Part shown: piece after piece, positions 1 through 62,482 of the stretch | Layout of the letters: each line of letters opens with the position of its first letter | How positions within the stretch are numbered: position 1 is the first letter of the stretch | Assembly: GCA_938049385.1 (NCBI GenBank) | Contig: CALIBQ010000001.1 | Coordinates: forward strand, 1 to 62,482 | Length of the DNA stretch: 62,482 nt | Reading direction: 5' to 3' | Source: an uncultured Anaerolineae bacterium | GTDB lineage: Bacteria > Chloroflexota > Anaerolineae > JACIWP01 | Translations under genes and position numbers: made by a program | The notes under the pieces: model-generated | Told to the model about the DNA's origin: nothing | Database searches by the model: none | What the model saw: only the letters and a program-made list of their open reading frames with translations

Positions 1-11
1 CCGGCATAGGG

Positions 12-257
12 ATGGAGGACCAACCTCCCCTGGCCGTACTGCGGCGCTTGGGCTATACTGGGGATGATCGGATCGCACTCTTCCCACCCGTGATCCTGGA
101 TGACATCAGCGCCGATCTGGTCCTCTCCTGTGACCCAGAGACTGGTAACGATCTATTGGCCCATTACATTTTGCGAAGCACCAGGCTCACGGCGCCAAGC
201 CCTTCTGGGGCTTGGCTTCCTCAGCCGGCGGCTGGGAAGCCGCCGGCGAACTTCTGA
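12..257 (+). CDS. Small ORF of unknown function, doubtful
   Basis: An 81-codon open frame at the left edge. I recognise no family in it. The first 55 residues have a plausible mixed composition, but the last 25 or so are read through an intergenic repeat (173-360), which suggests either a spurious frame or an old gene truncated by the repeat. There is no clear ribosome binding site ahead of its ATG, and the window edge hides any upstream context. Confidence 0.2.
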   Translation: MEDQPPLAVLRRLGYTGDDRIALFPPVILDDISADLVLSCDPETGNDLLAHYILRSTRLTAPSPSGAWLPQPAAGKPPANF

Positions 258-360
258 GGAGCAGGTGACCGACCTCCTGGGCCAAGTCGAGAGCGGCCGA
301 GAAGGGGTGTATGGGGTGGGGCGTTTTGGACCGTAGTCACCAACAGTACCTTTCAACACC
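173..360 (+). repeat. Interspersed palindromic repeat R2, copy A
   Basis: Contains back-to-back hairpins (the GCCAAGCCC/GGGCTTGGC arms and the GCCGGCGGCT/AGCCGCCGGC arms) and ends in TTTCAACACC. Related copies lie at 48421-48569 (same strand) and 52688-52830 (opposite strand). The last 35 bases or so (325-360) are nearly identical to 48533-48569. Confidence 0.75.
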
Positions 361-380
361 ATCCCTCCTCGGTTCAGATA

Positions 381-409
381 TTGACTTTTTCCCCAAATAG
401 GTGCATAAA
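381..409 (+). promoter_or_regulatory. Probable promoter of the zinc-ribbon gene
   Basis: TTGACT at 381-386 and CATAAA at 404-409 with a 17-base spacer, about 65 bases before the start codon at 475. The -10 box is weak. Confidence 0.4.
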
Positions 410-474
410 GTGGCAAGTATGTTCGTGTCCATCCATAGTTCTGACCCTCTGAAGGTCAAGGAGGCTACATATCC

Positions 475-954
475 ATGAACACGTCCACGTGGGATTGTCC
501 GGCTTGCGGCAAAGAGATTGAGGCCGGCGTCGATCACTGCCCTTACTGCGAACAGTCCCTCTGCCCGGAATGCGGCGCCGCCCTCGAGGAATCCGACGAG
601 GTCTGCCCCAACTGCGGCGCCGAATTCGATTTCCTCTGTCCAGAGTGCAATGGGATAGTCAGCCCCGACGATACCGAATGCCCACACTGCGGCCTGAAAT
701 TCGCTTTCGTCTGCCCGACCTGCGGCGCCGAGGTGCTCATGGGCGAGGAAGAGTGCCCCGAATGTGGTCAGCTCGTTTGCCCCCGCTGTGGCGCCGCCAT
801 GGAGGAGGACGAGCTGAAGTGCAGTGCCTGCGGCTATGAGTTCGTCTACACCTGCCCGCAGTGCGGTGCCGAGGTAGCCGCCGATGCCGAGGAATGCCCC
901 GAGTGCGGCCTGGTCTTCGAGGAATGGTTAGAGGAGCTGGAAGAGGAGGACTAG
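475..954 (+). CDS. Multi-domain zinc-ribbon protein
   Basis: A 159-residue protein made almost entirely of CPxCG-type knuckles. Twelve CxxC pairs can be counted, enough for six double-cysteine (DZANK-like) zinc ribbons in tandem, followed by an acidic tail rich in Glu. Spacing within a ribbon is regular (about 10-11 residues between the two knuckles), so the gene probably grew by internal duplication. There is no enzymatic domain, signal peptide or membrane segment. Zinc-ribbon arrays usually mediate protein or nucleic-acid contacts, but the partner here is unknown. The ribosome binding site is AAGGAGG about ten bases before the ATG. It appears monocistronic; the next gene starts 300 bases later behind its own promoter. 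Confidence 0.85.
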   Translation: MNTSTWDCPACGKEIEAGVDHCPYCEQSLCPECGAALEESDEVCPNCGAEFDFLCPECNGIVSPDDTECPHCGLKFAFVCPTCGAEVLMGEEECPECGQLVCPRCGAAMEEDELKCSACGYEFVYTCPQCGAEVAADAEECPECGLVFEEWLEELEEED

Positions 955-1040
955 CTGTCCCGCCCCCACCTTCCGGAATTCATTTCAGCTCATCGTATCC
1001 CCGCAGGTAATGAATCCTGCGGGATGCTTTCTCAGCACGC

Positions 1041-1129
1041 GGCCTGGCGGCTGAAGCCGCGGCAACAACTGCGAAGCCTGCGCAGGCTTCGCGAAGTCGG
1101 CGCCGGCCCGCAGTTTCAACTGCCAGGCG
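1041..1129 (+). repeat. Interspersed palindromic repeat R1, copy 1
   Basis: About 90 bases running from GCCTGGCGGCTGAAGCCGC to TTTCAACTGCCAGGC. The outer ends are inverted repeats (GCCTGGC/GCCAGGC). Inside are a GCGGCTGAAGCCGC-like palindrome and a GCGAAGCCTGC/GCAGGCTTCGC hairpin. Other copies: 9773-9864, 42209-42317, 48313-48404 (inverted) and 52896-53004. The rest of the 955-1253 gap holds only the next gene's promoter. Confidence 0.85.
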
Positions 1130-1179
1130 CCGCAAATCGAACGATAATCTTGACCTTTTCAACGTCCACATCCCAACAT

Positions 1180-1208
1180 TTGACGATTCCATCCTCTGCC
1201 CATATAAT
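1180..1208 (+). promoter_or_regulatory. Promoter of the 70-aa gene
   Basis: TTGACG at 1180-1185 and TATAAT at 1203-1208, 17-base spacer, 45 bases ahead of the ATG at 1254. Confidence 0.7.
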
Positions 1209-1253
1209 GGGGAACGTAATATCTTCGCCGCTCTTGGAGCAGGGGTTAACAAT

Positions 1254-1466
1254 ATGTCAGCGATTCTGGACGAAATCAACCGGTTGGCCAATGAGCGTCA
1301 TCAGCTTTATGTCGCGCGCAGCAACGGGACGCTTGACATGAGCGATGCCGAGTTCAAGGCCAAGATCGACGAGCTGACCCGCAAGCTGGAGCGTCTCTGG
1401 GACCAGCGGCGCGAGGAGCTCGCCGGCAAGTACAGCGAGGGCTTCTACTCCACCGCCCGCTTCTAA
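1254..1466 (+). CDS. Small helical protein of unknown function (DUF2630-like)
   Basis: A 70-residue, strongly charged, mostly helical protein. The first two thirds look like a short helical hairpin with conserved-looking NRLANERHQL and LERLWDQRREEL segments. This arrangement resembles the small DUF2630-type proteins of actinobacteria and Chloroflexota, a match by appearance only. It has a strong promoter (1180-1208), a purine-rich ribosome binding site (GGAGCAGGGG) and a good terminator directly downstream (1501-1530), so it is very likely a real single-gene transcript. No catalytic residues, membrane segment or cysteine is present. Confidence 0.7.
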   Translation: MSAILDEINRLANERHQLYVARSNGTLDMSDAEFKAKIDELTRKLERLWDQRREELAGKYSEGFYSTARF

Positions 1467-1500
1467 GCCCTCGCCGCCTTTCCGAGGGAACGCACCCACA

Positions 1501-1530
1501 TGCCCCTGCCGCACGCCGGCAGGGGCATTT
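1501..1530 (+). terminator. Rho-independent terminator
   Basis: Perfect 10-bp stem 1501-1510/1518-1527 with a 7-base loop, followed by TTT. It ends the 70-aa gene transcript. It also lies inside the longest possible frame of the next gene, which supports the internal start at 1575 for that gene. Confidence 0.8.
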
Positions 1531-1574
1531 CCTTACTCGCCGATAGGAATCCGCATCATCGAGGAAGCTCGCCT

Positions 1575-2459
1575 ATGCAGTTGCCAGCTACCCCAATCGA
1601 AGTCCCGCCCTCCTGGGCCTCCCTCCATGTCTCCCAATGGCGCGGCCTGATGATGCTCATCGGCGGCGTGGATATGGGGAAAAGCACCCTAGCGCGCTAT
1701 ATCTGCCAGGAACTACTGCAGGCCGGCGTCCGCACCGCCTATCTCGACGGCGACCCCGGGCAGAGCACTATCGGCCCGCCGGCCACCATGAGCCTGGGCC
1801 TCTTGGAACTGGCACAAGATGGCACCTTGCACTGCGAGGCAGTCTGGCGAATATTCATCGGCTCCGTATCGCCGCGCGGGCATATGCTCCAGATGCTGGT
1901 GGGGGCCAGCAAGCTGGTGCGCGCCGCCCGACGCGCCGGCGCGGAAGCGGTCATCTACGACACCACCGGCTTCGTGGACCGCGCCGGCGGCGGCCTCAAC
2001 CTGAAATGGGCCAAGATCAACCTCCTGCGGCCGGCGTTGGTCGTTGCCCTCCAGCGTCAGGACGAGCTGGAATCCCTGCTGACGCCGCTCCGCCACAGCC
2101 GGCGGGTCCCGGTCATCACCCTGGAACCCAGCCCATACGTCCAGCCCCGGGACATCGATGCCCGCCGCAGTCACCGCGCCTGGCTCTTCGGGCGCTATTT
2201 CTCTCAAGCCCAAGAGCTGACGCTGGACGCCGGCCGGCTGGCGGTCTTTCCGCCGATGCCGTTCACCTATAACCAGCTCCTCGCCCTGGAGGACAGGGCC
2301 GGCTTCGCCCAAGGTCTGGGCATCCTGCGCCAGGTACAGCCGGCCGGCACCCTCACCATCCTCTCCCCTGTGGCCAGCCTGGAAGATGTCACGCTGGTAC
2401 ACCTGGGGGAGATATGTGTGGACCCGCGCACCTTTGAGGACCGGCGCATCCCGTATTAG
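1575..2459 (+). CDS. Clp1/Grc3-like P-loop polynucleotide kinase
   Basis: A 294-residue protein with a Walker A motif GGVDMGKST at residues 30-38 and a DGDPGQS motif near residue 60. Both are typical of the Clp1/Grc3/NOL9 group of RNA 5'-hydroxyl kinases (GxxDxGKST and DxDxGQ). Members of this group phosphorylate RNA ends with ATP or GTP; in bacteria the substrate is generally unknown. The C-terminal half has no recognisable domain. I chose the ATG at 1575 because GAGGAAG lies 8 bases ahead and the longer frame from 1500 would start inside a terminator hairpin. It ends by overlapping the convergent phosphodiesterase gene by four bases. Confidence 0.8.
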   Translation: MQLPATPIEVPPSWASLHVSQWRGLMMLIGGVDMGKSTLARYICQELLQAGVRTAYLDGDPGQSTIGPPATMSLGLLELAQDGTLHCEAVWRIFIGSVSPRGHMLQMLVGASKLVRAARRAGAEAVIYDTTGFVDRAGGGLNLKWAKINLLRPALVVALQRQDELESLLTPLRHSRRVPVITLEPSPYVQPRDIDARRSHRAWLFGRYFSQAQELTLDAGRLAVFPPMPFTYNQLLALEDRAGFAQGLGILRQVQPAGTLTILSPVASLEDVTLVHLGEICVDPRTFEDRRIPY

Positions 2460-4561
2460 GCGCGCGCCGGCACCTCCTCCCAAGAGATCGCCCCTTCCCC
2501 AACCGCTCCTTGCTCACGCAGGCGCCAGAAGACATGGTACAGATCATCTGGCAGGCGGATGTCCAATGGACGCAGTGTTACATGGGCCGGCAGGAGTAAG
2601 AACGGATGATTCTGCGCGCCGCCGTATCCACCGTGCGTGCCGATATGCTCCTCAAATGCTACCACCCGGCCGCGGTGCACACCCCCGTGCATCACCAGGT
2701 CGCCGGCATTCGGGAAACGCATCAAACGCTCCAAATGCCGGCCCATTGCGGCCGCATCTCCGAACGGCGCCAGCGGGTCCTGCCCAATCACCAGCCCGCG
2801 TTCGATCTGCCGAAAGCCGGTCGCGCCAAGGGCCAGCAGGCCGCGCGTCTCCGAACGCCCCAGCACGAAGCCAACGCCCGGCTGGCTGACCAGCCGGATC
2901 AACAGCATGGGGTACAGCCCCTCGATATCCTCCAGTGTCAGGGCCTGCGGCCGCCGGCCGAAATAAATATGCGCCAGCGGGCCGGAGCACAGCACCAGTA
3001 TCTCGGCCGGCCGCTCCACATCCTCGGTTTCCCGAGCAGATGGAACGGCATGGCGCAAAGCGGCTTCCAGGCTGTAACGCTCCAGCACCCGTCGGCCGCC
3101 GCGCACCGCCCAGGGGGCGAGCTTGCCAGGAGACTGCTGTTCCGCCTGGCGCAGTTCCTCCAGCAGGGCTTCCAGCGTGCCCGGAAGCTCTGCCGGCACC
3201 TCCTCCCACAGCGGCACCGGTTGGGCAGTCAGCTCCTGTACCACCGCCGCCAGGCTTTTGCCGGCCAACTGCGCGAACGGGATGCTGTCCGACTGCCCGT
3301 GGTCCGAGAGGATCACCAGGTCATAAGGGATGGGCGCACCGCGGGATATCATCTTCCAGATGCGCCGTATCTGATGATCAATGCCGGCCAGCGGTTCGCG
3401 CACGTCCGGGGAGCAGGGGCCGGCGAAATGTGCCACCTCATCGTAGCCGAGGTAGGTGACGTATATCGCCGGCATCCCCCGCAGGATATCCAGCAGGACG
3501 ATATAGGTGCTGAACTCCCGCAGAACCACGTTGGACACCACCCGCAGGATGGGATACAGCCCCTGGCGGGAGACCCGCGGCCGTTCCTTGCGCAGTTGCT
3601 GGCGCCAGGCGTAGATCACCTCCATCAGCCAGTCCCACAGCGACAGGACAAGCACCCGCAGAAGGCAGTATGGGTTGAGCAGGAAGAGCAGGAAGTCATC
3701 AATCCGGCGGGAAGCGCCGGCACTGCGGTTGTTCCCCATCGTGAAGATGGTCAGCTCCGCCTCGCCGCTGAACACGTTCCCCGTGCTGGAGCCGCCGCGC
3801 AGTAAACCGCGACAGCCGTTATCCAAATAGCGCTGTTCCAGAAGGCGGGCGCCTTCCGGCCGGTTGGAGACGATGACTTTGCCGCTGGCGCGGTCCAGGA
3901 AGCGAAAGGCGGGGATGTCAAAGCTGTCGCCGTACATGATGCCGGCCTGCACCGAGGAGGTCTGCGAGGGAAGCGCGCAGTCCCAGGCCATCAGGCGGAA
4001 GTGCCCCTGCGCCAGCAGAGATTCCAGCGCCGGCATCATCCCCTCCCGCAGGGCATGCCGCAGGGCGGTGTAAGAAAGGCCGTCAATCTGCACAAAGACC
4101 ACCCCATGGTGCGACGGCTGTGCGCCTGCCGGCCGCTTCCGTCCCAGCCGGCGGATGACCCAATCATACAGGGTCCGCTGGCGTTCCGCGCTGACCAGGG
4201 CGCTGAACAACACGTTGCTCGCCGGCAGGATGATGGCCCCCAGCACCGCCGAGGGCCAGAAGGCATCCACATGGAACCCCGGCCACACCCTGCCCACGAA
4301 CAGCAACAGCAGGAAATCCACCAGCACGGTCGGCAGGCCGATGGTCAGCCAGTTGACCGGATACGCCAGGTAGACCACCATGGGGCGCACCAGGGCGTTG
4401 ACCAGGCCGAGGAAGAGCGCAAAAGTTACCCAGGCCGGCACCAACCGCGGCGAAAAGTCGAAGGAAATGCCCGGAATGACCAGCACCGCCGTGAACAGCG
4501 AGAGGCTGTTGACGAGCGCGGTGGTGAAAAATCGCCATCCCAGGCGCCAGGCACGGCGCAT
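2456..4561 (-). CDS. Holin-like membrane domain fused to alkaline phosphatase-type phosphodiesterase
   Basis: 701 residues. Residues 1-140 or so form about four membrane helices resembling the small DUF360/phage-holin-4-like membrane proteins. From about residue 150 onwards the chain is a type I phosphodiesterase/nucleotide pyrophosphatase domain of the alkaline phosphatase superfamily. It opens with VVFVQIDGLSY (metal-binding Asp), continues with a PSQTSS segment that fits the catalytic Ser/Thr loop, and later shows SDHGQSD and HGGYGG, which supply the remaining Asp/His metal ligands. A metal-dependent phosphoester hydrolase tethered to the membrane is inferred; the substrate is unknown. It lies just downstream of and co-directional with the UlaG-like hydrolase gene (20 bases apart), so the two are probably one operon. 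Confidence 0.85.
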   Translation of the reverse strand: MRRAWRLGWRFFTTALVNSLSLFTAVLVIPGISFDFSPRLVPAWVTFALFLGLVNALVRPMVVYLAYPVNWLTIGLPTVLVDFLLLLFVGRVWPGFHVDAFWPSAVLGAIILPASNVLFSALVSAERQRTLYDWVIRRLGRKRPAGAQPSHHGVVFVQIDGLSYTALRHALREGMMPALESLLAQGHFRLMAWDCALPSQTSSVQAGIMYGDSFDIPAFRFLDRASGKVIVSNRPEGARLLEQRYLDNGCRGLLRGGSSTGNVFSGEAELTIFTMGNNRSAGASRRIDDFLLFLLNPYCLLRVLVLSLWDWLMEVIYAWRQQLRKERPRVSRQGLYPILRVVSNVVLREFSTYIVLLDILRGMPAIYVTYLGYDEVAHFAGPCSPDVREPLAGIDHQIRRIWKMISRGAPIPYDLVILSDHGQSDSIPFAQLAGKSLAAVVQELTAQPVPLWEEVPAELPGTLEALLEELRQAEQQSPGKLAPWAVRGGRRVLERYSLEAALRHAVPSARETEDVERPAEILVLCSGPLAHIYFGRRPQALTLEDIEGLYPMLLIRLVSQPGVGFVLGRSETRGLLALGATGFRQIERGLVIGQDPLAPFGDAAAMGRHLERLMRFPNAGDLVMHGGVHRGRVVAFEEHIGTHGGYGGAQNHPFLLLPAHVTLRPLDIRLPDDLYHVFWRLREQGAVGEGAISWEEVPARA

Positions 4562-4580
4562 GGCGAATCACCTCCTGGAA

Positions 4581-5372
4581 CTAGCGAGCGAAGTACGCCG
4601 GCGGGCCGGCCACCTCTGCCGTCTCGCCGGGGATCAGCACCCGCACATCCGTAGCCACAGCCATCTGGCTGGCATATCCCAGAAAGGTATAGGGCGGGTC
4701 CTGCAAATACGCCAGCCGCTCCCATACTGGCCCCATCAGGCGGAGAGAGCCCCAATGCACCGGGATCGCCAGTTTCGGCCTCAGCATCCCCAGCGCACGC
4801 GCCGCAGTGCGCGGGTTGAGATGGCCAGGCGGGGTGCGCGGGGTGTAGCCGGCCACCGGCAGGAACGCCAGGTCAATGCTCCACCGCCGGCCCATCTCTT
4901 CCATTTCATCGAACAAATCGGTATCGCCGGCGAAGTACACCGTGAACCCGCCTTGCACCATATACCCCTGGGCCGGTACATTCATGCCCCAGAGCGGCCG
5001 GCCGCCGGGGTGCGCCGCCGGCGTGGCTGTCACCTGCAGGCCGTCCCACCGCAGTACTTCGCCCGGCCCTATTTCCCTTACCTCCTGTGGGAGGCGCGCG
5101 GCCAGGTACGCGCCAGCACCGCGCGGTACAACCACGGTTGCCTGGCTGGGAAGTCTGCGCAGAGAGGGCAGGTCCGCATGGTCATAATGCAGATGCGACA
5201 GCAGAACCAGCCGCACCCGATTCAGGGATAGGGTCTGTTCCGTCAGTGAGCGGCCGTGCCGGCGCAGGACCAGGAAACGGTCCCGCAGAACCGGGTCAGT
5301 GATGATCGTCCCTTCATTCATCTCCATCAACACAGTGGCATGGCCGATATAGGTCACGTGCATGCACGACAT
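4581..5372 (-). CDS. MBL-fold metal-dependent hydrolase, UlaG-like
   Basis: 263 residues with metallo-beta-lactamase landmarks: the GHATVL segment near residue 10, HLHYDHAD at residues 60-67 (the HxHxDH zinc motif), a following His in AAHPGG, FAGDTD for the bridging Asp and a late His in PVHWGS. This layout fits the UlaG/YtnP-type lactone or phosphodiester hydrolases that act in the cytoplasm on small molecules. The precise substrate cannot be read from sequence. A second in-frame ATG (top position 5363) directly before HVTYIGHA is also a possible start. It probably leads a two-gene operon with the membrane phosphodiesterase. Confidence 0.85.
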   Translation of the reverse strand: MSCMHVTYIGHATVLMEMNEGTIITDPVLRDRFLVLRRHGRSLTEQTLSLNRVRLVLLSHLHYDHADLPSLRRLPSQATVVVPRGAGAYLAARLPQEVREIGPGEVLRWDGLQVTATPAAHPGGRPLWGMNVPAQGYMVQGGFTVYFAGDTDLFDEMEEMGRRWSIDLAFLPVAGYTPRTPPGHLNPRTAARALGMLRPKLAIPVHWGSLRLMGPVWERLAYLQDPPYTFLGYASQMAVATDVRVLIPGETAEVAGPPAYFAR

Positions 5373-5466
5373 CTACCTGAAAACACCCCCAGAGTTATCC
5401 GCTCTGCTATTATAACACGCCGGCCAGCGCGCCCCAAACGGGTCTTCCTATCCCAGAAGATTCGTG

Positions 5467-5515
5467 TTGACAAGCGTCGTGATTTGAGTATAATTACTTT
5501 TAGTATTAGTATAAT
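5467..5515 (+). promoter_or_regulatory. Promoter region of the YedE-TusA operon
   Basis: TTGACA at 5467-5472 and TATAAT at 5489-5494 (16-base spacer). A second TATAAT lies at 5510-5515 in an AT-rich stretch unlike the surrounding GC-rich DNA. It leaves an untranslated leader of about 270 bases. Confidence 0.75.
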
Positions 5516-5546
5516 TCCCTTTCGTTATAGAATTCCGCTAGGCGCT

Positions 5547-5725
5547 GTGCACTTTCCACGCAATTTGGTGGGGCAGGCATGGTGAAGTGGTGCATGCGTA
5601 AGACCTGATACGAACCATTCGCACCGGGCGGTGCACGCTGGCCAGCCTGCCGGGCCCCAGGATAGGGCCTCCTCGCGCTATCGGGCATGTTCTCCCCGCA
5701 GGCCGGCAGGCCGGCCCCAACCTCA
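5547..5725 (+). promoter_or_regulatory. Structured 5' leader, candidate riboswitch
   Basis: The 5373-5790 gap holds no gene I trust. Within it a 14-bp stem with one mismatch joins 5640-5653 to 5703-5716 and encloses smaller helices (5654-5657/5683-5686 and 5661-5665/5678-5682). Upstream, GCACC at 5621-5625 can pair either with GGTGC at 5589-5593 or with GGTGC at 5630-5634, a mutually exclusive choice of the kind switches use. It matches no riboswitch class I know. Confidence 0.45.
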
Positions 5726-5790
5726 CAGCGGCCATTGGCTTCTTCGTAGCAGGAGGAGCGTGGCAATATTTCATCACAGGAGGGAGTCAC

Positions 5791-6912
5791 ATGTCCGAAA
5801 AGCTGACCCGCTTCTTCGCCTCACGCTGGGGCATCATCCTCGCCGGCGCTGTCATCGGCATCCTGGCACCACTACTGCAGAAATTGGGCAACCCGCCGAA
5901 CATGGGCATCTGCGTGGCCTGCTTCGAACGGGACATCGCCGGCGCGCTGGGGCTCCATCGCGCCAGTACTGTCCAGTATCTCCGCCCAGAGATCATGGGA
6001 TTCGTGCTGGGCGCCATGATCGCCACCTACCTCTTCGGGGAATTCAAGGCCCGGGCCGGCTCTGCCCCGATCGTGCGCTTCTTCCTGGGCATGTTCGCCA
6101 TGATCGGTGCGCTGGCCTTCCTGGGCTGTCCCTGGCGGGCACTGCTCCGGTTGGCCGGCGGCGACCTGAACGCCATCCTGGGGCTGGCCGGCCTGGCCAC
6201 CGGCATCGCGATCGGCGTCTGGTTTCTGAAATCCGGCTACAGCTTGGGGCGCGCCACCCGCACGTATACGGCGGTAGGTTGGATCATGCCGCTGTTCATG
6301 CTGGGGCTTCTGCTACTGCGCATCTTCCAGCCGCAGTTCAGCAAAGACGGCCCCATCTTCTTCAGCCAGAGCGGGCCCGGCTCTCTGCATGCCCCCCTGC
6401 TTATCTCCCTGGTCTTCGGGATGGTCATTGGATTCCTGGCACAGCGCACCCGCTTCTGCACGATGGGTGCCATCCGGGATGTCATCCTCATCCGGGATTT
6501 TCATCTGATCTCCGGTGTGGGAGCACTGCTGGTGGTGGCGTTCATTATGAACCTGATCTTGGGACAGGTGCGGTTTGGTTTTGCCGGCCAACCCACTGCG
6601 CACTCCAGCCATTTGTGGAACTTCCTCGGTATGACGCTGGCCGGGTTAGCCTTCGCGCTGGCCGGCGGGTGCCCGGGCCGGCAGTTGTTCCTCTCCGGGG
6701 AAGGTGACGGTGATGCGGCGATCTTTGTGTTGGGCATGATCGTGGGCGCCGGCTTCTCGCACAACTTCACCTTGGCCGGCAGTCCTGACAAGGTCGTCGA
6801 AGGGGCCGTCCAGGTGGGCGGTCTGACCCCCGCCGGCATGGTCGCCGTCATCCTCAGCCTGATCGCTTGTATTGTGATCGGTTTCACTATGCGCGAGAAA
6901 AGCGCATCCTGA
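5791..6912 (+). CDS. yedE: YedE-family selenium/sulfur transporter
   Basis: 373 residues, about ten hydrophobic helices, with the two-fold repeat typical of YeeE/YedE proteins. The C-terminal signature with GGCPGRQLFLSGEGDGDA matches the seleno-YedE subgroup as I know it, which is found in selenium-using bacteria and is thought to import a selenium compound; biochemical proof is limited. The cysteines in CVACFERD, GCPWRA and GGCPGRQ are the kind that relay thiol-bound sulfur or selenium. The next gene, 14 bases on, is its usual TusA/YedF-like partner. Ribosome binding site AGGAGGGAG lies just before the ATG. The long structured leader implies regulation at RNA level. Confidence 0.88.
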   Translation: MSEKLTRFFASRWGIILAGAVIGILAPLLQKLGNPPNMGICVACFERDIAGALGLHRASTVQYLRPEIMGFVLGAMIATYLFGEFKARAGSAPIVRFFLGMFAMIGALAFLGCPWRALLRLAGGDLNAILGLAGLATGIAIGVWFLKSGYSLGRATRTYTAVGWIMPLFMLGLLLLRIFQPQFSKDGPIFFSQSGPGSLHAPLLISLVFGMVIGFLAQRTRFCTMGAIRDVILIRDFHLISGVGALLVVAFIMNLILGQVRFGFAGQPTAHSSHLWNFLGMTLAGLAFALAGGCPGRQLFLSGEGDGDAAIFVLGMIVGAGFSHNFTLAGSPDKVVEGAVQVGGLTPAGMVAVILSLIACIVIGFTMREKSAS

Positions 6913-6926
6913 GAGAGGAGGATATT

Positions 6927-7136
6927 ATGGCCCAGCTCGTGGACGCACGCGGACTTTCCTGCCCTCAACCGGTCTTGCTGACCAAAAAGGCCATTGCCGC
7001 CGGACAGTTCCCCATCGAAGTACTCGTGGATACCGTCACCTCGCGCGAGAACGTGCGCCGCATGGCGGAGGCCAGCGGCTACAGGGTTGAGGTGGTGCAA
7101 GTGGGCGAGGAGTTCAAGCTGACCATCCGCACATGA
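6927..7136 (+). CDS. TusA/YedF-like sulfur (selenium) relay protein
   Basis: 69 residues with the family motif CPQP at residues 12-15 after DARGLS. The Cys carries persulfide (or selenium) between donor and acceptor proteins. Small TusA-like proteins next to YedE are called YedF and track with selenium use. The start at 6927 is set by GAGAGGAGG six bases ahead and by full alignment to the family; a longer frame from 6867 overlaps the yedE end. Cotranscribed with yedE and closed by a strong terminator. Confidence 0.88.
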   Translation: MAQLVDARGLSCPQPVLLTKKAIAAGQFPIEVLVDTVTSRENVRRMAEASGYRVEVVQVGEEFKLTIRT

Positions 7137-7146
7137 TGTTGCTACA

Positions 7147-7178
7147 GCCGCCAGGGGGTCTTCTCCCCCTGGCGGCTT
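7147..7178 (+). terminator. Terminator of the yedE operon
   Basis: Perfect 12-bp stem 7147-7158/7165-7176 with a TCTTCT loop, followed by TT. Confidence 0.85.
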
Positions 7179-7206
7179 ACCTGCGCACAATGCCGCCGGC
7201 CAGGAT

Positions 7207-7235
7207 TTGCATCTTTTCCCTGACCATGTTATAAT
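7207..7235 (+). promoter_or_regulatory. Promoter of tRNA-Val
   Basis: TTGCAT at 7207-7212 and TATAAT at 7230-7235, 17-base spacer, ending 12 bases before the tRNA. Confidence 0.8.
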
Positions 7236-7247
7236 ATTATTCGCCAA

Positions 7248-7325
7248 GGGCGAGTAGCTCAGCTGGTTAGAGCGCGTGTCTCACATACACGAGGTTCACA
7301 GGTTCGAGTCCTGTCTCGCCCACCA
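7248..7325 (+). tRNA. tRNA-Val (anticodon CAC)
   Basis: The cloverleaf folds fully: acceptor GGGCGAG/CTCGCCC, D arm with AGCTCAGCTGGTTAGAGC, anticodon stem CGTGT/ACACG with anticodon CAC at 7282-7284, and T arm with GGTTCGAGTCC. Discriminator A and an encoded CCA end at 7325. It has its own promoter and terminator. Confidence 0.95.
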
Positions 7326-7332
7326 ACGGGTG

Positions 7333-7371
7333 CCGCTGGCCGCTCCGCTCTTTCGGGGTGCCAGCGGTTTG
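7333..7371 (+). terminator. Terminator after tRNA-Val
   Basis: Stem CCGCTGGC/GCCAGCGG at 7333-7340/7360-7367, then TTTG. The longest frame of the kinase would begin inside it, which argues for a later kinase start. Confidence 0.7.
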
Positions 7372-7393
7372 TCGTTTCAGGCCGGTTCAATGG

Positions 7394-9187
7394 ATGCGCG
7401 ACATGGGACCATCGGCTAACACAGGTGTGCCGGCCAGCGAGGCCGGCGTCGGGCTTTTCGAACGCTGGCTGTTCATCCTCCGCTGGCCCTATTGGGGCAT
7501 GCTCCTTGCACTGGCTTTCCGCTCCCCGCACCTGAATCTCGATCCCTTTTTCACCGTCGCTTTGGTCGCCATTACTGCATCCTTACAGATACTTCTGTTC
7601 CTCCTCCTGCACCTGCGCCGGCTGAGGCGCTGGCTCACTCCCATATTTTGGGCACTGGACTTAGCCCTGCTGACCGCCCTGGTGCTGAAGAGCGCAGTCT
7701 GGCCGACACCTCTGTACCCCCTGCTGTGGTGGCCGGTGGTCGTGGTTGGGCTGGCGGCCGGCGGAGGCATGGGCCTGCTGGCCGGTCTGGTGCTGGCGTT
7801 CTTCGGCGCGCTCCCCATGAGCGCCCCGGGGTGGAGCGAGCTGACTGGCATGAACCTGACCGAGGCCATCATCTTGCTGATAGCCCTGCCGGCGTTAGGT
7901 GCCGCTGCCGGCTGGCTCAGCCGGCAGATGGCCGCCCAGCGGCTCAAGGCGCTGACCGCCGAGGTCGAGACACTGCGCCAAACCCGCGACCGATTGGACG
8001 CTGTGTATGCCATGGCCAGCACCTTGGGCGCGACGCTGGATTACCAGCAGGTCCTGCAGACGCTCTTCGACCTGAGCGCCATCGAGTTCCGCGCCCTGGG
8101 GAAGAACCCGGCGCAGATGGTCGGCATGGCCCTACTGTTCGAGGAAGGCCGGCATGAGCCGGCCCTGCACCTGGTGGCCGGCTATAATACGACCGATGCC
8201 GACCGGGAAGTGCGCTGTCCGGCCCGCGAAGGCGTCCTCCAGCGCGTCATCTCTGCCGGCGAGGCCGAGGTAATCTCCGATGCCGCGTCGGACCCCGAGC
8301 TGTCGGCCTTTCCATCCCTGCGCGGGACGCGCTCAGCCGTTGTTGTCCCCCTGCGGGCCGGCTTCGAGTCCTACGGAGTGGTGCTCTTCGCCAGCCCATC
8401 GCCGGCCGCCTACTCCCTGGACGAGTGCTACTTCCTAGTGGCATTTTCGAATCAGGCTACTATCGCACTGCAGAACGCCCAGCTCTTCCAGAGCCTGCGC
8501 GAGGAGCGTGACCGCATCATCACCCAGCAGGAGGAAATCCGGCGCGAGATCGCCCGCGAACTGCACGATGGGCCGACACAGACCATCGCCGCCATCACCA
8601 TGCGCCTGAACTACGCACGCGCCCTGGTGAAGCGCTCACCGGAAAAGGCCATAGAGGAATTAGCGGAGCTGGAAGACCTGGCCCGCAAGACCACTAAGGA
8701 AATCCGCACCATGCTCTTCACCCTGCGGCCGGTCATCCTGGAGACCCAGGGGTTGGTGGCCGCCCTGCGCCATTACGCCGAGAAAATCCAGGAGACCGAG
8801 GGGCTATTGGTGGATGTCCAGGATGCCGGCTTCTCCGCCGCGCTTTCTGACGAGACCGCCGGCATCGTCTTCTCCATCCTTGAGGAAGCCATCACCAACG
8901 CCCGCAAGCATGCCCAGGCTCATCGCGTGGTCGTGCGACTGCGCAACGATCCGCAGACCTTCATGGCGGAAGTCGAGGATGATGGCATCGGTTTTGACGT
9001 TGCGGCAGTGGAGCAAACCTACGACCAGCGCGGGAGCTTGGGCTTGATCAATATGAAGGAACGTGCCGAGCTGATTGATGGCACCTTGTCTATTATCTCC
9101 AGCCCGGGGAACGGCACGCGCGTGGTGCTGGTCGCGCCCCTTGCCCGAGCCGCCGGCCCCGGACGTCCCTCGCAGAAGCGCGTGTGA
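7394..9187 (+). CDS. Membrane sensor histidine kinase with GAF domain
   Basis: 597 residues from this start. About six membrane helices fill residues 20-180, then a short coiled coil. A GAF domain covers roughly 205-365. A HisKA_3 dimerisation domain carries EIARELHDGPTQT with the phosphorylated His at residue 391. A HATPase_c domain has its N box EEAITNARKHA near 497 and glycine-rich boxes further on. This is the NarX/DesK/LiaS architecture that signals to NarL/LuxR-type regulators, but no response regulator gene is adjacent. The start is uncertain: ATG codons at 7394 and 7403 are both possible and the ribosome binding site is weak. The signal sensed is unknown. Confidence 0.88.
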   Translation: MRDMGPSANTGVPASEAGVGLFERWLFILRWPYWGMLLALAFRSPHLNLDPFFTVALVAITASLQILLFLLLHLRRLRRWLTPIFWALDLALLTALVLKSAVWPTPLYPLLWWPVVVVGLAAGGGMGLLAGLVLAFFGALPMSAPGWSELTGMNLTEAIILLIALPALGAAAGWLSRQMAAQRLKALTAEVETLRQTRDRLDAVYAMASTLGATLDYQQVLQTLFDLSAIEFRALGKNPAQMVGMALLFEEGRHEPALHLVAGYNTTDADREVRCPAREGVLQRVISAGEAEVISDAASDPELSAFPSLRGTRSAVVVPLRAGFESYGVVLFASPSPAAYSLDECYFLVAFSNQATIALQNAQLFQSLREERDRIITQQEEIRREIARELHDGPTQTIAAITMRLNYARALVKRSPEKAIEELAELEDLARKTTKEIRTMLFTLRPVILETQGLVAALRHYAEKIQETEGLLVDVQDAGFSAALSDETAGIVFSILEEAITNARKHAQAHRVVVRLRNDPQTFMAEVEDDGIGFDVAAVEQTYDQRGSLGLINMKERAELIDGTLSIISSPGNGTRVVLVAPLARAAGPGRPSQKRV

Positions 9188-9197
9188 TGGCTCTACC

Positions 9198-9752
9198 TCA
9201 ATACGCCCAACGGTCCACCTCCCGGCCCTGGGCATCCAGCAGGATAGCGACATCTCCTTCGTTGTTCCAAATGTAGGCCTGGGTCCAGAAGAGATGATGT
9301 GGGGGTTGCGAGAAAGCCGCCGGCCCGCTGTGCACGCGCACATAATCGTCGGCCAGCAGGCGGTAGCCCTGAGGAAAATGGTACATTTGCGCTCCTACTT
9401 CGCTGAACACCCGCCAGCCGGTCATGTCCTGCGCCAGGTTCCCATCGTTGCGAATCTCGATGTACTCATCCTGGCCGGTGAAGCGCAGGGCGCTGATGCG
9501 CAGGACAGCGCGCGGCTGGGGCGTGGGAGTAGCGGTCGGCCGGGGCGTCGGCGTTGGGGTGAAGGTTGGCGTGGGGGTCGGGGTCGGCAGTGCTGTGTGG
9601 TAGAGGGGGAAATAGATCCGATAGTGCGCCGGCTCCTGCGCCGCCGTGCGCCGGCCGCTGTGCAACCAGACCCCTGCACCGATGACCAGACATACCGCCA
9701 GCAGAGCAACCGCCAGCCGCCGGCGCCCAAACTGCAGTCTGCAATGGGCCAT
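9198..9752 (-). CDS. Secreted or membrane-anchored lamin-tail domain (LTD) protein
   Basis: 184 residues. An N-terminal hydrophobic helix follows a run of arginines, giving a signal peptide or anchor. A linker of alternating Thr-Pro covers about 60-85, then a C-terminal LTD-like beta domain with YIEIRNDGNLAQDMTGW and WNNEGDVAILLD, the family landmarks. LTD domains occur in secreted bacterial proteins, often with nucleases or surface proteins; here it stands alone. GAGGAAG precedes two adjacent ATGs (top positions 9755 and 9752); the second has better spacing. The longer frame reads into an R1 repeat and is rejected. Confidence 0.8.
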   Translation of the reverse strand: MAHCRLQFGRRRLAVALLAVCLVIGAGVWLHSGRRTAAQEPAHYRIYFPLYHTALPTPTPTPTFTPTPTPRPTATPTPQPRAVLRISALRFTGQDEYIEIRNDGNLAQDMTGWRVFSEVGAQMYHFPQGYRLLADDYVRVHSGPAAFSQPPHHLFWTQAYIWNNEGDVAILLDAQGREVDRWAY

Positions 9753-9772
9753 CATGCCTTCCTCAAGATTGT

Positions 9773-9864
9773 GGCCTGGCGACTGAAGCCACGGTAGCAA
9801 CTGGGAAGCCTGCCTATGCAGGCTTCGCGAAGTCGGCGCAGGCCCGCAATTTCAACTGCCAGGC
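9773..9864 (+). repeat. Interspersed palindromic repeat R1, copy 2
   Basis: Same element as 1041-1129, slightly diverged (GACTGAAGCCAC instead of GGCTGAAGCCGC). It sits directly upstream of the LTD gene start and ahead of the ferredoxin promoter. Confidence 0.8.
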
Positions 9865-9919
9865 GATGAGCCTTTTCCACACCCTCTTCCTCATTATGCA
9901 ATAATGCGTCAAATTCCTA

Positions 9920-9948
9920 TTGACCGCCGGCACAGTCCATGCTATACT
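9920..9948 (+). promoter_or_regulatory. Promoter of the ferredoxin gene
   Basis: TTGACC at 9920-9925 and TATACT at 9943-9948, 17-base spacer, 63 bases before the start codon. Confidence 0.75.
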
Positions 9949-10011
9949 ATGCGCAGACACGCGGCAGGTGCCCGCTCTGACCGGTCCATTTTCACCAGCA
10001 GGAGGCGCAAG

Positions 10012-10233
10012 ATGAAGGTCACGATCGATCGCGACGAATGCACAAGCTGTGGCAGTTGCTGGAGCGTCTGTGACGCGGTATTCGAGGAGGACGATGACGG
10101 GATCTCCCAGATTGCGGCGAAGTATCGCGTCGGAGGCGATCCCGGCACGGGCGAAGTCCCCGAGGACCTGCGCGACTGCGTCCAGGAAGCTGCCGATAGC
10201 TGTCCGGTTGAGATCATCCACGTCGAAGGGTAA
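10012..10233 (+). CDS. Small [4Fe-4S] ferredoxin
   Basis: 73 residues. Cys10, Cys13 and Cys16 form a CxxCxxC group and a late CP pair (Cys64) completes a single cubane cluster; Cys20 and Cys56 are extra cysteines and could form a disulfide, as in mono-cluster ferredoxins of Thermotoga and Desulfovibrio type. The chain is very acidic, as expected of an electron carrier. It is monocistronic, with its own promoter and a perfect terminator. It is a likely electron partner for the AOR enzymes 2-8 kb away, which is inference from proximity. Confidence 0.9.
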   Translation: MKVTIDRDECTSCGSCWSVCDAVFEEDDDGISQIAAKYRVGGDPGTGEVPEDLRDCVQEAADSCPVEIIHVEG

Positions 10234-10266
10234 ATGATTTCCCCCTAATTGTCAAGCGGCAATTTT

Positions 10267-10300
10267 GCCCCCAGATGGCCTTGCACATCTGGGGGCTTTG
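10267..10300 (+). terminator. Terminator of the ferredoxin gene
   Basis: Perfect 11-bp stem 10267-10277/10286-10296, then TTTG. Confidence 0.85.
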
Positions 10301-10348
10301 TTTGCGCGTCAATCGCCGGGAGGCCGGAAGCCGGCCCTACCCAGCCGC

Positions 10349-12160
10349 TTACGGCAGATGATAGGTGATGATGAGCGCTGGCCGGCGGCTCGTCATCCAA
10401 TACTCCGACGACGCCAGATCATACTGCACGCCGGCGGCGCCGGTCGCTTTCAGCAGGATGCCGGCGTTGGTCTCCGGCTCTTCCATCCATTGGCGCACCA
10501 AGCCGGTGATATCCACGGTGAGCCAGGACTGCGCCGCAGTGAGCATCGTCAGCGCGGCCGGCATGTCTGCACAGTCCGAGCCGGCTCCATTGGCGCCCGG
10601 CCGTTCCCAGCGCACCCCATCCTGCGCCTGCTCCCAGGTGACGGCGCGCTCATCCCAGGCCCGGCGCAGGGCATAGACCTCTACCGGCGTGATGTTGGGG
10701 TTACTGCGGCCGGCCACGTACAACTGCAGAAGCGCGCGGTCAATAACAGCCTCTGGCGGGACGTGCCTCAGGTCAAACCAAAGCACGCCTTCCGCCCATC
10801 CGCCGGCGCGCACCGCCAGCTTCGAATAGGAGCCGTAGTTGGCAGTGGGAGACCATGCGTTCAGGGTGCTGTCCTGCACCACCGCATCGCCGTATCCCCG
10901 CTGGATCACGATCTGCTGAGGCTGGAACGGCACCGGCGGTGTAAAGGTTGGCGTCGCCGTGGGCGGCAGTGGTGTCGCCGTCGGGGTATGGGTGGGGGTC
11001 GGTGTCGGCGGAATAGGCTCGCCCTGCGGAAGTTCCCAGAAGAAGTTGGACGCAAATGTCAGGTCGCATCCGCCGGCAGGGAAGCGGATGAGATTATGGG
11101 AGATCGGCTGTCCACCGGACAGCGACTGTGCGGCCACCGGGTTAAACCCCGGATGGTAATTGAGCAGGAAAAGCGAGCCGTATTCCTGGAAACGGGTGTT
11201 CGCGACCACGGAAAAGCCGCCGGCGGCGTCCGCCGCGGCCTGCGCCAGCAGGACCGGGTTCTCGAACCGGGTGCCGGCCGTGCCGAACACCTGCACCCGC
11301 GCGCCCGGGCTGGGCTGTTCGACCGACGGCGGGACGCCCAATAGCACCTTGCCGGTGAACCGAAACGCGCAGGCGGCCGGCGTTCCCGTGGCCGTCGGGG
11401 TGGCCGTCGCAGTAGGTGTCGGCGTAGGGGTGGCGGTCTCCGTGGGGGTAGAAGTGAATGTGGCGGTGGAAGTGGCGGTTGGGGTGGCTGTCGGCTCACC
11501 CCCGCCGCCCTGCAGGTTCAGCACCGTCCATCCGCCGATCTGATAGGTGCCGGTTTGTTTGGCCCACTGGAAATACGGGCTTCCGATGAGGAAATATACC
11601 GTACTGCCGACTGGCACATTATCCACGTCGAGGATGTACTTGCGCGCCGTGCCGCTGGTGAAGGCGGTCGTCTCCGCCGCCTTGACCCCGTTGACCCAGG
11701 CCTGGATCGGGGTACCTTCATCCACATAGGCGAAGTTCGCCAGCCGCACAGTGCCTTCAAAGCGGTGCGCGGTGAAGAGCGATAAGTTGAACGAGGAATT
11801 GTCGCCGCCGGCCTGCCATGTCAGCGTCTGAATGGCGTACTGCTGGTGCGGCGAACCGATGAAGAAGCGGATCAGGTCACCCGCCTGCGCCCCTTCCAGC
11901 ACCGGTGTGCTGGGGTCATCCCCCGGCACGTGGAACTCGTAGATGCCCATGAGGTTGGTGAGGTCGCTGGCGAAGACGATGCCGTTGACTACCGCCGACA
12001 CCTGAACGCCAGCCGGGGCAGGGGTCCCGGGGCTGACGTACAGGTACCCCTTTACATGATGGGGAGCAGGTGCATCCGCCCAGAGCTGTCTGCCGGCCAG
12101 AAGGCCGGCCGCCATCCACACCAGGACAGCGGCGATACTACGCCATGTCCTGTACCGCAT
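10349..12160 (-). CDS. Secreted DNRLRE-domain protein with Thr-Pro linkers
   Basis: 603 residues. A signal peptide covers about the first 30 residues. Two related beta-rich modules (about 35-120 and 125-215, each with a motif like Y-x-F-x-I-G-S-P) follow, then a Thr/Pro linker near 220-265, a third beta module, a second Thr/Pro linker near 385-410, and a C-terminal DNRLRE-type domain of about 180 residues. That last domain shows paired strands and LYVAGRSN, VTWEQAQDG and VDITGLVRQW-like segments. DNRLRE domains are found in large cell-surface proteins and may bind carbohydrate. GGAGGG lies ahead of the ATG at 12158-12160. It is transcribed divergently from the first AOR operon, with promoter 12227-12255. 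Confidence 0.85.
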   Translation of the reverse strand: MRYRTWRSIAAVLVWMAAGLLAGRQLWADAPAPHHVKGYLYVSPGTPAPAGVQVSAVVNGIVFASDLTNLMGIYEFHVPGDDPSTPVLEGAQAGDLIRFFIGSPHQQYAIQTLTWQAGGDNSSFNLSLFTAHRFEGTVRLANFAYVDEGTPIQAWVNGVKAAETTAFTSGTARKYILDVDNVPVGSTVYFLIGSPYFQWAKQTGTYQIGGWTVLNLQGGGGEPTATPTATSTATFTSTPTETATPTPTPTATATPTATGTPAACAFRFTGKVLLGVPPSVEQPSPGARVQVFGTAGTRFENPVLLAQAAADAAGGFSVVANTRFQEYGSLFLLNYHPGFNPVAAQSLSGGQPISHNLIRFPAGGCDLTFASNFFWELPQGEPIPPTPTPTHTPTATPLPPTATPTFTPPVPFQPQQIVIQRGYGDAVVQDSTLNAWSPTANYGSYSKLAVRAGGWAEGVLWFDLRHVPPEAVIDRALLQLYVAGRSNPNITPVEVYALRRAWDERAVTWEQAQDGVRWERPGANGAGSDCADMPAALTMLTAAQSWLTVDITGLVRQWMEEPETNAGILLKATGAAGVQYDLASSEYWMTSRRPALIITYHLP

Positions 12161-12226
12161 TTCGGTCCCTCCGTATGCCACTCACCCATCCCGCCCAATG
12201 GGATTTAATCTTAAACCTTACATAAC

Positions 12227-12255
12227 ATTTTACATACTGATAACCCAATTGTCAA
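12227..12255 (-). promoter_or_regulatory. Promoter of the DNRLRE gene
   Basis: On the minus strand TTGACA (plus 12250-12255) and TAAAAT (plus 12227-12232) are separated by 17 bases. Its -35 box lies six bases from the palindrome 12262-12283. Confidence 0.75.
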
Positions 12256-12261
12256 GATGTT

Positions 12262-12283
12262 ATTGTCATATTTTTATGACAAT
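12262..12283. promoter_or_regulatory. Palindromic operator between divergent promoters
   Basis: ATTGTCATA, four T, TATGACAAT: a perfect 9-bp inverted repeat centred between the -35 boxes of two divergent promoters. Its form suits a dimeric regulator, and its half-site is loosely like CRP/FNR-family sites. The regulator is not known. Confidence 0.6.
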
Positions 12284-12294
12284 TTTTTCATAAT

Positions 12295-12323
12295 TTGACA
12301 AAACGGAGCGGATGCTGTATCAT
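12295..12323 (+). promoter_or_regulatory. Promoter of the first AOR operon
   Basis: TTGACA at 12295-12300 and TATCAT at 12318-12323, 17-base spacer, 31 bases before the start codon. Confidence 0.75.
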
Positions 12324-12354
12324 GTATGCAATATCTGCCCGCATGGAGGGTTCC

Positions 12355-14217
12355 ATGTCTCCGAAGTCTCCTGCCCGGATTGGGTCTCCTCCTCCAAATA
12401 CGAGCTTTGGGTGCGTGCTGGAAGTGGAGCTTTCTACCGGCGAGGTCCGGCGTTGGCACGTGCCGGTGGAAACCCTTCGCCGGTATATTGGCGGCCGCGG
12501 TTTGGGCGCTCGGCTCCTGCTGGACATCCTGCCGGCCCACACCGCCCCGCTCTCGCCGGCCAACGTGCTGATGTTCGTCACCGGCCCCCTTACTGGCAGT
12601 CCATTCCCCGGCTCCGGCAAGTACGTCGTCATCACCCGCTCGCCGGCCACCGGCACCTTTCTCGATTCTTACTCCAGCGGTCTGCTGGCCGCCCAGATGC
12701 GCTTCGCCGGCTTCGACCTGCTCATCCTGAAAGGCAAGGCCCCTCGTCCCTCCTACCTGCTGGTGGAAGATGAGCATGTGGAAATCCGGCCGGCGGATGA
12801 CTTATGGGGGAAAGACGCCTTTGAGACCGAAGACATCCTGCGGGAGCGGCACGGCCATGATATCGGCATCGCGGTCATCGGCCCTGCCGGCGAAAACCTG
12901 GTCAAATTCGCCGCCATCGGCAGTGATTATTTCCGCCATGCCGGCCGGGGCGGCGGCGGAGCGGTCATGGGGTCGAAAAACCTCAAGGCCATCGTCGTAT
13001 CCGGAAGCGGCAGTATTCCGGTGGCATACCCGTATAGGGTGCTCATGCTCCAGCGCCGGCTGTTGGAGCGACTGCCGAACCTACCGAAGGCGCAGACCTA
13101 CATCCGCTATGGGACGACCTCGACCTTCCCCATCACCAATTCGTCCGGCATGCTACCGACGCGCAATTTCCAGCAGGGCACCTGCCCTGAAGCGGTGAAC
13201 CGCCTGGACGCCGAGGGCATCAAGAAGATCACCATCGGCAATGCCGGCTGTTACACCTGCATCGTCCCCTGCTCCCGCCTGGTGGAGGTAGAGCACAACT
13301 CCCAGAAACTGCGCCTGGAAGGGCCGGAATATGAGACCCTTTCCATGCTCGGCCCCAATGTGGGCATCACCGACCCGAGCTTCGTGGTGGCGGCCAATCT
13401 GGCCTGCGACAAGTTGGGGCTGGATACCATCTCGGCCGGCGCGGTGCTGGGCTTCGTCATGGAGTGCGTCGAACGAGGGCTGGTGGATCAGCCGGATGCC
13501 GCCGGCCTGCGGTTCGGCGCACAGGAAGCGGCGCTGAAAGCGCTGGAGGACATCGCTTTTCGCCGGGGCTTCGGCGACCTGATGGCGGAGGGAGTGCGGG
13601 CGCTGGCCGCCCATATCGGCAGAGGGAGCGAGCGCTTCGCCATGCACGTCAAGGGGCTGGAATTGCCCGGCTATGACCCGCGCGCGGCTTTCGGCGCCGG
13701 CTTGACCTACGCCGTCGCCCCGCGCGGCGCCTGCCACCGCCGCGCCTGGCCGCCGCGCGAGGTGCTGGACGGCCTGGACCCTTACACCATCGAGGGCAAG
13801 GCGGGGTATATCAAACGCCTCTTTGACGAGCGCATCATTATGCACTCCCTGCTGGTGTGCGACTACGCCGGCTCCGGCATGCAGCTCACCATCGAGGAAT
13901 ACGCGGAGTTCCTGGAAGCCATTACAGGCCAGCAGTATTCTGCCGAGGAGCTGTGGGAGGCCGCCGACCGCATCGAGACCACCATCCGGCTTTTCAACGT
14001 ACGGGAAGGATTTACGCGGGAAGATGACACCCTGCCGGCCCGCATCCTGGAAGAACCTCTGCCGGACGGTCCCGCCAAAGGGCGGTTGTTCGGACGCGCC
14101 GGCCTGGAAGCCATGAAGGACGAGTATTACCGCCTGCGCGGATGGGACGAGAGAGGTGTCCCACTACCGGAGACCCTGCGCCGGTATCACATCACCTGGC
14201 AGGAGGGAGAGCTGTGA
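12355..14217 (+). CDS. aor: Aldehyde:ferredoxin oxidoreductase, tungsten type (AOR 1)
   Basis: 620 residues, the usual AOR length. The N-terminal domain has the YIGGRGLGARLL segment and GAVMGSKNLKA, which line the bis-tungstopterin site. The [4Fe-4S] cluster ligands are Cys299, Cys302 and Cys306 (CYTCIVPC) with the fourth Cys near residue 502. AOR oxidises aldehydes to acids and passes electrons to ferredoxin, or reduces acids in the reverse direction. The start at 12355 follows GGAGGG at -5; an upstream ATG has no such signal. The stop overlaps the next gene's GTG start, so translation is coupled. An Fe-S subunit and a MoaD-like protein follow in the same operon, as in AorABC-type enzymes. 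Confidence 0.93.
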   Translation: MSPKSPARIGSPPPNTSFGCVLEVELSTGEVRRWHVPVETLRRYIGGRGLGARLLLDILPAHTAPLSPANVLMFVTGPLTGSPFPGSGKYVVITRSPATGTFLDSYSSGLLAAQMRFAGFDLLILKGKAPRPSYLLVEDEHVEIRPADDLWGKDAFETEDILRERHGHDIGIAVIGPAGENLVKFAAIGSDYFRHAGRGGGGAVMGSKNLKAIVVSGSGSIPVAYPYRVLMLQRRLLERLPNLPKAQTYIRYGTTSTFPITNSSGMLPTRNFQQGTCPEAVNRLDAEGIKKITIGNAGCYTCIVPCSRLVEVEHNSQKLRLEGPEYETLSMLGPNVGITDPSFVVAANLACDKLGLDTISAGAVLGFVMECVERGLVDQPDAAGLRFGAQEAALKALEDIAFRRGFGDLMAEGVRALAAHIGRGSERFAMHVKGLELPGYDPRAAFGAGLTYAVAPRGACHRRAWPPREVLDGLDPYTIEGKAGYIKRLFDERIIMHSLLVCDYAGSGMQLTIEEYAEFLEAITGQQYSAEELWEAADRIETTIRLFNVREGFTREDDTLPARILEEPLPDGPAKGRLFGRAGLEAMKDEYYRLRGWDERGVPLPETLRRYHITWQEGEL

Positions 14218-14672
14218 GTGCACCCAAACATCCCGCCGTCAAGATCAATGCCGCCGTCTGCACCGGCTGTCGCGCCTGTTCCGTCATCTGCGCCCTCTCA
14301 CACGAGGGAGAACTGGACCTGGCCGGCGCGCGCATCCGCGTGGAGAAGCACCTTCCCGACATGGAAAAGCGGCCTATCTCTCAGCCCACTGCCTGCCGCA
14401 TGTGTGCGAAGGCGCGCTGTGTCGCCGCCTGCCCCACCGGCGCGCTCGTCCAGCGGGAGGATACTGGGCTGGTCGTCCTGCACACCATGCTGTGCGACGG
14501 ATGCGGGAAATGTGTGGAAGCCTGCCCCTTCCACGCCATCTGGATAGATGAACGGCATGGGGTGGCCATCAAATGCGACCTCTGTGGCGGTGACCCGCTG
14601 TGTGTGCACTACTGCTCGCCGGGTGCGCTTAGCTTCTCCTATGCCGGCAGGGACGAGGCCGGCCGCGAGTAG
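14214..14672 (+). CDS. AOR-associated multi-cluster ferredoxin subunit
   Basis: 152 residues with four cysteine groups (CTGCRACSVIC, CRMCAKARCVAACP, CDGCGKCVEACP and CDLCGGDPLC with YC), enough for four [4Fe-4S] clusters in the HycB/YdhY-like ferredoxin fold. It should carry electrons between the AOR catalytic subunit and an external acceptor. The GTG start is inferred from AGGAGGGA six bases ahead and the one-base-frame overlap with the AOR stop. A longer frame from 14142 would read over the AOR C-terminus. Confidence 0.88.
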   Translation: MSAPKHPAVKINAAVCTGCRACSVICALSHEGELDLAGARIRVEKHLPDMEKRPISQPTACRMCAKARCVAACPTGALVQREDTGLVVLHTMLCDGCGKCVEACPFHAIWIDERHGVAIKCDLCGGDPLCVHYCSPGALSFSYAGRDEAGRE

Positions 14673-14677
14673 AGGAG

Positions 14678-14962
14678 ATGGCGATCACAGTTTTGCTCAT
14701 GGGTGTGATGCAGTCCGAACTTCCCGGCCGGCTGGAAATCCAACCCGCCGGCGGGGAAGCGCTCACCTTACGGGAATTGATCGAGGCGCTGTCAGGGGAC
14801 AGCGCCTCATCTTCCGGCATACTGCTTGACGAGCACGGCAACCTGAAGCCGGATTACGTTGTGCTCATCAACGGACAGAACGCACGCCTTCTGCAAGGGG
14901 CGGAGAGCATCGTGCCGGACGGCGCCACGGTGATCATCACCGCTCCCATTTCAGGCGGATAA
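14678..14962 (+). CDS. MoaD/ThiS-like sulfur carrier for the tungstopterin
   Basis: 94 residues with a ubiquitin-like pattern and the essential C-terminal Gly-Gly (ISGG), whose thiocarboxylate donates sulfur to molybdopterin. MoaD-like genes next to AOR genes are common and may serve the tungsten cofactor specifically. It is the third gene of the operon, six bases after the Fe-S subunit, and ends one base before the convergent C_GCAxxG gene. No MoaE, MoaA or MoeA gene is in the window. Confidence 0.82.
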   Translation: MAITVLLMGVMQSELPGRLEIQPAGGEALTLRELIEALSGDSASSSGILLDEHGNLKPDYVVLINGQNARLLQGAESIVPDGATVIITAPISGG

Positions 14963-14963
14963 T

Positions 14964-15584
14964 CTAGCGCCTGGGGACCGCGTCGCGCACGGCGCAGGGG
15001 ATAGACTCCGGCGCGATCTCATGCCGCGGCCGGCATTCCCGCACCAACTGCGGCGCGTGCAGGATCACATCCACCCCAATCTGAGCGCCGGTTCGGTAAA
15101 TATGAGCGCAGGAGCCGTCGGGCGTCTTCGGCACCCAGGTCTCCCGCAGGAATTTGCACTCGTTGTGCCCCAGCTCCTCCTGGAAGCGCCGATGCAGTTC
15201 ATAGCACAGCTCGTCTACACAGGTCAGGTCATCGTCCGGTGAGATGCGGCCGTACAGCAGGCTGGTGCACATGATGCAGGCGGCCAGCGCCCCGCAGAGA
15301 TGGCGCACCTGGACGATGGGCACGCCGTCATCACCCACTTCTTGATAGCCGGCCGCCACGCCGGCCAGCAGTTTGGTCATATCCACGTTCGGGTCCAGCC
15401 GATGGCTCCCACCGCCGCCGTGAAACCCGGTGACCGCCTTCACCATCCTGGGGTCCGTGATCTGCAGTACCTCATTGATGGCCAGAAACACCGATTCACT
15501 GCAGTGAAAGCCTTTCTCCTTGTACTCCAGCGCTTTCCGGCCGGCCAGCTCTGCCTTCTCCCGAATGGCCTCTTCGCTCCACAT
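14964..15584 (-). CDS. C_GCAxxG_C_C-family redox protein
   Basis: 206 residues with the family pattern: HCSES near residue 29, then a Gly-rich segment (GFHGGGGS), LCGALAACIM and conserved late cysteines. The family is a presumed metal- or cluster-binding redox protein found beside oxidoreductases in anaerobes; no function is established. Ribosome binding site GGAGGGCACC. It converges on the AOR 1 operon, which may be only positional. Confidence 0.78.
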   Translation of the reverse strand: MWSEEAIREKAELAGRKALEYKEKGFHCSESVFLAINEVLQITDPRMVKAVTGFHGGGGSHRLDPNVDMTKLLAGVAAGYQEVGDDGVPIVQVRHLCGALAACIMCTSLLYGRISPDDDLTCVDELCYELHRRFQEELGHNECKFLRETWVPKTPDGSCAHIYRTGAQIGVDVILHAPQLVRECRPRHEIAPESIPCAVRDAVPRR

Positions 15585-15690
15585 GGTGCCCTCCGCAAAG
15601 ATGGATTCAAGGGTGGATGATGGATATATTATACACCATTTTGTGAAAAAGGAAACTTACTGTGCCGCCGTTCTCGGCGGCAGAAGGGAT

Positions 15691-16443
15691 TCACCAGGCG
15701 CGGCGCCAGTTTACCACGTGGACGCAGGCATCCTGGAAGGGGCCTTCCTGATGATGGGGAACCACTGCCACGAGGCTCAGCGCTTGGCCGGCGTTATCCA
15801 CGACCACCACGTGCCAGATGTTCGGGGTTGGGCCAAGCACCACATCCCATTTACCGATGTCCACCCCGCCCTTCGATGTGCTGTAGGCCTCATTGCCCCA
15901 AATGTCATAAACCTTGATGCGCACACCCTCCAGGGGATGGCCGGCGCGATCCCGCACCTCTCCGCGGATATACTGCGCCATACAGCCGGCGTTCAGGTCA
16001 TGCTGGACCTCGTCCTCCAGATAGTAGGCGTAGCGCCCCGGTTGAGTGGGCGTGGGAGAGGGGCTTCGGAGCGTAGGGGCAGGGGTCAGGCCGGCCGGTG
16101 TCGGGGTACTCGTGGGAACCAGCCACGGCGTTGGTGTGGCTACTTGTATGGTCGGCTGTGCTGTCGCCGCCGGCAGGGTCATGATGAGGGTAGGCAAAGG
16201 GGTCACCGCCGGCAGCGGGGTCCAGGTCGGCGTCGCGGTGGGCTGGAGGGTTTGCGGTACAGGGGTAAGTTCGGCTAAGGTCTCGGCCGGCGACGGCAGT
16301 GCCGGCGGCCGCAGAAGCTCCTGCCGGACGTTGGTATAGATGACAAAGCCGGCAATCATCACGAACAATAATACCAGCACGAAAGCGATGGCTGAGAGCT
16401 TATTGACCTGCACCTTGCCTCGAACCTCCTGTTCCACCAGCAT
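15691..16443 (-). CDS. Membrane-anchored protein with Thr-Pro stalk and C-terminal beta domain
   Basis: 250 residues. One hydrophobic helix lies near residues 15-37, a Thr/Pro/Ala-rich stalk covers about 45-140, and a C-terminal domain of about 100 residues holds IRGEVRDRAGHPLEGVRIKV, which resembles carboxypeptidase-regulatory-like or Ig-like beta folds. It probably projects from the outer face of the membrane. A GTG at top position 16413 preceded by AGGAGG is an alternative start, and arguably better, since no ribosome binding site precedes the ATG at 16443. Confidence 0.72.
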   Translation of the reverse strand: MLVEQEVRGKVQVNKLSAIAFVLVLLFVMIAGFVIYTNVRQELLRPPALPSPAETLAELTPVPQTLQPTATPTWTPLPAVTPLPTLIMTLPAATAQPTIQVATPTPWLVPTSTPTPAGLTPAPTLRSPSPTPTQPGRYAYYLEDEVQHDLNAGCMAQYIRGEVRDRAGHPLEGVRIKVYDIWGNEAYSTSKGGVDIGKWDVVLGPTPNIWHVVVVDNAGQALSLVAVVPHHQEGPFQDACVHVVNWRRAW

Positions 16444-16539
16444 TCATTTGACATGATAGCACAGCGGTACGCGGCGCGCAAGAACCTCTGTGCAGTTGCC
16501 TGACATTAGACGTCAGGAAAGCACACGCGGTTCCAGATA

Positions 16540-16570
16540 TAAAAATGGCGGGCTGGGATCAGCCCGCCAT
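16540..16570 (-). terminator. Terminator of AOR 2
   Basis: Perfect 10-bp stem 16545-16554/16561-16570. On the minus strand it is followed by TTTTTATA. Confidence 0.85.
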
Positions 16571-16594
16571 GGTACGGTCTGTGAAGGCGCCGGC

Positions 16595-18499
16595 TCATGC
16601 CTTGCCGTACAGCATATTCGCCACCCACTCCAGGCCCAGCTCTTCCAGCTTGCCGCGGGTGGGCCGGCCCTCTTCATCCCAGCCGGCCATGCGGTAATAC
16701 TGACTGCGGGCCTGCAGGAATTCCTCCGGCTTGATCACCAGGCCGGCGGTCGGCCCGCCGACGATGGGCTTGAACATCTTGGGCGGGAGCGTGTCCTCCT
16801 TCGAGGTGAACCCTTCGCGAGCGTTGAAAGCCCTCTGCAGGTTGACGGTGCGCTCGCCGGCCTTCAGCAGTTCCCAGAGGCTCATGTTCCAGCCGGTGAC
16901 CGCCTGGACGAGGGTAGCGATCTGGCCGGTGGAGTACAACTGCCAGGCCGGCCCCCACACGAACTGGCACAGGCTTAACGCATTGGCCAAATTGTACACC
17001 CACTGCGTGTAGATGGTGAAGCGCAGTTTCTCAGTGTTCACAAGCTGGATATCCTCGATAGGCTCCAACAGTCCCAGCTCCGCCATGCGATCGTCATAGG
17101 CGCCCGGCACATAGGCAGGGTCATGCTCGTGAGACTGATGGTCAGCGCCGTACGGATTGATGGCATAAATCACTTCCAGGCTTCGCTTGACCCGCGGCAT
17201 ATGGGCGGGGAATTCATGTGCTTTGGTCGCCACCACCAGCTCCTCCGCGCCCTTCCCGATCTTTTGGGCCGCACGCCATGAGCCTTCGGCCAGCAGGTTG
17301 CCAAAGCCCTCGCGCTCCCCGATCTTGCGCACCATTTCGACCATGGCCGCGGCATTGCCAAAGGTTAGCTCGATGCCGTCGGTATCCGCTTTCGTCAGGA
17401 TGCCGTGCTCGTAGCAGTCCATGGCCCAGGCGATGGTCGCGCCGGTCGAAATCGTGTCCAGGCCGTACTTGTTGCACAGCTCATTGGCCTTGCAGACGGC
17501 GGCCAGATCACTCACACAACAGTAACTGCCGAGGGTGGAGAGGGTCTCATACTCCGGACCGCCGTAGCGCGGGTCCACCTGATACGGCCCTTCCTTGATT
17601 TCCACCACGCGCTTACAGCGCACAATGCACCCGAAGCAGGTATCGTTCTCTTTCAGGATGGTCTTGGACATGGTGGTGCCGTCAATGGCCTCCCAGCCGT
17701 CGAACACGCCGGTCTCCCAGTTGCGAGTAGGAAGGCCGCCGACAGCCTGCTGGGCACCGATAGTGGCGGCGGTACCGTAATCGCGCATGGGTGCCACGTC
17801 CGACTGAGGGAAGCGCTGGGCGCCCCATTTGGCCAACTGGGCAAGGGCCTCGCGATCCTTGATGGGCGGCCGGCCTTTGGTGCCGCGCACCACCACCGCC
17901 TTCAGGTTCTTCGAACCCATGACGGCGCCCATGCCGGTGCGCCCGTTGGCGCGGTTGCACATATTCATGATGGCGGCAAAGCGCACCAGCTTCTCGCCGG
18001 CCGGCCCGATCTGCAGTACCTCTACCTTCGGGTCGCCCAGCTCCGCTTTGATAATGTCCTCCGCCTCACCAGTGACCTTGCCCCAAAGATGAGAGGCGTC
18101 GCGGATTTCCACCTCGCCGTCGTGAACCCACAGGTAGACGGGCTTCGCGGCGCGCCCCTTGATGACGATGCCCTCGAAGCCGGCCGCTTTCAGCTCCACC
18201 GGCCAGAACCCGCCGGCTTGGGCGTCGCCGATACCACCGGTGACCGGAGATTTGGCGTTGACACATACCCGGCTGGTGCCAGAGATAGGTGCACCGGTGG
18301 TGACACCGACAAATATGGTGAGCACATTTTCTGGGGAGAAGGGGTCTACGCCGGCGGGCGTTTCCTTTAGCACATAATAGGTACCCATGGCACTGCCGCC
18401 GAGATACATGCGGAAGAACTTCTCGCCTGGCTCTTCAATGTGCCAGGTTCCGTGGGTCAGGTCGACATGCAGGATTTTGCCGTTGTAACCGTAGGGCAT
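16595..18499 (-). CDS. aor: Aldehyde:ferredoxin oxidoreductase, tungsten type (AOR 2)
   Basis: 634 residues. It shares with AOR 1 the tungstopterin segments (YLGGSAMGTYY and GAVMGSKNLKA) and the CxxCxxxC cluster motif at Cys288, Cys291 and Cys295 with a fourth Cys near 511. The two proteins are clearly distinct in sequence, so this is an old paralogue, not a recent copy. It stands alone, without its own Fe-S subunit or MoaD gene. AGGAGG precedes the ATG at 18497-18499; the GTG at 18553 in the longer frame is rejected. A promoter and a leader of about 185 bases lie upstream. Confidence 0.92.
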   Translation of the reverse strand: MPYGYNGKILHVDLTHGTWHIEEPGEKFFRMYLGGSAMGTYYVLKETPAGVDPFSPENVLTIFVGVTTGAPISGTSRVCVNAKSPVTGGIGDAQAGGFWPVELKAAGFEGIVIKGRAAKPVYLWVHDGEVEIRDASHLWGKVTGEAEDIIKAELGDPKVEVLQIGPAGEKLVRFAAIMNMCNRANGRTGMGAVMGSKNLKAVVVRGTKGRPPIKDREALAQLAKWGAQRFPQSDVAPMRDYGTAATIGAQQAVGGLPTRNWETGVFDGWEAIDGTTMSKTILKENDTCFGCIVRCKRVVEIKEGPYQVDPRYGGPEYETLSTLGSYCCVSDLAAVCKANELCNKYGLDTISTGATIAWAMDCYEHGILTKADTDGIELTFGNAAAMVEMVRKIGEREGFGNLLAEGSWRAAQKIGKGAEELVVATKAHEFPAHMPRVKRSLEVIYAINPYGADHQSHEHDPAYVPGAYDDRMAELGLLEPIEDIQLVNTEKLRFTIYTQWVYNLANALSLCQFVWGPAWQLYSTGQIATLVQAVTGWNMSLWELLKAGERTVNLQRAFNAREGFTSKEDTLPPKMFKPIVGGPTAGLVIKPEEFLQARSQYYRMAGWDEEGRPTRGKLEELGLEWVANMLYGKA

Positions 18500-18683
18500 C
18501 GCAATTCCTCCTGATAGTAATGGATAGAGAAACAGGTGGGTCGGCGGAACCACCCCGCGAGCGAGGGCAGTGATAGCCTATTCTGGATCAGAAACCAGTA
18601 TGGTCCGTTACATCCCCCCTTTCATGGCTGACGAGCGGTGCCAGAGGAATGTCTCAACGCGGTTCGACTTGTGATATATTTCT
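18500..18683 (-). promoter_or_regulatory. Long untranslated leader of AOR 2
   Basis: About 185 bases between the promoter and the start codon with GC-rich inverted repeats, for example GGTGG/CCACC and CTGG/CCAG arms. Leaders of Mo/W-enzyme genes can hold the Moco/Tuco RNA motif. I cannot confirm that here by eye. Confidence 0.25.
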
Positions 18684-18711
18684 ATTATATCATAACCGGT
18701 ACAAAGGACAA
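18684..18711 (-). promoter_or_regulatory. Promoter of AOR 2
   Basis: On the minus strand TTGTCC (plus 18706-18711) and TATAAT (plus 18684-18689), 16-base spacer. Confidence 0.65.
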
Positions 18712-18842
18712 ATGGGGCGTAACGGCCTGTTGGCCGGCGCAAGAAAACAGCCACAGGCGCCGGCAGAAAATGGAGTATCGAGCAGTACCCGATTGTTTCA
18801 CCCGATTAGGGATCAAGGCAAGAGAGGACGCCAGCAAAAAGG

Positions 18843-18915
18843 TGAGCCGTGCGCGATTCGAACGCGCGACACCCTGCTTAAAAGGCAGGTGCTCTGCCGG
18901 CTGAGCTAACGGCTC
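18843..18915 (-). tRNA. tRNA-Lys (anticodon TTT)
   Basis: Cloverleaf with acceptor GAGCCGT/ACGGCTC, D arm TAGCTCAGCCGGCAGAGC, anticodon stem CCTGC/GCAGG with anticodon TTT at 18880-18882, and T arm CGCGTTCGAATCGCG. CCA is not encoded (CC then T). Confidence 0.95.
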
Positions 18916-18924
18916 ACAATTTTT

Positions 18925-18953
18925 ATTATACGAATTTTGGCGCGAAAGGCAAA
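18925..18953 (-). promoter_or_regulatory. Promoter of tRNA-Lys
   Basis: Minus strand TTTGCC (plus 18948-18953) and TATAAT (plus 18925-18930), 17-base spacer, ten bases ahead of the tRNA. Confidence 0.7.
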
Positions 18954-18986
18954 TTTGCGCACCCAAGCTCCGGTTTGACAATATGC

Positions 18987-19016
18987 GCTGGCCGGATGGG
19001 GTACCATCCGGCCAGC
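18987..19016. terminator. Strong hairpin at the end of the 19-kb cluster
   Basis: Perfect 13-bp stem 18987-18999/19004-19016 with a GGTA loop, directly after the last gene of the minus-strand cluster. No T-run follows, so it may act as an RNA-stabilising or Rho-assisted end. Confidence 0.5.
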
Positions 19017-19040
19017 ATTGCATCTCGCACTATCTAGGCA

Positions 19041-20018
19041 CTACACCCAGAAATTGTGATGCCAGGCGTGCGCCTTCAACCGCTCAATCACCTCAGGCGC
19101 AAAGGGTCCCTTGTCCGAGGCCCGCAGGTTTGCCTCCACATGATGAAGCTTCCGCATCCCCACAATCACGCTCGACACCGCATCGAAGCTCAGGATATAG
19201 CGCAGTGCCGCCTCGGGAAGTGATTCCACATCCGGCATGTCCACCAGCCACTGCAGGGCCTGCACCCGCTCGTATACCTCACGCTTGCGGTCGCCCCGGA
19301 AATAATCGTTCCGCCAGTCCCCCTCTGGGAAAGTGGTCTCCGGCGTGATTCGTCCGGTCAGCGCCCCCTCGTCAAACGGACAGCGCACTACGACCCCCAC
19401 ATCATTGGCCTTCGCCAGAGGGAAGAGCTTCTGCGCCGCATCCTGCTCGAAGATATTGAAGACCACCTGGCAGGCGTCGATCAGCCCCGTGGCGATGGCT
19501 TTGACGGGCACATGCGGGTCCTCCAGCGGGAAGACCAACGACAGGCCGAAGGATGCGATCTTGCCGGCCTCTTTGAGCCTCTGGACCTCTTCTTTCCACT
19601 CATCATAATCGGCCCAGGTGTCCACCCACACATGGAAGTTCTGCAGGTCAATCTGTTCGACGCCCAGGTTGCGCAGGCTGTTCTCCGTGCACTCGGTCAG
19701 CCAGCCGGCGGGATAGGCTTCCAGGAACGAGTCGCCCGGGGAAGGCACGAAGTTGAAGTTCTTCGGATATACCTTGGTCGAAATGTAAACCTTCTCGCGC
19801 CGGCCCCGCACTACCTGCCCTACAATGCGCTCAGAATGCCCCATACCGTAATTGGCCGCGGTGTCAATGAAGTTGACCCCCAGGTCAATGGCACGGTTCA
19901 TGGTGGTGATGGAATCCGCATCGCAGGCATCCTTCCACCAGTCCCCGCCGCACCCCCAACTGCCGTAGCCAATCTCTGAGACCATAAAGCCAGCCTTTCC
20001 CAATTTGCGGTACCGCAT
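19041..20018 (-). CDS. Aldo/keto reductase
   Basis: 325 residues. Start MRYRKLGKAG, NADPH-dependent AKR barrel with the catalytic Asp-Tyr pair in NFIDTAANYGMGHSER, Lys in the STKVYP segment and a later VIVGMRKLHH segment in the place of the NADPH-binding C-terminal motif. It reduces or oxidises carbonyl/alcohol groups in the cytoplasm. AGGAGG precedes the ATG at 20016-20018. It is the last gene of the long minus-strand cluster and lies 28 bases after the Ftr homologue, so it probably acts on an intermediate of the same pathway. Confidence 0.85.
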   Translation of the reverse strand: MRYRKLGKAGFMVSEIGYGSWGCGGDWWKDACDADSITTMNRAIDLGVNFIDTAANYGMGHSERIVGQVVRGRREKVYISTKVYPKNFNFVPSPGDSFLEAYPAGWLTECTENSLRNLGVEQIDLQNFHVWVDTWADYDEWKEEVQRLKEAGKIASFGLSLVFPLEDPHVPVKAIATGLIDACQVVFNIFEQDAAQKLFPLAKANDVGVVVRCPFDEGALTGRITPETTFPEGDWRNDYFRGDRKREVYERVQALQWLVDMPDVESLPEAALRYILSFDAVSSVIVGMRKLHHVEANLRASDKGPFAPEVIERLKAHAWHHNFWV

Positions 20019-20046
20019 CTTCCATCCTCCTGTAGAATTGGTTCGT

Positions 20047-20916
20047 TTATTCTTGCAGAAGCTCGCGCAGCCAGTACTGGTGCCGGCCAAACTGGCCGCC
20101 GAAATTCATCGCCCCGATTTCCATCACCCCATCCACATGACACGCCGCCCGGACCGCCTCCCGCATGGCGGTCCGCATGCGCGCCGCGTTCACCCCGAAC
20201 ATCAGCAGGTTCAGCACGGACTTCACCCCCGCCGGCACCCGGCTCACCGACACGCGGTATTTCAGCGCGGGGACATAATCGTGCTCGCGAAACACCTGCT
20301 CCAGCCCATACCCCATCGGTGATACACCCCCTACCCTGGTGATGGCCGCCTTGGCCGCTTTCACCGCCATCACCGCCGCCGGCTGGGATTCCGCGAAGCA
20401 CACGATATGCCCATCTGTGCCTTCCAGCGACAGGGTGATCTGCTTCTCATACCGGAACGCGCCGGTGGTGGTCGGGACCTCGCACATCCGCCGGCCGGCG
20501 ACCTCGCGCTCCTCCTCGTATCCCGCCCAATGGTGCGCGGTCAGCGCGTACAGGTCCAGCACAGCCGTGGCAGTCACTTCGGAGAGCATGCCGTCGAACA
20601 CGGAGACCGTGGGGATGAGCGTGGCCAGCACCAGCCGCGTCGCCAATTCCTCCACAAACTGGTCGTGCCGGCTCGGCGGCATGGCCAGCGCCACCACCAC
20701 GCCCGGCCGGCCGTCGGGCGTCTCCTGCGGCGGCAGAGCGTGCTCGATGCCGGCGTTGATGCGCGAACCCAGCTCGCTGGAGCCGGCCGCGCCGGCGAAC
20801 TGATGCGCCGCCGCCCAGGCGATATCCTCTTCCATGGCGGTCAGGATCACCCGGGCAACTTCCAAGTCCCAGGCTTCCGCAAAGGTGTCCTGGATAAACA
20901 CACCATGCAGTTTCAT
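20047..20916 (-). CDS. Formylmethanofuran:tetrahydromethanopterin formyltransferase (Ftr) homologue
   Basis: 289 residues, close to the 297 or so of archaeal Ftr. From the start it follows the family closely: MKLHGVFIQDTFAEAW, then ETPDGRPG near residue 76, CFAESQPA, and NFGGQFG near the C-terminus, all hallmarks of Ftr/FhcD. The known enzyme moves a formyl group between methanofuran and tetrahydromethanopterin in methanogens and methylotrophs. No FwdA/FhcABC or H4MPT synthesis gene is nearby, so the acceptor here may differ. It is embedded between an alcohol dehydrogenase (16 bases upstream) and an aldo/keto reductase gene. The longer frame to 21108 reads backwards over the dehydrogenase and is rejected. 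Confidence 0.83.
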   Translation of the reverse strand: MKLHGVFIQDTFAEAWDLEVARVILTAMEEDIAWAAAHQFAGAAGSSELGSRINAGIEHALPPQETPDGRPGVVVALAMPPSRHDQFVEELATRLVLATLIPTVSVFDGMLSEVTATAVLDLYALTAHHWAGYEEEREVAGRRMCEVPTTTGAFRYEKQITLSLEGTDGHIVCFAESQPAAVMAVKAAKAAITRVGGVSPMGYGLEQVFREHDYVPALKYRVSVSRVPAGVKSVLNLLMFGVNAARMRTAMREAVRAACHVDGVMEIGAMNFGGQFGRHQYWLRELLQE

Positions 20917-20932
20917 CGCACTACCCCCGGGC

Positions 20933-21979
20933 CTATTGGCCCCCCTCGTTATAGACCATGACCTTGATACCCTGCCGCGTGGCGGCAAATTCGAAGGCCT
21001 CCTGGATGCGCTCCAGCGGGAAGCGGTGGGTGATGAGCGGGGCAACCCGCACCTGTCCGCCGGCGATGAGCCGCAGTGCGCTCTCGTAGTTGGCAGTAGT
21101 GGAATCATGACTGCCCACCAGCCGAATCTCCCGGTAATGGATCAAGTCAAGGTTGACCGTGATAGGCTCTTTCATGACGGCACCGAAGTACAGCACCTGA
21201 CCGCGCCTGCCGGCTAGGCTGATGGCCTGGTCAATGATACGTTCATCTCCGCCGGCGGCGCTGACCACCACATCCGCCAGAAAGCCCTCCGTCAGCCGGC
21301 TCACCTCTTCGGCGACATTCACTTGTGCCGCGTTGATGATGTAATCCGCCCCCAGCTCGCGCGCCGCCTCCAATCGGTGCGGTTGGGTGTCCGAGACCGC
21401 TACCCGCAGGCCCTGTGCTTTGAGCATCTGCAGATGGAGCAGACCGATTGGGCCGGCGCCGATGACCAGGCCGAAGCCGCCGAATTCTGGCCGGCTCAAC
21501 TGCCGATGCCCGTTCACCACACAGGCCAGCGGTTCCGCAAAGGCCGCCTCCTCCAGCGTGACGCCCTGCGGCATCTTGACGATATTGCGGTAGGGGTACA
21601 CCATGTACTGGGCGAAACCGCCCGAGATATATCCCATGTTCTGGCAGTGGTTGTACTCCCCCCGCCGGCAGTAGCGGCAGTAGTAGCACGGCAGGCGGCC
21701 GTCCGGCACGACGCGGTCCCCCACCCGCAGGCCGGCGTGCGCCGGCACTTTCTCGCCGACCGCATCCACCACGCCGGACAGCTCATGCCCCATCTGGAAG
21801 GGGAAGACAATCTTCCAGCCCCGCGGCTTATGGCCGGCGAAGGCATGCAGGTCCGTGCCGCAGATGCCGCAGGCCGCCACCCGAATGCGCACCTCTTCCG
21901 GACCCACTTCGGGGAGGGGACGCTCTTCCACAATAAACCGGCCGGGCTCGGCCAGCAGTCCAACTTTCATCGTTTCCAT
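20933..21979 (-). CDS. Zinc-dependent alcohol/polyol dehydrogenase (MDR family)
   Basis: 348 residues. Catalytic zinc site in CGICGTDLH and GHELSGVV; structural zinc site in a run of cysteines (CYYCRYCRRGEYNHC). The NAD(P)-binding fold is seen as GAGPIGLL near residue 176. It is most like threonine or sorbitol dehydrogenases, which oxidise secondary alcohols. In this cluster it probably oxidises a hydroxyl of the imported compound or a breakdown product. Two starts (METM) are within three codons. Confidence 0.88.
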   Translation of the reverse strand: METMKVGLLAEPGRFIVEERPLPEVGPEEVRIRVAACGICGTDLHAFAGHKPRGWKIVFPFQMGHELSGVVDAVGEKVPAHAGLRVGDRVVPDGRLPCYYCRYCRRGEYNHCQNMGYISGGFAQYMVYPYRNIVKMPQGVTLEEAAFAEPLACVVNGHRQLSRPEFGGFGLVIGAGPIGLLHLQMLKAQGLRVAVSDTQPHRLEAARELGADYIINAAQVNVAEEVSRLTEGFLADVVVSAAGGDERIIDQAISLAGRRGQVLYFGAVMKEPITVNLDLIHYREIRLVGSHDSTTANYESALRLIAGGQVRVAPLITHRFPLERIQEAFEFAATRQGIKVMVYNEGGQ

Positions 21980-21994
21980 GGCTCAGCTCCTCGC

Positions 21995-23416
21995 TCAGTC
22001 TCGCTGAAAGCGGTAGTACGGCGAAACGTACAGGCCGGCCTCCGAGAACCGCCGAACGATATAGCGCTCCGCCGCGGAATACACCTCTTCCACGTCCATC
22101 GTCAGCAGTCCCCCGTCCTCCACCACCAGCCGGCCGTCCACGATGACCGTTACAACATCGTGCGGTGCGCTGGCGCAGTAGACCAGGTTGTTGACGATGT
22201 TGTTAATGGGGCGGAGATGCGGCGCGGTCAAATCCACCAGGATGATGTCCGCCCGCTTGCCCGGCGTCAGCGTCCCAATCTCCTGCTCCAGCCCCAGTGC
22301 TCTGGCGCCTCCCACGTTCGCCAGCTCCAGCGCCTGATAGGCCGGCAGTACGCAGGCTTCTTTCATGCGCAGTTTCTGCAGGAAAGCCGCCACCCGCGCC
22401 GCCTCGAACATGTCCATATTGTCGTTGACCGCACAGCTATCGGTCGCCAGGCTCACCGTCACGCCGGCGGCCAGCATTTCCGCGATCGGCGCCGCGCCGT
22501 CTGCAATCTTCATGTTGCATTCGGGACAGTGTGCCACGCTGGTGCCCGTGTCCCGCAGAATGCGGATATCCTCCTCGTTCAGCCAGATGCAGTGCGCCCC
22601 CAGCACATCCGGCCCTAACAGGCCGATGTCCCGCAGGTACTGCACCGGCGTTTTGCCGTAGCGGTTATGAATGTTGTTCCACTCGAACTCGGTCTCGGCG
22701 ATGTGAATGTGGATGGCGACGCCCTGCTCCGTAGCTCGCCGGCGCACTTCTTGCATCAGCTCTGTGGTGCAGGAGTTCGGGCAGGCCAGCCCGTAGCGGA
22801 AGTAAATCATGCCCTCCTTGGCGGCCTGCGCCCGCGCGATCAGCGCCTCCGCCAGGGCGTAGGCCTTGTCCAGCGGCATGATCATGCCCGGGCGGTTCCA
22901 CTGGTCGTAATCGGTCATGGTCAGGGTATGGATAGCGCGGATGCCGGCCTCCTCGTAAATATCCAGCAGGCTGGGGTCCGTCGCCCATTCCATATTCAGC
23001 AGAGTAGTAATGCCGCTCCGCAGTGCTTCGGCACAGCCCACGCGCGTGGCGTGATACTGCAGTTCATAGTTGCCCCGCAGGTAGTCACCCACGGCCATGA
23101 CGATGCGCGGTGCGGATACGCTGTCAATCCAATCCGCCAAGGTGCAGTCATCGCGCGAACCCTTGAGCAGGTTCTGCAGGCAGTGATGGTGGGTGTCCAC
23201 AAAGCCTGGCAGGACGGCGCGCTTCCTGGCGTCAATACGCTTTTGGGGCGCGAAGCGGCCGGCCAGCTCCTCCGCCGGCCCCACCGCCAGAATGCGCCCT
23301 GCATGGACGGCCACCGAGCCGTCGTACAGGATGTGCTCTGGCTCATCCATGGGGATGACCACGCCGTGCTCGATGAGGATGTCAATCTCCTGAGGAAGCG
23401 TCGGTGTCTGTTCCAT
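21995..23416 (-). CDS. Amidohydrolase of the TRZ/ATZ (SsnA-like) family
   Basis: 473 residues with the metal-dependent amidohydrolase signature. DTHHHCLQNLL near residue 75 follows the HxH pattern. HIHIAETEFE, GAHCIWLNEEDI and ATDSCAVNDN supply the remaining His and Asp ligands. Family members hydrolyse or deaminate cyclic or guanidino nitrogen compounds (atrazine-type hydrolases, guanine and 8-oxoguanine deaminases). It overlaps the Fe-S gene by 35 bases, pointing to tight coupling. A nitrogen-containing substrate for the cluster is inferred. Confidence 0.85.
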   Translation of the reverse strand: MEQTPTLPQEIDILIEHGVVIPMDEPEHILYDGSVAVHAGRILAVGPAEELAGRFAPQKRIDARKRAVLPGFVDTHHHCLQNLLKGSRDDCTLADWIDSVSAPRIVMAVGDYLRGNYELQYHATRVGCAEALRSGITTLLNMEWATDPSLLDIYEEAGIRAIHTLTMTDYDQWNRPGMIMPLDKAYALAEALIARAQAAKEGMIYFRYGLACPNSCTTELMQEVRRRATEQGVAIHIHIAETEFEWNNIHNRYGKTPVQYLRDIGLLGPDVLGAHCIWLNEEDIRILRDTGTSVAHCPECNMKIADGAAPIAEMLAAGVTVSLATDSCAVNDNMDMFEAARVAAFLQKLRMKEACVLPAYQALELANVGGARALGLEQEIGTLTPGKRADIILVDLTAPHLRPINNIVNNLVYCASAPHDVVTVIVDGRLVVEDGGLLTMDVEEVYSAAERYIVRRFSEAGLYVSPYYRFQRD

Positions 23417-24545
23417 GCTTCAACACCTCGTTGATCAAGGTGGCCAGCGAAGCCGGCCGGATAGGCCGCCGGCCTTTGCGGATGGACTGCCGGAAGCGCA
23501 CGTAGCAGTTGGGGCAGGAGGTAACCAGATAGCGTGCCCTGGTGGCCAACGCCTGTTCCAGCCGGGATTCCACTGTCTTCACCGCTACATCCTGCCGGCT
23601 GAAAAACACGCCGCCGCCGGCGCCGCAACACAGCGAGTTCTCATGATGAGACTCCATCTCCACCAGCTCCAGCCCCGGCACCTGGCGGAGCACCTCGCGG
23701 GGTTCCTCGTAGATGCCCTGATGCCGACCCAGCACGCACGGGTCATGCCAGGTAACCTTTTCGACCAGCGGTTTCAGCCGGCCCGGCACCCGCGGCAGGA
23801 GGAATTCGCTCAGATGCTGTACCTCGAAATCATGTCGAAGCTCCTCGTCTTGCTGGTACAGCTCCTTCAGGGCGCGGTAGCAGGCCGGACAGCTCGCCAC
23901 AATGATCTTGGGCTGGCGCCGGCGGATGCGCTCCATTGTGCGAGCGGCGGCCCTGCGAAAGCCTTCCATCTGCCCGATCTCGTACAGCGGAAAGCCACAG
24001 CAGGTGTCGTCATCAAAGATGGCGAAATCCAGGCCCAATCCCTGGAACAGTTCCGCCACGGCCTCGACCTCTTCCGGGGCCATGCGGGTATTGGTGCATC
24101 CCGGGAAAAAGAGCACCTCCGCCGTCTCCTTGCGCGCATACTCCGGCACCACCTCTTCGTCCGGCTTCGGGCCGTACGGGTTGTCATAGCGCTCGATGAA
24201 GAAGGTGATCTGCTCGTGGGTTTGCAGTTGACAGCCCCCGCCGGCCAGCTCCTCCCGCAAGGCATGAAAGATGTCCACCAGCGGCAGTTCGATGGGGCAG
24301 TGCACCTCGCAGTTGCCGCACAAGGTGCATTCGTAGATGTGCTCCAGCATGTCGGGAGTAACGTCCAGCTCCTTCTCCAGCACGGCGCGCGCCAGCCGCA
24401 CCCGCCCGCGCGCGTACTCCGTGTCCCAGGCGGTGGTGTGGGGATAGGTCGGGCAGACATGCTCCACCCCCTCCCATCCCCAGACCCGGCAGAACCCGCA
24501 CCGGGTGCAGTCGTAGATGTATCGTGCAAAACGCTCGAGTGCCAT
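23382..24545 (-). CDS. (Fe-S)-binding oxidoreductase subunit, GlcF/HdrD-like
   Basis: 387 residues. Two N-terminal cysteine clusters (CTRCGFC with a distant CP, and CTLCGNCEVHCP) bind [4Fe-4S] centres, followed by two CCG domains seen as DDTCCGFP and LCCGAGGG. This is the architecture of glycolate oxidase GlcF and heterodisulfide reductase D. Together with the adjacent FAD subunit it should form a 2-hydroxy-acid or similar dehydrogenase. The gap to that gene is about 50 bases. Confidence 0.87.
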   Translation of the reverse strand: MALERFARYIYDCTRCGFCRVWGWEGVEHVCPTYPHTTAWDTEYARGRVRLARAVLEKELDVTPDMLEHIYECTLCGNCEVHCPIELPLVDIFHALREELAGGGCQLQTHEQITFFIERYDNPYGPKPDEEVVPEYARKETAEVLFFPGCTNTRMAPEEVEAVAELFQGLGLDFAIFDDDTCCGFPLYEIGQMEGFRRAAARTMERIRRRQPKIIVASCPACYRALKELYQQDEELRHDFEVQHLSEFLLPRVPGRLKPLVEKVTWHDPCVLGRHQGIYEEPREVLRQVPGLELVEMESHHENSLCCGAGGGVFFSRQDVAVKTVESRLEQALATRARYLVTSCPNCYVRFRQSIRKGRRPIRPASLATLINEVLKHGTDTDASSGD

Positions 24546-24596
24546 AGCTCCCTCGGATGATACTGCGGAATGTTTCGCCGGCCGGCGGCCGGCCCC

Positions 24597-25934
24597 TCAT
24601 AATCCCAGCACGCCCGGGTTCATGATGTGATTGGGGTCCAGGGCGCGCTTGAGTGCCTTCAGCGTTTCCCAATAACCAGTCCCACCCAGATGCTTCTCCA
24701 GGTACGGTGCCCACTGCCGGCCCTTCGAATAGGGCGCGCCGCCCAGTTCCAGCGCCTTATCCATCATCTCCCCGATGGCGCGGTGGATTTTGGCGTATTC
24801 TTCCTTGTCGCCCGAATGATGGAACAGCAGGTTGACATGCTCCGCGCCGGTCGGTTCGGGGAACATCTGCTGGGCGAAGCGCTGGATGCCGTGCCGCAGG
24901 ATGATATCGCGCATGATATAGGTCGCTTCCTCGAGCTTATCGAAGGGGAGGAAATAATTGACCGCGCCGGCGATGCCCTGCTTGAATTCCTCGCCGGTCA
25001 GGAACCAGCGGCGCTCCCAGAAGCGCGACGGCGCATCCGGCCCCTCATACCGCACCGAGGGATACTGGCGGACGATATCCCGGATGCGCTGAACCCGATG
25101 CTCTACTTCCGGCGGGTCCCCCTCCACATTGACGTCGAAGAGGATATGCTCCGGCTCGATGACCGGCACCGAGATGTAGCACACCAGGTTGTGATGCGCG
25201 ATCTGGCGGAAAATCTCGACGGCATCCCGCAGGTTCGTGCCGATATACCGCTCCAGATATATCTGCTTGGGCCAGGGGTACATGCGCAGGGTGATTTCCG
25301 TCAGGATGCCAAAGGCCCCCTCTGCCCCGATGAATAACCCTGCCAGGTCCGGCCCAAGGGCATAACGGAAAAAAGGCCGCGCGTTCGGGTTGGCCCTGGT
25401 GCCGGTGGAGATGATCTCACCGGTGGGCAGGACGGCCTTCAGCGCGATGACTTGATCGCCCTGACAGACATATTTGATGTTCCCCCAGCCTACCCCAGGG
25501 CGGGAAACGTGTGCACCGGGGGTGCCGGCCATAGCGCCGGAAGGCGCGATGCCGATCTTCCACCCTCGCTTCTCCAGCTCTGCCATCAGCTTGACAAAGG
25601 TGATGCCGGCCTCCACAGTGACTGTGCCGGCGCTCTCATCAATCGCCAGGATGCGGTTCAGGCGCAGGGTCTCCAGGACAATGCCCCCCTCCGACTGGCA
25701 CCCGCCTTCCTGGGCGGACCCGCCGCCGCGCGGCGTGATGGGGATGCGGTACTCGTTGGCCAGCCGCACCACCGCCGCGATCTCCTCCGCGCTGCCGGGC
25801 CGCACGACATAGGCCGGCCAGCGCGGCGGCTGGACACCGAAGTCCTGTGTGTACGCGGCGCGGATAAAGGTCTTGTCGGTAACATGTTCCTCCCCGACAA
25901 TCTCTGCCAACCGTCTCACTATCTCATCGGTCAT
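24597..25934 (-). CDS. FAD-binding oxidase, GlcD-like
   Basis: 445 residues of the VAO/PCMH FAD superfamily. The N-terminal half has the FAD-binding PRGGGSAQEGGCQ segment and a SRPGVGWGNIKY stretch; the C-terminal half has the cap domain and ends with the typical ALDPNHIMNPG motif. Such subunits oxidise 2-hydroxy acids (glycolate, lactate). Paired with the GlcF-like subunit downstream. Electrons would pass from flavin to the Fe-S protein. The physiological substrate is unknown. Confidence 0.87.
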   Translation of the reverse strand: MTDEIVRRLAEIVGEEHVTDKTFIRAAYTQDFGVQPPRWPAYVVRPGSAEEIAAVVRLANEYRIPITPRGGGSAQEGGCQSEGGIVLETLRLNRILAIDESAGTVTVEAGITFVKLMAELEKRGWKIGIAPSGAMAGTPGAHVSRPGVGWGNIKYVCQGDQVIALKAVLPTGEIISTGTRANPNARPFFRYALGPDLAGLFIGAEGAFGILTEITLRMYPWPKQIYLERYIGTNLRDAVEIFRQIAHHNLVCYISVPVIEPEHILFDVNVEGDPPEVEHRVQRIRDIVRQYPSVRYEGPDAPSRFWERRWFLTGEEFKQGIAGAVNYFLPFDKLEEATYIMRDIILRHGIQRFAQQMFPEPTGAEHVNLLFHHSGDKEEYAKIHRAIGEMMDKALELGGAPYSKGRQWAPYLEKHLGGTGYWETLKALKRALDPNHIMNPGVLGL

Positions 25935-25955
25935 GCAGGCCCCCTCAATGGAGAT

Positions 25956-26711
25956 TCAGCTTTCCGCAAAGATAACCGTGTGCAGTCGCTGGAGGAGGGC
26001 TTCCGGGTCTGGCGCACCCCACACCCGCCGGCCGAAAGCGATGCCGGCCGCGCCGGCCTCCATCATGGCGCGCACGGAATTCAATAAGTCCTCCTCCTGC
26101 TCATCCCGGGACGGACCGCCGGCAACCACAATAGGGGCCGGCGTAGCGCGCACCACATCGCGAAACGCGTCAGGGTCGCCGCAGTACGTGGTCTTTATCA
26201 GGTCGGCGCCCAGCTCCCAGCCGATGCGGGCGGCGTGCGCGATAGCCTCCGGCTGGTACATTTTTTCCGCCGGCGGGATCATCTCCGCCAGCAGGGGCAT
26301 ACCGTAGCGCCCACACTGCTCCGCCAGCTCCCCCATATAGCGCATCATGGCAACCTCGCCTCCCCGCCCGAAAAAGATGGAGACTGCGACGGCATCCGCA
26401 TCCAGGCGCAGGGCCGTTTCCAGCGTAGCCACGGGCGATTCCTGCGTGGCTTCCGGTGCCAGGCCCGGGGTGATGCTGACACGCAGTATCAGCGCCATAT
26501 CCGGCCCCATCTCCTCCATCACCAGGCGGGCAAACCCCGGGCTGATCAGCAGAGCGCTGGCGCCGCCCCGCACCGCCTGACGGGTAATTTCCAGAGGCCG
26601 GTCAATGCCCTTGGCCGGCCCGATCCACGGGCCGTGGTCCATAGGCAGGATCAGACACCGCCGGCTTGGTCCCCGCAGTACCCGCGCCATTCTGCGCATT
26701 TTGCCAGGCAT
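25956..26711 (-). CDS. DhnA-type class I aldolase
   Basis: 251 residues. The MDHGPWIGP segment and the Schiff-base lysine in DLIKTTYCGD identify the archaeal-type class I aldolase family (FbaB, LsrF, ADH synthase). It also has VAGGPS and GIAFGRRVW, the phosphate-binding loops at the barrel end. It would cleave or form a carbon-carbon bond of a phosphorylated sugar-like compound, in line with the kinase gene upstream. LsrF-like thiolase activity is an alternative. Confidence 0.85.
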   Translation of the reverse strand: MPGKMRRMARVLRGPSRRCLILPMDHGPWIGPAKGIDRPLEITRQAVRGGASALLISPGFARLVMEEMGPDMALILRVSITPGLAPEATQESPVATLETALRLDADAVAVSIFFGRGGEVAMMRYMGELAEQCGRYGMPLLAEMIPPAEKMYQPEAIAHAARIGWELGADLIKTTYCGDPDAFRDVVRATPAPIVVAGGPSRDEQEEDLLNSVRAMMEAGAAGIAFGRRVWGAPDPEALLQRLHTVIFAES

Positions 26712-26782
26712 GATGATCTCCTTTCACCAATGTTGCAGAAGATTGACCTTGATTCTGTAGCCGTCATCTCATTCCCAAGGGG

Positions 26783-28273
26783 CTAGTGTCCTTCGCTGGA
26801 CACATGATACGCAAACTCCGAGAAGAGCCGGTACGTGCGGTACAGCGGTTCATATACCGGTGCTTGTTCCACATGCGGGTTGAAACGCTCCGGCTCGCCA
26901 AAAGTACGCTCGAGCAGGGAGACGAATTCCCCGCGTCCCAGGTGCACCATGCAGAGCGCGTACAGCACGCGCGTGACGGTTTCCTGTTCGGCGTAGACCA
27001 ACACGGGGAGCTGACAGATATCGGCGATCATCTGGGGCCAGCCGGCGGTCTGCGTGCCGCCGCCGGCCAGCGCAATCTCATCGGCCGGCGCGCCGATCTC
27101 TTGGTAAATATCCAGCAAATGCCGCAGGCTGAAGACCACCCCTTCCATCACCGCCCGCACCAGATGCCGCGTCTCATGCCCCAACCGCAGGCCGTAAAAG
27201 CCCCCGCGAATATGGTCGCTCCAGTATGGACTGCGCTCTCCCGCCAGGTACGGCAGGAAGCACAGCCCCTCTGCACCTGGCGGAACGGCCAGTGCTTCCT
27301 CGATGCACTGTGCGAAGGGGATATCCCGACGCGGCCCCTGGAATATTTGCTCGAAGGCCCAGACCAGCGAGGCGCCGGTCGTGGAGGAGACCCCACCCAG
27401 CATGGGGCATGGGCCGAAGGGGTAAACATACAGCCGGCGCAGGGGATCATGCACCTCACGGCCCGGCTCGCAGGGCATGAACACCATGGAAGAACTGCCC
27501 ATGGAGCAGATGACCCGCCCAGGCCGCAGAGGCGCCCCGCCGAAGAGCGCGGCCACGTCCCCCATCCCAACCACCACCTTGGCGGCCGGATTCAGCCCCA
27601 ATTCCGCCGCCACGTCGGGTAGGAGAGAGCCGCCGCTTCCATCCGCCGGCCGCACCTCCGGCAGAACTCTCGCGGAAAGGCCGACTGCTTCCAGCCGGTC
27701 CAGCGTCCAGTCGCGCGTTCGCCAATCCAGCAGGGCCGCGCCGCCGGCCTCCGTCAGGTCAGTGCAGATTTCCCCCGTCAGGCGGTAGCGGATGTAGTCC
27801 TTAGGCCATATAATCTTGTGGACGCGGGCAAGGACTTCCGGATGATGCCGGCTGAGCCAGTACAGCTTCGGCAGGGTATAGGTGCTGTTCAGCTCATACG
27901 GCGGCAGATGCCAGCGGGACTGCAGTTCATCCAGCTCATGGGAAGCGCGCCGGTCCAGCCATAGAATAGTCGGCGGGATAACCCTTCCCTGCTCGTCCAG
28001 GAACACCGCCGTGTGCATCTGGCCGGTACAGCTCAGCGCGGCAACCCTGCCCAGGTCGAACATGCCGGCCAGCTCCTGGATGGCCTGCCGGGTTCCTTCC
28101 CACCACTCCTGCGGGTCCGCCTCCGCCCAACCCGGTTGGGGAGATTGATAGCCGTACCGCCGCTGGGCCGTGGCCAGCACTCGGCCGGCGGTATCGTACA
28201 GCACAGCCTTCACCGATGATGTACCGACATCCACCGTCAGGATCAGTTCGTCGCCAAAAGCCGCCGCGTTCAT
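26783..28273 (-). CDS. FGGY-family carbohydrate kinase (xylulokinase-like)
   Basis: 496 residues. The first ATP-binding motif is seen as VDVGTSSVKAVLYD, the substrate region as CTGQMHTAVF, the C-terminal lobe motif as LAGGGTQTAGWPQMIAD. FGGY kinases phosphorylate sugars and polyols such as xylulose, ribulose or glycerol. The gene overlaps the end of the MttB-like gene by four bases (ATGA type). It suggests that after demethylation or in parallel a sugar-like moiety is phosphorylated and passed to the aldolase. Confidence 0.9.
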   Translation of the reverse strand: MNAAAFGDELILTVDVGTSSVKAVLYDTAGRVLATAQRRYGYQSPQPGWAEADPQEWWEGTRQAIQELAGMFDLGRVAALSCTGQMHTAVFLDEQGRVIPPTILWLDRRASHELDELQSRWHLPPYELNSTYTLPKLYWLSRHHPEVLARVHKIIWPKDYIRYRLTGEICTDLTEAGGAALLDWRTRDWTLDRLEAVGLSARVLPEVRPADGSGGSLLPDVAAELGLNPAAKVVVGMGDVAALFGGAPLRPGRVICSMGSSSMVFMPCEPGREVHDPLRRLYVYPFGPCPMLGGVSSTTGASLVWAFEQIFQGPRRDIPFAQCIEEALAVPPGAEGLCFLPYLAGERSPYWSDHIRGGFYGLRLGHETRHLVRAVMEGVVFSLRHLLDIYQEIGAPADEIALAGGGTQTAGWPQMIADICQLPVLVYAEQETVTRVLYALCMVHLGRGEFVSLLERTFGEPERFNPHVEQAPVYEPLYRTYRLFSEFAYHVSSEGH

Positions 28274-29712
28274 TTTCGCCCCCGGTAATATGCTTCTGCC
28301 TCGCGCAGGATGCGCTCCACCTCTTCCTCCTGCGCCGGCGTCAACGGCAAGGGTTTGTGCGTCTCAAGGATGGACTGCATGCGCGCCCGGGCATACTCCA
28401 GCGCAGTGGGCTTGCCCTTCTCCAGCCATTCGGGATAGGTCAGCCGGTCGGCGCATTTCGGCATATACTGGCTGGACCGCCAGTGCTTCAACGTGTGAAA
28501 GCTGTCCAGGAAGTGCCCAGGGATGGGGCCTACGGAATGGATGACGTCCTCGGCGAGCGTTTCCTCATTCACTTCTGTGCCGGCCAGCAGGAAGCCCACC
28601 ATGCCGGCCACATCATCGTCCAGCACCGCCTGCACCGGGTGCGCGGTCATCTCGCTGGATACGCCCAGATGGAAAAGAATATAGTCCGCGCCGGATAAGG
28701 CCGACATCAACACGCCGATGGCTTTCTCATAGCCGGCCTGATAATCCATCGTCTTAGCGCTCACGTATCCCGGCGAACCGTTACCGCAAGGAATGCCGTA
28801 ATGCCGCCACATCTGGTTGAAGACCATACTGCTCATGGCCGCGCCCACGTCACCGAAGACCGGCGAGCCGGTGGACATGTTCAGCACAGAAGCAAAGTGG
28901 CCGATGGAGATGCGGTGCCCGGGACTCATGACCTGCACCAAGACGATCATGGAAAGGTGATGGGCATTGGCCAGCGCGACTTCACCCGGAATGGTGGCCG
29001 GCGCCGTCGCTCCCAAGGTGTAGCCGTCCACTGTGGCGAGGGGGAAGCCGGCCTGGACCATGCGCCGCACCACGTTCAGCGCATCCTCCGCCCACATCAG
29101 CGGCGGCGTGGCCGTCACCGTGCCGGTGACCTCGGTGCCGCAGGCCTGCGCCATGGGGATAGCAAACTGCTCAGACCCCTTCTGGTAACAGATGAACTGG
29201 TGCTTGGATGAATAGCGCATTTTCATGGCGACGCTGACCAGGATGCCCATGTCCGGGTGGACGCCCTCATGCCCGAAGTAAGGGTAACAGCTCAAATGGG
29301 TGATGGAGGGCAGGGCGTCCAGCACCGTGACGCACTCGATGTAATCCTGGCGGGTGGGAGGGCGCGGTGTAAAGGTGTCCAGGTCAATGGTCTGGAAGCC
29401 GGCGGTATGCGAGAAGCAGACCGTGCCGCCGCCGAGGGTCAGGTCCCGCTGGGGATCGCGCGCCCTGGCAGTAAAGATGCGAGGACACCGAGCAAGACAG
29501 GCCTCCACAAGCTGGGGAGGGAAGCGCACTATTCGCGACTGCCGGTCCACCTGACAGCCGGCATTTTCCAGCACGTCCAATGCCCAGTCCGCCTGGAAGA
29601 TAACGCCGGTCTTCTCCAGGATGGACAGGCTGGTCGTGTGGATCTGCTCTGCCTCTGCTTCGGTCATGACCCGTAATGGTTGGATATTGCGTCGAAAGCC
29701 CTGTGCCGGCAT
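28270..29712 (-). CDS. MttB-family (trimethylamine methyltransferase-like) protein
   Basis: 480 residues of the MttB superfamily, with the typical opening (IHTTSLSILEKTGVIF) and the ending YPEWLEKGKPTALEYAR. Authentic MttB contains pyrrolysine read from UAG; this frame is unbroken, so it is a non-pyrrolysine member such as those that demethylate glycine betaine, proline betaine or carnitine and pass the methyl group to a corrinoid protein. The start is set at top position 29712 by GGGAGGAAAGC. The ORF could extend 90 codons upstream, but that part is intergenic in character. Its corrinoid partner is the gene at 31322-32005. Confidence 0.88.
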   Translation of the reverse strand: MPAQGFRRNIQPLRVMTEAEAEQIHTTSLSILEKTGVIFQADWALDVLENAGCQVDRQSRIVRFPPQLVEACLARCPRIFTARARDPQRDLTLGGGTVCFSHTAGFQTIDLDTFTPRPPTRQDYIECVTVLDALPSITHLSCYPYFGHEGVHPDMGILVSVAMKMRYSSKHQFICYQKGSEQFAIPMAQACGTEVTGTVTATPPLMWAEDALNVVRRMVQAGFPLATVDGYTLGATAPATIPGEVALANAHHLSMIVLVQVMSPGHRISIGHFASVLNMSTGSPVFGDVGAAMSSMVFNQMWRHYGIPCGNGSPGYVSAKTMDYQAGYEKAIGVLMSALSGADYILFHLGVSSEMTAHPVQAVLDDDVAGMVGFLLAGTEVNEETLAEDVIHSVGPIPGHFLDSFHTLKHWRSSQYMPKCADRLTYPEWLEKGKPTALEYARARMQSILETHKPLPLTPAQEEEVERILREAEAYYRGRK

Positions 29713-29792
29713 GCTTTCCTCCCTTCCTATACTCAGCCTATTCATCATCCAGTGCTGTTGGCAATCCGGTTCAAGATATCCCATCCCCGACA

Positions 29793-29820
29793 CCCCTTCC
29801 CCGCACACGCGGGGAAGGGG
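29793..29820. repeat. Perfect GC-rich hairpin between the two methyltransferase genes
   Basis: Stem 29793-29804/29809-29820 (CCCCTTCCCCGC, ACAC loop) in the 175-base gap 29713-29887. No T-run on either side, so an mRNA processing or attenuation element is as likely as a terminator. Confidence 0.5.
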
Positions 29821-29887
29821 CTGGGGAGTGGGGTTTCCCGGACAGCATGTCTTGCCCAACTCCTCGTATACCGTCCGAACAGCAGTA

Positions 29888-31279
29888 TTAAGCCAGGGGC
29901 AAGCCGGCCTTGATGCACTCCTCTTTGATGGTCTCGTAGAGCTTGCGCCACTCGTCGCTGGGCTGAAGCGTCTTGAGGTCATAGCATTCCAGGAAGCTTT
30001 TGCCGGCTGGCTTCTCCATCAGACGGTCCTCATAGCGCGGCAGGAGCTGGTTGGCGATCTCGTTGGCGCGCTCGCGGCTCATGCCGGCACAGCGCTTGAA
30101 GACCTCGCCGGCGAAGCGCACTTCCAGCGGGGTGATGTAGTTGGTGAAGCGGCCGCCGGCGGTGCGTGTGCCGGTGCATGAGGTCGCGCCCGAGACCGCC
30201 AGGGTCATCATGCCCACAGCGGACTCGTACAACAGCATATCGGTCACGGGGCCGGCGGTCTGGTTCAGCACCGAGTTGGCACAGATATGGGTGTTGCGGC
30301 TCAGCGTCTGGAAGACCATGCTCAGCGCCCAGAGTGCCTTGCGCCCGCAGTTGCCCATGTACTTCAGGTCATAGGGGAAGGATGCGCCGTTGACCGCCTG
30401 GTACGCCGTATAGAGCAGGATGGTGCAGGCAATACAGGAGAGGGTCGCGCCTTCGGGGCCGCCGGCATATCCGCCGATCATGGACCAGGACCCGCCGTAC
30501 ACCAGGCCGTCGCCGCAGTTGTACACCTGCACCAGGCGGTGCAGAAGCTCATACGTCGTCTTCATCTCGACCGGGGAGAGGAGCAGGACGATATCGCGTC
30601 CCGGCTTGAACCCACCGGGGATGCCGTAGCCGCCGAGCACGCCGTAGTGGGTCGGCGAAGTGCCCACCACATACATGGGCATGCCCAGCCGGCCGGCGCG
30701 CCGCAGGGCCTCATAGTTCAGCTCCGCCTGATATTTGCCCACCATCAGCTCAAAGGGGGAGCCGGCACGCACCTTGTGCCCATACACCGTCTCCAGCGAG
30801 GGACCTTCGATGCAGTCCACCACTTCCTCGCGCGCGATGCCTTCCACCAGCGGCACGAACACCTCTTCGGTCACCGCAATGCTCAGAGGAGCGATCCAGA
30901 CCGGCTCCGTGGGGTCGTTCAAGCCGCGGTGCTTGAACGTGACCTCCTGGCCGTTCTCGCCGACGGTAAACTCCGCCGGCGCGGCCTCCAGCCCCTCCAG
31001 CAGTTCCTCCCGGCTGAACTTGATGATGCGGTGGGTATCGGTGCACAGCAGGCCGATTTGCTCTGCCGCCTCGAGGCCGGCCTGGAAAAAGCGGTCGGCC
31101 AGCTCGTCATTCATGTTGATGGGATTGGCGGGGTCACAGGTCTTTTCCAGCTCGTACTTGCGCAGGATGGAGCGCAGGGTGCCCGGGATGACGCGGGTAT
31201 CCCATTCGTAGGTCTCACATACCGGGCCGGTATGCGCTCGCTCCAACACGGTCAGCAGACGTTCTCTATCCACTGGCAT
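29888..31279 (-). CDS. MtmB-family (monomethylamine methyltransferase-like) protein lacking pyrrolysine
   Basis: 463 residues, against 458 in Methanosarcina MtmB. From memory of that sequence it follows the family over its whole length: CTDTHRIIKF near residue 79, GGYAGG in the middle, and the closing PAGKSFLECYDLKT. In MtmB the amber-encoded pyrrolysine lies in TSLSA-Pyl-GNIS. The matching segment here is TSPTHYGVLG, placing Tyr212 at that position. The frame has no internal stop. It therefore cannot use the pyrrolysine mechanism and may act on a different methylated substrate. It sits between the corrinoid protein and the MttB-like gene, so both methyltransferases may share one corrinoid carrier. 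Confidence 0.85.
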   Translation of the reverse strand: MPVDRERLLTVLERAHTGPVCETYEWDTRVIPGTLRSILRKYELEKTCDPANPINMNDELADRFFQAGLEAAEQIGLLCTDTHRIIKFSREELLEGLEAAPAEFTVGENGQEVTFKHRGLNDPTEPVWIAPLSIAVTEEVFVPLVEGIAREEVVDCIEGPSLETVYGHKVRAGSPFELMVGKYQAELNYEALRRAGRLGMPMYVVGTSPTHYGVLGGYGIPGGFKPGRDIVLLLSPVEMKTTYELLHRLVQVYNCGDGLVYGGSWSMIGGYAGGPEGATLSCIACTILLYTAYQAVNGASFPYDLKYMGNCGRKALWALSMVFQTLSRNTHICANSVLNQTAGPVTDMLLYESAVGMMTLAVSGATSCTGTRTAGGRFTNYITPLEVRFAGEVFKRCAGMSRERANEIANQLLPRYEDRLMEKPAGKSFLECYDLKTLQPSDEWRKLYETIKEECIKAGLPLA

Positions 31280-31321
31280 GGTCTCTCTCCTTTTCTCAAA
31301 GCGAGTGAATCAGATGCATGG

Positions 31322-32005
31322 TCATCCGATGGCGACAAATGTCTGCGCCGGCTTCCCGCCGCCGGCCAGGATGCGGTCCACCAACTTCAGCGCGCCGGCG
31401 GCGTTCTCCGCCCAGCCGTCTGCCCCGATGCGCTGGGCGAACTCGGCCGTGACCGGGCCACCGCCCACGATGACGAAGACCTTCTCCCGCAGGCCCGTCT
31501 CCTTCAGGAGTTGAATCACCTCCTGCTGGTAGGGGAGCGAAGCAGTCATCAAGGCAGAGAGGGCCAGCACATCCGCGCCCTTATCGCGGGCGGTGGTGAC
31601 GAACTCCAGCGGCGGTACGTCTACTCCCAGGTCAATCAGCTCATAGCCGCCGACCGTCAGCATGGTGCCGACCAGGTTCTTGCCGATGTCGTGGATGTCG
31701 CCGGAGACGGTGCCGAGCACCACCTTGCCGCCCTTGGCCTCGCCGGCGCCAGCCTTGAGGTGCGGCCGAAAGATATCCATACAGCGCTTCATCTTCTCGC
31801 CGGCGATCATCAGGTCGGGCAAGAACAGCTCGCCGGCCTCATAGGCGTCGCCCACCTGTCGGATGGCCTCCGACGCCGCCTGGATCGCCTCCAGCACATC
31901 AATGCCCTGTGCCACGATCTCCTGGGCCACCGGCACGATCTCGTCCTCGTAGGACTCGTCGAAAAACTTTTGCTTCAATCTGGCTAACAGTTCTTCCTTG
32001 CCCAT
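31322..32005 (-). CDS. Corrinoid methyl-carrier protein (MtmC/MttC-like)
   Basis: 227 residues from the ATG with GGAGG ahead. The N-terminal helical cap domain is followed by the cobalamin-binding Rossmann domain with the DxHxxG signature in SGDIHDIGKNLV (His105 would ligate cobalt from below) and the matching C-terminal GGGPVTAEFAQRIGADG. The Co(I) corrinoid accepts a methyl group from the two methyltransferases and gives it to the pterin methyltransferase encoded next. The longer start at 32017 is possible. Confidence 0.92.
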   Translation of the reverse strand: MGKEELLARLKQKFFDESYEDEIVPVAQEIVAQGIDVLEAIQAASEAIRQVGDAYEAGELFLPDLMIAGEKMKRCMDIFRPHLKAGAGEAKGGKVVLGTVSGDIHDIGKNLVGTMLTVGGYELIDLGVDVPPLEFVTTARDKGADVLALSALMTASLPYQQEVIQLLKETGLREKVFVIVGGGPVTAEFAQRIGADGWAENAAGALKLVDRILAGGGKPAQTFVAIG

Positions 32006-32058
32006 TCTGGCCTCCATTTTGAAAAATAATCGGGCGTCGAGCGCCGTAAAACCCTATG

Positions 32059-32967
32059 CTACAGCCCTTGCTTCCTGCGGTACCAGCTCAGATAGCGCCC
32101 TCCATAGGGGTCTTTGCCGGCCAGAAAGTCTATCGCCGGCGCCATGCCGTCAATCAGCGGCGTGGTAGGGCTGACCATGGCCACATCCAGTCCCCAGGAC
32201 ACTGCCGCAACGAGGTAGGCCAGGTCCAGCAGTTCGTGCTCCGGCATCATGACGCCGGCGTTGCTGATGCCCAACAGCGTAGGGACACCCAGCTCCTCGT
32301 GCACCGCCTGAATGGTGCGCAGGGTCGTCGGCATGGAGTTGGGAGCCACCGACGACGGCAAACATACGCAGTCAATCGCCACGTCCTCCCGGGGAATCCC
32401 GTATGCCTCCGCCGCCTGGATGATGCGCCGCGCCACCTCCAGCCGCTCCCCCACCGTCTGTGGGATGCCGCGTTCATCCACTAATGCAGTGCCCACTGCA
32501 GCGCCGTATTTGGCGATGATGGGCAGGAACGTGCGCAGGTTCTCCCGCTCCCCGTTGATCACATTGCACAGCGCCTTGTAGGGCTGGTAGGCCCGCAGTC
32601 CCATCTCCAGCGCCGCCGCATCCCGGGTGTCTATGGAAACGGCGCACCCTGTCCGTTCGACCAGCACCTCGATGACCTGTGGGATGAGCGCCCGTTGGTC
32701 CAGGGTGTAATGCATCAACTGCACGTTGATACAGGGCATGCCGGCGGCGATGCCCTGCTCCGCCAGGCGAATCAGCGGGTCCAGCCGGCCGGCCTGCAGT
32801 TCGGCCAGCACCCGCGGGTCCTCGTAAATATAGCCCATCTGGTCGTTCACACACAGCGTCGGGTGCCCAGGCCCGAAGTACAGGGCCCCGCCGGGGTAGG
32901 TGATGCTCCCGGGGTGCGGGGTGCTGGCCGCCGGCTCTGTTCCGCTCACTGTACTATCCTCAAGCAC
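32059..32967 (-). CDS. Pterin-binding methyltransferase (MtgA-like)
   Basis: 302 residues of the DHPS-like TIM barrel found in MetH, AcsE and MtgA. Landmarks are VSIDTRD, NVINGER and LPSSVAPNS, and the closing LLGISNAGVMMP. It would transfer the methyl group from the corrinoid protein to tetrahydrofolate (or another pterin). The start is a GTG with GGAG ahead; no ATG precedes the conserved part. Directly upstream of the corrinoid gene, completing a three-component methyl transfer system. Confidence 0.87.
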   Translation of the reverse strand: MLEDSTVSGTEPAASTPHPGSITYPGGALYFGPGHPTLCVNDQMGYIYEDPRVLAELQAGRLDPLIRLAEQGIAAGMPCINVQLMHYTLDQRALIPQVIEVLVERTGCAVSIDTRDAAALEMGLRAYQPYKALCNVINGERENLRTFLPIIAKYGAAVGTALVDERGIPQTVGERLEVARRIIQAAEAYGIPREDVAIDCVCLPSSVAPNSMPTTLRTIQAVHEELGVPTLLGISNAGVMMPEHELLDLAYLVAAVSWGLDVAMVSPTTPLIDGMAPAIDFLAGKDPYGGRYLSWYRRKQGL

Positions 32968-32988
32968 ATGCTCCGGGTTCTTCCACCG

Positions 32989-34080
32989 CTATTCCTTCCA
33001 GGAGAGGGACACTTCCGTCTCGGGGTCGAACAGGTACAGGGCATCCTCGTGGAACTGGAGCCACACGTCCTGCCCCATTTGCAGACGCGTGTCGGCCGGC
33101 ACAAAGGCGCGCAGGGTCTGCGGGCCGATTTTCACATCCAGCAGGATTTCGCGCCCCAACTGCTCCATAACGTAGACCGAGGCCGGCACCACGCCGGGGG
33201 AGGGTGTGTTGGACACCTGGATGGACTCCGGACGGATGCCGAGGATCAGAGTGCCCGCCGGCCGGTTCCTCAGCAGGTCCAGCCAGCGAGGCCCCAGCGG
33301 ATACTGGAACCCAGTGCCGACCAGGGCGCGCGCCGTCGGGTCATACTGCACCTCGATGAAGTTCATGGGCGGGCTTCCGATAAAGCCGGCGACAAAGATG
33401 TTGCGGGGATGGCGGTACAGCTCCTCCGGCCGGCCGATCTGCTGAATGCGGCCGGCGTTCATCACGATCAGCTTGTCCGCCAGCGTCATGGCCTCGGCTT
33501 GGTCATGGGTAACATATATCGTCGTCACGCCCAACTGCGTCTGGAGATGCTTCAGTTCCGCCCGCATCACCACACGCAGTTTGGCGTCCAGGTTCGAGAG
33601 GGGTTCATCCATAAGGAACACCTCGGGCTTGCGGACAATGGCCCGCCCCAGCGCCACTCTCTGCATCTGCCCACCGGAAAGCTCCCGGGGCTTCCTGTCC
33701 AGCAAATTCTCGATCTGCAGGATGCGGGCGGTCTCCACCACGCGGCGCTTGATCTCGTCCTTCGGTGTGCGGGTGGCCTCCAGCGGAAAGGCGATGTTCT
33801 TGAAGACGGTCATGTGGGGATAGAGCGCGTAGCTCTGAAAGACCATGGCAATGTTGCGCTCCCAGGGGGGAACGCCATCCACCCGCCGCTTGCCGATATA
33901 GATGGCCCCGGAGGTTGGCTCGATCAGGCCGGCGATGGTGCGCAGGAGGGTGGTCTTGCCACAGCCGGAAGGCCCCACCAGCACGGTCAACTGCCCATCC
34001 TCAAAGGTACAGGTGATATTATCCAGCGCCTGGACTTCCCGATATTGCTTGCAGACTTCCTCGACATAGACCTCGGACAT
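32989..34080 (-). CDS. ABC importer ATP-binding subunit (UgpC/MsmK-like)
   Basis: 363 residues. Walker A GPSGCGKTT near residue 39, ABC signature LSGGQMQR, Walker B and MDEPLSNLDAKLR, and a C-terminal TOBE/OB regulatory domain, the layout of the CUT1 sugar-importer ATPases. It powers uptake of the substrate bound by the lipoprotein encoded upstream. Ribosome binding site GGAGG. Four genes (36016-37517 down to here) form the transporter. Confidence 0.92.
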   Translation of the reverse strand: MSEVYVEEVCKQYREVQALDNITCTFEDGQLTVLVGPSGCGKTTLLRTIAGLIEPTSGAIYIGKRRVDGVPPWERNIAMVFQSYALYPHMTVFKNIAFPLEATRTPKDEIKRRVVETARILQIENLLDRKPRELSGGQMQRVALGRAIVRKPEVFLMDEPLSNLDAKLRVVMRAELKHLQTQLGVTTIYVTHDQAEAMTLADKLIVMNAGRIQQIGRPEELYRHPRNIFVAGFIGSPPMNFIEVQYDPTARALVGTGFQYPLGPRWLDLLRNRPAGTLILGIRPESIQVSNTPSPGVVPASVYVMEQLGREILLDVKIGPQTLRAFVPADTRLQMGQDVWLQFHEDALYLFDPETEVSLSWKE

Positions 34081-34145
34081 CCGAATTTCCTCCAGGTATG
34101 TTGTTCACTTCGGACAAAGCGATACCGCCGGACACCGGCGGATCG

Positions 34146-35075
34146 TCAATACTTCACCGAGCCGGCGGTCAGCCCCTGGATCACCCAGCGCTGGAACACC
34201 AGTGCGATCAGCACCATCAGGGCCACCGACAGGCAGATGGCGGCGGAAATCCACGTCCATTGATAGCGGTACTCGAACGACAGGTTCAGGATGGCCACCG
34301 GCACGGTCTGCACTTCCATCACACCCATGGTCACCGCGCTGGCCAGCATGAACTCGCCCCATGATCCCAGGAAGGCAAAGATGCCGGCGGAGAACAGCCC
34401 CGGTGTGGACAGCGGCAGAATGACCTTGCGGTAAATCTGCAGGGGGCGGTAGCCGTCCATCTTGGCGGCGTCCTCCAGCTCCCAAGGGAGCTGAGAGAAA
34501 TAGACCGCCAGGAGCCAAGTGGTCAGCGGGATGTTATAGGCGATGTTGGGCAGGATCATCGCCAGCAGGGTGCGCAGGAGGTTTAAGGAGCGCATCAGCA
34601 CAAAGGTCGGTGCGATGACAATGACCGCCGGCAGTAACCCAGCCACCCACAGCACCATCAGCGATTGGATTTTCCAGCGAAAGCGCAGTCGTGAGATGGC
34701 GTATGCCGCCAGCGATGCCAGCAGGAGAGCGCCGGCCGCCACTGTCGTTGAGACAATCAGGCTGTTGCGCACAGGAATCAGGAAGTTCAAGTGAGGCGAG
34801 GCCTTCACCTCGGTGGTACCCTTCAGCGCGCCTTCCTGTGAGGCCTGCTCGGCCCCGGGCGCCTGAATCCCCAAAATCACCGCGTACGCCTGCAGGGTCG
34901 GCCGAGATGGCCAGAACTCCGGCGGGATGACATATTCCGTGCCCATCTGTTTGAAGGAGGTGGCAAATATCCAGTACAGGGGGCCCAGACAGAATCCGAC
35001 AATAGCCAGGGTCACCAGCCCTTCTAACACCCAGCGTTTGAGGTCGCGGCGGCCGTTGGAAGATTGTTCGTTCAT
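34146..35075 (-). CDS. ABC importer inner-membrane permease (MalG-like)
   Basis: 309 residues with six predicted membrane helices and the EAA loop (LEDAAKMDGYRPLQIYRKVILP) that contacts the ATPase. It has an unusually long periplasmic segment near residues 60-100. Start overlaps the stop of the partner permease by four bases (ATGA), so translation is coupled. Confidence 0.9.
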   Translation of the reverse strand: MNEQSSNGRRDLKRWVLEGLVTLAIVGFCLGPLYWIFATSFKQMGTEYVIPPEFWPSRPTLQAYAVILGIQAPGAEQASQEGALKGTTEVKASPHLNFLIPVRNSLIVSTTVAAGALLLASLAAYAISRLRFRWKIQSLMVLWVAGLLPAVIVIAPTFVLMRSLNLLRTLLAMILPNIAYNIPLTTWLLAVYFSQLPWELEDAAKMDGYRPLQIYRKVILPLSTPGLFSAGIFAFLGSWGEFMLASAVTMGVMEVQTVPVAILNLSFEYRYQWTWISAAICLSVALMVLIALVFQRWVIQGLTAGSVKY

Positions 35076-36016
35076 TCTTTGAACCTCAGGTTTCCTTTGA
35101 CGCGGTTGACATACACTATGGCAACCATCACCACCATCAGGAATATCACCATGGCGTAGGCGGAGCCCACGCCGAACCGGGCATATGTAAAGAAATACTT
35201 ATAGGCAAAGGTGCTCAAGGTATCGGTCGTCGTCCCTGGCCCGCCGCCGGTCAACCCGTAGGACTCTTCGAACATGCGCAGTGCCCACAGGGAGCGGAAC
35301 AGTACGGTGACCAGGATGGTCGGTAGAAGCAAGGGCAGGGTCACCCGGCGGAAGCGGAACCAGGTGCGTGCGCCATCCACTTTGGCGGCGTCGTAGATGT
35401 CCTGGGGGATGGAGGCCAGGCCGGCCAGCAGAAGGATGCCCATCATCGAGGCATTCTTCCAGACGGAAGCGACGATGATGCTGTGAACAGCCAGAGTAGG
35501 GTCAGTCAGGAACGCCGGCGGCCTGCTCACCAGCCCTGTGGCCATCAGCAGATACCCGAAGATGCCGGCGTCCGCGTGGAACAGCCAGCGCCACAACATC
35601 GCCGAGACAATGGGCGGGATCGCCCAGGGCACCACCAGCACAGCCCGCAGGATGCCCCGCAAGCGGGGATGGACAGAAAAGGTGGCGATGGCCATGCCCA
35701 GACCGATGGCCAGCTCGAAAGCCACCGTCATGACCGTATAATACAGGGTGAAGCCGAAAGCGCCGCGGAACGCCTCGCTCTTCATCACGGCGATGTAATT
35801 CTGCAGTCCGACGAACTGTGCGTTCAGCCAATCGGCGGTGCGGTGCAGACTGAAAAAGCTGTAAATGAAGGTCTGCACGATGGGATAATACATGAACAAC
35901 GTCACGAAAATGAGCGCCGGGATAATGAAGAGCACCGCCATGCCTGGCTCAGTGAGCCGGAATTTTCGCGTTAGGGTTCTCATTCCGTATTGATCTCCGC
36001 TGTTATGCACTGCCAT
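35072..36016 (-). CDS. ABC importer inner-membrane permease (MalF/UgpA-like)
   Basis: 314 residues with six membrane helices and the EAA loop (YDAAKVDGARTWFRFRRVTLP). Pairs with the MalG-like subunit. Start at 36016 has GGAG five bases ahead; an internal ATG at top position 35983 (MRTLTRK) is an alternative. The CUT1 class suggests a carbohydrate or polyol-like substrate, although glycerol-phosphate and related polar compounds use the same class. Confidence 0.9.
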   Translation of the reverse strand: MAVHNSGDQYGMRTLTRKFRLTEPGMAVLFIIPALIFVTLFMYYPIVQTFIYSFFSLHRTADWLNAQFVGLQNYIAVMKSEAFRGAFGFTLYYTVMTVAFELAIGLGMAIATFSVHPRLRGILRAVLVVPWAIPPIVSAMLWRWLFHADAGIFGYLLMATGLVSRPPAFLTDPTLAVHSIIVASVWKNASMMGILLLAGLASIPQDIYDAAKVDGARTWFRFRRVTLPLLLPTILVTVLFRSLWALRMFEESYGLTGGGPGTTTDTLSTFAYKYFFTYARFGVGSAYAMVIFLMVVMVAIVYVNRVKGNLRFKE

Positions 36017-36122
36017 GCGCTCCAGGATGCTCTATTCGTCTTCCGGTGGGGTGCCGCGCCGGCGGAAACCCGGCCGCCGCGGCACCCCTTTCCGCAGTCT
36101 AGACCATCACGAAGTCGAAGGA

Positions 36123-37517
36123 TCAGGGCCCTTTCTCGATCACGTCAATGGCCGCGCAGGCATCATCAAGTGCCTGCTTGGGCGAGATCTGACCGGACAG
36201 GGCGGAGTGAATCTGCGCCTGGAGCAGGTCGGTAATTTCGCCGTAGTTGGCGCTGGGCAAAGGCGGGATGGCGGTCTTGGCGATCTCTTCGATGAGCGGC
36301 AGGTTGGGGTTGGCCTTCAGCACGTCGGGGTCGGTGTAGACATCGGAGTGCCCCTGGATGGGACCCCAGGCCAGGTTGAAGTTCTTCATCGTGGGCAGGC
36401 TGCCCCACAGCTCCAGCACCTTGAGGGCTTCCTCGGGGTTGTCGCTGTAGGCGCTCACCGCGAAGGCCCAGAATTCGGGGAAGCCGGCATGCCGGCCGCC
36501 GGGCTGGGCCGGGTTCGGGATGAAGCCCCACTTGCCCACGATCTTGGACTTCGCGGGGTCGTCAATCCAGAAGAGCAGGTCCTGCCGGCCGGTGAAGAAG
36601 ATGGTCTGTCCGCTGACAAAGCGCACGTTGGCATCCTCTTCCTTCCAGGACAGCGCTTCCTGCGGCGTGTACCCCTTCTTGAACAGCATGGTCATGAACT
36701 CCAGCGCATTCACCGCCTCGGGGGAGTTCATGGCGCAAGTGCCGTCCTTGTTGAAATAGGTGCCGCCAAAGCCGTGCAGGAATTCGGACCAGCGGTTGAC
36801 CAGCACCACGTTGCGCATGGCCGGCCAGTCCCAACAGCCCAGGTCTGGGTTGTCCTTGCGGATGGTGTCGCAGGCCGCGATGATGTCGTCATAGGTCTCG
36901 GGCGGCTTCAGGCCGTACTTCTCCAGCAGGTCCTTGCGGTAGTACAGCCCGCCGATGCCGCCCCAGGCCGGCCCCAGGGCCACCAGCTTGCCGTTGTGGC
37001 GGAAGATATCGAGGTAGGCGGGATCATACTTGGCCAGCAGGGCGGGGTCCACCTTGTCGTCGAGCGGCATGAGCCAGCCGGCCTCGGCAAACTCGGTGAT
37101 CCAGTAGCCCACCACGTACAGCAGGTCCACTGTCGGGTCCTTGGCCATCCAGTAGGTGGTGAGGTTGTCATGCCATTTGTTGGCATCGAGCGGCTGCATG
37201 ATCAACTGGATGTCGATGTTGGGGTACTTCTCAGCAACCACCTGGCGCATGTACTCCAGCGGGGCAGGGGCGGGGCCAAAGGACATGTTGAAGTACTGGT
37301 GGCCGGCGAAGGAGAGCTGGGTGCGCTTCTCGGGGACGACAACCGTCTCCACCACCTTCTTTTCGACCGGCACCTCTTTGGTGACGACCACGGTCTGGAC
37401 GACGGGCTTCTCGACGACTTTCTCGACCACCTGTGGGGTTGCCGGCGCGCAGGCCGTCAGAACAGCGAGGATGAGCAGGCCGGCCAGAATCATCCGGAAA
37501 ATACTGCGGGCTTTCAT
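36123..37517 (-). CDS. Extracellular solute-binding lipoprotein of the ABC importer
   Basis: 464 residues. Lipoprotein signal peptide with lipobox LTAC, then a short Val/Lys/Glu-repeat linker (residues about 30-60) that tethers the binding domain, then a periplasmic binding protein type 1 (family 1 solute-binding) fold with features such as WDWPAMRN and EALKVLELWG. Chloroflexota-type linkers of this kind are common. Start fixed by AAGGAGG eleven bases ahead of the ATG. First structural gene of the importer. Confidence 0.9.
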   Translation of the reverse strand: MKARSIFRMILAGLLILAVLTACAPATPQVVEKVVEKPVVQTVVVTKEVPVEKKVVETVVVPEKRTQLSFAGHQYFNMSFGPAPAPLEYMRQVVAEKYPNIDIQLIMQPLDANKWHDNLTTYWMAKDPTVDLLYVVGYWITEFAEAGWLMPLDDKVDPALLAKYDPAYLDIFRHNGKLVALGPAWGGIGGLYYRKDLLEKYGLKPPETYDDIIAACDTIRKDNPDLGCWDWPAMRNVVLVNRWSEFLHGFGGTYFNKDGTCAMNSPEAVNALEFMTMLFKKGYTPQEALSWKEEDANVRFVSGQTIFFTGRQDLLFWIDDPAKSKIVGKWGFIPNPAQPGGRHAGFPEFWAFAVSAYSDNPEEALKVLELWGSLPTMKNFNLAWGPIQGHSDVYTDPDVLKANPNLPLIEEIAKTAIPPLPSANYGEITDLLQAQIHSALSGQISPKQALDDACAAIDVIEKGP

Positions 37518-37720
37518 TGACCTTATTCCTCCTTTGTGAAAGCGGAACACAACGCGTTGGCCAACCACGTCCCCAGCAACGTCACATCAATCCATCCGCA
37601 AGGCGTTCTTCTCCCCTTTCCTCACCTCCTTTCCATGTGTGTTACGCTCCTCCAGGCGTCCATCGCAAACAGGATCATGGGACAATGGACAAGATGTCAC
37701 TCTCTAGCCGCATAACGGGC

Positions 37721-38449
37721 TCAGCGAGCGATATGCAGGAAATACTTATAGCGGTCGGAACGAGCGATGATGATGGAATACTCAACGGGGGTTCCGTCGC
37801 TGGCGTACGCCACCCCCTCCACCCGCAGTAAAGGGGCGGACTTGCGCACCTTCAACAGGCGGGCATACTCCGGTGTCGCGGCGATGGCCTCAATAGTCTT
37901 ATCCGCCTCGCTCATATGGATGCCTTTGCGCTCCAGCAGGTTCCACAGTGAGACTTCCTGTCGGATTTCTTCCTCGGTCAGCTCAATGAATGAGGGTAGC
38001 CGCATAAATGAGATATTCAGGGCGATGATTTCCCCGTTTGCCAAGCGTAACCGCTCGATATGCCATATTGGAGCACCTTGCTGGAGCTGAAGGGCCTGCG
38101 CGATGTGTGGAGACGCCGGCTCCCGCTGAAACGACAGCAGTCGCGTCTCCGGCACCATACCTCGGGCACGCAGTTCCTCGGAGAAACTGCTCAGACGCGC
38201 CAGTGTGCGCTCCACCCGCGGCGGCTGTACAAAGGTGCCGCGCCCTTGAATACGCTTGATAAATCCTTTTTCTTCTAACTCCTCCAGGGCGCGCCGGACT
38301 GTAATGCGGCTGACACCATACTGTTCGATGAGTTCGCGTTCGGTGGGGATAGCTTCGTGTGGCTTGAATTCGCCGGCGAGGAGCTTGTTCGTCAGGATTT
38401 CGCACAGTTGATGATACAGCGGCACCGAAGAATTGCGGTCCAGAAGCAT
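37721..38449 (-). CDS. GntR/HutC-family regulator
   Basis: 242 residues. An N-terminal winged helix (PLYHQLCEILTNKLLAGEF, then ERELIEQYGVSRITVRRALEELEEKG) is followed by a UTRA effector domain from about residue 90 onwards, the HutC subfamily that senses sugars, phosphorylated sugars or amino acid derivatives. It is co-directional with the 16-gene cluster and only 200 bases upstream, so it probably controls that cluster. Direct repeats overlap the region just after its own promoter (38487-38509), pointing to autoregulation. Confidence 0.88.
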   Translation of the reverse strand: MLLDRNSSVPLYHQLCEILTNKLLAGEFKPHEAIPTERELIEQYGVSRITVRRALEELEEKGFIKRIQGRGTFVQPPRVERTLARLSSFSEELRARGMVPETRLLSFQREPASPHIAQALQLQQGAPIWHIERLRLANGEIIALNISFMRLPSFIELTEEEIRQEVSLWNLLERKGIHMSEADKTIEAIAATPEYARLLKVRKSAPLLRVEGVAYASDGTPVEYSIIIARSDRYKYFLHIAR

Positions 38450-38486
38450 ATGCCACCCCACCTTCTGGTCTGAGAAAAGTCATGAA

Positions 38487-38509
38487 ATCATAATGTCATA
38501 TCATCATAA
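38487..38509 (-). promoter_or_regulatory. Putative operator of the GntR regulator
   Basis: TTATGAT occurs twice (plus 38487-38493 and 38503-38509, read as ATCATAA), 16 bases apart, just downstream of the -10 box of the regulator's own promoter. Confidence 0.4.
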
Positions 38510-38512
38510 CCA

Positions 38513-38541
38513 ATTATAGCACGCTTTTTTCACACTGTCAA
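38513..38541 (-). promoter_or_regulatory. Promoter of the GntR gene and possibly the whole cluster
   Basis: Consensus TTGACA (plus 38536-38541) and TATAAT (plus 38513-38518) with a 17-base spacer. I see no equally good promoter between the regulator and the importer genes. Confidence 0.75.
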
Positions 38542-38875
38542 GAGGCTCCTCATACAAAAAGTTGGGCTTTTCAACGCTGCAACATATTGTGGAGAGGATA
38601 TGCACCATCAGATGGATAAGTCCGGCGGCTCCCGCCCCACACCCGTAAGACCCGGTTCTCCACATTCCAGTGCTTCCAGCCCCACCTCCCAACGCGCTGG
38701 CTTCTTGTTCGATGGCGTTCACGGCGCATACTTCCCCGGTAAGCCAGTTTGGCTGTAGGCGGTGCTCCTCCTGGTGCAGGTTCTGCCGCAGCTCCTGTAT
38801 CGGGGAGCGCCGCCTTTTGTCAAGATTGCCTCATATTACCCGGTAACGATCTGCTGGCGCAAGTACTTAAAAAGC
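38542..38875. other. Intergenic stretch with possible transposon remnant
   Basis: No gene I trust. On the minus strand a frame near 38560-38820 gives text such as NAIEQEASALGGGAG and GSYGCGAG that faintly recalls the C-terminal tail of IS200/IS605-type TnpB proteins. It has no complete domain. Reported only as a possible decayed insertion. Confidence 0.2.
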
Positions 38876-38904
38876 TTGACATGCTCTGCAAAAGTTGCTA
38901 TATT
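38876..38904 (+). promoter_or_regulatory. Promoter of the acyl-CoA ligase gene
   Basis: TTGACA at 38876-38881 and TATATT at 38899-38904, 17-base spacer. The leader to the start codon is about 290 bases, with a small hairpin (GAGCC/GGCTC) but no recognisable switch. Confidence 0.65.
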
Positions 38905-39197
38905 GAATATGTCGAATGTATCTCGCGGCGCGCAGTTCCCGGTTCCAGCTTGAGTGTTCGCGGAGTATTTCCATTTCACAGTAGCTGTCATCCGTCTCTC
39001 CCGCCGGCATTTCTCTGTCTTTGGTTGCGGATTGTTCTGACAACATTTCATCATCCCACTTCGTCGCACCCAACCATATTGGTGGCTCACTCCCTCTGCT
39101 CTGCTGTCTGACACGCCCTCAAGGAGGAGGTTGATAGAGCCAGATGGCTCGTGAAATATCGGGACGAGGTCGTCACCAAGCGTAAGGAGGCGAAAGG

Positions 39198-40928
39198 ATG
39201 GAAAAGCCCTGGCTGAGGTTCTACGAGGAGGGGGTGCCCCACACCATTGATTACCCACCCTACTTACTGCACGAACTGCTGGACCACACTGTGGAGCGGT
39301 TCCCTGACCGGCCGGCGATGATTTTCGGCGCGTCCGTCGGCTCCCGCTTGCTCACTCGCGCCATCACGTATCGGGAGCTGGGTCAATTGGCAGACCGGTT
39401 CGCCGCCGGCCTGCAGAGCCTGGGCGTGAAAAAGGGAGACCGCGTCGCCATCCAGCTCCCTAACTGTCCCCAGTTTCCCATCGCCTTTTACGGGACGTTG
39501 AAGGCCGGCGGCGTCGTCGTGTCCACCAGCCCGCTGTACGTGGCGCGCGAGATCGAGTATCAACTGCGGGATGCCGGCGCCCAGGTCATGGTTACCCTGA
39601 CCCGCAACTTCCGCGACGTGGAACAGGCCCGTCCCCACACGCCGTTGCGCCATGTCATCGTCACTAATATCAAGGAATACTTCCCCGCGCCGCTCAAACT
39701 GCTCTTCTCCCTGGCGGTGGAGAAGAAAGAGGGACATTACCTCAAATTGCCCGAGCGCCCGGGCAACATCTGGTTCCAGGACTTCCTGGCAAAGGCGCCG
39801 GCCAAACCGGAGCCTGTCCACATAGACCAGGAGGACCTGGCGCTGCTCCAGTACACCGGCGGCACGACCGGCGTTTCCAAAGGTGCTATGCTCACCCACC
39901 GCAACATGGTGGTCAACACCATCCAGGTGCGCTCCTGGCTGACCGACACCAAAGAAGGCCAGGAAGTCGCCCTTTGCGCCGCGCCCTTCTTCCATGTGTA
40001 CGGCATGACCGTGGGCATGAGCTTCAGCGTCTATGTCGGCGCCACGATGGTGCTGATGGCGAACCCGCGCCATATTGACGAAATGCTGATGCTCATTGAT
40101 AAGTTCCGGCCGACGGTGTTCCCCGGTGTGCCGACCATGTATGTGGCGATCAACAACCATCCGGATGTGGCCGCCGGCAAGTACCACCTGCGCTCCATCC
40201 GCGCCTGCATCAGCGGCTCCGCACCTCTTCCGGTCGAGGTGAAGACCAAGTTTGAGGAGCTGACGGGCGGCAAACTGGTGGAGGGGTACGGCCTGACCGA
40301 GGCGGCACCGGTCACCCACTGCAACCCGATCTACGGCTTGAACAAGGCCGGCTCCATCGGCCTGCCCTTCCCGGATGTGGACGCCAAAATCGTGGATGTG
40401 GAGACGGGGGAGAAGGAACTGCCCATCGGCGAGATCGGCGAGCTGATCCTGCGCGGCCCCCAGGTGATGAAGGGCTACTGGAACATGCCGGAGGAAACGG
40501 CCATCGCTCTCCGCAACGGCTGGCTGTACACCGGTGATGTGGCGAAAATGGATGAGGACGGCTATTTCTACATCGTGGACCGCAAGAAGGACATGATCAT
40601 CTCCGGCGGTTTCAACATCTATCCGCGCGAGATCGAGGATGTGCTGTACGAACATCCGGCGGTGAAGGAGGCGGTGGCCGCCGGCGTGCCCGACGAGTAC
40701 CGCGGCGAGATGCTCAAGGTTTACATCGTGCTGAAAGAGGGCATGACCGCGACGGAAGAGGAGATTATCGAGTTCTGCCGCCAGCGCCTGGCCAAGTACA
40801 AGGTGCCGCGAGCGGTGGAATTCCGCACCGAACTGCCGAAGACCCTGGTGGGCAAGTTCCTGCGCCGCGCCCTGGTGGAGGAAGAGCGCCGCCGGCTGGA
40901 GGAGAAAAAGAAACAACAGCAGGCGTGA
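39198..40928 (+). CDS. Long-chain acyl-CoA synthetase
   Basis: 576 residues of the ANL superfamily. P-loop YTGGTTGVSKGAMLTH begins at residue 219, the A8 hinge motif lies near GDVAKMDEDGYFYIVDRKKD, and the catalytic A10 lysine falls in LPKTLVGKFLRR. It activates fatty acids to acyl-CoA with ATP via an acyl-AMP. GGAGG precedes the ATG. It is monocistronic with its own promoter and terminator, and no beta-oxidation gene is adjacent. Confidence 0.92.
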   Translation: MEKPWLRFYEEGVPHTIDYPPYLLHELLDHTVERFPDRPAMIFGASVGSRLLTRAITYRELGQLADRFAAGLQSLGVKKGDRVAIQLPNCPQFPIAFYGTLKAGGVVVSTSPLYVAREIEYQLRDAGAQVMVTLTRNFRDVEQARPHTPLRHVIVTNIKEYFPAPLKLLFSLAVEKKEGHYLKLPERPGNIWFQDFLAKAPAKPEPVHIDQEDLALLQYTGGTTGVSKGAMLTHRNMVVNTIQVRSWLTDTKEGQEVALCAAPFFHVYGMTVGMSFSVYVGATMVLMANPRHIDEMLMLIDKFRPTVFPGVPTMYVAINNHPDVAAGKYHLRSIRACISGSAPLPVEVKTKFEELTGGKLVEGYGLTEAAPVTHCNPIYGLNKAGSIGLPFPDVDAKIVDVETGEKELPIGEIGELILRGPQVMKGYWNMPEETAIALRNGWLYTGDVAKMDEDGYFYIVDRKKDMIISGGFNIYPREIEDVLYEHPAVKEAVAAGVPDEYRGEMLKVYIVLKEGMTATEEEIIEFCRQRLAKYKVPRAVEFRTELPKTLVGKFLRRALVEEERRRLEEKKKQQQA

Positions 40929-40961
40929 AAGAGCGCTTCCCCCTGTGCGAATGATTGCAGA

Positions 40962-40993
40962 GACAGCCGCCTACAAGGCGGCTGTCCCTTGTT
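40962..40993 (+). terminator. Terminator of the acyl-CoA ligase gene
   Basis: Perfect 10-bp stem 40962-40971/40977-40986 followed by CCTTGTTT. Confidence 0.8.
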
Positions 40994-41012
40994 TCCGGCG
41001 GTCAGGCACGCT

Positions 41013-41041
41013 TTGACCGCCGGCGCACAGTGCGCTACAAT
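41013..41041 (+). promoter_or_regulatory. Promoter of the first FmdB-like gene
   Basis: TTGACC at 41013-41018 and TACAAT at 41036-41041, 17-base spacer, 31 bases before the ATG. Confidence 0.75.
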
Positions 41042-41072
41042 AGAATTGCATCCTGCTGGTTGGAGGGCGGCA

Positions 41073-41300
41073 ATGCCTGTATACGAATATCGCTGTCCAG
41101 ACTGCGGCGCGGTGTTCTCGAAGATGCGCCCTATGAGTCAGGCGGACGCGCCGGTGGAGTGTGAACGGTGCGGGAAGCGGAACGCCCGGCGCATGCTGTC
41201 CCGCATCGCCCCGGTGCGCCGCGAGGACGGCGCCGGCGCGAGTGCCGGCGGAGGCTGTGCCGGCTGTAGCTCCGCAAACTGCAGTACCTGCGGCCGTTGA
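41073..41300 (+). CDS. FmdB-family zinc-ribbon protein
   Basis: 75 residues starting MPVYEYRCPDCG, the standard FmdB opening, with the second knuckle CERCGKR near residue 33. The C-terminus is a Gly/Ala stretch followed by a cysteine-rich tail (CAGCSSANCSTCG), commonly seen in this family. FmdB proteins are putative regulators; function is unproven. Cotranscribed with the cupin gene 25 bases downstream. Confidence 0.85.
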   Translation: MPVYEYRCPDCGAVFSKMRPMSQADAPVECERCGKRNARRMLSRIAPVRREDGAGASAGGGCAGCSSANCSTCGR

Positions 41301-41325
41301 ACCATTCTGAAGGGAGAAGTATCCC

Positions 41326-41700
41326 ATGAAAGAGCCTAAGGCCAAGGTCGTTCATTATTCCCAGGTGCCGGCGCAAGAATTCGGCGATGAAGCGCCCGGC
41401 GTCACCATCCGCTGGCTGATTGACGAGGAGCATGATGGCGCTCCCTACTACGCTATGCGCCTGATCGAGGTGGCGCCTGGCGGACATACCCCGCGCCATA
41501 CCCATGCCTTCGAGCATGAGAATTTCATTTTAGAGGGGAAGGGCCGCCTGCTCATCGGCGGCACATGGCACGAGGTGGGGCCAGGGGATGTGGCATTTGT
41601 CCCGCCGGGAGTGGAGCACACGTATGAGAACGCCGGCGATGGGCCGTTCAAGTTCCTCTGCTCCATCCCGGTGAACAGCATCCTGTCGGGGAAGCGGTAG
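41326..41700 (+). CDS. Single-domain cupin protein
   Basis: 124 residues with the cupin motifs GGHTPRHTHAFEHENF (metal-binding His/His/Glu) and the second motif PPGVEHTYENAG. Small cupins bind a metal and act as isomerases, dioxygenases or sensors; the reaction cannot be told. GAAGGGAGAAG precedes the ATG. Ends at a bidirectional terminator shared with the convergent second FmdB-like gene. Confidence 0.85.
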   Translation: MKEPKAKVVHYSQVPAQEFGDEAPGVTIRWLIDEEHDGAPYYAMRLIEVAPGGHTPRHTHAFEHENFILEGKGRLLIGGTWHEVGPGDVAFVPPGVEHTYENAGDGPFKFLCSIPVNSILSGKR

Positions 41701-41727
41701 GGACCGTCCCCTGCAGGCCGGCAAGGA

Positions 41728-41762
41728 GAACAGGGCACCCGATTGGGGTGCCCTGTTCGTAA
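41728..41762. terminator. Terminator shared by convergent genes
   Basis: Perfect 13-bp stem 41728-41740/41746-41758 with a five-base loop, between the cupin and the minus-strand FmdB-like gene. Confidence 0.75.
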
Positions 41763-41787
41763 TTTCCACCGAAAATAGGCCGGGAAC

Positions 41788-42084
41788 TTAATCCTCGCCG
41801 CAGGAGCAGGCGATCTTCTTGCTCTCCTGGGCATTCTTGCCGGCGGTCTCCTTCTTGTGCCCGTTGCCGTTGTCCTTAATCTCGCCGGGCACCGCAGTGG
41901 GCGACTTTGCCCGATGGTCCGTGCAGTACCAACCCGAACCCTTGAACACAATTCCCACAGGCTGAAAAACGCGGCGCACCGTCCCGTCGCACTCCGGACA
42001 GCGCTTCAAAGGAGGCTCGGTGAAGCTCTGCTGACGCTCGAACTGCAGCCCGCACTGGTCGCATTGATATACGTAGGTTGGCAT
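41788..42084 (-). CDS. Second FmdB-family zinc-ribbon protein
   Basis: 98 residues. Starts MPTYVYQCDQCG with the second knuckle CPECDG, then FKGSGWYCTDHR, the family's GSGWY motif, and a Lys-rich tail ending in CSCGED. This longer form is the classical FmdB layout; the 41073-41300 copy is the short form. The ATG at 42082-42084 has GGAGG eight bases ahead and is preferred over a GTG and an ATG 6-9 bases upstream. Confidence 0.85.
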   Translation of the reverse strand: MPTYVYQCDQCGLQFERQQSFTEPPLKRCPECDGTVRRVFQPVGIVFKGSGWYCTDHRAKSPTAVPGEIKDNGNGHKKETAGKNAQESKKIACSCGED

Positions 42085-42208
42085 AGCCATCACCTCCCTG
42101 TCATGACAGGATGTCGTGATGCATCACGTACGTTCCTGCAATTTGCTATTATAGCACTCTTGACAGGAATTCAGCAAATTCTCAGGCTGAGGGTGTTGAA
42201 AAGTTCGC

Positions 42209-42317
42209 GGCCTGGCGGCTGAAGCCGCGGCAACAACTGCGAAGCCTGCGGAGGCAGGCTTTGCGAAGTCGGCCTACGCCAACTTCGCAAACACAGCCGT
42301 AGTTTCAACTGCCAGGC
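42209..42317 (+). repeat. Interspersed palindromic repeat R1, copy 3
   Basis: Same element as 1041-1129, preceded at 42192-42201 by GGTGTTGAAA, the same end sequence seen at the R2 borders. It lies in the 318-base gap 42085-42402 ahead of the selenoprotein promoter. Confidence 0.85.
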
Positions 42318-42330
42318 TCTGTCAGCATTC

Positions 42331-42358
42331 TTGACAATCTATCCCACTGCGGTATAAC
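42331..42358 (+). promoter_or_regulatory. Promoter of the thioredoxin-like selenoprotein gene
   Basis: TTGACA at 42331-42336 and TATAAC at 42353-42358, 16-base spacer, 44 bases before the ATG. Confidence 0.75.
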
Positions 42359-42402
42359 ACGCGCAGTGATGCCGGCACAATCCGTTGTTCCCAGGAGGAA
42401 GT

Positions 42403-42726
42403 ATGCTTCACATTCGCGTCCTGCACTCGCCCAATTGCGGCTCCACACCGAAAGCGATGGAAAATCTGCACCAGGTGCTGGAGGAGCTGGGCGTCCAGGC
42501 AGAGATTCAGGAAATCGTGATGGATGCGGACATGGACCCAGCGGAGTGGCGCTACTTCGGCTCCCCCACCATCCGCGTCAATGGGGTGGATGTGGACCCG
42601 TACGCCGCACAGCGCAGCGATTACGCGCGGGGCTGAAGGACGTATCTCACCGGCGAGGGGTTCGCCGGCTGGCCTGACAAAGAGATGCTGCGCGCCGCCA
42701 TCCTGCGGGCGCTGGCACGCGAGTGA
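42403..42726 (+). CDS. Thioredoxin-like selenoprotein, DF-family-like (in-frame UGA)
   Basis: Read normally this frame stops at UGA 42634-42636 after 77 codons, but the same frame continues for 29 clearly coding codons to UGA at 42724-42726, giving 107 residues with Sec78. The body is a small thioredoxin-like fold (SPNCGSTPK near Cys12, then YFGSPTIRVNGVDVDP). In the DF (seleno)protein/thiol family a Cys or Sec sits before R-x-Y at exactly this place; here it reads G-U-R-T-Y. A SECIS-like hairpin begins 13 bases after the UGA. Ribosome binding site AGGAGG and a strong promoter are present. A plain nonsense mutation is the alternative. Role unknown, presumably thiol redox. Confidence 0.78.
42650..42668 (+). 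promoter_or_regulatory. SECIS-like hairpin of the DF-family-like gene
   Basis: Stem CCGGCGA (42650-42656)/TCGCCGG (42662-42668) with loop GGGGT. The loop starts with G and lies 20 bases after the UGA, within the spacing known for bacterial SECIS elements (about 16-37). Confidence 0.6.
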
Positions 42727-42755
42727 ACGCATGACCGCCGGCCGCGCCGCACGCC

Positions 42756-45700
42756 TCAGGCGGCGTTGGCCGGCTCCACATCCCTGCCTTCCAGGCGCAA
42801 GGATATACTGCGCGATGTCCCATCCTCCCCCATGGTAATCCCGTAAATCGTGTCCGCCGCCTCCACCGTGCCGCGGTTGTGGGTGATGACGATGAACTGT
42901 GTCTGGCCCGAAAGGCTTTTCAGCGCTTCGCGGAAGCGCCCCACATTGGCCTCGTCCAGCATGGCGTCCACCTCGTCCAGGAAGCAGAACGGCGTCGGGC
43001 TGACCTTCAGAATGGCGAAAATCAGCGCCGCGGCGGTCAGCGCCCTCTCGCCGCCGGAAAGCAGGGCCAGGCTCTGCTGGCGTTTGCCCGGCGGCTGGGC
43101 GATAATATCCACACCGGTGATGCTCACGTTATCAGGCTCGGTGAGCACCAGGCGGGCGGAACCTCCTCCAAAGAGGGCGGAGAAGAACTGCTTGAACTGG
43201 GCGTTGACCGCCCGGAAGGTCTGCATGAAATCAGCCTGCATGATCTCGTCCAGCTCGCTGATGACCGCCCGCAGGGAGCGCGAGGCCTGCTCCAGGTCGG
43301 CCACCTGTTCTGAGAGGAAGGTGTAGCGCTGGAGCAGAGAGGAATATTCCTCCGGGGCTTCAGGGTTGACGGCACCCAGCCGGCGAATCTGCCCGCGCAA
43401 CTGCCTGATCTCCTCCTCCAGCCCCTCGGGCAGTTCCGGCACCACCGGCAGGGCGGAGACCAGCGATTCCAATGGGAGCGGGGCCTGCTCCGCAAGCCCC
43501 TCTACCGGCTCTATCTCCACCAGGCCCAGTTCTTCCTCGATTTGCCGATGCAGGGCACGCACATGCTCTTCTTTCCGCTGGCATTCCAGGCTGGCCTGGG
43601 CATAAAGGCTCTCCGCATCATGGAGCTGGCGGCGCCGGCGTTCTTCCTCGGCCATCAGGGCTTGCAGGGAGCGCTCCAGCTCCACCAGGCGCCGTTCTAT
43701 GGGCTGGACCTGGGCGTCGATATCCGCCAGGTTTGCCTGCAGTGCCTGCCGGCGCGCGTCCGCAGTCCGCCGGCGCTCTTCCAACTCCTGCATCTGTGTC
43801 TCCAGCTCGTGCAGGCGGCGTTCCTTGCTCTCGATCTGCTGTTGCGCCTGGGACAGCATGGCCTGGAAGTTCCGCAGGAGCTGAAGCTGGCTGTCCCGTC
43901 GGGAAGCGGCGGAGGACAGCGCGGCACGCAGGGCATTCAGTTGGTTGACCAGTTCTTCATCCATAATGCCGGCGCGCGCCTCTTCCAACTGCTGAAGCTG
44001 TTCATCCAGAGCCTGCTGTCGCGCCGCAAGCTGGCCGGCCTCCTGCTCAAGCTGGGCACGCCGGGCGGTAACCGCTTCCACTTCCTTGCGCGACTGCGCG
44101 ATCAGGCGCTGATGCCATTCGATTTCCTGGGAAAGCCGGTCCTGCTGACGGGAAAGCTCCGCAATGCGCGTTTCCAGGCCCGACTGGTGGCGCTGACGTT
44201 CGGCCAGCTCACGCTCCAGGTCCTGGGCGGTTTGGCGGTAGCGCGCTTCGGCGCGCTGGCTTTCCTCCAGCTCGCGCATCAGCGAGGCTACCTGCGCTTC
44301 GGCGCCGGCAATCTGCCCGGGCAGTTCGCGCCATTCGCGCTCGCGGGCCAGCATGCCAGCCTGGCGTTCGCCGGCGCCGGCCCCGCCGGTGACGCTCCCG
44401 CTAGAGCGGACAATTTCCCCGGCGCGCGTGACAATGGTGAAACTGCCGCGCAGGCGCTCCATCACGCGGCGGGCGGTCTTCAGGTCTTCCACCACCAGGG
44501 TGCGGTTTAGGAGCAGGTCTACCGCCGGCCGTAAGCGGGCATCATACTGCACGAGCTGTGAGGCCAGGCCGATAACGCCCGGTTCGGCCGGCGCCTCAAG
44601 GGCGGCCGGCGGCCGCAGGGTGTCCAGCGGCAGGAAAGTGGCCCGGCCGCCTTGCACGCGCTTCAGGTGTTCGATGGCCTTCTCGGCCACCTCCCAGCGC
44701 TCGACGATGAGGTCCTGCAGGTGACTGCCAAGGGCGGTTTCCAGCGCCCGTTCCAGCTCCGCCGGCACAGTAATATGGGATGCCACCGGTCCAAGCACGC
44801 CGACGATGCTCGCCTGCATGACCGAGCGCACGCCGGCGTAAAACCCGTCCATCTCCTCACGGGTGCGCGCTAGAATATCCCGTCGGGCACGCAGGCGGGT
44901 CAACTGTCCGCGCGCCTCGTCCAGGCGCTTTTCAATGGTCGGGCGCTGTCGGCGCACCTCCTCCGCTTTCCCCAGGGCAGATTGGCGCTGGTTCTGCAGG
45001 ACCGCTGTGGCCTCCCGCCATGTTTCCAGCTCCTGGCGCAGGGCGCGCAGTTCGCGCTCCCGCTGGCCAATCTCCTCCTGACAGGCAACAATGTGCTCCT
45101 GATGCCGGCGCTGTTCCTCCTGCAGTTCCTGCCGGCGCTCATCCAGTTGGGTCATGCGGTTGCGGCAGTCCGCCAGCCGCGTGGCGACCTGGAATGCTTC
45201 GTCGCGCGCGGCCGAAAGGGCGGCGCTCAGGCGCTGTCGCTCTTGCTGGAGGGCTTGGACCTTCTGCTCGACTTCTGCGGCGGCGGAGAGCTGGGATTGA
45301 TATTCCTGTTCCAGCGCCTGTAGTTCCTCCTGGGCGCCGGCAGTGCGCTTCTGATGTTCTGCGGCGCTGGCCTGCAGGGCAATGATGTCCTGCAGGAGGG
45401 CCTCACGCTGGACCTCCATCTGGCGCCGGCGCTCCTCCCAGACAGCCAGCTCGCGCTCCAGGGATTCCAGCTCCGCGTGCAGGCGGGCGCTGTCTCCATG
45501 CCGCTGGCCCAACTGCTCGCGCAGAGCCGCCTGCTCCTGACGCAGAGCGTCTATCTGCCCCTCGATTTCCTGGAGCGCCTGCTGACGCGCATCCCGCAGT
45601 TCGGCCTGCCGGCGGAGCGCTTCCTGCGCCTGGTGCAGTGCCTGTTCGGCCAAAAACCACTGATGGCCGTACCAGACGCGCAGTAATCCATGCAGTCGGT

Positions 45701-46358
45701 CCTGCAGGGATGCATATTGCTCCGCTCGCTCCGCTTGTTTCTGGAGGATTTGCAGGCGGGGGGTGATTTCGGAAAGGATGTCCTTGACGCGCAGGAGGTT
45801 TTCCTGGGTGGCTTCGAGCTTGTTGAGCGCCTCGGCGCGCTTCATCTGGTGGATGGTGATGCCGGCAGCCTCCTCGAACAGGATGCGCCGCTCCTCTGGA
45901 CGCAGGGCCAGCGCGGCATCAATCAGGCCCTGTCCGATGACGGTGTACGAGCGCCGCGCAAGGCCGCTACGGCCTAATAATTCCATGACATCGCGCAGGC
46001 GCACGCGATTGCCGTTGATGAGGTATTCGTTCTCCCCCGAGCGGTACGCCCGGCGGGTGATGCTGATCTCGCTGTATTCCAGGGGGAGCCAGCCGCTGGA
46101 GTTGTCCAGCGTCATGGTGACCTGGGCCATGCCGGCGCGCGGCCGCTGGGCACTGCCGGAGAAAATCATGTCCTCCGTGCGCTTGCCGCGCAGGAGGCGG
46201 TAGCTCTGCTCCCCCAGCACCCAGCGCACCGCATCGGCGATGTTCGACTTGCCGCTTCCGTTCGGCCCGACAATGGCTGTGATGCCGTCGAAGAACAGGA
46301 ACTCGGTTTTGGCGGCGAAGGATTTATAGCCCTGCAGTTCCAGCCGCTTCAGGCGCAT
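42756..46358 (-). CDS. smc: Chromosome segregation protein SMC
   Basis: 1200 residues. Walker [10 protein letters not shown] at 32-40 in the head, two long coiled-coil arms, a hinge domain in the middle (near 510-680, with the conserved glycine run [10 protein letters not shown]), and the C-terminal head with signature LSGGERAL and Walker B FLDEVDA. SMC with ScpA/ScpB forms the bacterial condensin that compacts and separates the chromosome. Its start is 87 bases after the rnc stop, and the rnc-smc pair is common in Gram-positives and Chloroflexota. Confidence 0.97.
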
Positions 46359-46445
46359 GGGCGTCTCCGAGAGGCGGAATGGGCATCAATTGCATATGCC
46401 GGCAGTGGCCGGCGCGGGCCGGCGGTGGCGTTGAACCCGCGCATT

Positions 46446-47198
46446 TCAGGCCTCCTTCTCGGACGTCGCGTCCCAGGGCGGAAGCGGGGTCAGGTCCTCC
46501 AAGCGGTGGATGTCCTGAAGATGTTTCAGCGCCTGGGCAGCGGCCTGTTTGGCGGCGGCCTGCTTGCTGTGGCCCTGCCCGCGGCCGGCGCATATCGGCC
46601 CGACATACGCCTCCACCACAAACTGTTTGGCGTGGTCCGGGCCGAATTCAGCGATGGTCTTGTAACGCGGGGTGATTTGGAAGCGCGCCTGGGTCAGCTC
46701 CTGAAGCTGACTGCGCACGTCTTTGCTCAGCGCGCGGGTGAGCAACTGCTGTGTGGCCCCCTGGATCAGCGGGGTGAGGAAGCGCGCCGTGACCTCGTAC
46801 CCCTGGTCCAGGTAGAGGGCGCCGATGAAGGCCTCGAAGGCGTTGCAGAGGGTGGCCGGCCGCGTCCTCCCGCCGCTCTCTTCCTCGCCCCTTCCCAATA
46901 GAAGATGCTCGTCCAGGTGAATCGCCTGGGCGAAAGATGCCAGCGTCTCGCGTCGGACGATGGCAGCGCGCAGATTGGTCAGCTCTCCCTCGCGGAATTC
47001 CGGGAAGCGGTGATAGAGGTATTCGGCGGTGATGAGGCTGATGACCGCATCCCCAAGAAATTCCAGCCGTTCGTTATCCTCTGCCGTGAATTCCGGGTGT
47101 TCGTTCAGGTATGAGCTGTGGGTCAGAGCACGCTGTAAGAGCGTGTAGTCCTGAAACGTGATGCCGGCGATGGCGCGCGGCGGTTGTTGCGATGCCAT
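46446..47198 (-). CDS. rnc: Ribonuclease III
   Basis: 250 residues. The catalytic domain carries the signature NERLEFLGDAV (with Glu/Asp metal ligands) and the second acidic motif FEAFIGALYLD; a double-stranded RNA-binding domain ends the chain (HSKQAAAKQAAAQAL). It processes rRNA precursors and cleaves structured RNAs. The ATG at 47196-47198 with GAGGGGAAG ahead is preferred over one eight codons upstream. Upstream of smc and probably cotranscribed with it. Confidence 0.95.
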   Translation of the reverse strand: MASQQPPRAIAGITFQDYTLLQRALTHSSYLNEHPEFTAEDNERLEFLGDAVISLITAEYLYHRFPEFREGELTNLRAAIVRRETLASFAQAIHLDEHLLLGRGEEESGGRTRPATLCNAFEAFIGALYLDQGYEVTARFLTPLIQGATQQLLTRALSKDVRSQLQELTQARFQITPRYKTIAEFGPDHAKQFVVEAYVGPICAGRGQGHSKQAAAKQAAAQALKHLQDIHRLEDLTPLPPWDATSEKEA

Positions 47199-47295
47199 TC
47201 GCTTCCCCTCTTGGGCCTGCAAACTTGCACCGCATTATATCACAGGCCGGCGCGCCGCTCAAAATCCCGGTCCCGCCACAAGTGATAGCCGCCTT

Positions 47296-47334
47296 GCAGG
47301 TGATGGGCACCTGCGGCAGGTGATGGGCACCTGC
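47296..47334. repeat. Tandem pair of palindromic 19-mers
   Basis: Two identical copies of a 19-base sequence (47296-47314 and 47316-47334), each with arms GCAGGTG/CACCTGC, with a 20-base period. They lie between the stop codon of the aldo/keto reductase gene and the start of rnc. Confidence 0.8.
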
Positions 47335-47341
47335 CGCTACC

Positions 47342-48280
47342 TTACCGCCGCTCCCATGTGCTGGGGTCCAGCAGGGTCTCGTCGCAGACCGCGACACTGC
47401 GGATGGCGTCCTTGAGGGTGGGGGACAGCGGGCCGCGGCCGGCATATTCCACCGCCCGCTGTAAGTTGCGAAGCTTGCCCGTCCCCACCAGCGCCGTGCT
47501 GATGCAAGGGTTATCCAGGACGTAGCGGAAGGCCGCCTCGGCCAGCGATTCGCATTCGGACTGCACCAGTGTCTCCAGCCGGCGGGTAGCTTCCCGCAGT
47601 TCTGCCAAGCCATCCGGCAAATGCGCATAGCGCGGGGTCAGCACACCCTTCAGGAGCACAGAACGCACCACGACGCCAACGCCTTTCTCATAGGCCAGGG
47701 GGAGCACCTCCGCCTCCAGCCGGCGGTCCAGCATGTTGTACGCCACTTGGATGACGTCGTAATGGCCGTCCAGCACGGCGGCCAGCGGCGCTTCCATGCC
47801 GTAGACAGTGGCGCCCAGGAAGCGGGCCTTGCCGGCACGCTGGGCCTCTTCCAGCTCTCGCAGGACCTCCCCTTGCTCCAGCACCTCTTTCGTGGCGCTG
47901 TGAATCTGGAGCACGTCAATGACATCGGTCTGCAGGGCGCGCAGGCTGGTATCAATGGATTCGCGGATGGCGCGGCGCTGTTCCGCCGGCGAGAGGCCGC
48001 GATCGGCGTAATGGTACACTTTGGTGGCGAGGATGAATTCATGCCGCCGGCCTTTCAGCGCCCGCCCGATGATCTCCTCGCTCTCGCCGTAGGCGCGCGC
48101 CGTGTCAATGAAGTTGATGCCCATGTCCAGCGCGGCGTGAAGCAGGGCATGCGCTTCTTCTTCGGCAGGGCGCTCCAGCCCGCCGGCGGTGGGGATGCCG
48201 TAGGGCATGCCGATCTCCACCGCGCCGAAGGAAATCTCAGAGACCCGCAGGCCAGTGTGCCCTAGGACGCGGTAATTCAT
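47342..48280 (-). CDS. Aldo/keto reductase
   Basis: 312 residues from MNYRVLGHTG. The AKR landmarks are NFIDTARAYGESEEIIG (catalytic Asp and Tyr), the Lys in ILATKVYH and an NADPH-binding region near residue 250. It differs clearly from the 19041-20018 enzyme. The start at 48278-48280 has GGGAGG eleven bases ahead; the longer frame runs into an R1 repeat. It is separated from the catabolic group upstream (galactokinase, deacylase, DapA-like) by a 265-base MITE-like element and may have once been part of it. Confidence 0.87.
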   Translation of the reverse strand: MNYRVLGHTGLRVSEISFGAVEIGMPYGIPTAGGLERPAEEEAHALLHAALDMGINFIDTARAYGESEEIIGRALKGRRHEFILATKVYHYADRGLSPAEQRRAIRESIDTSLRALQTDVIDVLQIHSATKEVLEQGEVLRELEEAQRAGKARFLGATVYGMEAPLAAVLDGHYDVIQVAYNMLDRRLEAEVLPLAYEKGVGVVVRSVLLKGVLTPRYAHLPDGLAELREATRRLETLVQSECESLAEAAFRYVLDNPCISTALVGTGKLRNLQRAVEYAGRGPLSPTLKDAIRSVAVCDETLLDPSTWERR

Positions 48281-48302
48281 CCCGTATTCCTCCCTATGAG
48301 GA

Positions 48303-48567
48303 TGTTGAAAAAGCCTGGCATTTGAAACTACAGGCCTGCACCGACTTCGCGAAGCCTGCACAGACAGGCTTCGCAGTTGTTGCCGCGGCTTCAGCCGCCA
48401 GGCCGCTCTTCCACCCTTGCACTTCGCCTGGCGCTTCAACGCCAGGCTTACGGTGCCAAGCCCCTGCGGGGCTTCGCTTCCTCAGCCGGCGGCTTCCAGC
48501 CGGCAAACTTCCCCGTGTAGGGGGATGGGATGTTTTGGACCATAGTCCCCAACAGTACGTTTCAACA
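48303..48567. mobile_element. MITE-like composite of R1 and R2 repeats
   Basis: Flanked by TGTTGAAA (48303-48310) and TTTCAACA (48560-48567), an 8-base terminal inverted repeat, and containing an inverted R1 copy (48313-48404) and an R2 copy (48421-48569). No coding capacity. Target-site duplication not obvious. Confidence 0.45.
48313..48404 (-). repeat. Interspersed palindromic repeat R1, copy 4
   Basis: Inverted copy of the element at 1041-1129, keeping the GCCTGGC/GCCAGGC ends and the GCGAAGCCTG/CAGGCTTCGC hairpin. Confidence 0.85.
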
Positions 48568-48569
48568 CC
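48421..48569 (+). repeat. Interspersed palindromic repeat R2, copy B
   Basis: Three hairpins in a row: GCCTGGCG/CGCCAGGC, GCCAAGCCCC/GGGGCTT and GCCGGCGGCTTCCAGCCGGC. Its end matches copy A (173-360). Confidence 0.8.
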
Positions 48570-48575
48570 CGCCTC

Positions 48576-49496
48576 CTATTTGGCGACCGCCACCTCCCAG
48601 AAGCCGGCGGCCTCCAGCTCCGCCCGCAGGCGCTCCTCCTGCTCCGGGGTGATGGGCGGCAGGGGCGGCCGGCCGGCGCCGCAGTCAAACCCGATGAGCT
48701 TCATCGCCGCTTTGAAAGCGGACATCCCGCCGCCGCACTGGAAGTACACGGTGATCAGGCGGTTGGCGCGCGCTTGCAGTTCCATGGCTCTGCGGATATC
48801 GCCGGCATGGAAGGCGTTGTAGGCGTCCACGAACAGCCGCGGCACCAGATTGTAGAAAGTGCCGATGGCGCCGTCCGCCCCCATCACCTGGGCGGCGAGC
48901 ATCATTTCGTCCGGCCCGGAGACGACGTTCAGTCGCCGGCCGGGTATTTCCATCTGGATGATCTGCTGCATCTCGAAGAAGTTGTACGAGGTGAACTTCA
49001 TGCCGGCCAGGGTGGGGATGGCCAGGCACAGCTCGCGGAAGAGCGCCGGCGAAACGTCCACACCCGTCGCGCCGGGGATATTGTACACGTACAGCGGTAG
49101 GTCGCAGGCCGCGGCAATGGCGGCGTAATAGCGCTGGATGCCCTCGAACCCCACGTGGAAATAGCCCAGCGGCGGGATGGAGCTGATGGCGTCCGCGCCG
49201 GCCTCTTTCGCATGGGCCGCCAGCCGGCAGGCCTCGTCCGTGGTAATGGCGCCGACGTGCACCACCACGGGTACCCGCCCGCGCACCTGCTGGACGACCG
49301 TCTCGGCCATCTGCCGGCGCTCCCCTTCAGTCAGCAGGAGCCCCTCGCCGGTACCGCCGCAGACATAAAAGCCCTGCACCCCTTGGCTAAGGAGAAACTC
49401 CACCAGCTCGCGCACCACCGGCAGATTGACCCTCCCTTCGGCGTCATACGGCGTCACCAACGCCGTCATGATGCCCGTCAAACGCAGTGTACCCAT
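48576..49496 (-). CDS. Dihydrodipicolinate synthase/N-acetylneuraminate lyase family protein
   Basis: 306 residues of the DapA/NanA aldolase barrel. The substrate carboxylate-binding GGTGEG (T/S-x-G-E motif, near residue 45), the Tyr of PLYVYNIPG near 137 and the Schiff-base Lys in AGMKFTSYN near 167 are all present. Members make or split pyruvate-linked compounds such as sialic acid, KDG or 4-hydroxy-2-oxoglutarate. It lies with a D-aminoacylase and a galactokinase, so a sugar- or amino-sugar-acid lyase is more likely than lysine synthesis. Confidence 0.88.
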   Translation of the reverse strand: MGTLRLTGIMTALVTPYDAEGRVNLPVVRELVEFLLSQGVQGFYVCGGTGEGLLLTEGERRQMAETVVQQVRGRVPVVVHVGAITTDEACRLAAHAKEAGADAISSIPPLGYFHVGFEGIQRYYAAIAAACDLPLYVYNIPGATGVDVSPALFRELCLAIPTLAGMKFTSYNFFEMQQIIQMEIPGRRLNVVSGPDEMMLAAQVMGADGAIGTFYNLVPRLFVDAYNAFHAGDIRRAMELQARANRLITVYFQCGGGMSAFKAAMKLIGFDCGAGRPPLPPITPEQEERLRAELEAAGFWEVAVAK

Positions 49497-49535
49497 CCTG
49501 CCCTCCTGTATGGTATGGGATCAAGTAACAATCGC

Positions 49536-51089
49536 CTATGAATTTCCGTGGGACCGCAGGGCGCGGCCGGGATACGCGCCGGTATGCTCACCCTCTTCCA
49601 GCACGACCTGTCCATTGACGATGACATAGTGAATGCCTTCGGGCGGCAGACTGCCCTGCTCATACGTGGCCCGGTCAATGACGGTTGTGGGATCGAAGCA
49701 GGTGATGTCGGCGAACCAGCCCTCCACCAGCAGGCCGCGCTGGGCCAGCCCGACGCGGCCGGCCGCCGCCCAGGTCATCTTGCGCACCGCCTCTTCCAGC
49801 TCCAGCACCTGCTCCTGGCGCACATAGCGCCCCAGAATGCGCGGGAAGGTGCCGTACCCACGTGGGTGCGGATGGCTCCCAACCAGCACGCCGTCGCTCC
49901 CGACGATTTGCTCCCGCCGGCGCAGGAGTGCCCGGAAATCCTCCTCCGTGCGGTACGTATGGTGCGCGACGGCGGGCACTGCCATGCGCTCGGCGATGAG
50001 CAGGTCGGCGAGGAAATCGGCCGGCGCCTGGCCGGCCAGCTTCGCCGCCTCCAGCACGTTCAGGCCGGCATAACGCTGATTGGCCGGTGTGCGCACACCG
50101 GCGATGTAGAGCAGTTCCAGCCGCACGGCGCGCTCCTCCAGCTCGCGCGCCAGCCGCTGGCGGTTCTCGGGCCGGCGCAGGCGCTCCACCGCCTCTTCCA
50201 CCGTTCCCTCCTGCACCCAGGGCGGCAGGATGGCGGACAGCAGGGTACAGCCGGCCAGATAGGGGTATGAGTCATACGTGATGTCCAGCTTCTCCTGACG
50301 TGCCCGGTCCATCAGCCGACAGCCGATGGCGGCGGTGGTATTGAAATGGGAGATGTGGGTGCGCACCCCGGCCTGCCGGCAAACGGCGCAGGTTTCCTCA
50401 AAGGCTTCCTCGATATGCGCGCCGTAATCGCGCATATGGGTGACGAAAATGCCGTGATGCCGTGCCACGACCCGGCACAAGGCGGTCAGCTCGGCCGTGT
50501 CGGCATATACCGCCGGCACGTAGTACAGGCCGGTCGAAAGGCCAAATGCCCCCTCGCGCATGCCCTGCTCTACCAGTTCGGCCATGCGGGTCAGCTCCGT
50601 CGGCTTTGCTGGGCGCTTCTCCAGGCCCATGACTTCCATGCGCACCGCCCCGTGCGGCACCAGGTAGGCCAGGTTCAGGGAGACGCGCTGGCCCAGACGA
50701 TCCAGAAATTCGCCCACACTGGACCAATCCCAGTCTATGTCGAAGTCCCCGTTCAGGCCGGCCAGGTACTCGCGCCAGAAGGGCAGGTTGGCCGGCGAAA
50801 CGGGCGCATAGGAGATGCCGTCCTGCCCGATGATTTCCGTGGTGACGCCTTGGCGGATTTTCGGCAGTGCCTCGGGCTGGGCCAGCCAGAAGATGTCCGA
50901 ATGGCTGTGCATGTCCACAAAGCCGGGACAGACCACCAGCCCGTCGGCCTTCAGCCGACGGCGCGCCGGCATGTCCTTCAGCCGGCCGATGGCCGCGATG
51001 CGGTCGCCGCGCACCCCCACATCCCCCCAGTAGCCGGGGTTGCCGGAGCCGTCCACAATCCAGCCGCCTTCCAAGATGAGATCGAACAT
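49536..51089 (-). CDS. N-acyl-D-amino-acid deacylase family amidohydrolase
   Basis: 517 residues. Metal ligands in FVDMHSHSD near residue 60 (HxH) and in the RTHISHFN segment near 242; a D-aminoacylase-type C-terminal domain with GLAQRGLL and DITCFDPTTV. D-aminoacylases hydrolyse N-acyl-D-amino acids to D-amino acids; related members are N-acyl-D-glutamate deacylases. Thirty-nine bases upstream of the DapA-like gene and 12 downstream of galK, so the three are one operon. Substrate specificity cannot be fixed. Confidence 0.88.
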   Translation of the reverse strand: MFDLILEGGWIVDGSGNPGYWGDVGVRGDRIAAIGRLKDMPARRRLKADGLVVCPGFVDMHSHSDIFWLAQPEALPKIRQGVTTEIIGQDGISYAPVSPANLPFWREYLAGLNGDFDIDWDWSSVGEFLDRLGQRVSLNLAYLVPHGAVRMEVMGLEKRPAKPTELTRMAELVEQGMREGAFGLSTGLYYVPAVYADTAELTALCRVVARHHGIFVTHMRDYGAHIEEAFEETCAVCRQAGVRTHISHFNTTAAIGCRLMDRARQEKLDITYDSYPYLAGCTLLSAILPPWVQEGTVEEAVERLRRPENRQRLARELEERAVRLELLYIAGVRTPANQRYAGLNVLEAAKLAGQAPADFLADLLIAERMAVPAVAHHTYRTEEDFRALLRRREQIVGSDGVLVGSHPHPRGYGTFPRILGRYVRQEQVLELEEAVRKMTWAAAGRVGLAQRGLLVEGWFADITCFDPTTVIDRATYEQGSLPPEGIHYVIVNGQVVLEEGEHTGAYPGRALRSHGNS

Positions 51090-51101
51090 GCTGTCGTCCT
51101 T

Positions 51102-52514
51102 TCACAGCTCGGCGATGTGCTTCCAGCCGTTGACGCCGGCGGCGGCACGGCCGGCGAACCATTCCAGCGGCAGGCCGGTGCGCTCCCGGTACCTTTCCGC
51201 CAGCTCGGCCATGAAACCAGTGCCCGCGCCGGCCTCCAGCAGGGCGACGACACAGCCTCCCCAGCCGGCGCCTGTCAGCCGGGCGCCCAGCACCTCCGGC
51301 CTGCCGGCCAGCAGTTCCACCAGTGCATCCACCTCCGCACAGCTAGCCGCGTAATCGTCGCGCAGGCTCTGGTGCGACTCCCGCATGTACCCGCCGAAGC
51401 GCCGGCCGTCCGACACTCGCAGCGCGGCCGCGGAGTCTATCACCCGCTGGTTCTCCCGTATCACATGTCGACAGCGCGCCCGCACGCGAAAGGTCTGTGT
51501 GGGTGACAGGCGGTGATCTGCCGCCAGGCTCTCCAGGAAGGCCGGCGAGAGACCCAGATGGCGCAGGGCCGCGAAATCCGCTTCCTCGGGCAGATGCTCC
51601 GCCAGGAAGGCGTCCAGGTTCGCCGGCGCGAACCCCATCCGCTCCGGCGTCACATCGCGCAGATGGGTGACGGCCGGCCAGCGCCGCTGTAAGAGCGCCA
51701 CGCCGATCTTGCATTCCGCCACCCGCACGTTGTAGTCCGAGAGGGTGTTGGCGCGGCGCTTACCGCTGTCGCAAACCAGGATGGAGTACTGCTGGGGCAA
51801 AGGCACCCATTCGGTGCGGTACTGTGTCGGCGGTTCGCCCATCGGCCGGCAGTCCAGGAAGAGGGCGTGTCCGCGCCGGCCCAGCACCGAGGTGAAATGG
51901 TCCATCACCCCGCCGCGCGTGCCCACGTACCATTCCGCCTGGGCGCAGAAATGTGCGAATTCTACCGGCGGCATCGAGCCGTGATTCAGGTCCAGCAGAG
52001 CCATGGCGGAGACGACGGTGAGGGCGGAGGAAGAGCTGAGGCCGGCGCCGATGGGGACTCCGAACGGTACCCGCCCCACCACCAGGGCATCCATGCCGCG
52101 CTCTATCCCCAGCAGGCGCACCAGGGCCTGGGCCGGCCCCTTGACATAGTTGGCCCAATCGCCTACCGGTCCCGGTCGGATGGAGGCGGAGAGGGTGAAG
52201 GAACGCTCCGAGAAGCGGGCCGGCTCGATATTGCGCAGTATCACCCTGCCGTCCGTGCGCGGGCGCGCCAGCAGGAGGATGTCTTTCTCCAGCGCCATGG
52301 GCAGGACAAAGCCGTGATTGTAGTCCGTATGCTCGCCGATGAGGTTCACCCTGCCCGGCGCGCGGTATATGTAAACGGGGCCGGGGCCGAAAGCGAGGCG
52401 GAAAGCCGTCAGCGCTTCCTGATAGCGGGAGACCTGCGCCTGGAGCAGGGCTGGGTAGTTGGGGTCATGCTCATACACCTGCTGAAGCATTGCCGTGAGA
52501 TGGGAAGAGTTCAT
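51102..52514 (-). CDS. galK: Galactokinase
   Basis: 470 residues. Galactokinase signature YRAPGRVNLIGEHTDYN near residue 49, ATP-binding GVPIGAGLSSSSAL and the closing GAGWGGCVVAL, so a GHMP kinase with the galactose specificity motif. It is about 80 residues longer than E. coli GalK; the extension is an N-terminal helical segment and an insertion. It phosphorylates galactose, or GalNAc in closely related members. Its promoter reads from 52607-52635. Neighbouring deacylase and lyase genes leave amino-sugar use open. Confidence 0.88.
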   Translation of the reverse strand: MNSSHLTAMLQQVYEHDPNYPALLQAQVSRYQEALTAFRLAFGPGPVYIYRAPGRVNLIGEHTDYNHGFVLPMALEKDILLLARPRTDGRVILRNIEPARFSERSFTLSASIRPGPVGDWANYVKGPAQALVRLLGIERGMDALVVGRVPFGVPIGAGLSSSSALTVVSAMALLDLNHGSMPPVEFAHFCAQAEWYVGTRGGVMDHFTSVLGRRGHALFLDCRPMGEPPTQYRTEWVPLPQQYSILVCDSGKRRANTLSDYNVRVAECKIGVALLQRRWPAVTHLRDVTPERMGFAPANLDAFLAEHLPEEADFAALRHLGLSPAFLESLAADHRLSPTQTFRVRARCRHVIRENQRVIDSAAALRVSDGRRFGGYMRESHQSLRDDYAASCAEVDALVELLAGRPEVLGARLTGAGWGGCVVALLEAGAGTGFMAELAERYRERTGLPLEWFAGRAAAGVNGWKHIAEL

Positions 52515-52606
52515 GGATGTACGCGGCCTTTCCGAAAGAATGCCGCCAGAGGCAGTTTGCCTCGACGGAAATATCGCTACTTGTCATACCACCCTACCAG
52601 TTTTGC

Positions 52607-52635
52607 AGTGTACTCCAAATCCGCCGGCGCGTCAA
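52607..52635 (-). promoter_or_regulatory. Promoter of the galK operon
   Basis: Minus strand TTGACG (plus 52630-52635) and TACACT (plus 52607-52612), 17-base spacer. Confidence 0.65.
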
Positions 52636-52687
52636 ATTAAGTATTTGAGAAGATGTGGAAGGGGACAGGGGTTGGGGTTTCAGTAAC

Positions 52688-52830
52688 TTCGTGGCCTTCT
52701 CGACTTAGCCCAGGAGGTCGGTCGCCCGCTCCTCAGAAGTTCGCCGGCGGCTGGAAGCCGCCGGCTTAGGAAGCCAAGCCCCGCAGGGGGCTTGGCACTG
52801 TAAGCCTGGTGCTTCAGCGCCAGGCGAAGC
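52688..52830 (-). repeat. Interspersed palindromic repeat R2, copy C
   Basis: Opposite-strand copy of the R2 element. Together with R1 copy 5 it fills most of the 611-base gap 52515-53125; the rest is the galK and tyrS promoters. Confidence 0.75.
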
Positions 52831-52895
52831 GTCTTTCAGCGCCCTCAGCAAAAAGGGTGCTGCAGAAGTCCAAACATACAATCTGTGGAAGAGCA

Positions 52896-53004
52896 GCCTG
52901 GCGGCTTAAGTCGCGGCAACAACTGCGAAGCCTGCCTGTACAGGCTTCGCGAAGTCGGCGTAGGTCGACTTCGCGGGTGCAGTCGCAGTTTCAACTGCTA
53001 GGCG
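52896..53004 (+). repeat. Interspersed palindromic repeat R1, copy 5
   Basis: Full-length R1 with ends GCCTGGCGGC and TTTCAACTGCTAGGC and the GCGAAGCCTGC/CAGGCTTCGC hairpin. Confidence 0.85.
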
Positions 53005-53059
53005 ATGAGCCAATACCCGCAAATCAAATGACTTTCCCAGCACCGTGCCGCAAAAAGAT

Positions 53060-53088
53060 TTGCCGCGCCTCGACGCGGATGTTATAAT
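53060..53088 (+). promoter_or_regulatory. Promoter of tyrS
   Basis: TTGCCG at 53060-53065 and TATAAT at 53083-53088, 17-base spacer. The short distance to the start leaves no room for a T-box leader. Confidence 0.7.
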
Positions 53089-53125
53089 GAAAGGCAATAT
53101 CTGTATGCCGGCAGGAGAAGAACCC

Positions 53126-54301
53126 ATGGACTTGGAAGAAATCCTCACCCGCGGTGTGGCGGAGATCATCACGAAAGAAGAACTGCTGGAAAAGCTCCGC
53201 TCCGGACGCACCCTGCGCCTCAAAATGGGGTTCGACCCATCCAAGCCCAACCTGCATATCGGCCACTATGTCGGCCTGCGGAAAATCCGCCAGCTACAGG
53301 ACCTGGGCCATACCGTGGTGCTCATCGTCGGGGACTGGACCGCGCAGATCGGGGACCCCTCCGGCCGCGATGAGAGCCGCACCATGCTGGACCCCGAGAC
53401 AGTACGTGCCAATGCCGAAACCTATATGCGGCAGTTCTTCCGGGTGGTAGATCGGGGCCGCACCGAGGTGCGCTGGCAGAGCGAGTGGTTCGGCAAGTTC
53501 ACGCTGGCGGATGTCTTCCACCTCACCAGCCGCTTCACGCTGGGCCAGATGATGGCGCATGAGACCTTCCGCAAGCGCTACGAGCAGGGCCTGCCGCTGA
53601 GCCTCATGGAACTGCTGTATCCGCTCCTGCAGGCCTACGACTCCATCGCCGTGGATGCGGACGTCGAGTTCGGCGGCACGGACCAGAAGTTTAACATCCT
53701 CGCCGGCCGCGAGCTCCAGCGCATGCTGGGCAAGACCCCACAGAACGTCTTCCTGGTGCCTCTGCTGGTGGGGCTGGACGGCCGCAAGATGAGCAAGACC
53801 TTCAACAACACCATTGACCTGGTGGACCCGCCGGAGGAGATGTACGGCAAGATCATGTCCATGGGCGATGATGTCATCATCGAGTATTTCATCCTGACCA
53901 CCGATGTGCCCATGGCGGAGATCGAGGAGATGGAGCGGGAGATGAAGGCCGGCCATGTCAACCCGCGCGACCTGAAGATGCGCCTGGCGCGCGAGCTGAT
54001 CACCCAATTGTACAACGCCGAGGCCGCCCGCAAGGCTGAGGAAGAGTTCGTGCGCGTGTTCCAGCGCCGCGAATTGCCCAGTGAGATGCCGGAGTTCCGC
54101 CTCAGCGGGCCGAAGAACATCGTGGACCTGCTGGTGGAGGCCGGCCTGGCCGCCTCTAAGAGCGAGGGCCGCCGGCTGGTCCAACAGGGCGGCGTCAAGC
54201 TGAACGAGGAGGTCATTTCAGACATCGAGGCGACCATCGCTGTGACGGAGCCGGCTGTCCTGCGCGTCGGGAAGCGCCGCTTCGTCCAGCTTGTCCCCTG
54301 A
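53126..54301 (+). CDS. tyrS: Tyrosyl-tRNA synthetase
   Basis: 391 residues. Class I signatures HIGH at 44-47 and KMSKT at 221-225 in the catalytic domain, VGDWTAQIGDPSGR, the tyrosine-binding region, and a C-terminal S4-like RNA-binding domain (KSEGRRLVQQGGVKLN). It attaches tyrosine to tRNA-Tyr. The start at 53126 is chosen because GCAGGAGAAG precedes it; an upstream frame to 53045 lacks a ribosome binding site and reads through the promoter. Confidence 0.95.
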   Translation: MDLEEILTRGVAEIITKEELLEKLRSGRTLRLKMGFDPSKPNLHIGHYVGLRKIRQLQDLGHTVVLIVGDWTAQIGDPSGRDESRTMLDPETVRANAETYMRQFFRVVDRGRTEVRWQSEWFGKFTLADVFHLTSRFTLGQMMAHETFRKRYEQGLPLSLMELLYPLLQAYDSIAVDADVEFGGTDQKFNILAGRELQRMLGKTPQNVFLVPLLVGLDGRKMSKTFNNTIDLVDPPEEMYGKIMSMGDDVIIEYFILTTDVPMAEIEEMEREMKAGHVNPRDLKMRLARELITQLYNAEAARKAEEEFVRVFQRRELPSEMPEFRLSGPKNIVDLLVEAGLAASKSEGRRLVQQGGVKLNEEVISDIEATIAVTEPAVLRVGKRRFVQLVP

Positions 54302-54330
54302 GCCTCTACCCGCACTCACTGCCTCCTCTG

Positions 54331-54377
54331 AAAAAAGCGGGGCAGATCACCGCTCCGGCCTGACGGTGATCTGCCCC
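54331..54377. terminator. Terminator between tyrS and the DegV gene
   Basis: Perfect 14-bp stem 54339-54352/54364-54377. On the minus strand it runs into six T (plus A at 54331-54336), so it best fits the DegV gene; it may also stop tyrS. Confidence 0.8.
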
Positions 54378-54405
54378 TGGCGAAAATGGAGGAGGATGAA
54401 CGCTC

Positions 54406-55254
54406 CTACACAGGATATCCCATCGCCCCGATGGTGCCCGGTCCTACATGTGCACCGATGACGGGGCTGAAATCACTGACATACATCTCCACACAGTCAA
54501 AGCGCTGTCGGATTTGCTCGGCCAACTGCTGGGCGGCTTCGGGACATGCGGCGCCGATGGTAGCGGCGCGAATGCGTGCCCCCTCGCCAAACTGTTCGAC
54601 AAGCATATCCACCAGTTTGGCGGCGGCGCGCTTCATGGTGCGGGCCTTGCCGGCGGCCTCGATCTTGCCGCCGCGCAGTTCCAGTATCGGCTTGATGTCC
54701 AGCGCTGTGCCAAGGAACGCCGCCCCTCCGCCGATACGGCCGCCCATATGCAAATAGCGCAGGGTATCCACCGCGAAATAGACCCGCATCTTGGGGATGA
54801 TGGCGTTGGCGGCGGCCACGACTTCCTCTGGGGAGGCGCCGGCCTCGGCGGCGCGCGCCGCCTCCAGCACCAGATACCCCTGGGCCATGGAGGTGAAGCG
54901 GGAATCTACCACGTAGATCGGGATGTCGGGAAGCATGTCTTTCGCTTGCAGGGCAGAAGCGACAGTGCCGGACAAATCGGAGGAGATGTGAATGGAGACG
55001 ATGGCATCGGCCTCCCGGGCGATGGCCTCGTAAAATTCGCGGAAGGCGCCGGCAGAGGGCTGGGAGGTGGTCGGCAGTGCATCTTTGACGGTCTTCAGCC
55101 GGCGGTAAAACTCCTCGGTGGTGATATCCACGTTATCGCGCAGGCTTTCCTGCCCAAAGAGCACATTCAGTGGGATGACGTGAATATGATAGCGCTCAAT
55201 CAGTTCCGCCGGCAGGCCGGCGGTGCTGTCCGTGGCAATGGCTATGCGCGCCAT
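54406..55254 (-). CDS. DegV-family fatty-acid-binding protein
   Basis: 282 residues starting MARIAIATDSTAGLP. Typical DegV features: TTSQPSAGAF (fatty-acid head-group site) near residue 74, SSDLSGT, DSRFTSMAQG and a long C-terminal domain ending GPGTIGAMGY. DegV/FakB proteins hold fatty acids for phosphorylation by FakA, which is not in this window. Start with GGGG five to nine bases ahead of ATG 55252-55254; an ATG eight codons upstream is the alternative. Confidence 0.92.
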   Translation of the reverse strand: MARIAIATDSTAGLPAELIERYHIHVIPLNVLFGQESLRDNVDITTEEFYRRLKTVKDALPTTSQPSAGAFREFYEAIAREADAIVSIHISSDLSGTVASALQAKDMLPDIPIYVVDSRFTSMAQGYLVLEAARAAEAGASPEEVVAAANAIIPKMRVYFAVDTLRYLHMGGRIGGGAAFLGTALDIKPILELRGGKIEAAGKARTMKRAAAKLVDMLVEQFGEGARIRAATIGAACPEAAQQLAEQIRQRFDCVEMYVSDFSPVIGAHVGPGTIGAMGYPV

Positions 55255-55444
55255 TGATATCCCCCTTTCTCTGTTCAAAACGCCCGAACCCTTTCTCGAA
55301 ATAGATAACCCTTATCCTCCGAGATAGTTGCGCTAATATCGCTTCCAATTTGGCACACTGTTTCTTGAATGCATGGAAACCGCCCTGTCCTTCACATGAT
55401 GCCGAACCCCCACGCCCCACATGTTCTCTCCCCGGCATCCTATT

Positions 55445-55473
55445 TTGTCACAAAAAGCCGTGTATAGTATGAT
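55445..55473 (+). promoter_or_regulatory. Promoter of the antiporter gene
   Basis: TTGTCA at 55445-55450 and TATGAT at 55468-55473, 17-base spacer, 63 bases before the ATG. Confidence 0.65.
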
Positions 55474-55535
55474 GGCGTGGGTGTGTTCCCGAGAGACGTT
55501 CTTAGATAGTTGAAGAGGGACGAGGGAATGCGATC

Positions 55536-56759
55536 ATGGCCCCATTTCTGCAACTGCTGTTGGACCTGCTCATCATCTTGATAATGGCCAAAACGGCCGG
55601 CTATCTTGCCACACTGTTGGGCCAACCCAGCGTGTTTGGGGAGCTCCTCATTGGCTTGATCTTGGGGCCTACGGTGCTGGATACCCAGCACTGGTCCTTT
55701 TTTACCGATCCCCATCTGGCAGAGGCCGTGAACCAGTTGGCCCATATTGGTGTCTTGCTTCTCATGTTCATCGCCGGCATGGAGGTGGACCTGGAGGCCA
55801 TGCTCCGTGCTGGTCGGCCGGCAGTGCTGGCCGGCGTCATCGGTGTTATCGCTCCGGTCCTCTTGGGCGGACTGCAGGGCTGGCTGGGCGGGTTCGACCT
55901 GGCACACAGCATCTTCATGGGCCTGACTCTGGCGGCTACCAGCGTCAGCATCTCTGCGCAGACGATGATAGAGCTGAACGTCCTGCGCACGCGGGTGGGC
56001 ATGGCCCTGCTGGGAGCGGCAGTGGTGGATGATGTCCTGGTGGTGCTTCTGCTGTCCGTGTTCATGGGGGTGATGGCCGGCAGTTCCAACCTGCTGAGCA
56101 TCCTGTGGGTGCTGGCGCGCATGGTCATTTTCCTGGCCCTGGCCATTTGGCTGGGGGGAAAGGTCCTGCCCCGCCTGGGCGCACTGGTAGAACGACTGCC
56201 TATCAGCGAGGGCGTCATGGCGCTTGCTCTGGCCGCGACGTTCCTGTACGCCTGGGCCGCCGAGGCACTGGGCGGGATGGCGGCCATCACCGGGGCTTTC
56301 ATCGCCGGCCTGATTTTCGGCCGCACCCCCTTGCGCGAGGAAATCGAACACGGCATGCATACCATTGCGTATGCCTGGCTGGTGCCCATCTTCTTCGTCA
56401 GCATCGGCCTGGAGACCAACGCTAGGGCGCTCGGCATCGGAGGCATTCCCTTTGCGCTCATCCTGGTAGCCGTCGCGGTGCTCTCGAAGGTCATTGGCTG
56501 TGGCCTGGGCGCCCGGTTGGGTGGATTCTCGAACGGCGAGGCCCTGCGCCTGGGAGTGGGGATGTCTTCCCGGGGCGAAGTGGGGTTGATTGTGGCGACG
56601 GTGGGCATGTCCAGCGGTTTGATTGACGATGTCGTCTTCGCCAGCGTGGTCATTATGGTGCTGGCGACCACTTTGCTGACCCCCATCATGCTGCGGGCGC
56701 TGTACCCGCGGCCGGCGGTCCAACCACAGGTTCAAACGATCGCCGAAACGGATGAATAA
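55536..56759 (+). CDS. Cation:proton antiporter (CPA2, Kef/NapA-like)
   Basis: 407 residues, about 12-13 membrane helices. The region with VVDDVLVVLLLSVF carries the adjacent Asp pair that binds ions in the NapA/KefB family, and the segment with SSRGEVGLIVATVG is a second signature. No RCK (KTN) domain follows, so it resembles the NapA-type Na+(K+)/H+ antiporters. The next gene encodes a P-II-like protein and overlaps in transcription, spaced 22 bases; a regulatory partnership is inferred. Confidence 0.88.
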   Translation: MAPFLQLLLDLLIILIMAKTAGYLATLLGQPSVFGELLIGLILGPTVLDTQHWSFFTDPHLAEAVNQLAHIGVLLLMFIAGMEVDLEAMLRAGRPAVLAGVIGVIAPVLLGGLQGWLGGFDLAHSIFMGLTLAATSVSISAQTMIELNVLRTRVGMALLGAAVVDDVLVVLLLSVFMGVMAGSSNLLSILWVLARMVIFLALAIWLGGKVLPRLGALVERLPISEGVMALALAATFLYAWAAEALGGMAAITGAFIAGLIFGRTPLREEIEHGMHTIAYAWLVPIFFVSIGLETNARALGIGGIPFALILVAVAVLSKVIGCGLGARLGGFSNGEALRLGVGMSSRGEVGLIVATVGMSSGLIDDVVFASVVIMVLATTLLTPIMLRALYPRPAVQPQVQTIAETDE

Positions 56760-56781
56760 CAGCAGGCGGGAGGAACAACCA

Positions 56782-57150
56782 ATGGCGCATTTGCTGGTGG
56801 CAATTATCAATGACCTGGCCAAATGTCATGAGGTCCTACAGGCCTGGGAGGAGGCCGGCGTCTCCGGCGCGACCATACTGGAAAGCACCGGGCTGGCCCG
56901 CATCAAGGCGGCGGCGCGTGATGACCTGCCTCTCATCCCCTCCCTGCGGGATTTGCTCACCGCGCATGAGTTTCACCATCGGACCATCTTCACAGTCGTG
57001 GAAGATGAGGAGACGATGGAACGCTTGGCAGAGGTGACCCAACGAGTAGTGGGCGATTTCTCCAAGCCGGACACCGGCCTGATGTTCGCGGTGCCGGTGG
57101 GCAGGGTTTGGGGGCTGAGGAAGATCGGGCGAGCCGGCCCGCAAAAGTAG
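56782..57150 (+). CDS. P-II-like regulator downstream of the antiporter
   Basis: 122 residues. The fold pattern (beta-alpha-beta repeats, opening HLLVAIINDLAKCHEVLQAW) is that of small P-II/CutA-like ferredoxin folds, with a loop near residues 40-55 that would be the T-loop. It lacks the Tyr-uridylylation site of GlnB. Such proteins often sit beside transporters and gate them by nucleotide binding. GGGAGGAAC precedes the ATG at 56782; the longer frame overlaps the antiporter stop. Confidence 0.65.
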   Translation: MAHLLVAIINDLAKCHEVLQAWEEAGVSGATILESTGLARIKAAARDDLPLIPSLRDLLTAHEFHHRTIFTVVEDEETMERLAEVTQRVVGDFSKPDTGLMFAVPVGRVWGLRKIGRAGPQK

Positions 57151-57199
57151 CCCAGCACCCACCCGACAGGGTATCGGCTCGTGGGGGACCGATAATAAT

Positions 57200-57237
57200 G
57201 GTTCAGGGCCCCGCAGTTACCCGCGAGGCCCTGAACC
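57200..57237. terminator. Hairpin after the P-II-like gene
   Basis: Perfect 11-bp stem GGTTCAGGGCC/GGCCCTGAACC (57200-57210/57227-57237); no T-run on either side. Confidence 0.5.
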
Positions 57238-57281
57238 GTGTGTGCTTCAGGAGGGAGAGGGGCTGTTTTCCATGCCGCGCA

Positions 57282-58019
57282 TCATTCCTGCTCTTCTTCG
57301 CTCATTTCCACGAAGTTCCCGTGCCAGAAGTGATACCAGACCTGGCCGGTATAGCCGTTGACGCTGAGCATGCCGGCGACCTTACCATCTTTCAGCACAT
57401 GCAGGGTATAGTATCCGTAGAACGGGTCCACCTCATCCCCAACAGTCAGCCCCTTGGCCCAGGGTGTACGGTCTAGGTAGTCCTGTGCCAGACGGATGGC
57501 TTCCTCGGGTGTGACCGTCATCTCGCCGGCGGTCCCCTGGACATTTCCATATCCCCAGCCCATCATGCCGCGCCCCATCATGCCGTAGCGGGTGTTCCAC
57601 ATCATGTTGGGACCCATTTCCGGCACCACTCGCTTGGTAACGGGGTGGATGAGCACCTCCATGGCGCCGATGCCGGTGTCCTTTTCCACGATCTCGGCAT
57701 ATCCGCCGTTATCGAAGATCATGATTTCCTTCAATGTCAGGTTGGGATCGCCGTACTGCTGAAGGAAGGATTCGACCGCTTCCTGGGCCTGGGCGATGGT
57801 CAGGGGAGTCGTGGGCGTCGCGCTGAAGCCGGCGCCGTAACCGCCACAGCCGGCCCATCCGTTCCCGCCGTACCATCCCCCCATCATGCCGCCCATCATC
57901 CCGCCGTAGCGGCCACCAAACCGACCCGGGCCCTGGGCCAGGGCCGGCACCGCCGCCAGTATTACGATCACCAGACTAGCAAGTAAGCCAACCGCAATCC
58001 ATCTTCGCATTCTGTGCAT
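57282..58019 (-). CDS. Secreted Gly/Met-rich protein with PepSY-like repeats
   Basis: 245 residues. Signal peptide (residues 1-29, ending VPALAQG), a Gly/Met-rich segment (30-65), then two related beta-alpha units: AQEAVESFLQQYGDPNLTL with YAEIVEKDTG, and EEAIRLAQDYLDRT with YYTLHVLKDGK. These resemble PepSY-type domains, often linked to metal handling or protease inhibition. Met/Gly-rich tracts could bind copper. Ribosome binding site AAGGAGA. Next to the SHOCT and thiol-redox genes. Confidence 0.75.
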   Translation of the reverse strand: MHRMRRWIAVGLLASLVIVILAAVPALAQGPGRFGGRYGGMMGGMMGGWYGGNGWAGCGGYGAGFSATPTTPLTIAQAQEAVESFLQQYGDPNLTLKEIMIFDNGGYAEIVEKDTGIGAMEVLIHPVTKRVVPEMGPNMMWNTRYGMMGRGMMGWGYGNVQGTAGEMTVTPEEAIRLAQDYLDRTPWAKGLTVGDEVDPFYGYYTLHVLKDGKVAGMLSVNGYTGQVWYHFWHGNFVEMSEEEQE

Positions 58020-58067
58020 GTGAATGTCTCCTTTTTAATCCACTAATTCACTTGCCCATACAGGCTT

Positions 58068-58361
58068 TCACTGCCCGCGCCGTTCGATATCGGCTAGGGC
58101 GGTCAGATATTCCTCGCGGGAGATCTCCCCTCGAGCATATCGTTCATCGAGAATCTGGCGTGCTGTCGCCGCGGCCCGCGCTGAAGGACGGAATGTCCCA
58201 CCCGTAGAGACCTGCCGCACCAGCCAGACGATCAGCAGGACGCCGCCGGCCAGCAGTGCCAGGAACAGCAGTCCACCAAAGAACATGCCGAACATGCCCA
58301 TGCCTCCAAATCCTCCCCAAAATGGCCAGAATGAACCACAACATCCTCCGAACCAGTGCAT
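58068..58361 (-). CDS. Small membrane protein with SHOCT domain
   Basis: 97 residues. Gly/Phe-rich N-terminus, one hydrophobic helix (about 30-52), and a C-terminal SHOCT motif: ARQILDERYARGEISREEYLTAL. SHOCT domains are short dimerisation or oligomerisation helices found on many membrane proteins. Start chosen by GAGGAGGAAAAC ahead of ATG 58359-58361. Upstream of the PepSY-like gene and probably in the same transcript. Confidence 0.82.
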   Translation of the reverse strand: MHWFGGCCGSFWPFWGGFGGMGMFGMFFGGLLFLALLAGGVLLIVWLVRQVSTGGTFRPSARAAATARQILDERYARGEISREEYLTALADIERRGQ

Positions 58362-58476
58362 ATTACGTTTTCCTCCTCTGCTAATGCGCTTTGCCCTCTT
58401 TGAGAGCATTTACATTGTACCACGGGGGTGTAAAAATCCTTTAATGAAACTATAAAGATTTGGTAAAGATTATCGG

Positions 58477-59100
58477 TCATTCGACGAATCCTGTCATCCG
58501 AATCTCAACCCAAGGTTGGCCAGGGTCATTTGTTGCCATCCATACTAATCGCGTTACACTGCCCTGCACCGGATGGAAATCGGCGTCGAAAATGACCTTC
58601 AGCTCCGCGCGCTGCCCGGGAGGGATGACACTGCTGGTAAGTTCAGCAGTGGTACACCCGCAAGAGGTAACAAGTGTAGTGATGTGCAGGTCTGCTGTGC
58701 CGAGGTTGTTCACGGTGAAGATGTGAGTCACGAGGGCGTCTCTGGAGACCCGGCCAAAATCGAATTCCTGGACAGGCATGTTCAGTTTGGGAGCCGGCTG
58801 ACCCTCCGGTACTGCGCGAGGTGTTGGAATCACCCGTGGAATAAGGGCAGGGACATGCCCGCCCCGCAGGGGTGCACCAGCCCGGGCGAGGGGTAAAGAG
58901 GGCTCCGATGCTGTGGTGGTACTCTCCTTGAGCCTGCCGACGCCAACCCGAAAGATAGCTACACCGACCAGTATCAGTGCGAGAACAGCAGTGGAAATGA
59001 GTGGTACCCACATCTTCCATCGGTTTGGGTGCCGTTGAGGGGGATTTCGATATTGAGCAGACGACTTGACCCGAGACGTCTTGGAATTCATGGCGTTCAC
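58477..59100 (-). CDS. Membrane-anchored DUF1573 protein
   Basis: 207 residues. One hydrophobic anchor helix near 30-50, a flexible linker, then a DUF1573 (Ig-like, ASH/MSP-type) domain with the typical paired cysteines in VTSCGCTTAEL and the closing TNDP segment. DUF1573 domains occur in envelope proteins next to thiol-redox systems. It lies in a run with a CcdA-like gene and a second DUF1573 gene. Confidence 0.83.
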   Translation of the reverse strand: MNAMNSKTSRVKSSAQYRNPPQRHPNRWKMWVPLISTAVLALILVGVAIFRVGVGRLKESTTTASEPSLPLARAGAPLRGGHVPALIPRVIPTPRAVPEGQPAPKLNMPVQEFDFGRVSRDALVTHIFTVNNLGTADLHITTLVTSCGCTTAELTSSVIPPGQRAELKVIFDADFHPVQGSVTRLVWMATNDPGQPWVEIRMTGFVE

Positions 59101-59106
59101 CTCCTG

Positions 59107-60321
59107 TTACACAAAGAAGAGCAGGATAACAGCTCCGATGATGATCATGCTGACACCGGTCGCGAGGCGAACCCACGGCCGGCTGGATTGTTCAACCAGG
59201 CGAATCTGGTGCAGAACGCGGCGGTTGCCGATGCCGACAAGCATTATCAGCAGTGGTGAGACAAACATCAGGTTATACAGGCCGAGATAGGCAAATCCCT
59301 GCCAGAACGTGGTACGTGCACCCAGGAGGCTGACCACCGCCACATAGATGCCGCCCGAACAGGGAAATGTGCACAGTCCAACCAGGAAACCGCCGACAGC
59401 GGCGGCCGGCAGGGTCGCTTTCTGGAGCCAACTCTTTATCCATCGGTGAGAAATGGTGGAAATGCGCAGATGAATAGGCAGTTGGGGGAAAAAGTAATCC
59501 TTGACATTAATCAAGCCCATAAGGATGACCAGCCACGAGCCGACTTTAGCCATAAAATGGTGATCGTTGGCAAAGAGCACAGCGCGCATTAGCCCCAGTC
59601 CGATAAGGAAATAGGCCGCATAGATGGCTGTGATGTAGGTCAGACCCATAGCCCAGATGGATTTCATGGAGCGGCGGAGGGTGAAGAGGAAAGCAATGAA
59701 AAAGAGCAGGACGGCAAAGGCACATGGGTTCAGACCATCCAGGAATCCACTGGTTAAGACCAAGAGAAGAAGCGGCTGTCTCTGGGCAGGTGGGGCGAGG
59801 GAGGTGTCATGTTCCTCCTGCTGACCGAGAAAGTCCAAATACTGTGTTACGGGAGCATCGAGAGGATATGTTTGCGGCTCACCGCGAAATCCCCAGATAG
59901 TGTATTCTGTCGCTCCGCTCATCTTGTCCTGGTACACAACTATACGCTGATAGCGGTGAGTGTTTTGGAGCAAGTCGGTAATGACATGCTCTGGGATGTG
60001 CCCCTCCAGAATCAGCGTCTCGCCTACAAAAATGGTGAGGTGCGATTGAAAATGGGGCGGTATCTGTAATGTTTCACTGCGCCGAAGCAGTTCTTGTCGG
60101 TTTGCCGGCTCGTTGACGTAGTCCTTGTAAACGAAATCGTTGTAGCCAGCATTTTTCAGCGCCGACACAATCGTGCCGTCAACATACTCCAGACAATCCC
60201 CACAGGCGCGGTTGTAGTAGATAACCACCGGCTGAGGGGTATCCGCCCAACCTGTCATCCCCACAGGCATGAGCGTGAACAGCAGTACAAGAATGACGGC
60301 ACCCAGTGTTCGCCAGTGCAT
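59107..60321 (-). CDS. Thioredoxin-like domain fused to CcdA/DsbD-type membrane transporter
   Basis: 404 residues. After a signal/anchor (about 8-28), a thioredoxin-like domain carries CGDC (in NRACGDCLEY). A C-terminal six- to eight-helix CcdA/DsbD-type module has the two membrane cysteines in GLNPCAFAV and CTFPCSGG. Such proteins carry reducing equivalents from cytoplasmic thioredoxin to extracytoplasmic thiol proteins. Fusing the outer thioredoxin-like domain in front is less usual than the DsbD order. ATG 60319-60321 with AGGAGG 12 bases ahead; a GTG at 60369 is possible. Confidence 0.82.
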   Translation of the reverse strand: MHWRTLGAVILVLLFTLMPVGMTGWADTPQPVVIYYNRACGDCLEYVDGTIVSALKNAGYNDFVYKDYVNEPANRQELLRRSETLQIPPHFQSHLTIFVGETLILEGHIPEHVITDLLQNTHRYQRIVVYQDKMSGATEYTIWGFRGEPQTYPLDAPVTQYLDFLGQQEEHDTSLAPPAQRQPLLLLVLTSGFLDGLNPCAFAVLLFFIAFLFTLRRSMKSIWAMGLTYITAIYAAYFLIGLGLMRAVLFANDHHFMAKVGSWLVILMGLINVKDYFFPQLPIHLRISTISHRWIKSWLQKATLPAAAVGGFLVGLCTFPCSGGIYVAVVSLLGARTTFWQGFAYLGLYNLMFVSPLLIMLVGIGNRRVLHQIRLVEQSSRPWVRLATGVSMIIIGAVILLFFV

Positions 60322-60390
60322 GACAGATGTAAACCTCCTGTTCCAACTCGTGATTGATGGCTTTATCACAGGAGCGTGAACCCGTTGTTA

Positions 60391-60828
60391 TTACCCAGCA
60401 TCTGCACCGATAACGGTAACATGAACGGTAATGACCGCTTCAGGCGAGGCCGGGTCATTGGTGCGGATGTAGACTTTGCGGAAGAAAGAGCCCTCTTCAC
60501 TGCCGTGCGCAGTCGGGTCAAACGTGATGGTGACTTGTGCGGTCCCGCCGGCAGGAAGCCGGCCGACATTGACAGCCGCAGTAGTACATCCGCAGGATGT
60601 ACTGACACCCAGAATCTCCAGCCAACCGCCGCCGGCATTTTGGATTGTCACTGTGCGTGACACAGGTTGGGTATTGGGAATGGTGCCCATATCTATCTCT
60701 GTGGTTTCCAGGCGAATGGTCGGCGTTCCTGGCGGGACAGCGCTACAACCGCCAGATATCAGGAGCAATGTTACCAGGAAAAGGAGCGTCAATGCCGCCG
60801 GATGCTTCACAGTATTTTCCACAACCAT
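60391..60828 (-). CDS. DUF1573 lipoprotein
   Basis: 145 residues. N-terminal hydrophobic segment with lipobox ISGGC and a single DUF1573 domain with STSCGCTTAAV, related to the domain at 58477-59100. Start overlaps the CcdA gene stop by 22 bases, so it belongs to that operon. The role is unknown. The domain's two conserved cysteines would be reduced by the neighbouring redox proteins (inference). Confidence 0.82.
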   Translation of the reverse strand: MVVENTVKHPAALTLLFLVTLLLISGGCSAVPPGTPTIRLETTEIDMGTIPNTQPVSRTVTIQNAGGGWLEILGVSTSCGCTTAAVNVGRLPAGGTAQVTITFDPTAHGSEEGSFFRKVYIRTNDPASPEAVITVHVTVIGADAG

Positions 60829-61532
60829 ATGGGAATGAAGGTATTCATCAGCCGGGTCAGCTCACTGAACTTATCCAGGACAAGTAAGATGCCCATTCCC
60901 ATCACGAACGCGCCGCTGGCAAGCTCCAACCATCGTCCGCGCCGGCGCAACCAGCTCAACCAGGCTAGTGCTTTCTCCCACATTAACGCGGCGGTAAGGA
61001 AGGGCACTGCCAAACCCAGGGCATAGGCGAGGATCAGCAGTAATCCCTGGCCTGGGGTGGTAAGTGCCAGCGTAATCGCTGTTCCCAACAGCGGGCCGAT
61101 ACACGGCGTCCACCCCAGAGCAAATGCCAGCCCGATCAGCATAGATCTCGTAACGCCTACCGGCATGCCCACTCCCCAATCCCAGCGCAAGGAGCGGTTG
61201 AGCATGGGCAGATGAAGCACTCGCGCTGTGTGGAGACCAAAGAAAATCAAGATAATGCCTCCCAGCCTTGCGATCCAGCTTTCATACTGCTGTAATGTGC
61301 TGGCCAGGAAAGAGCTTGGCAAGCCGAAAATGATGGTGAAGCCGGCAGAGAATGCGCTTACAAAGACCAGCGCATGCTGAAATGTCCGCCAGCGGTCCGG
61401 CACACCTTCGGCGAGCTGGCACCCCGAGAGGTAGCCCAGGTAGGCCGGCACCAGCGCCAGCACACACGGCGACAAGAATGAAAGCAGACCCGCGAGAAAG
61501 GCCAAAGGCAGAGCAGGGATGTTCTCCACCAT
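60807..61532 (-). CDS. ccdA: CcdA-family cytochrome c biogenesis/thiol transporter
   Basis: 241 residues, six membrane helices with the two family cysteines in LSPCVLAL and GWTPCIGP. It moves electrons from cytoplasmic thioredoxin across the membrane to reduce extracytoplasmic disulfides, for cytochrome c assembly or to keep DsbA/TlpA-like proteins reduced. Five bases after the DsbA-like selenoprotein gene and overlapping the DUF1573 lipoprotein gene, so all three are one transcript. Confidence 0.9.
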   Translation of the reverse strand: MVENIPALPLAFLAGLLSFLSPCVLALVPAYLGYLSGCQLAEGVPDRWRTFQHALVFVSAFSAGFTIIFGLPSSFLASTLQQYESWIARLGGIILIFFGLHTARVLHLPMLNRSLRWDWGVGMPVGVTRSMLIGLAFALGWTPCIGPLLGTAITLALTTPGQGLLLILAYALGLAVPFLTAALMWEKALAWLSWLRRRGRWLELASGAFVMGMGILLVLDKFSELTRLMNTFIPIWLWKIL

Positions 61533-61537
61533 TGCCG

Positions 61538-62326
61538 TCAGGGCCTGTTCGAAAGCTCTGCCTCGATCAGTGTCTGGAAGATCTCAAACGGCTGCGCGCC
61601 CATGACCGGCCGGCCGTTTACCAGGAACGCCGGCGTGCCGCTGATGCCAAGCGAGCGCGCGAAAGCGGTGTCCGCCTGCACCTGGGAGGCGTATTTGCCA
61701 GAATCCAGGCAGGCGGCAAAGGCTTCAACATCCATCCCAAGCTCTCCCGCAAACCCCTTCAGGTTTTCCTTGCTGAAAGCGCCCTGATTTTCACCCTTCT
61801 GACGGGCATATAAGAGGTCATGGTAATCCCAGAAGCGGCCCTGGTCCGCGGCGCATTCGCTGGCCTCCGCCGCCCACTGCGATTCGGGACCCAGGAATGC
61901 CATACTGAAGTACCCCCAGCGGACTTTGCCGGCCTGTACATACGTCCCATCTATCTGGCGCCACGCGCCAGCGGCAAAACGCCCGCAGAAGGGTCACTGG
62001 AAATCGCCGAATTCTACCACCGTAACGGGGGCATCCGCTGCCCCGCGGAAATGGCGGGTCGCTCCCACGACGACAGACATGAGGTTCACGCGGGCACTGT
62101 CCGCTGAGGCTGTAACGGTGGGGGCAGTAGGTGTCGTTGGGGAAGCCGCGGCCGGCGCCGATGGTGGAATTTCCCGTGCAGGAGAACGGCTTCCGAGGTA
62201 TGGGCCGGCGAACAATCCGATGCCGAATCCCACCAGCAGGCCGACTGCCAAGAGTGCCGGCACATGCCAGCCTCCCGGTCGGCCGCTCTGCTTTGCCCTG
62301 TTGGCATTCTCGGGGTGACTTTGCAT
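61538..62326 (-). CDS. DsbA-like thiol-disulfide selenoprotein with U-P-F-C active site (in-frame UGA)
   Basis: 262 residues when UGA at plus 61994-61996 is read as selenocysteine (Sec111). Before it the frame encodes a membrane anchor (about 25-45), a Pro/Ala/Thr linker, and VTVVEFGDFQ, the standard lead-in to the DsbA active site. After it comes PFCGRFAAGAW and the complete DsbA thioredoxin/helical domain ending GTPAFLVNGRPV. The Cys of C-P-x-C is thus replaced by U. A SECIS-like hairpin follows 22 bases later. GAGGAGC precedes the ATG at 62324-62326. The ORFs on either side of UGA are the same frame, so no frameshift is needed. A nonsense mutation is the alternative. Confidence 0.83.
61955..61971 (-). 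promoter_or_regulatory. SECIS-like hairpin of the DsbA-like gene
   Basis: On the minus strand CTGGCGC (61971-61965), loop GTG, GCGCCAG (61961-61955). The loop begins with G and lies 29 bases after the UGA, within the range of bacterial SECIS elements. Confidence 0.55.
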
Positions 62327-62362
62327 GGATATGCTCCTCATACTAGTACTTCACCACAATAA

Positions 62363-62482
62363 TTATTGATGATATAGGCGATGGAACTTAAGCCGAGCAT
62401 CGGTCGTGGTAAAGCGCCATTCGACGGTGGCCTGCGCCGCATTGCGGGTCTTCGCCCAGGCCTCTACCTCCTGCTGCACACG
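62363..62482 (-). pseudogene. C-terminal end of an IS630-family transposase, cut by the window edge
   Basis: The last 39 codons and a stop on the minus strand encode a chain ending WRFTTTDARLKFHRLYHQ, the well-known C-terminus of IS630-type transposases (WRFTTxDARxKxxRLYP). The rest lies outside the window, so I cannot tell whether the gene is intact. It is co-directional with the DsbA-like gene. Confidence 0.75.

Follow-up and report, generated by a model that had tools for sequence, protein, structure and literature searches.

The window analysed here is a stretch of 62,482 nucleotides from an uncultured Anaerolineae bacterium and contains a small DF family gene that starts with the ATG at 42403 and carries an in-frame UGA as its codon 78 (Table 1). 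Ordinary ORF calling with the standard code closes this frame at 42636, i.e. after residue 77, exactly where an earlier note on this DNA had expected automatic callers to cut the protein. The next in-frame stop past codon 78 is the UGA at 42724-42726, giving a protein of 107 amino acids in which the residue at the internal UGA stands in the context G-U-R-T-Y (U78-R79-T80-Y81). The coordinates of that note were all right.

Table 1. Positions of the DF family gene and of its associated elements in the window.
Feature	Position	Strand	Details
DF family gene, predicted selenoprotein	42403..42726	+	107 aa plus UGA stop; NF049942 E 1.2e-29; syntenic orthologue
UGA codon 78, predicted selenocysteine	42634..42636	+	Cys in all Cys-form homologues
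Sigma-70-like promoter TTGACA-16 nt-TATAAC	42331..42358	+	sole match in window; kept in congeners
Ribosome-binding site AGGAGG	42393..42398	+	from sequence; 4 nt before ATG; kept in L002 and L020
Codon for Cys12, single N-terminal redox Cys	42436..42438	+	invariant 54/54
Gly53-Ser54-Pro55	42559..42567	+	invariant 54/54
bSECIS-like hairpin CCGGCGA-GGGGT-TCGCCGG	42650..42668	+	7-bp stem; loop GGGGT 42657-42661

The promoter and ribosome-binding site had been described as good from the single sequence, and both are kept in the congeners L002 and L020. The combination TTGACA-16-TATAAC occurs once in the window compared to 0 expected occurrences, and in both congeners the two hexamers and the 16-nt spacing are unchanged although the spacer itself has diverged. 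A consensus promoter scanner reported no promoter for the DF gene, solely because it requires the -10 box to end in T. Just upstream of the promoter, at 42206-42317, lies a copy of a dispersed repeat of about 110 bp with a GGCGGCTGAAGCCGCGGCAACAACTGCGAAG core, which is partly self-complementary. It occurs in at least five places in the window, with further copies near 1038-1128, 9765-9886, 48306-48406 and 52893-53003, and on other contigs of the genome; it is absent from the place upstream of the DF promoter in L002 and L020. The DF gene is flanked upstream by a gene for an FmdB-like zinc ribbon (named by eye) and downstream by the convergent smc gene, and these neighbours are uninformative on function. 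Between the convergent DF and smc genes a GC-rich inverted repeat, GCCGGCCGCGCCGC...GGCGGCGTTGGCCGGC, is found at 42737-42774. It is kept in the congeners with a changed loop and may be a terminator common to both genes.

The assignment to the DF family made in the earlier note is supported by the NCBIfam model NF049942, "DF family (seleno)protein", which matches the product with 102.2 bits (E 1.2e-29, cut-off 70 bits). The match extends over residues 4-99 and profile positions 1-96 of 96, i.e. through the UGA column. As a scan of the genome contigs yielded one relative only, homologues were gathered by family search. The DF gene scores over the cut-off in 30 of the 249 genomes sampled from the class and in 37/400 genomes of the phylum. 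We aligned 54 non-redundant homologues from the phylum, with L002 and L019, which are one and the same stretch, entering as a single row. The column of the UGA contains Cys in 48 of these sequences, UGA in six, and no other residue. The six Sec forms are the window gene, L002, L020, L009, L014 and L018; the L002 orthologue is syntenic, 89% identical and has the same UGA. The codon is kept in all three genomes of the genus examined and in another three that belong to two further families, and the Sec form occurs in three Anaerolineae families. Invariant in all 54 homologues are Cys12, Gly53-Ser54-Pro55, Gly61, Cys/Sec78, Arg79 and Pro91. Residue 78 is always followed by Arg and then, in 50 of the 54, by x-Tyr, so the in-frame UGA does fall at the Cys/Sec position before R-x-Y, as first noticed in the single sequence. 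The comparison that the earlier note had named as able to overturn its reading was run: homologues do extend past this UGA, with Cys or Sec aligned to it. As judged from these sequences, the gene very probably encodes a DF protein that contains Sec and has a redox role.

The fold of the DF protein is thioredoxin-like. A sequence search of the PDB matches the archaeal thioredoxin 1nho (E 0.0018). Pfam DUF2703 (PF10865) is found marginally, with 24.6 bits compared to a gathering threshold of 23.6, over residues 16-71 only; Thioredoxin_3 (PF13192) gives a weak match below its cut-off (E 6e-4), and TIGR00411 also matched. An AlphaFold model built from two sequences only (pLDDT 70, pTM 0.66) shows the element order strand-helix-strand...strand-strand-helix, and in Foldseek it is closest to SelW-like and thioredoxin structures, with weak matches throughout (E 3e-3 and worse). 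Residues 68-89 have pLDDT below 50, and the model is unreliable around Sec78. Pro55 appears to occupy the position of the cis-Pro loop of thioredoxins. A CxxC motif after the first strand is absent; here the sequence is Cys12-Gly-Ser-Thr, and other members have C-P-S-H/W/Y or C-A-N-T. Neither a CxxU motif in the DF protein nor a SelW family match in Pfam or NCBIfam was found.

The family conserves two redox residues only, Cys12 and residue 78. Cys12 is expected where the first helix begins and Sec78 past the C-terminal strands, and we give about even chances to the proposal that the two form a reversible selenenyl-sulfide or disulfide. The DF protein is probably a cytosolic thiol/selenol oxidoreductase.

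Gene neighbourhoods were compared over flanks of roughly 1.5 kb, which at some loci were shortened by the end of the contig, and the neighbours were grouped by single-linkage clustering at E 1e-5. In 22 of the 54 DF loci the gene that follows on the same strand belongs to one redoxin cluster, and the representative tested from this cluster matches AhpC-TSA (2e-20). Given that a redoxin gene often follows directly on a Cys-form DF gene, an AhpC/TSA-type redoxin may be the substrate or partner, an idea we put forward tentatively. The downstream redoxin gene is missing at the window locus and at all Sec-form loci, and the search of the window's own genome found a weak homologue of this neighbour only and no strong one; the idea may therefore not apply to the Sec forms. 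One of the Sec-form loci, L018, has a gene for a rubredoxin/flavoprotein reductase 12 nt upstream of DF; its product combines two rubredoxin-like domains, a pyridine nucleotide-disulfide oxidoreductase domain and a rubredoxin-reductase C-terminal domain. The neighbours of DF thus hint that it relays electrons between a reductase and a protein resembling thiol peroxidases. A broader proposal, which we consider possible but doubtful, is that DF represents a distinct thioredoxin-fold redox class in which CxxC is replaced by an N-terminal Cys and a Cys or Sec 66 residues later, and which serves an AhpC/TSA-type redoxin as reductant or takes electrons from rubredoxin reductase.

It is unlikely that, instead of acting as a general thiol oxidoreductase, the Sec-containing DF protein uses Cys12 and Sec78 to bind or handle metals or metalloids (arsenic, mercury, copper). 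Such a role would fit the P-type ATPase gene that, at five Cys-form loci, lies upstream on the same strand and ends no more than about 60 nt before the DF match, and it would agree with reports on the weakly related DUF2703, which has been described from a cluster for arsenic resistance (PMC6514093) and as a fusion with ArsD (PMC3091736). However, most DF loci have no metal gene nearby, a redoxin gene is found next to DF much more often (22 loci), and the reductase gene at L018 fits electron transfer.

A coding character of the stretch past the UGA had been suggested from the window alone and is seen in the comparison with congeners, where the codons past the UGA have a dN of 0.06 and a dS of 0.22 (small counts), while those before it have 0.06 and 0.71. 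The 29 downstream codons are still homologous to the family profile. This pattern, though based on small counts, points to purifying selection on the downstream codons. The stretch from the UGA to the end of the hairpin is the slowest-evolving part of the gene in the congener comparison, with 2 of 42 nt changed compared to 34 of 225 before the UGA (small counts). If the UGA were an ordinary stop, at which the standard code indeed ends an ORF, the gene would encode a 77-residue truncated thioredoxin domain or be in decay. This is highly improbable, as the UGA is kept in six genomes of three families, the downstream codons follow the family profile with Arg79 and Pro91 kept and dN well below dS, and a decaying gene would not retain one UGA exactly at the invariant Cys column of the family.

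The GC-rich hairpin that the earlier note had placed 20 bases after the UGA is indeed there, with exactly 20 nt between the codon and the GGGGT loop. As an argument from a single sequence it is weak, since an equal or better bSECIS-type hairpin follows 51 of the 1709 TGA triplets (3.0%) in this GC-rich window and 2.1% of random positions. The comparative evidence is strong. According to the bacterial SECIS model the hairpin lies 16-37 nt after the UGA and has an apical loop of 3-9 nt whose first or second base is G (PMC13188914), which agrees with the DF hairpin and with those of all other Sec forms. In the six Sec forms a stem of 7-8 bp with a loop of 3-5 nt and a G in its first two bases is located 16-21 nt from the UGA. 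Their hairpin energies range from -9.2 to -12.2 kcal/mol, compared to 0 to -6.2 at the same place in 24 Cys forms tested, none of which has a hairpin of the Sec type. The two Sec clades carry unrelated hairpin sequences at the same place, CCGGCGA-GGGGT/AGGGT-TCGCCGG and GGGGCAT-CGGGC-ATGCCCY. When the whole 63 nt past the UGA are folded the minimum-energy structures differ among the congeners, and it is the local hairpin that recurs consistently.

The genome (3.37 Mb, 98% complete) encodes selA, selB and selD, all over their cut-offs, and a single tRNA-Sec with the anticodon TCA (tRNA-Sec(UCA)) on contig C25. Other matches of the tRNA-Sec model in this genome score far below that on C25, and the two next best are tRNA-Ser. 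The selD gene (L050, G000:C46:4855-5790) contains one in-frame UGA inside the coding match, a feature common to many SelD proteins, and its product is probably itself a selenoprotein. Since Sec decoding is common across the class, with selA over the cut-off in 207/249 genomes, the co-occurrence of DF and Sec decoding (selB is present in 30/30 tested DF genomes) is uninformative; the machinery is needed but not telling. That the UGA is read as another amino acid, through reassignment or unspecific read-through, would equally leave the frame open past the codon but can be practically discounted, because UGA normally terminates many genes here including the DF gene and smc, the genome has a complete Sec pathway and a selD with its own in-frame UGA, and all Cys-form homologues have Cys aligned with the codon. 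Decoding of codon 78 by SelB and tRNA-Sec, aided by the hairpin 20 nt downstream, is a strongly supported prediction.

A tree of 54 rows and 95 columns, for which the UGA residue was masked, groups the six Sec forms in one clade (support 94/90) nested among Cys forms. With 95 columns this support is moderate. Two independent gains of Sec were considered and rejected, all Sec forms falling into this one moderately supported clade. Following Cys12 the Sec forms have C-A/G-x-T and the Cys forms mostly C-P-S. The tree would most simply be read as a single change from Cys to Sec within the phylum, or as a single transfer of a Sec form.

The earlier note had called the DF protein the second selenoprotein of the window, which agrees with a DsbG-like UxxC selenoprotein gene at the other end. 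This DsbG/DsbA-like thioredoxin gene (61538-62341, minus strand) encodes about 267 aa with a hydrophobic N-terminal stretch and contains an in-frame UGA in the motif FGDFQ-U-PFC. The product matches NF041057 (Rcas_1661 family thioredoxin-like (seleno)lipoprotein) with E 4e-45, under the cut-off with 154 of 190 bits, and the gene is followed by a CcdA-like gene (named by eye) at 60807-61532. At 14964-15584 on the minus strand we noticed by eye a putative redox protein of the C-GCAxxG-C-C kind (FHCSESVFLAINE...), a Cys form with no in-frame UGA.

DF is already known as a selenoprotein family, published in 2025 and modelled by NCBI, and the present gene is an extension of it. In the deep-Sep study of 2025, "hypothetical protein DF" of Desulfosediminicola flagellatus is a predicted selenoprotein that has Cys homologues but none containing TGA (PMC12013277), and a 2026 review lists DF / DF_fam_seleno with NF049942 (PMC13188914). 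New here are the Sec forms in Chloroflexota, their two hairpin types and the neighbour data. Reported so far from one genome, the selenoprotein is thereby extended to a supported Sec lineage of a second phylum, and a "hypothetical" family gains functional hints from two redox residues that never vary, a redoxin gene as frequent neighbour and, for one Sec form, an adjacent rubredoxin-reductase gene.

The DF protein described here and that of Desulfosediminicola belong to the same curated family and share Sec at the Cys column of the family and a SECIS-like hairpin past the UGA; they differ in that the latter is reported from one genome, whereas the Chloroflexota forms come from three families with two types of hairpin. 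Sec.1 and Sec.2 are thioredoxin-like selenoproteins of PF13192 with CxU and UxC motifs (PMC13188914). Like DF they are small and have a thioredoxin fold, and PF13192 matches DF weakly (E 6e-4, below cut-off), but their Sec sits in a compact CxU or UxC whereas that of DF follows a single N-terminal Cys by 66 residues. SelW-like proteins of the Rdx family provide the best fold matches of the DF model, although weak ones (mouse SelW 2npb, E 3.2e-3); SelW has a CxxU motif, while DF has no sequence-family match to SelW. DUF2703 (PF10865) shares the thioredoxin fold, but its marginal match stops short of the Sec region, and the Rhodococcus DUF2703 protein contains a CXXC motif (PMC6514093) that DF lacks.
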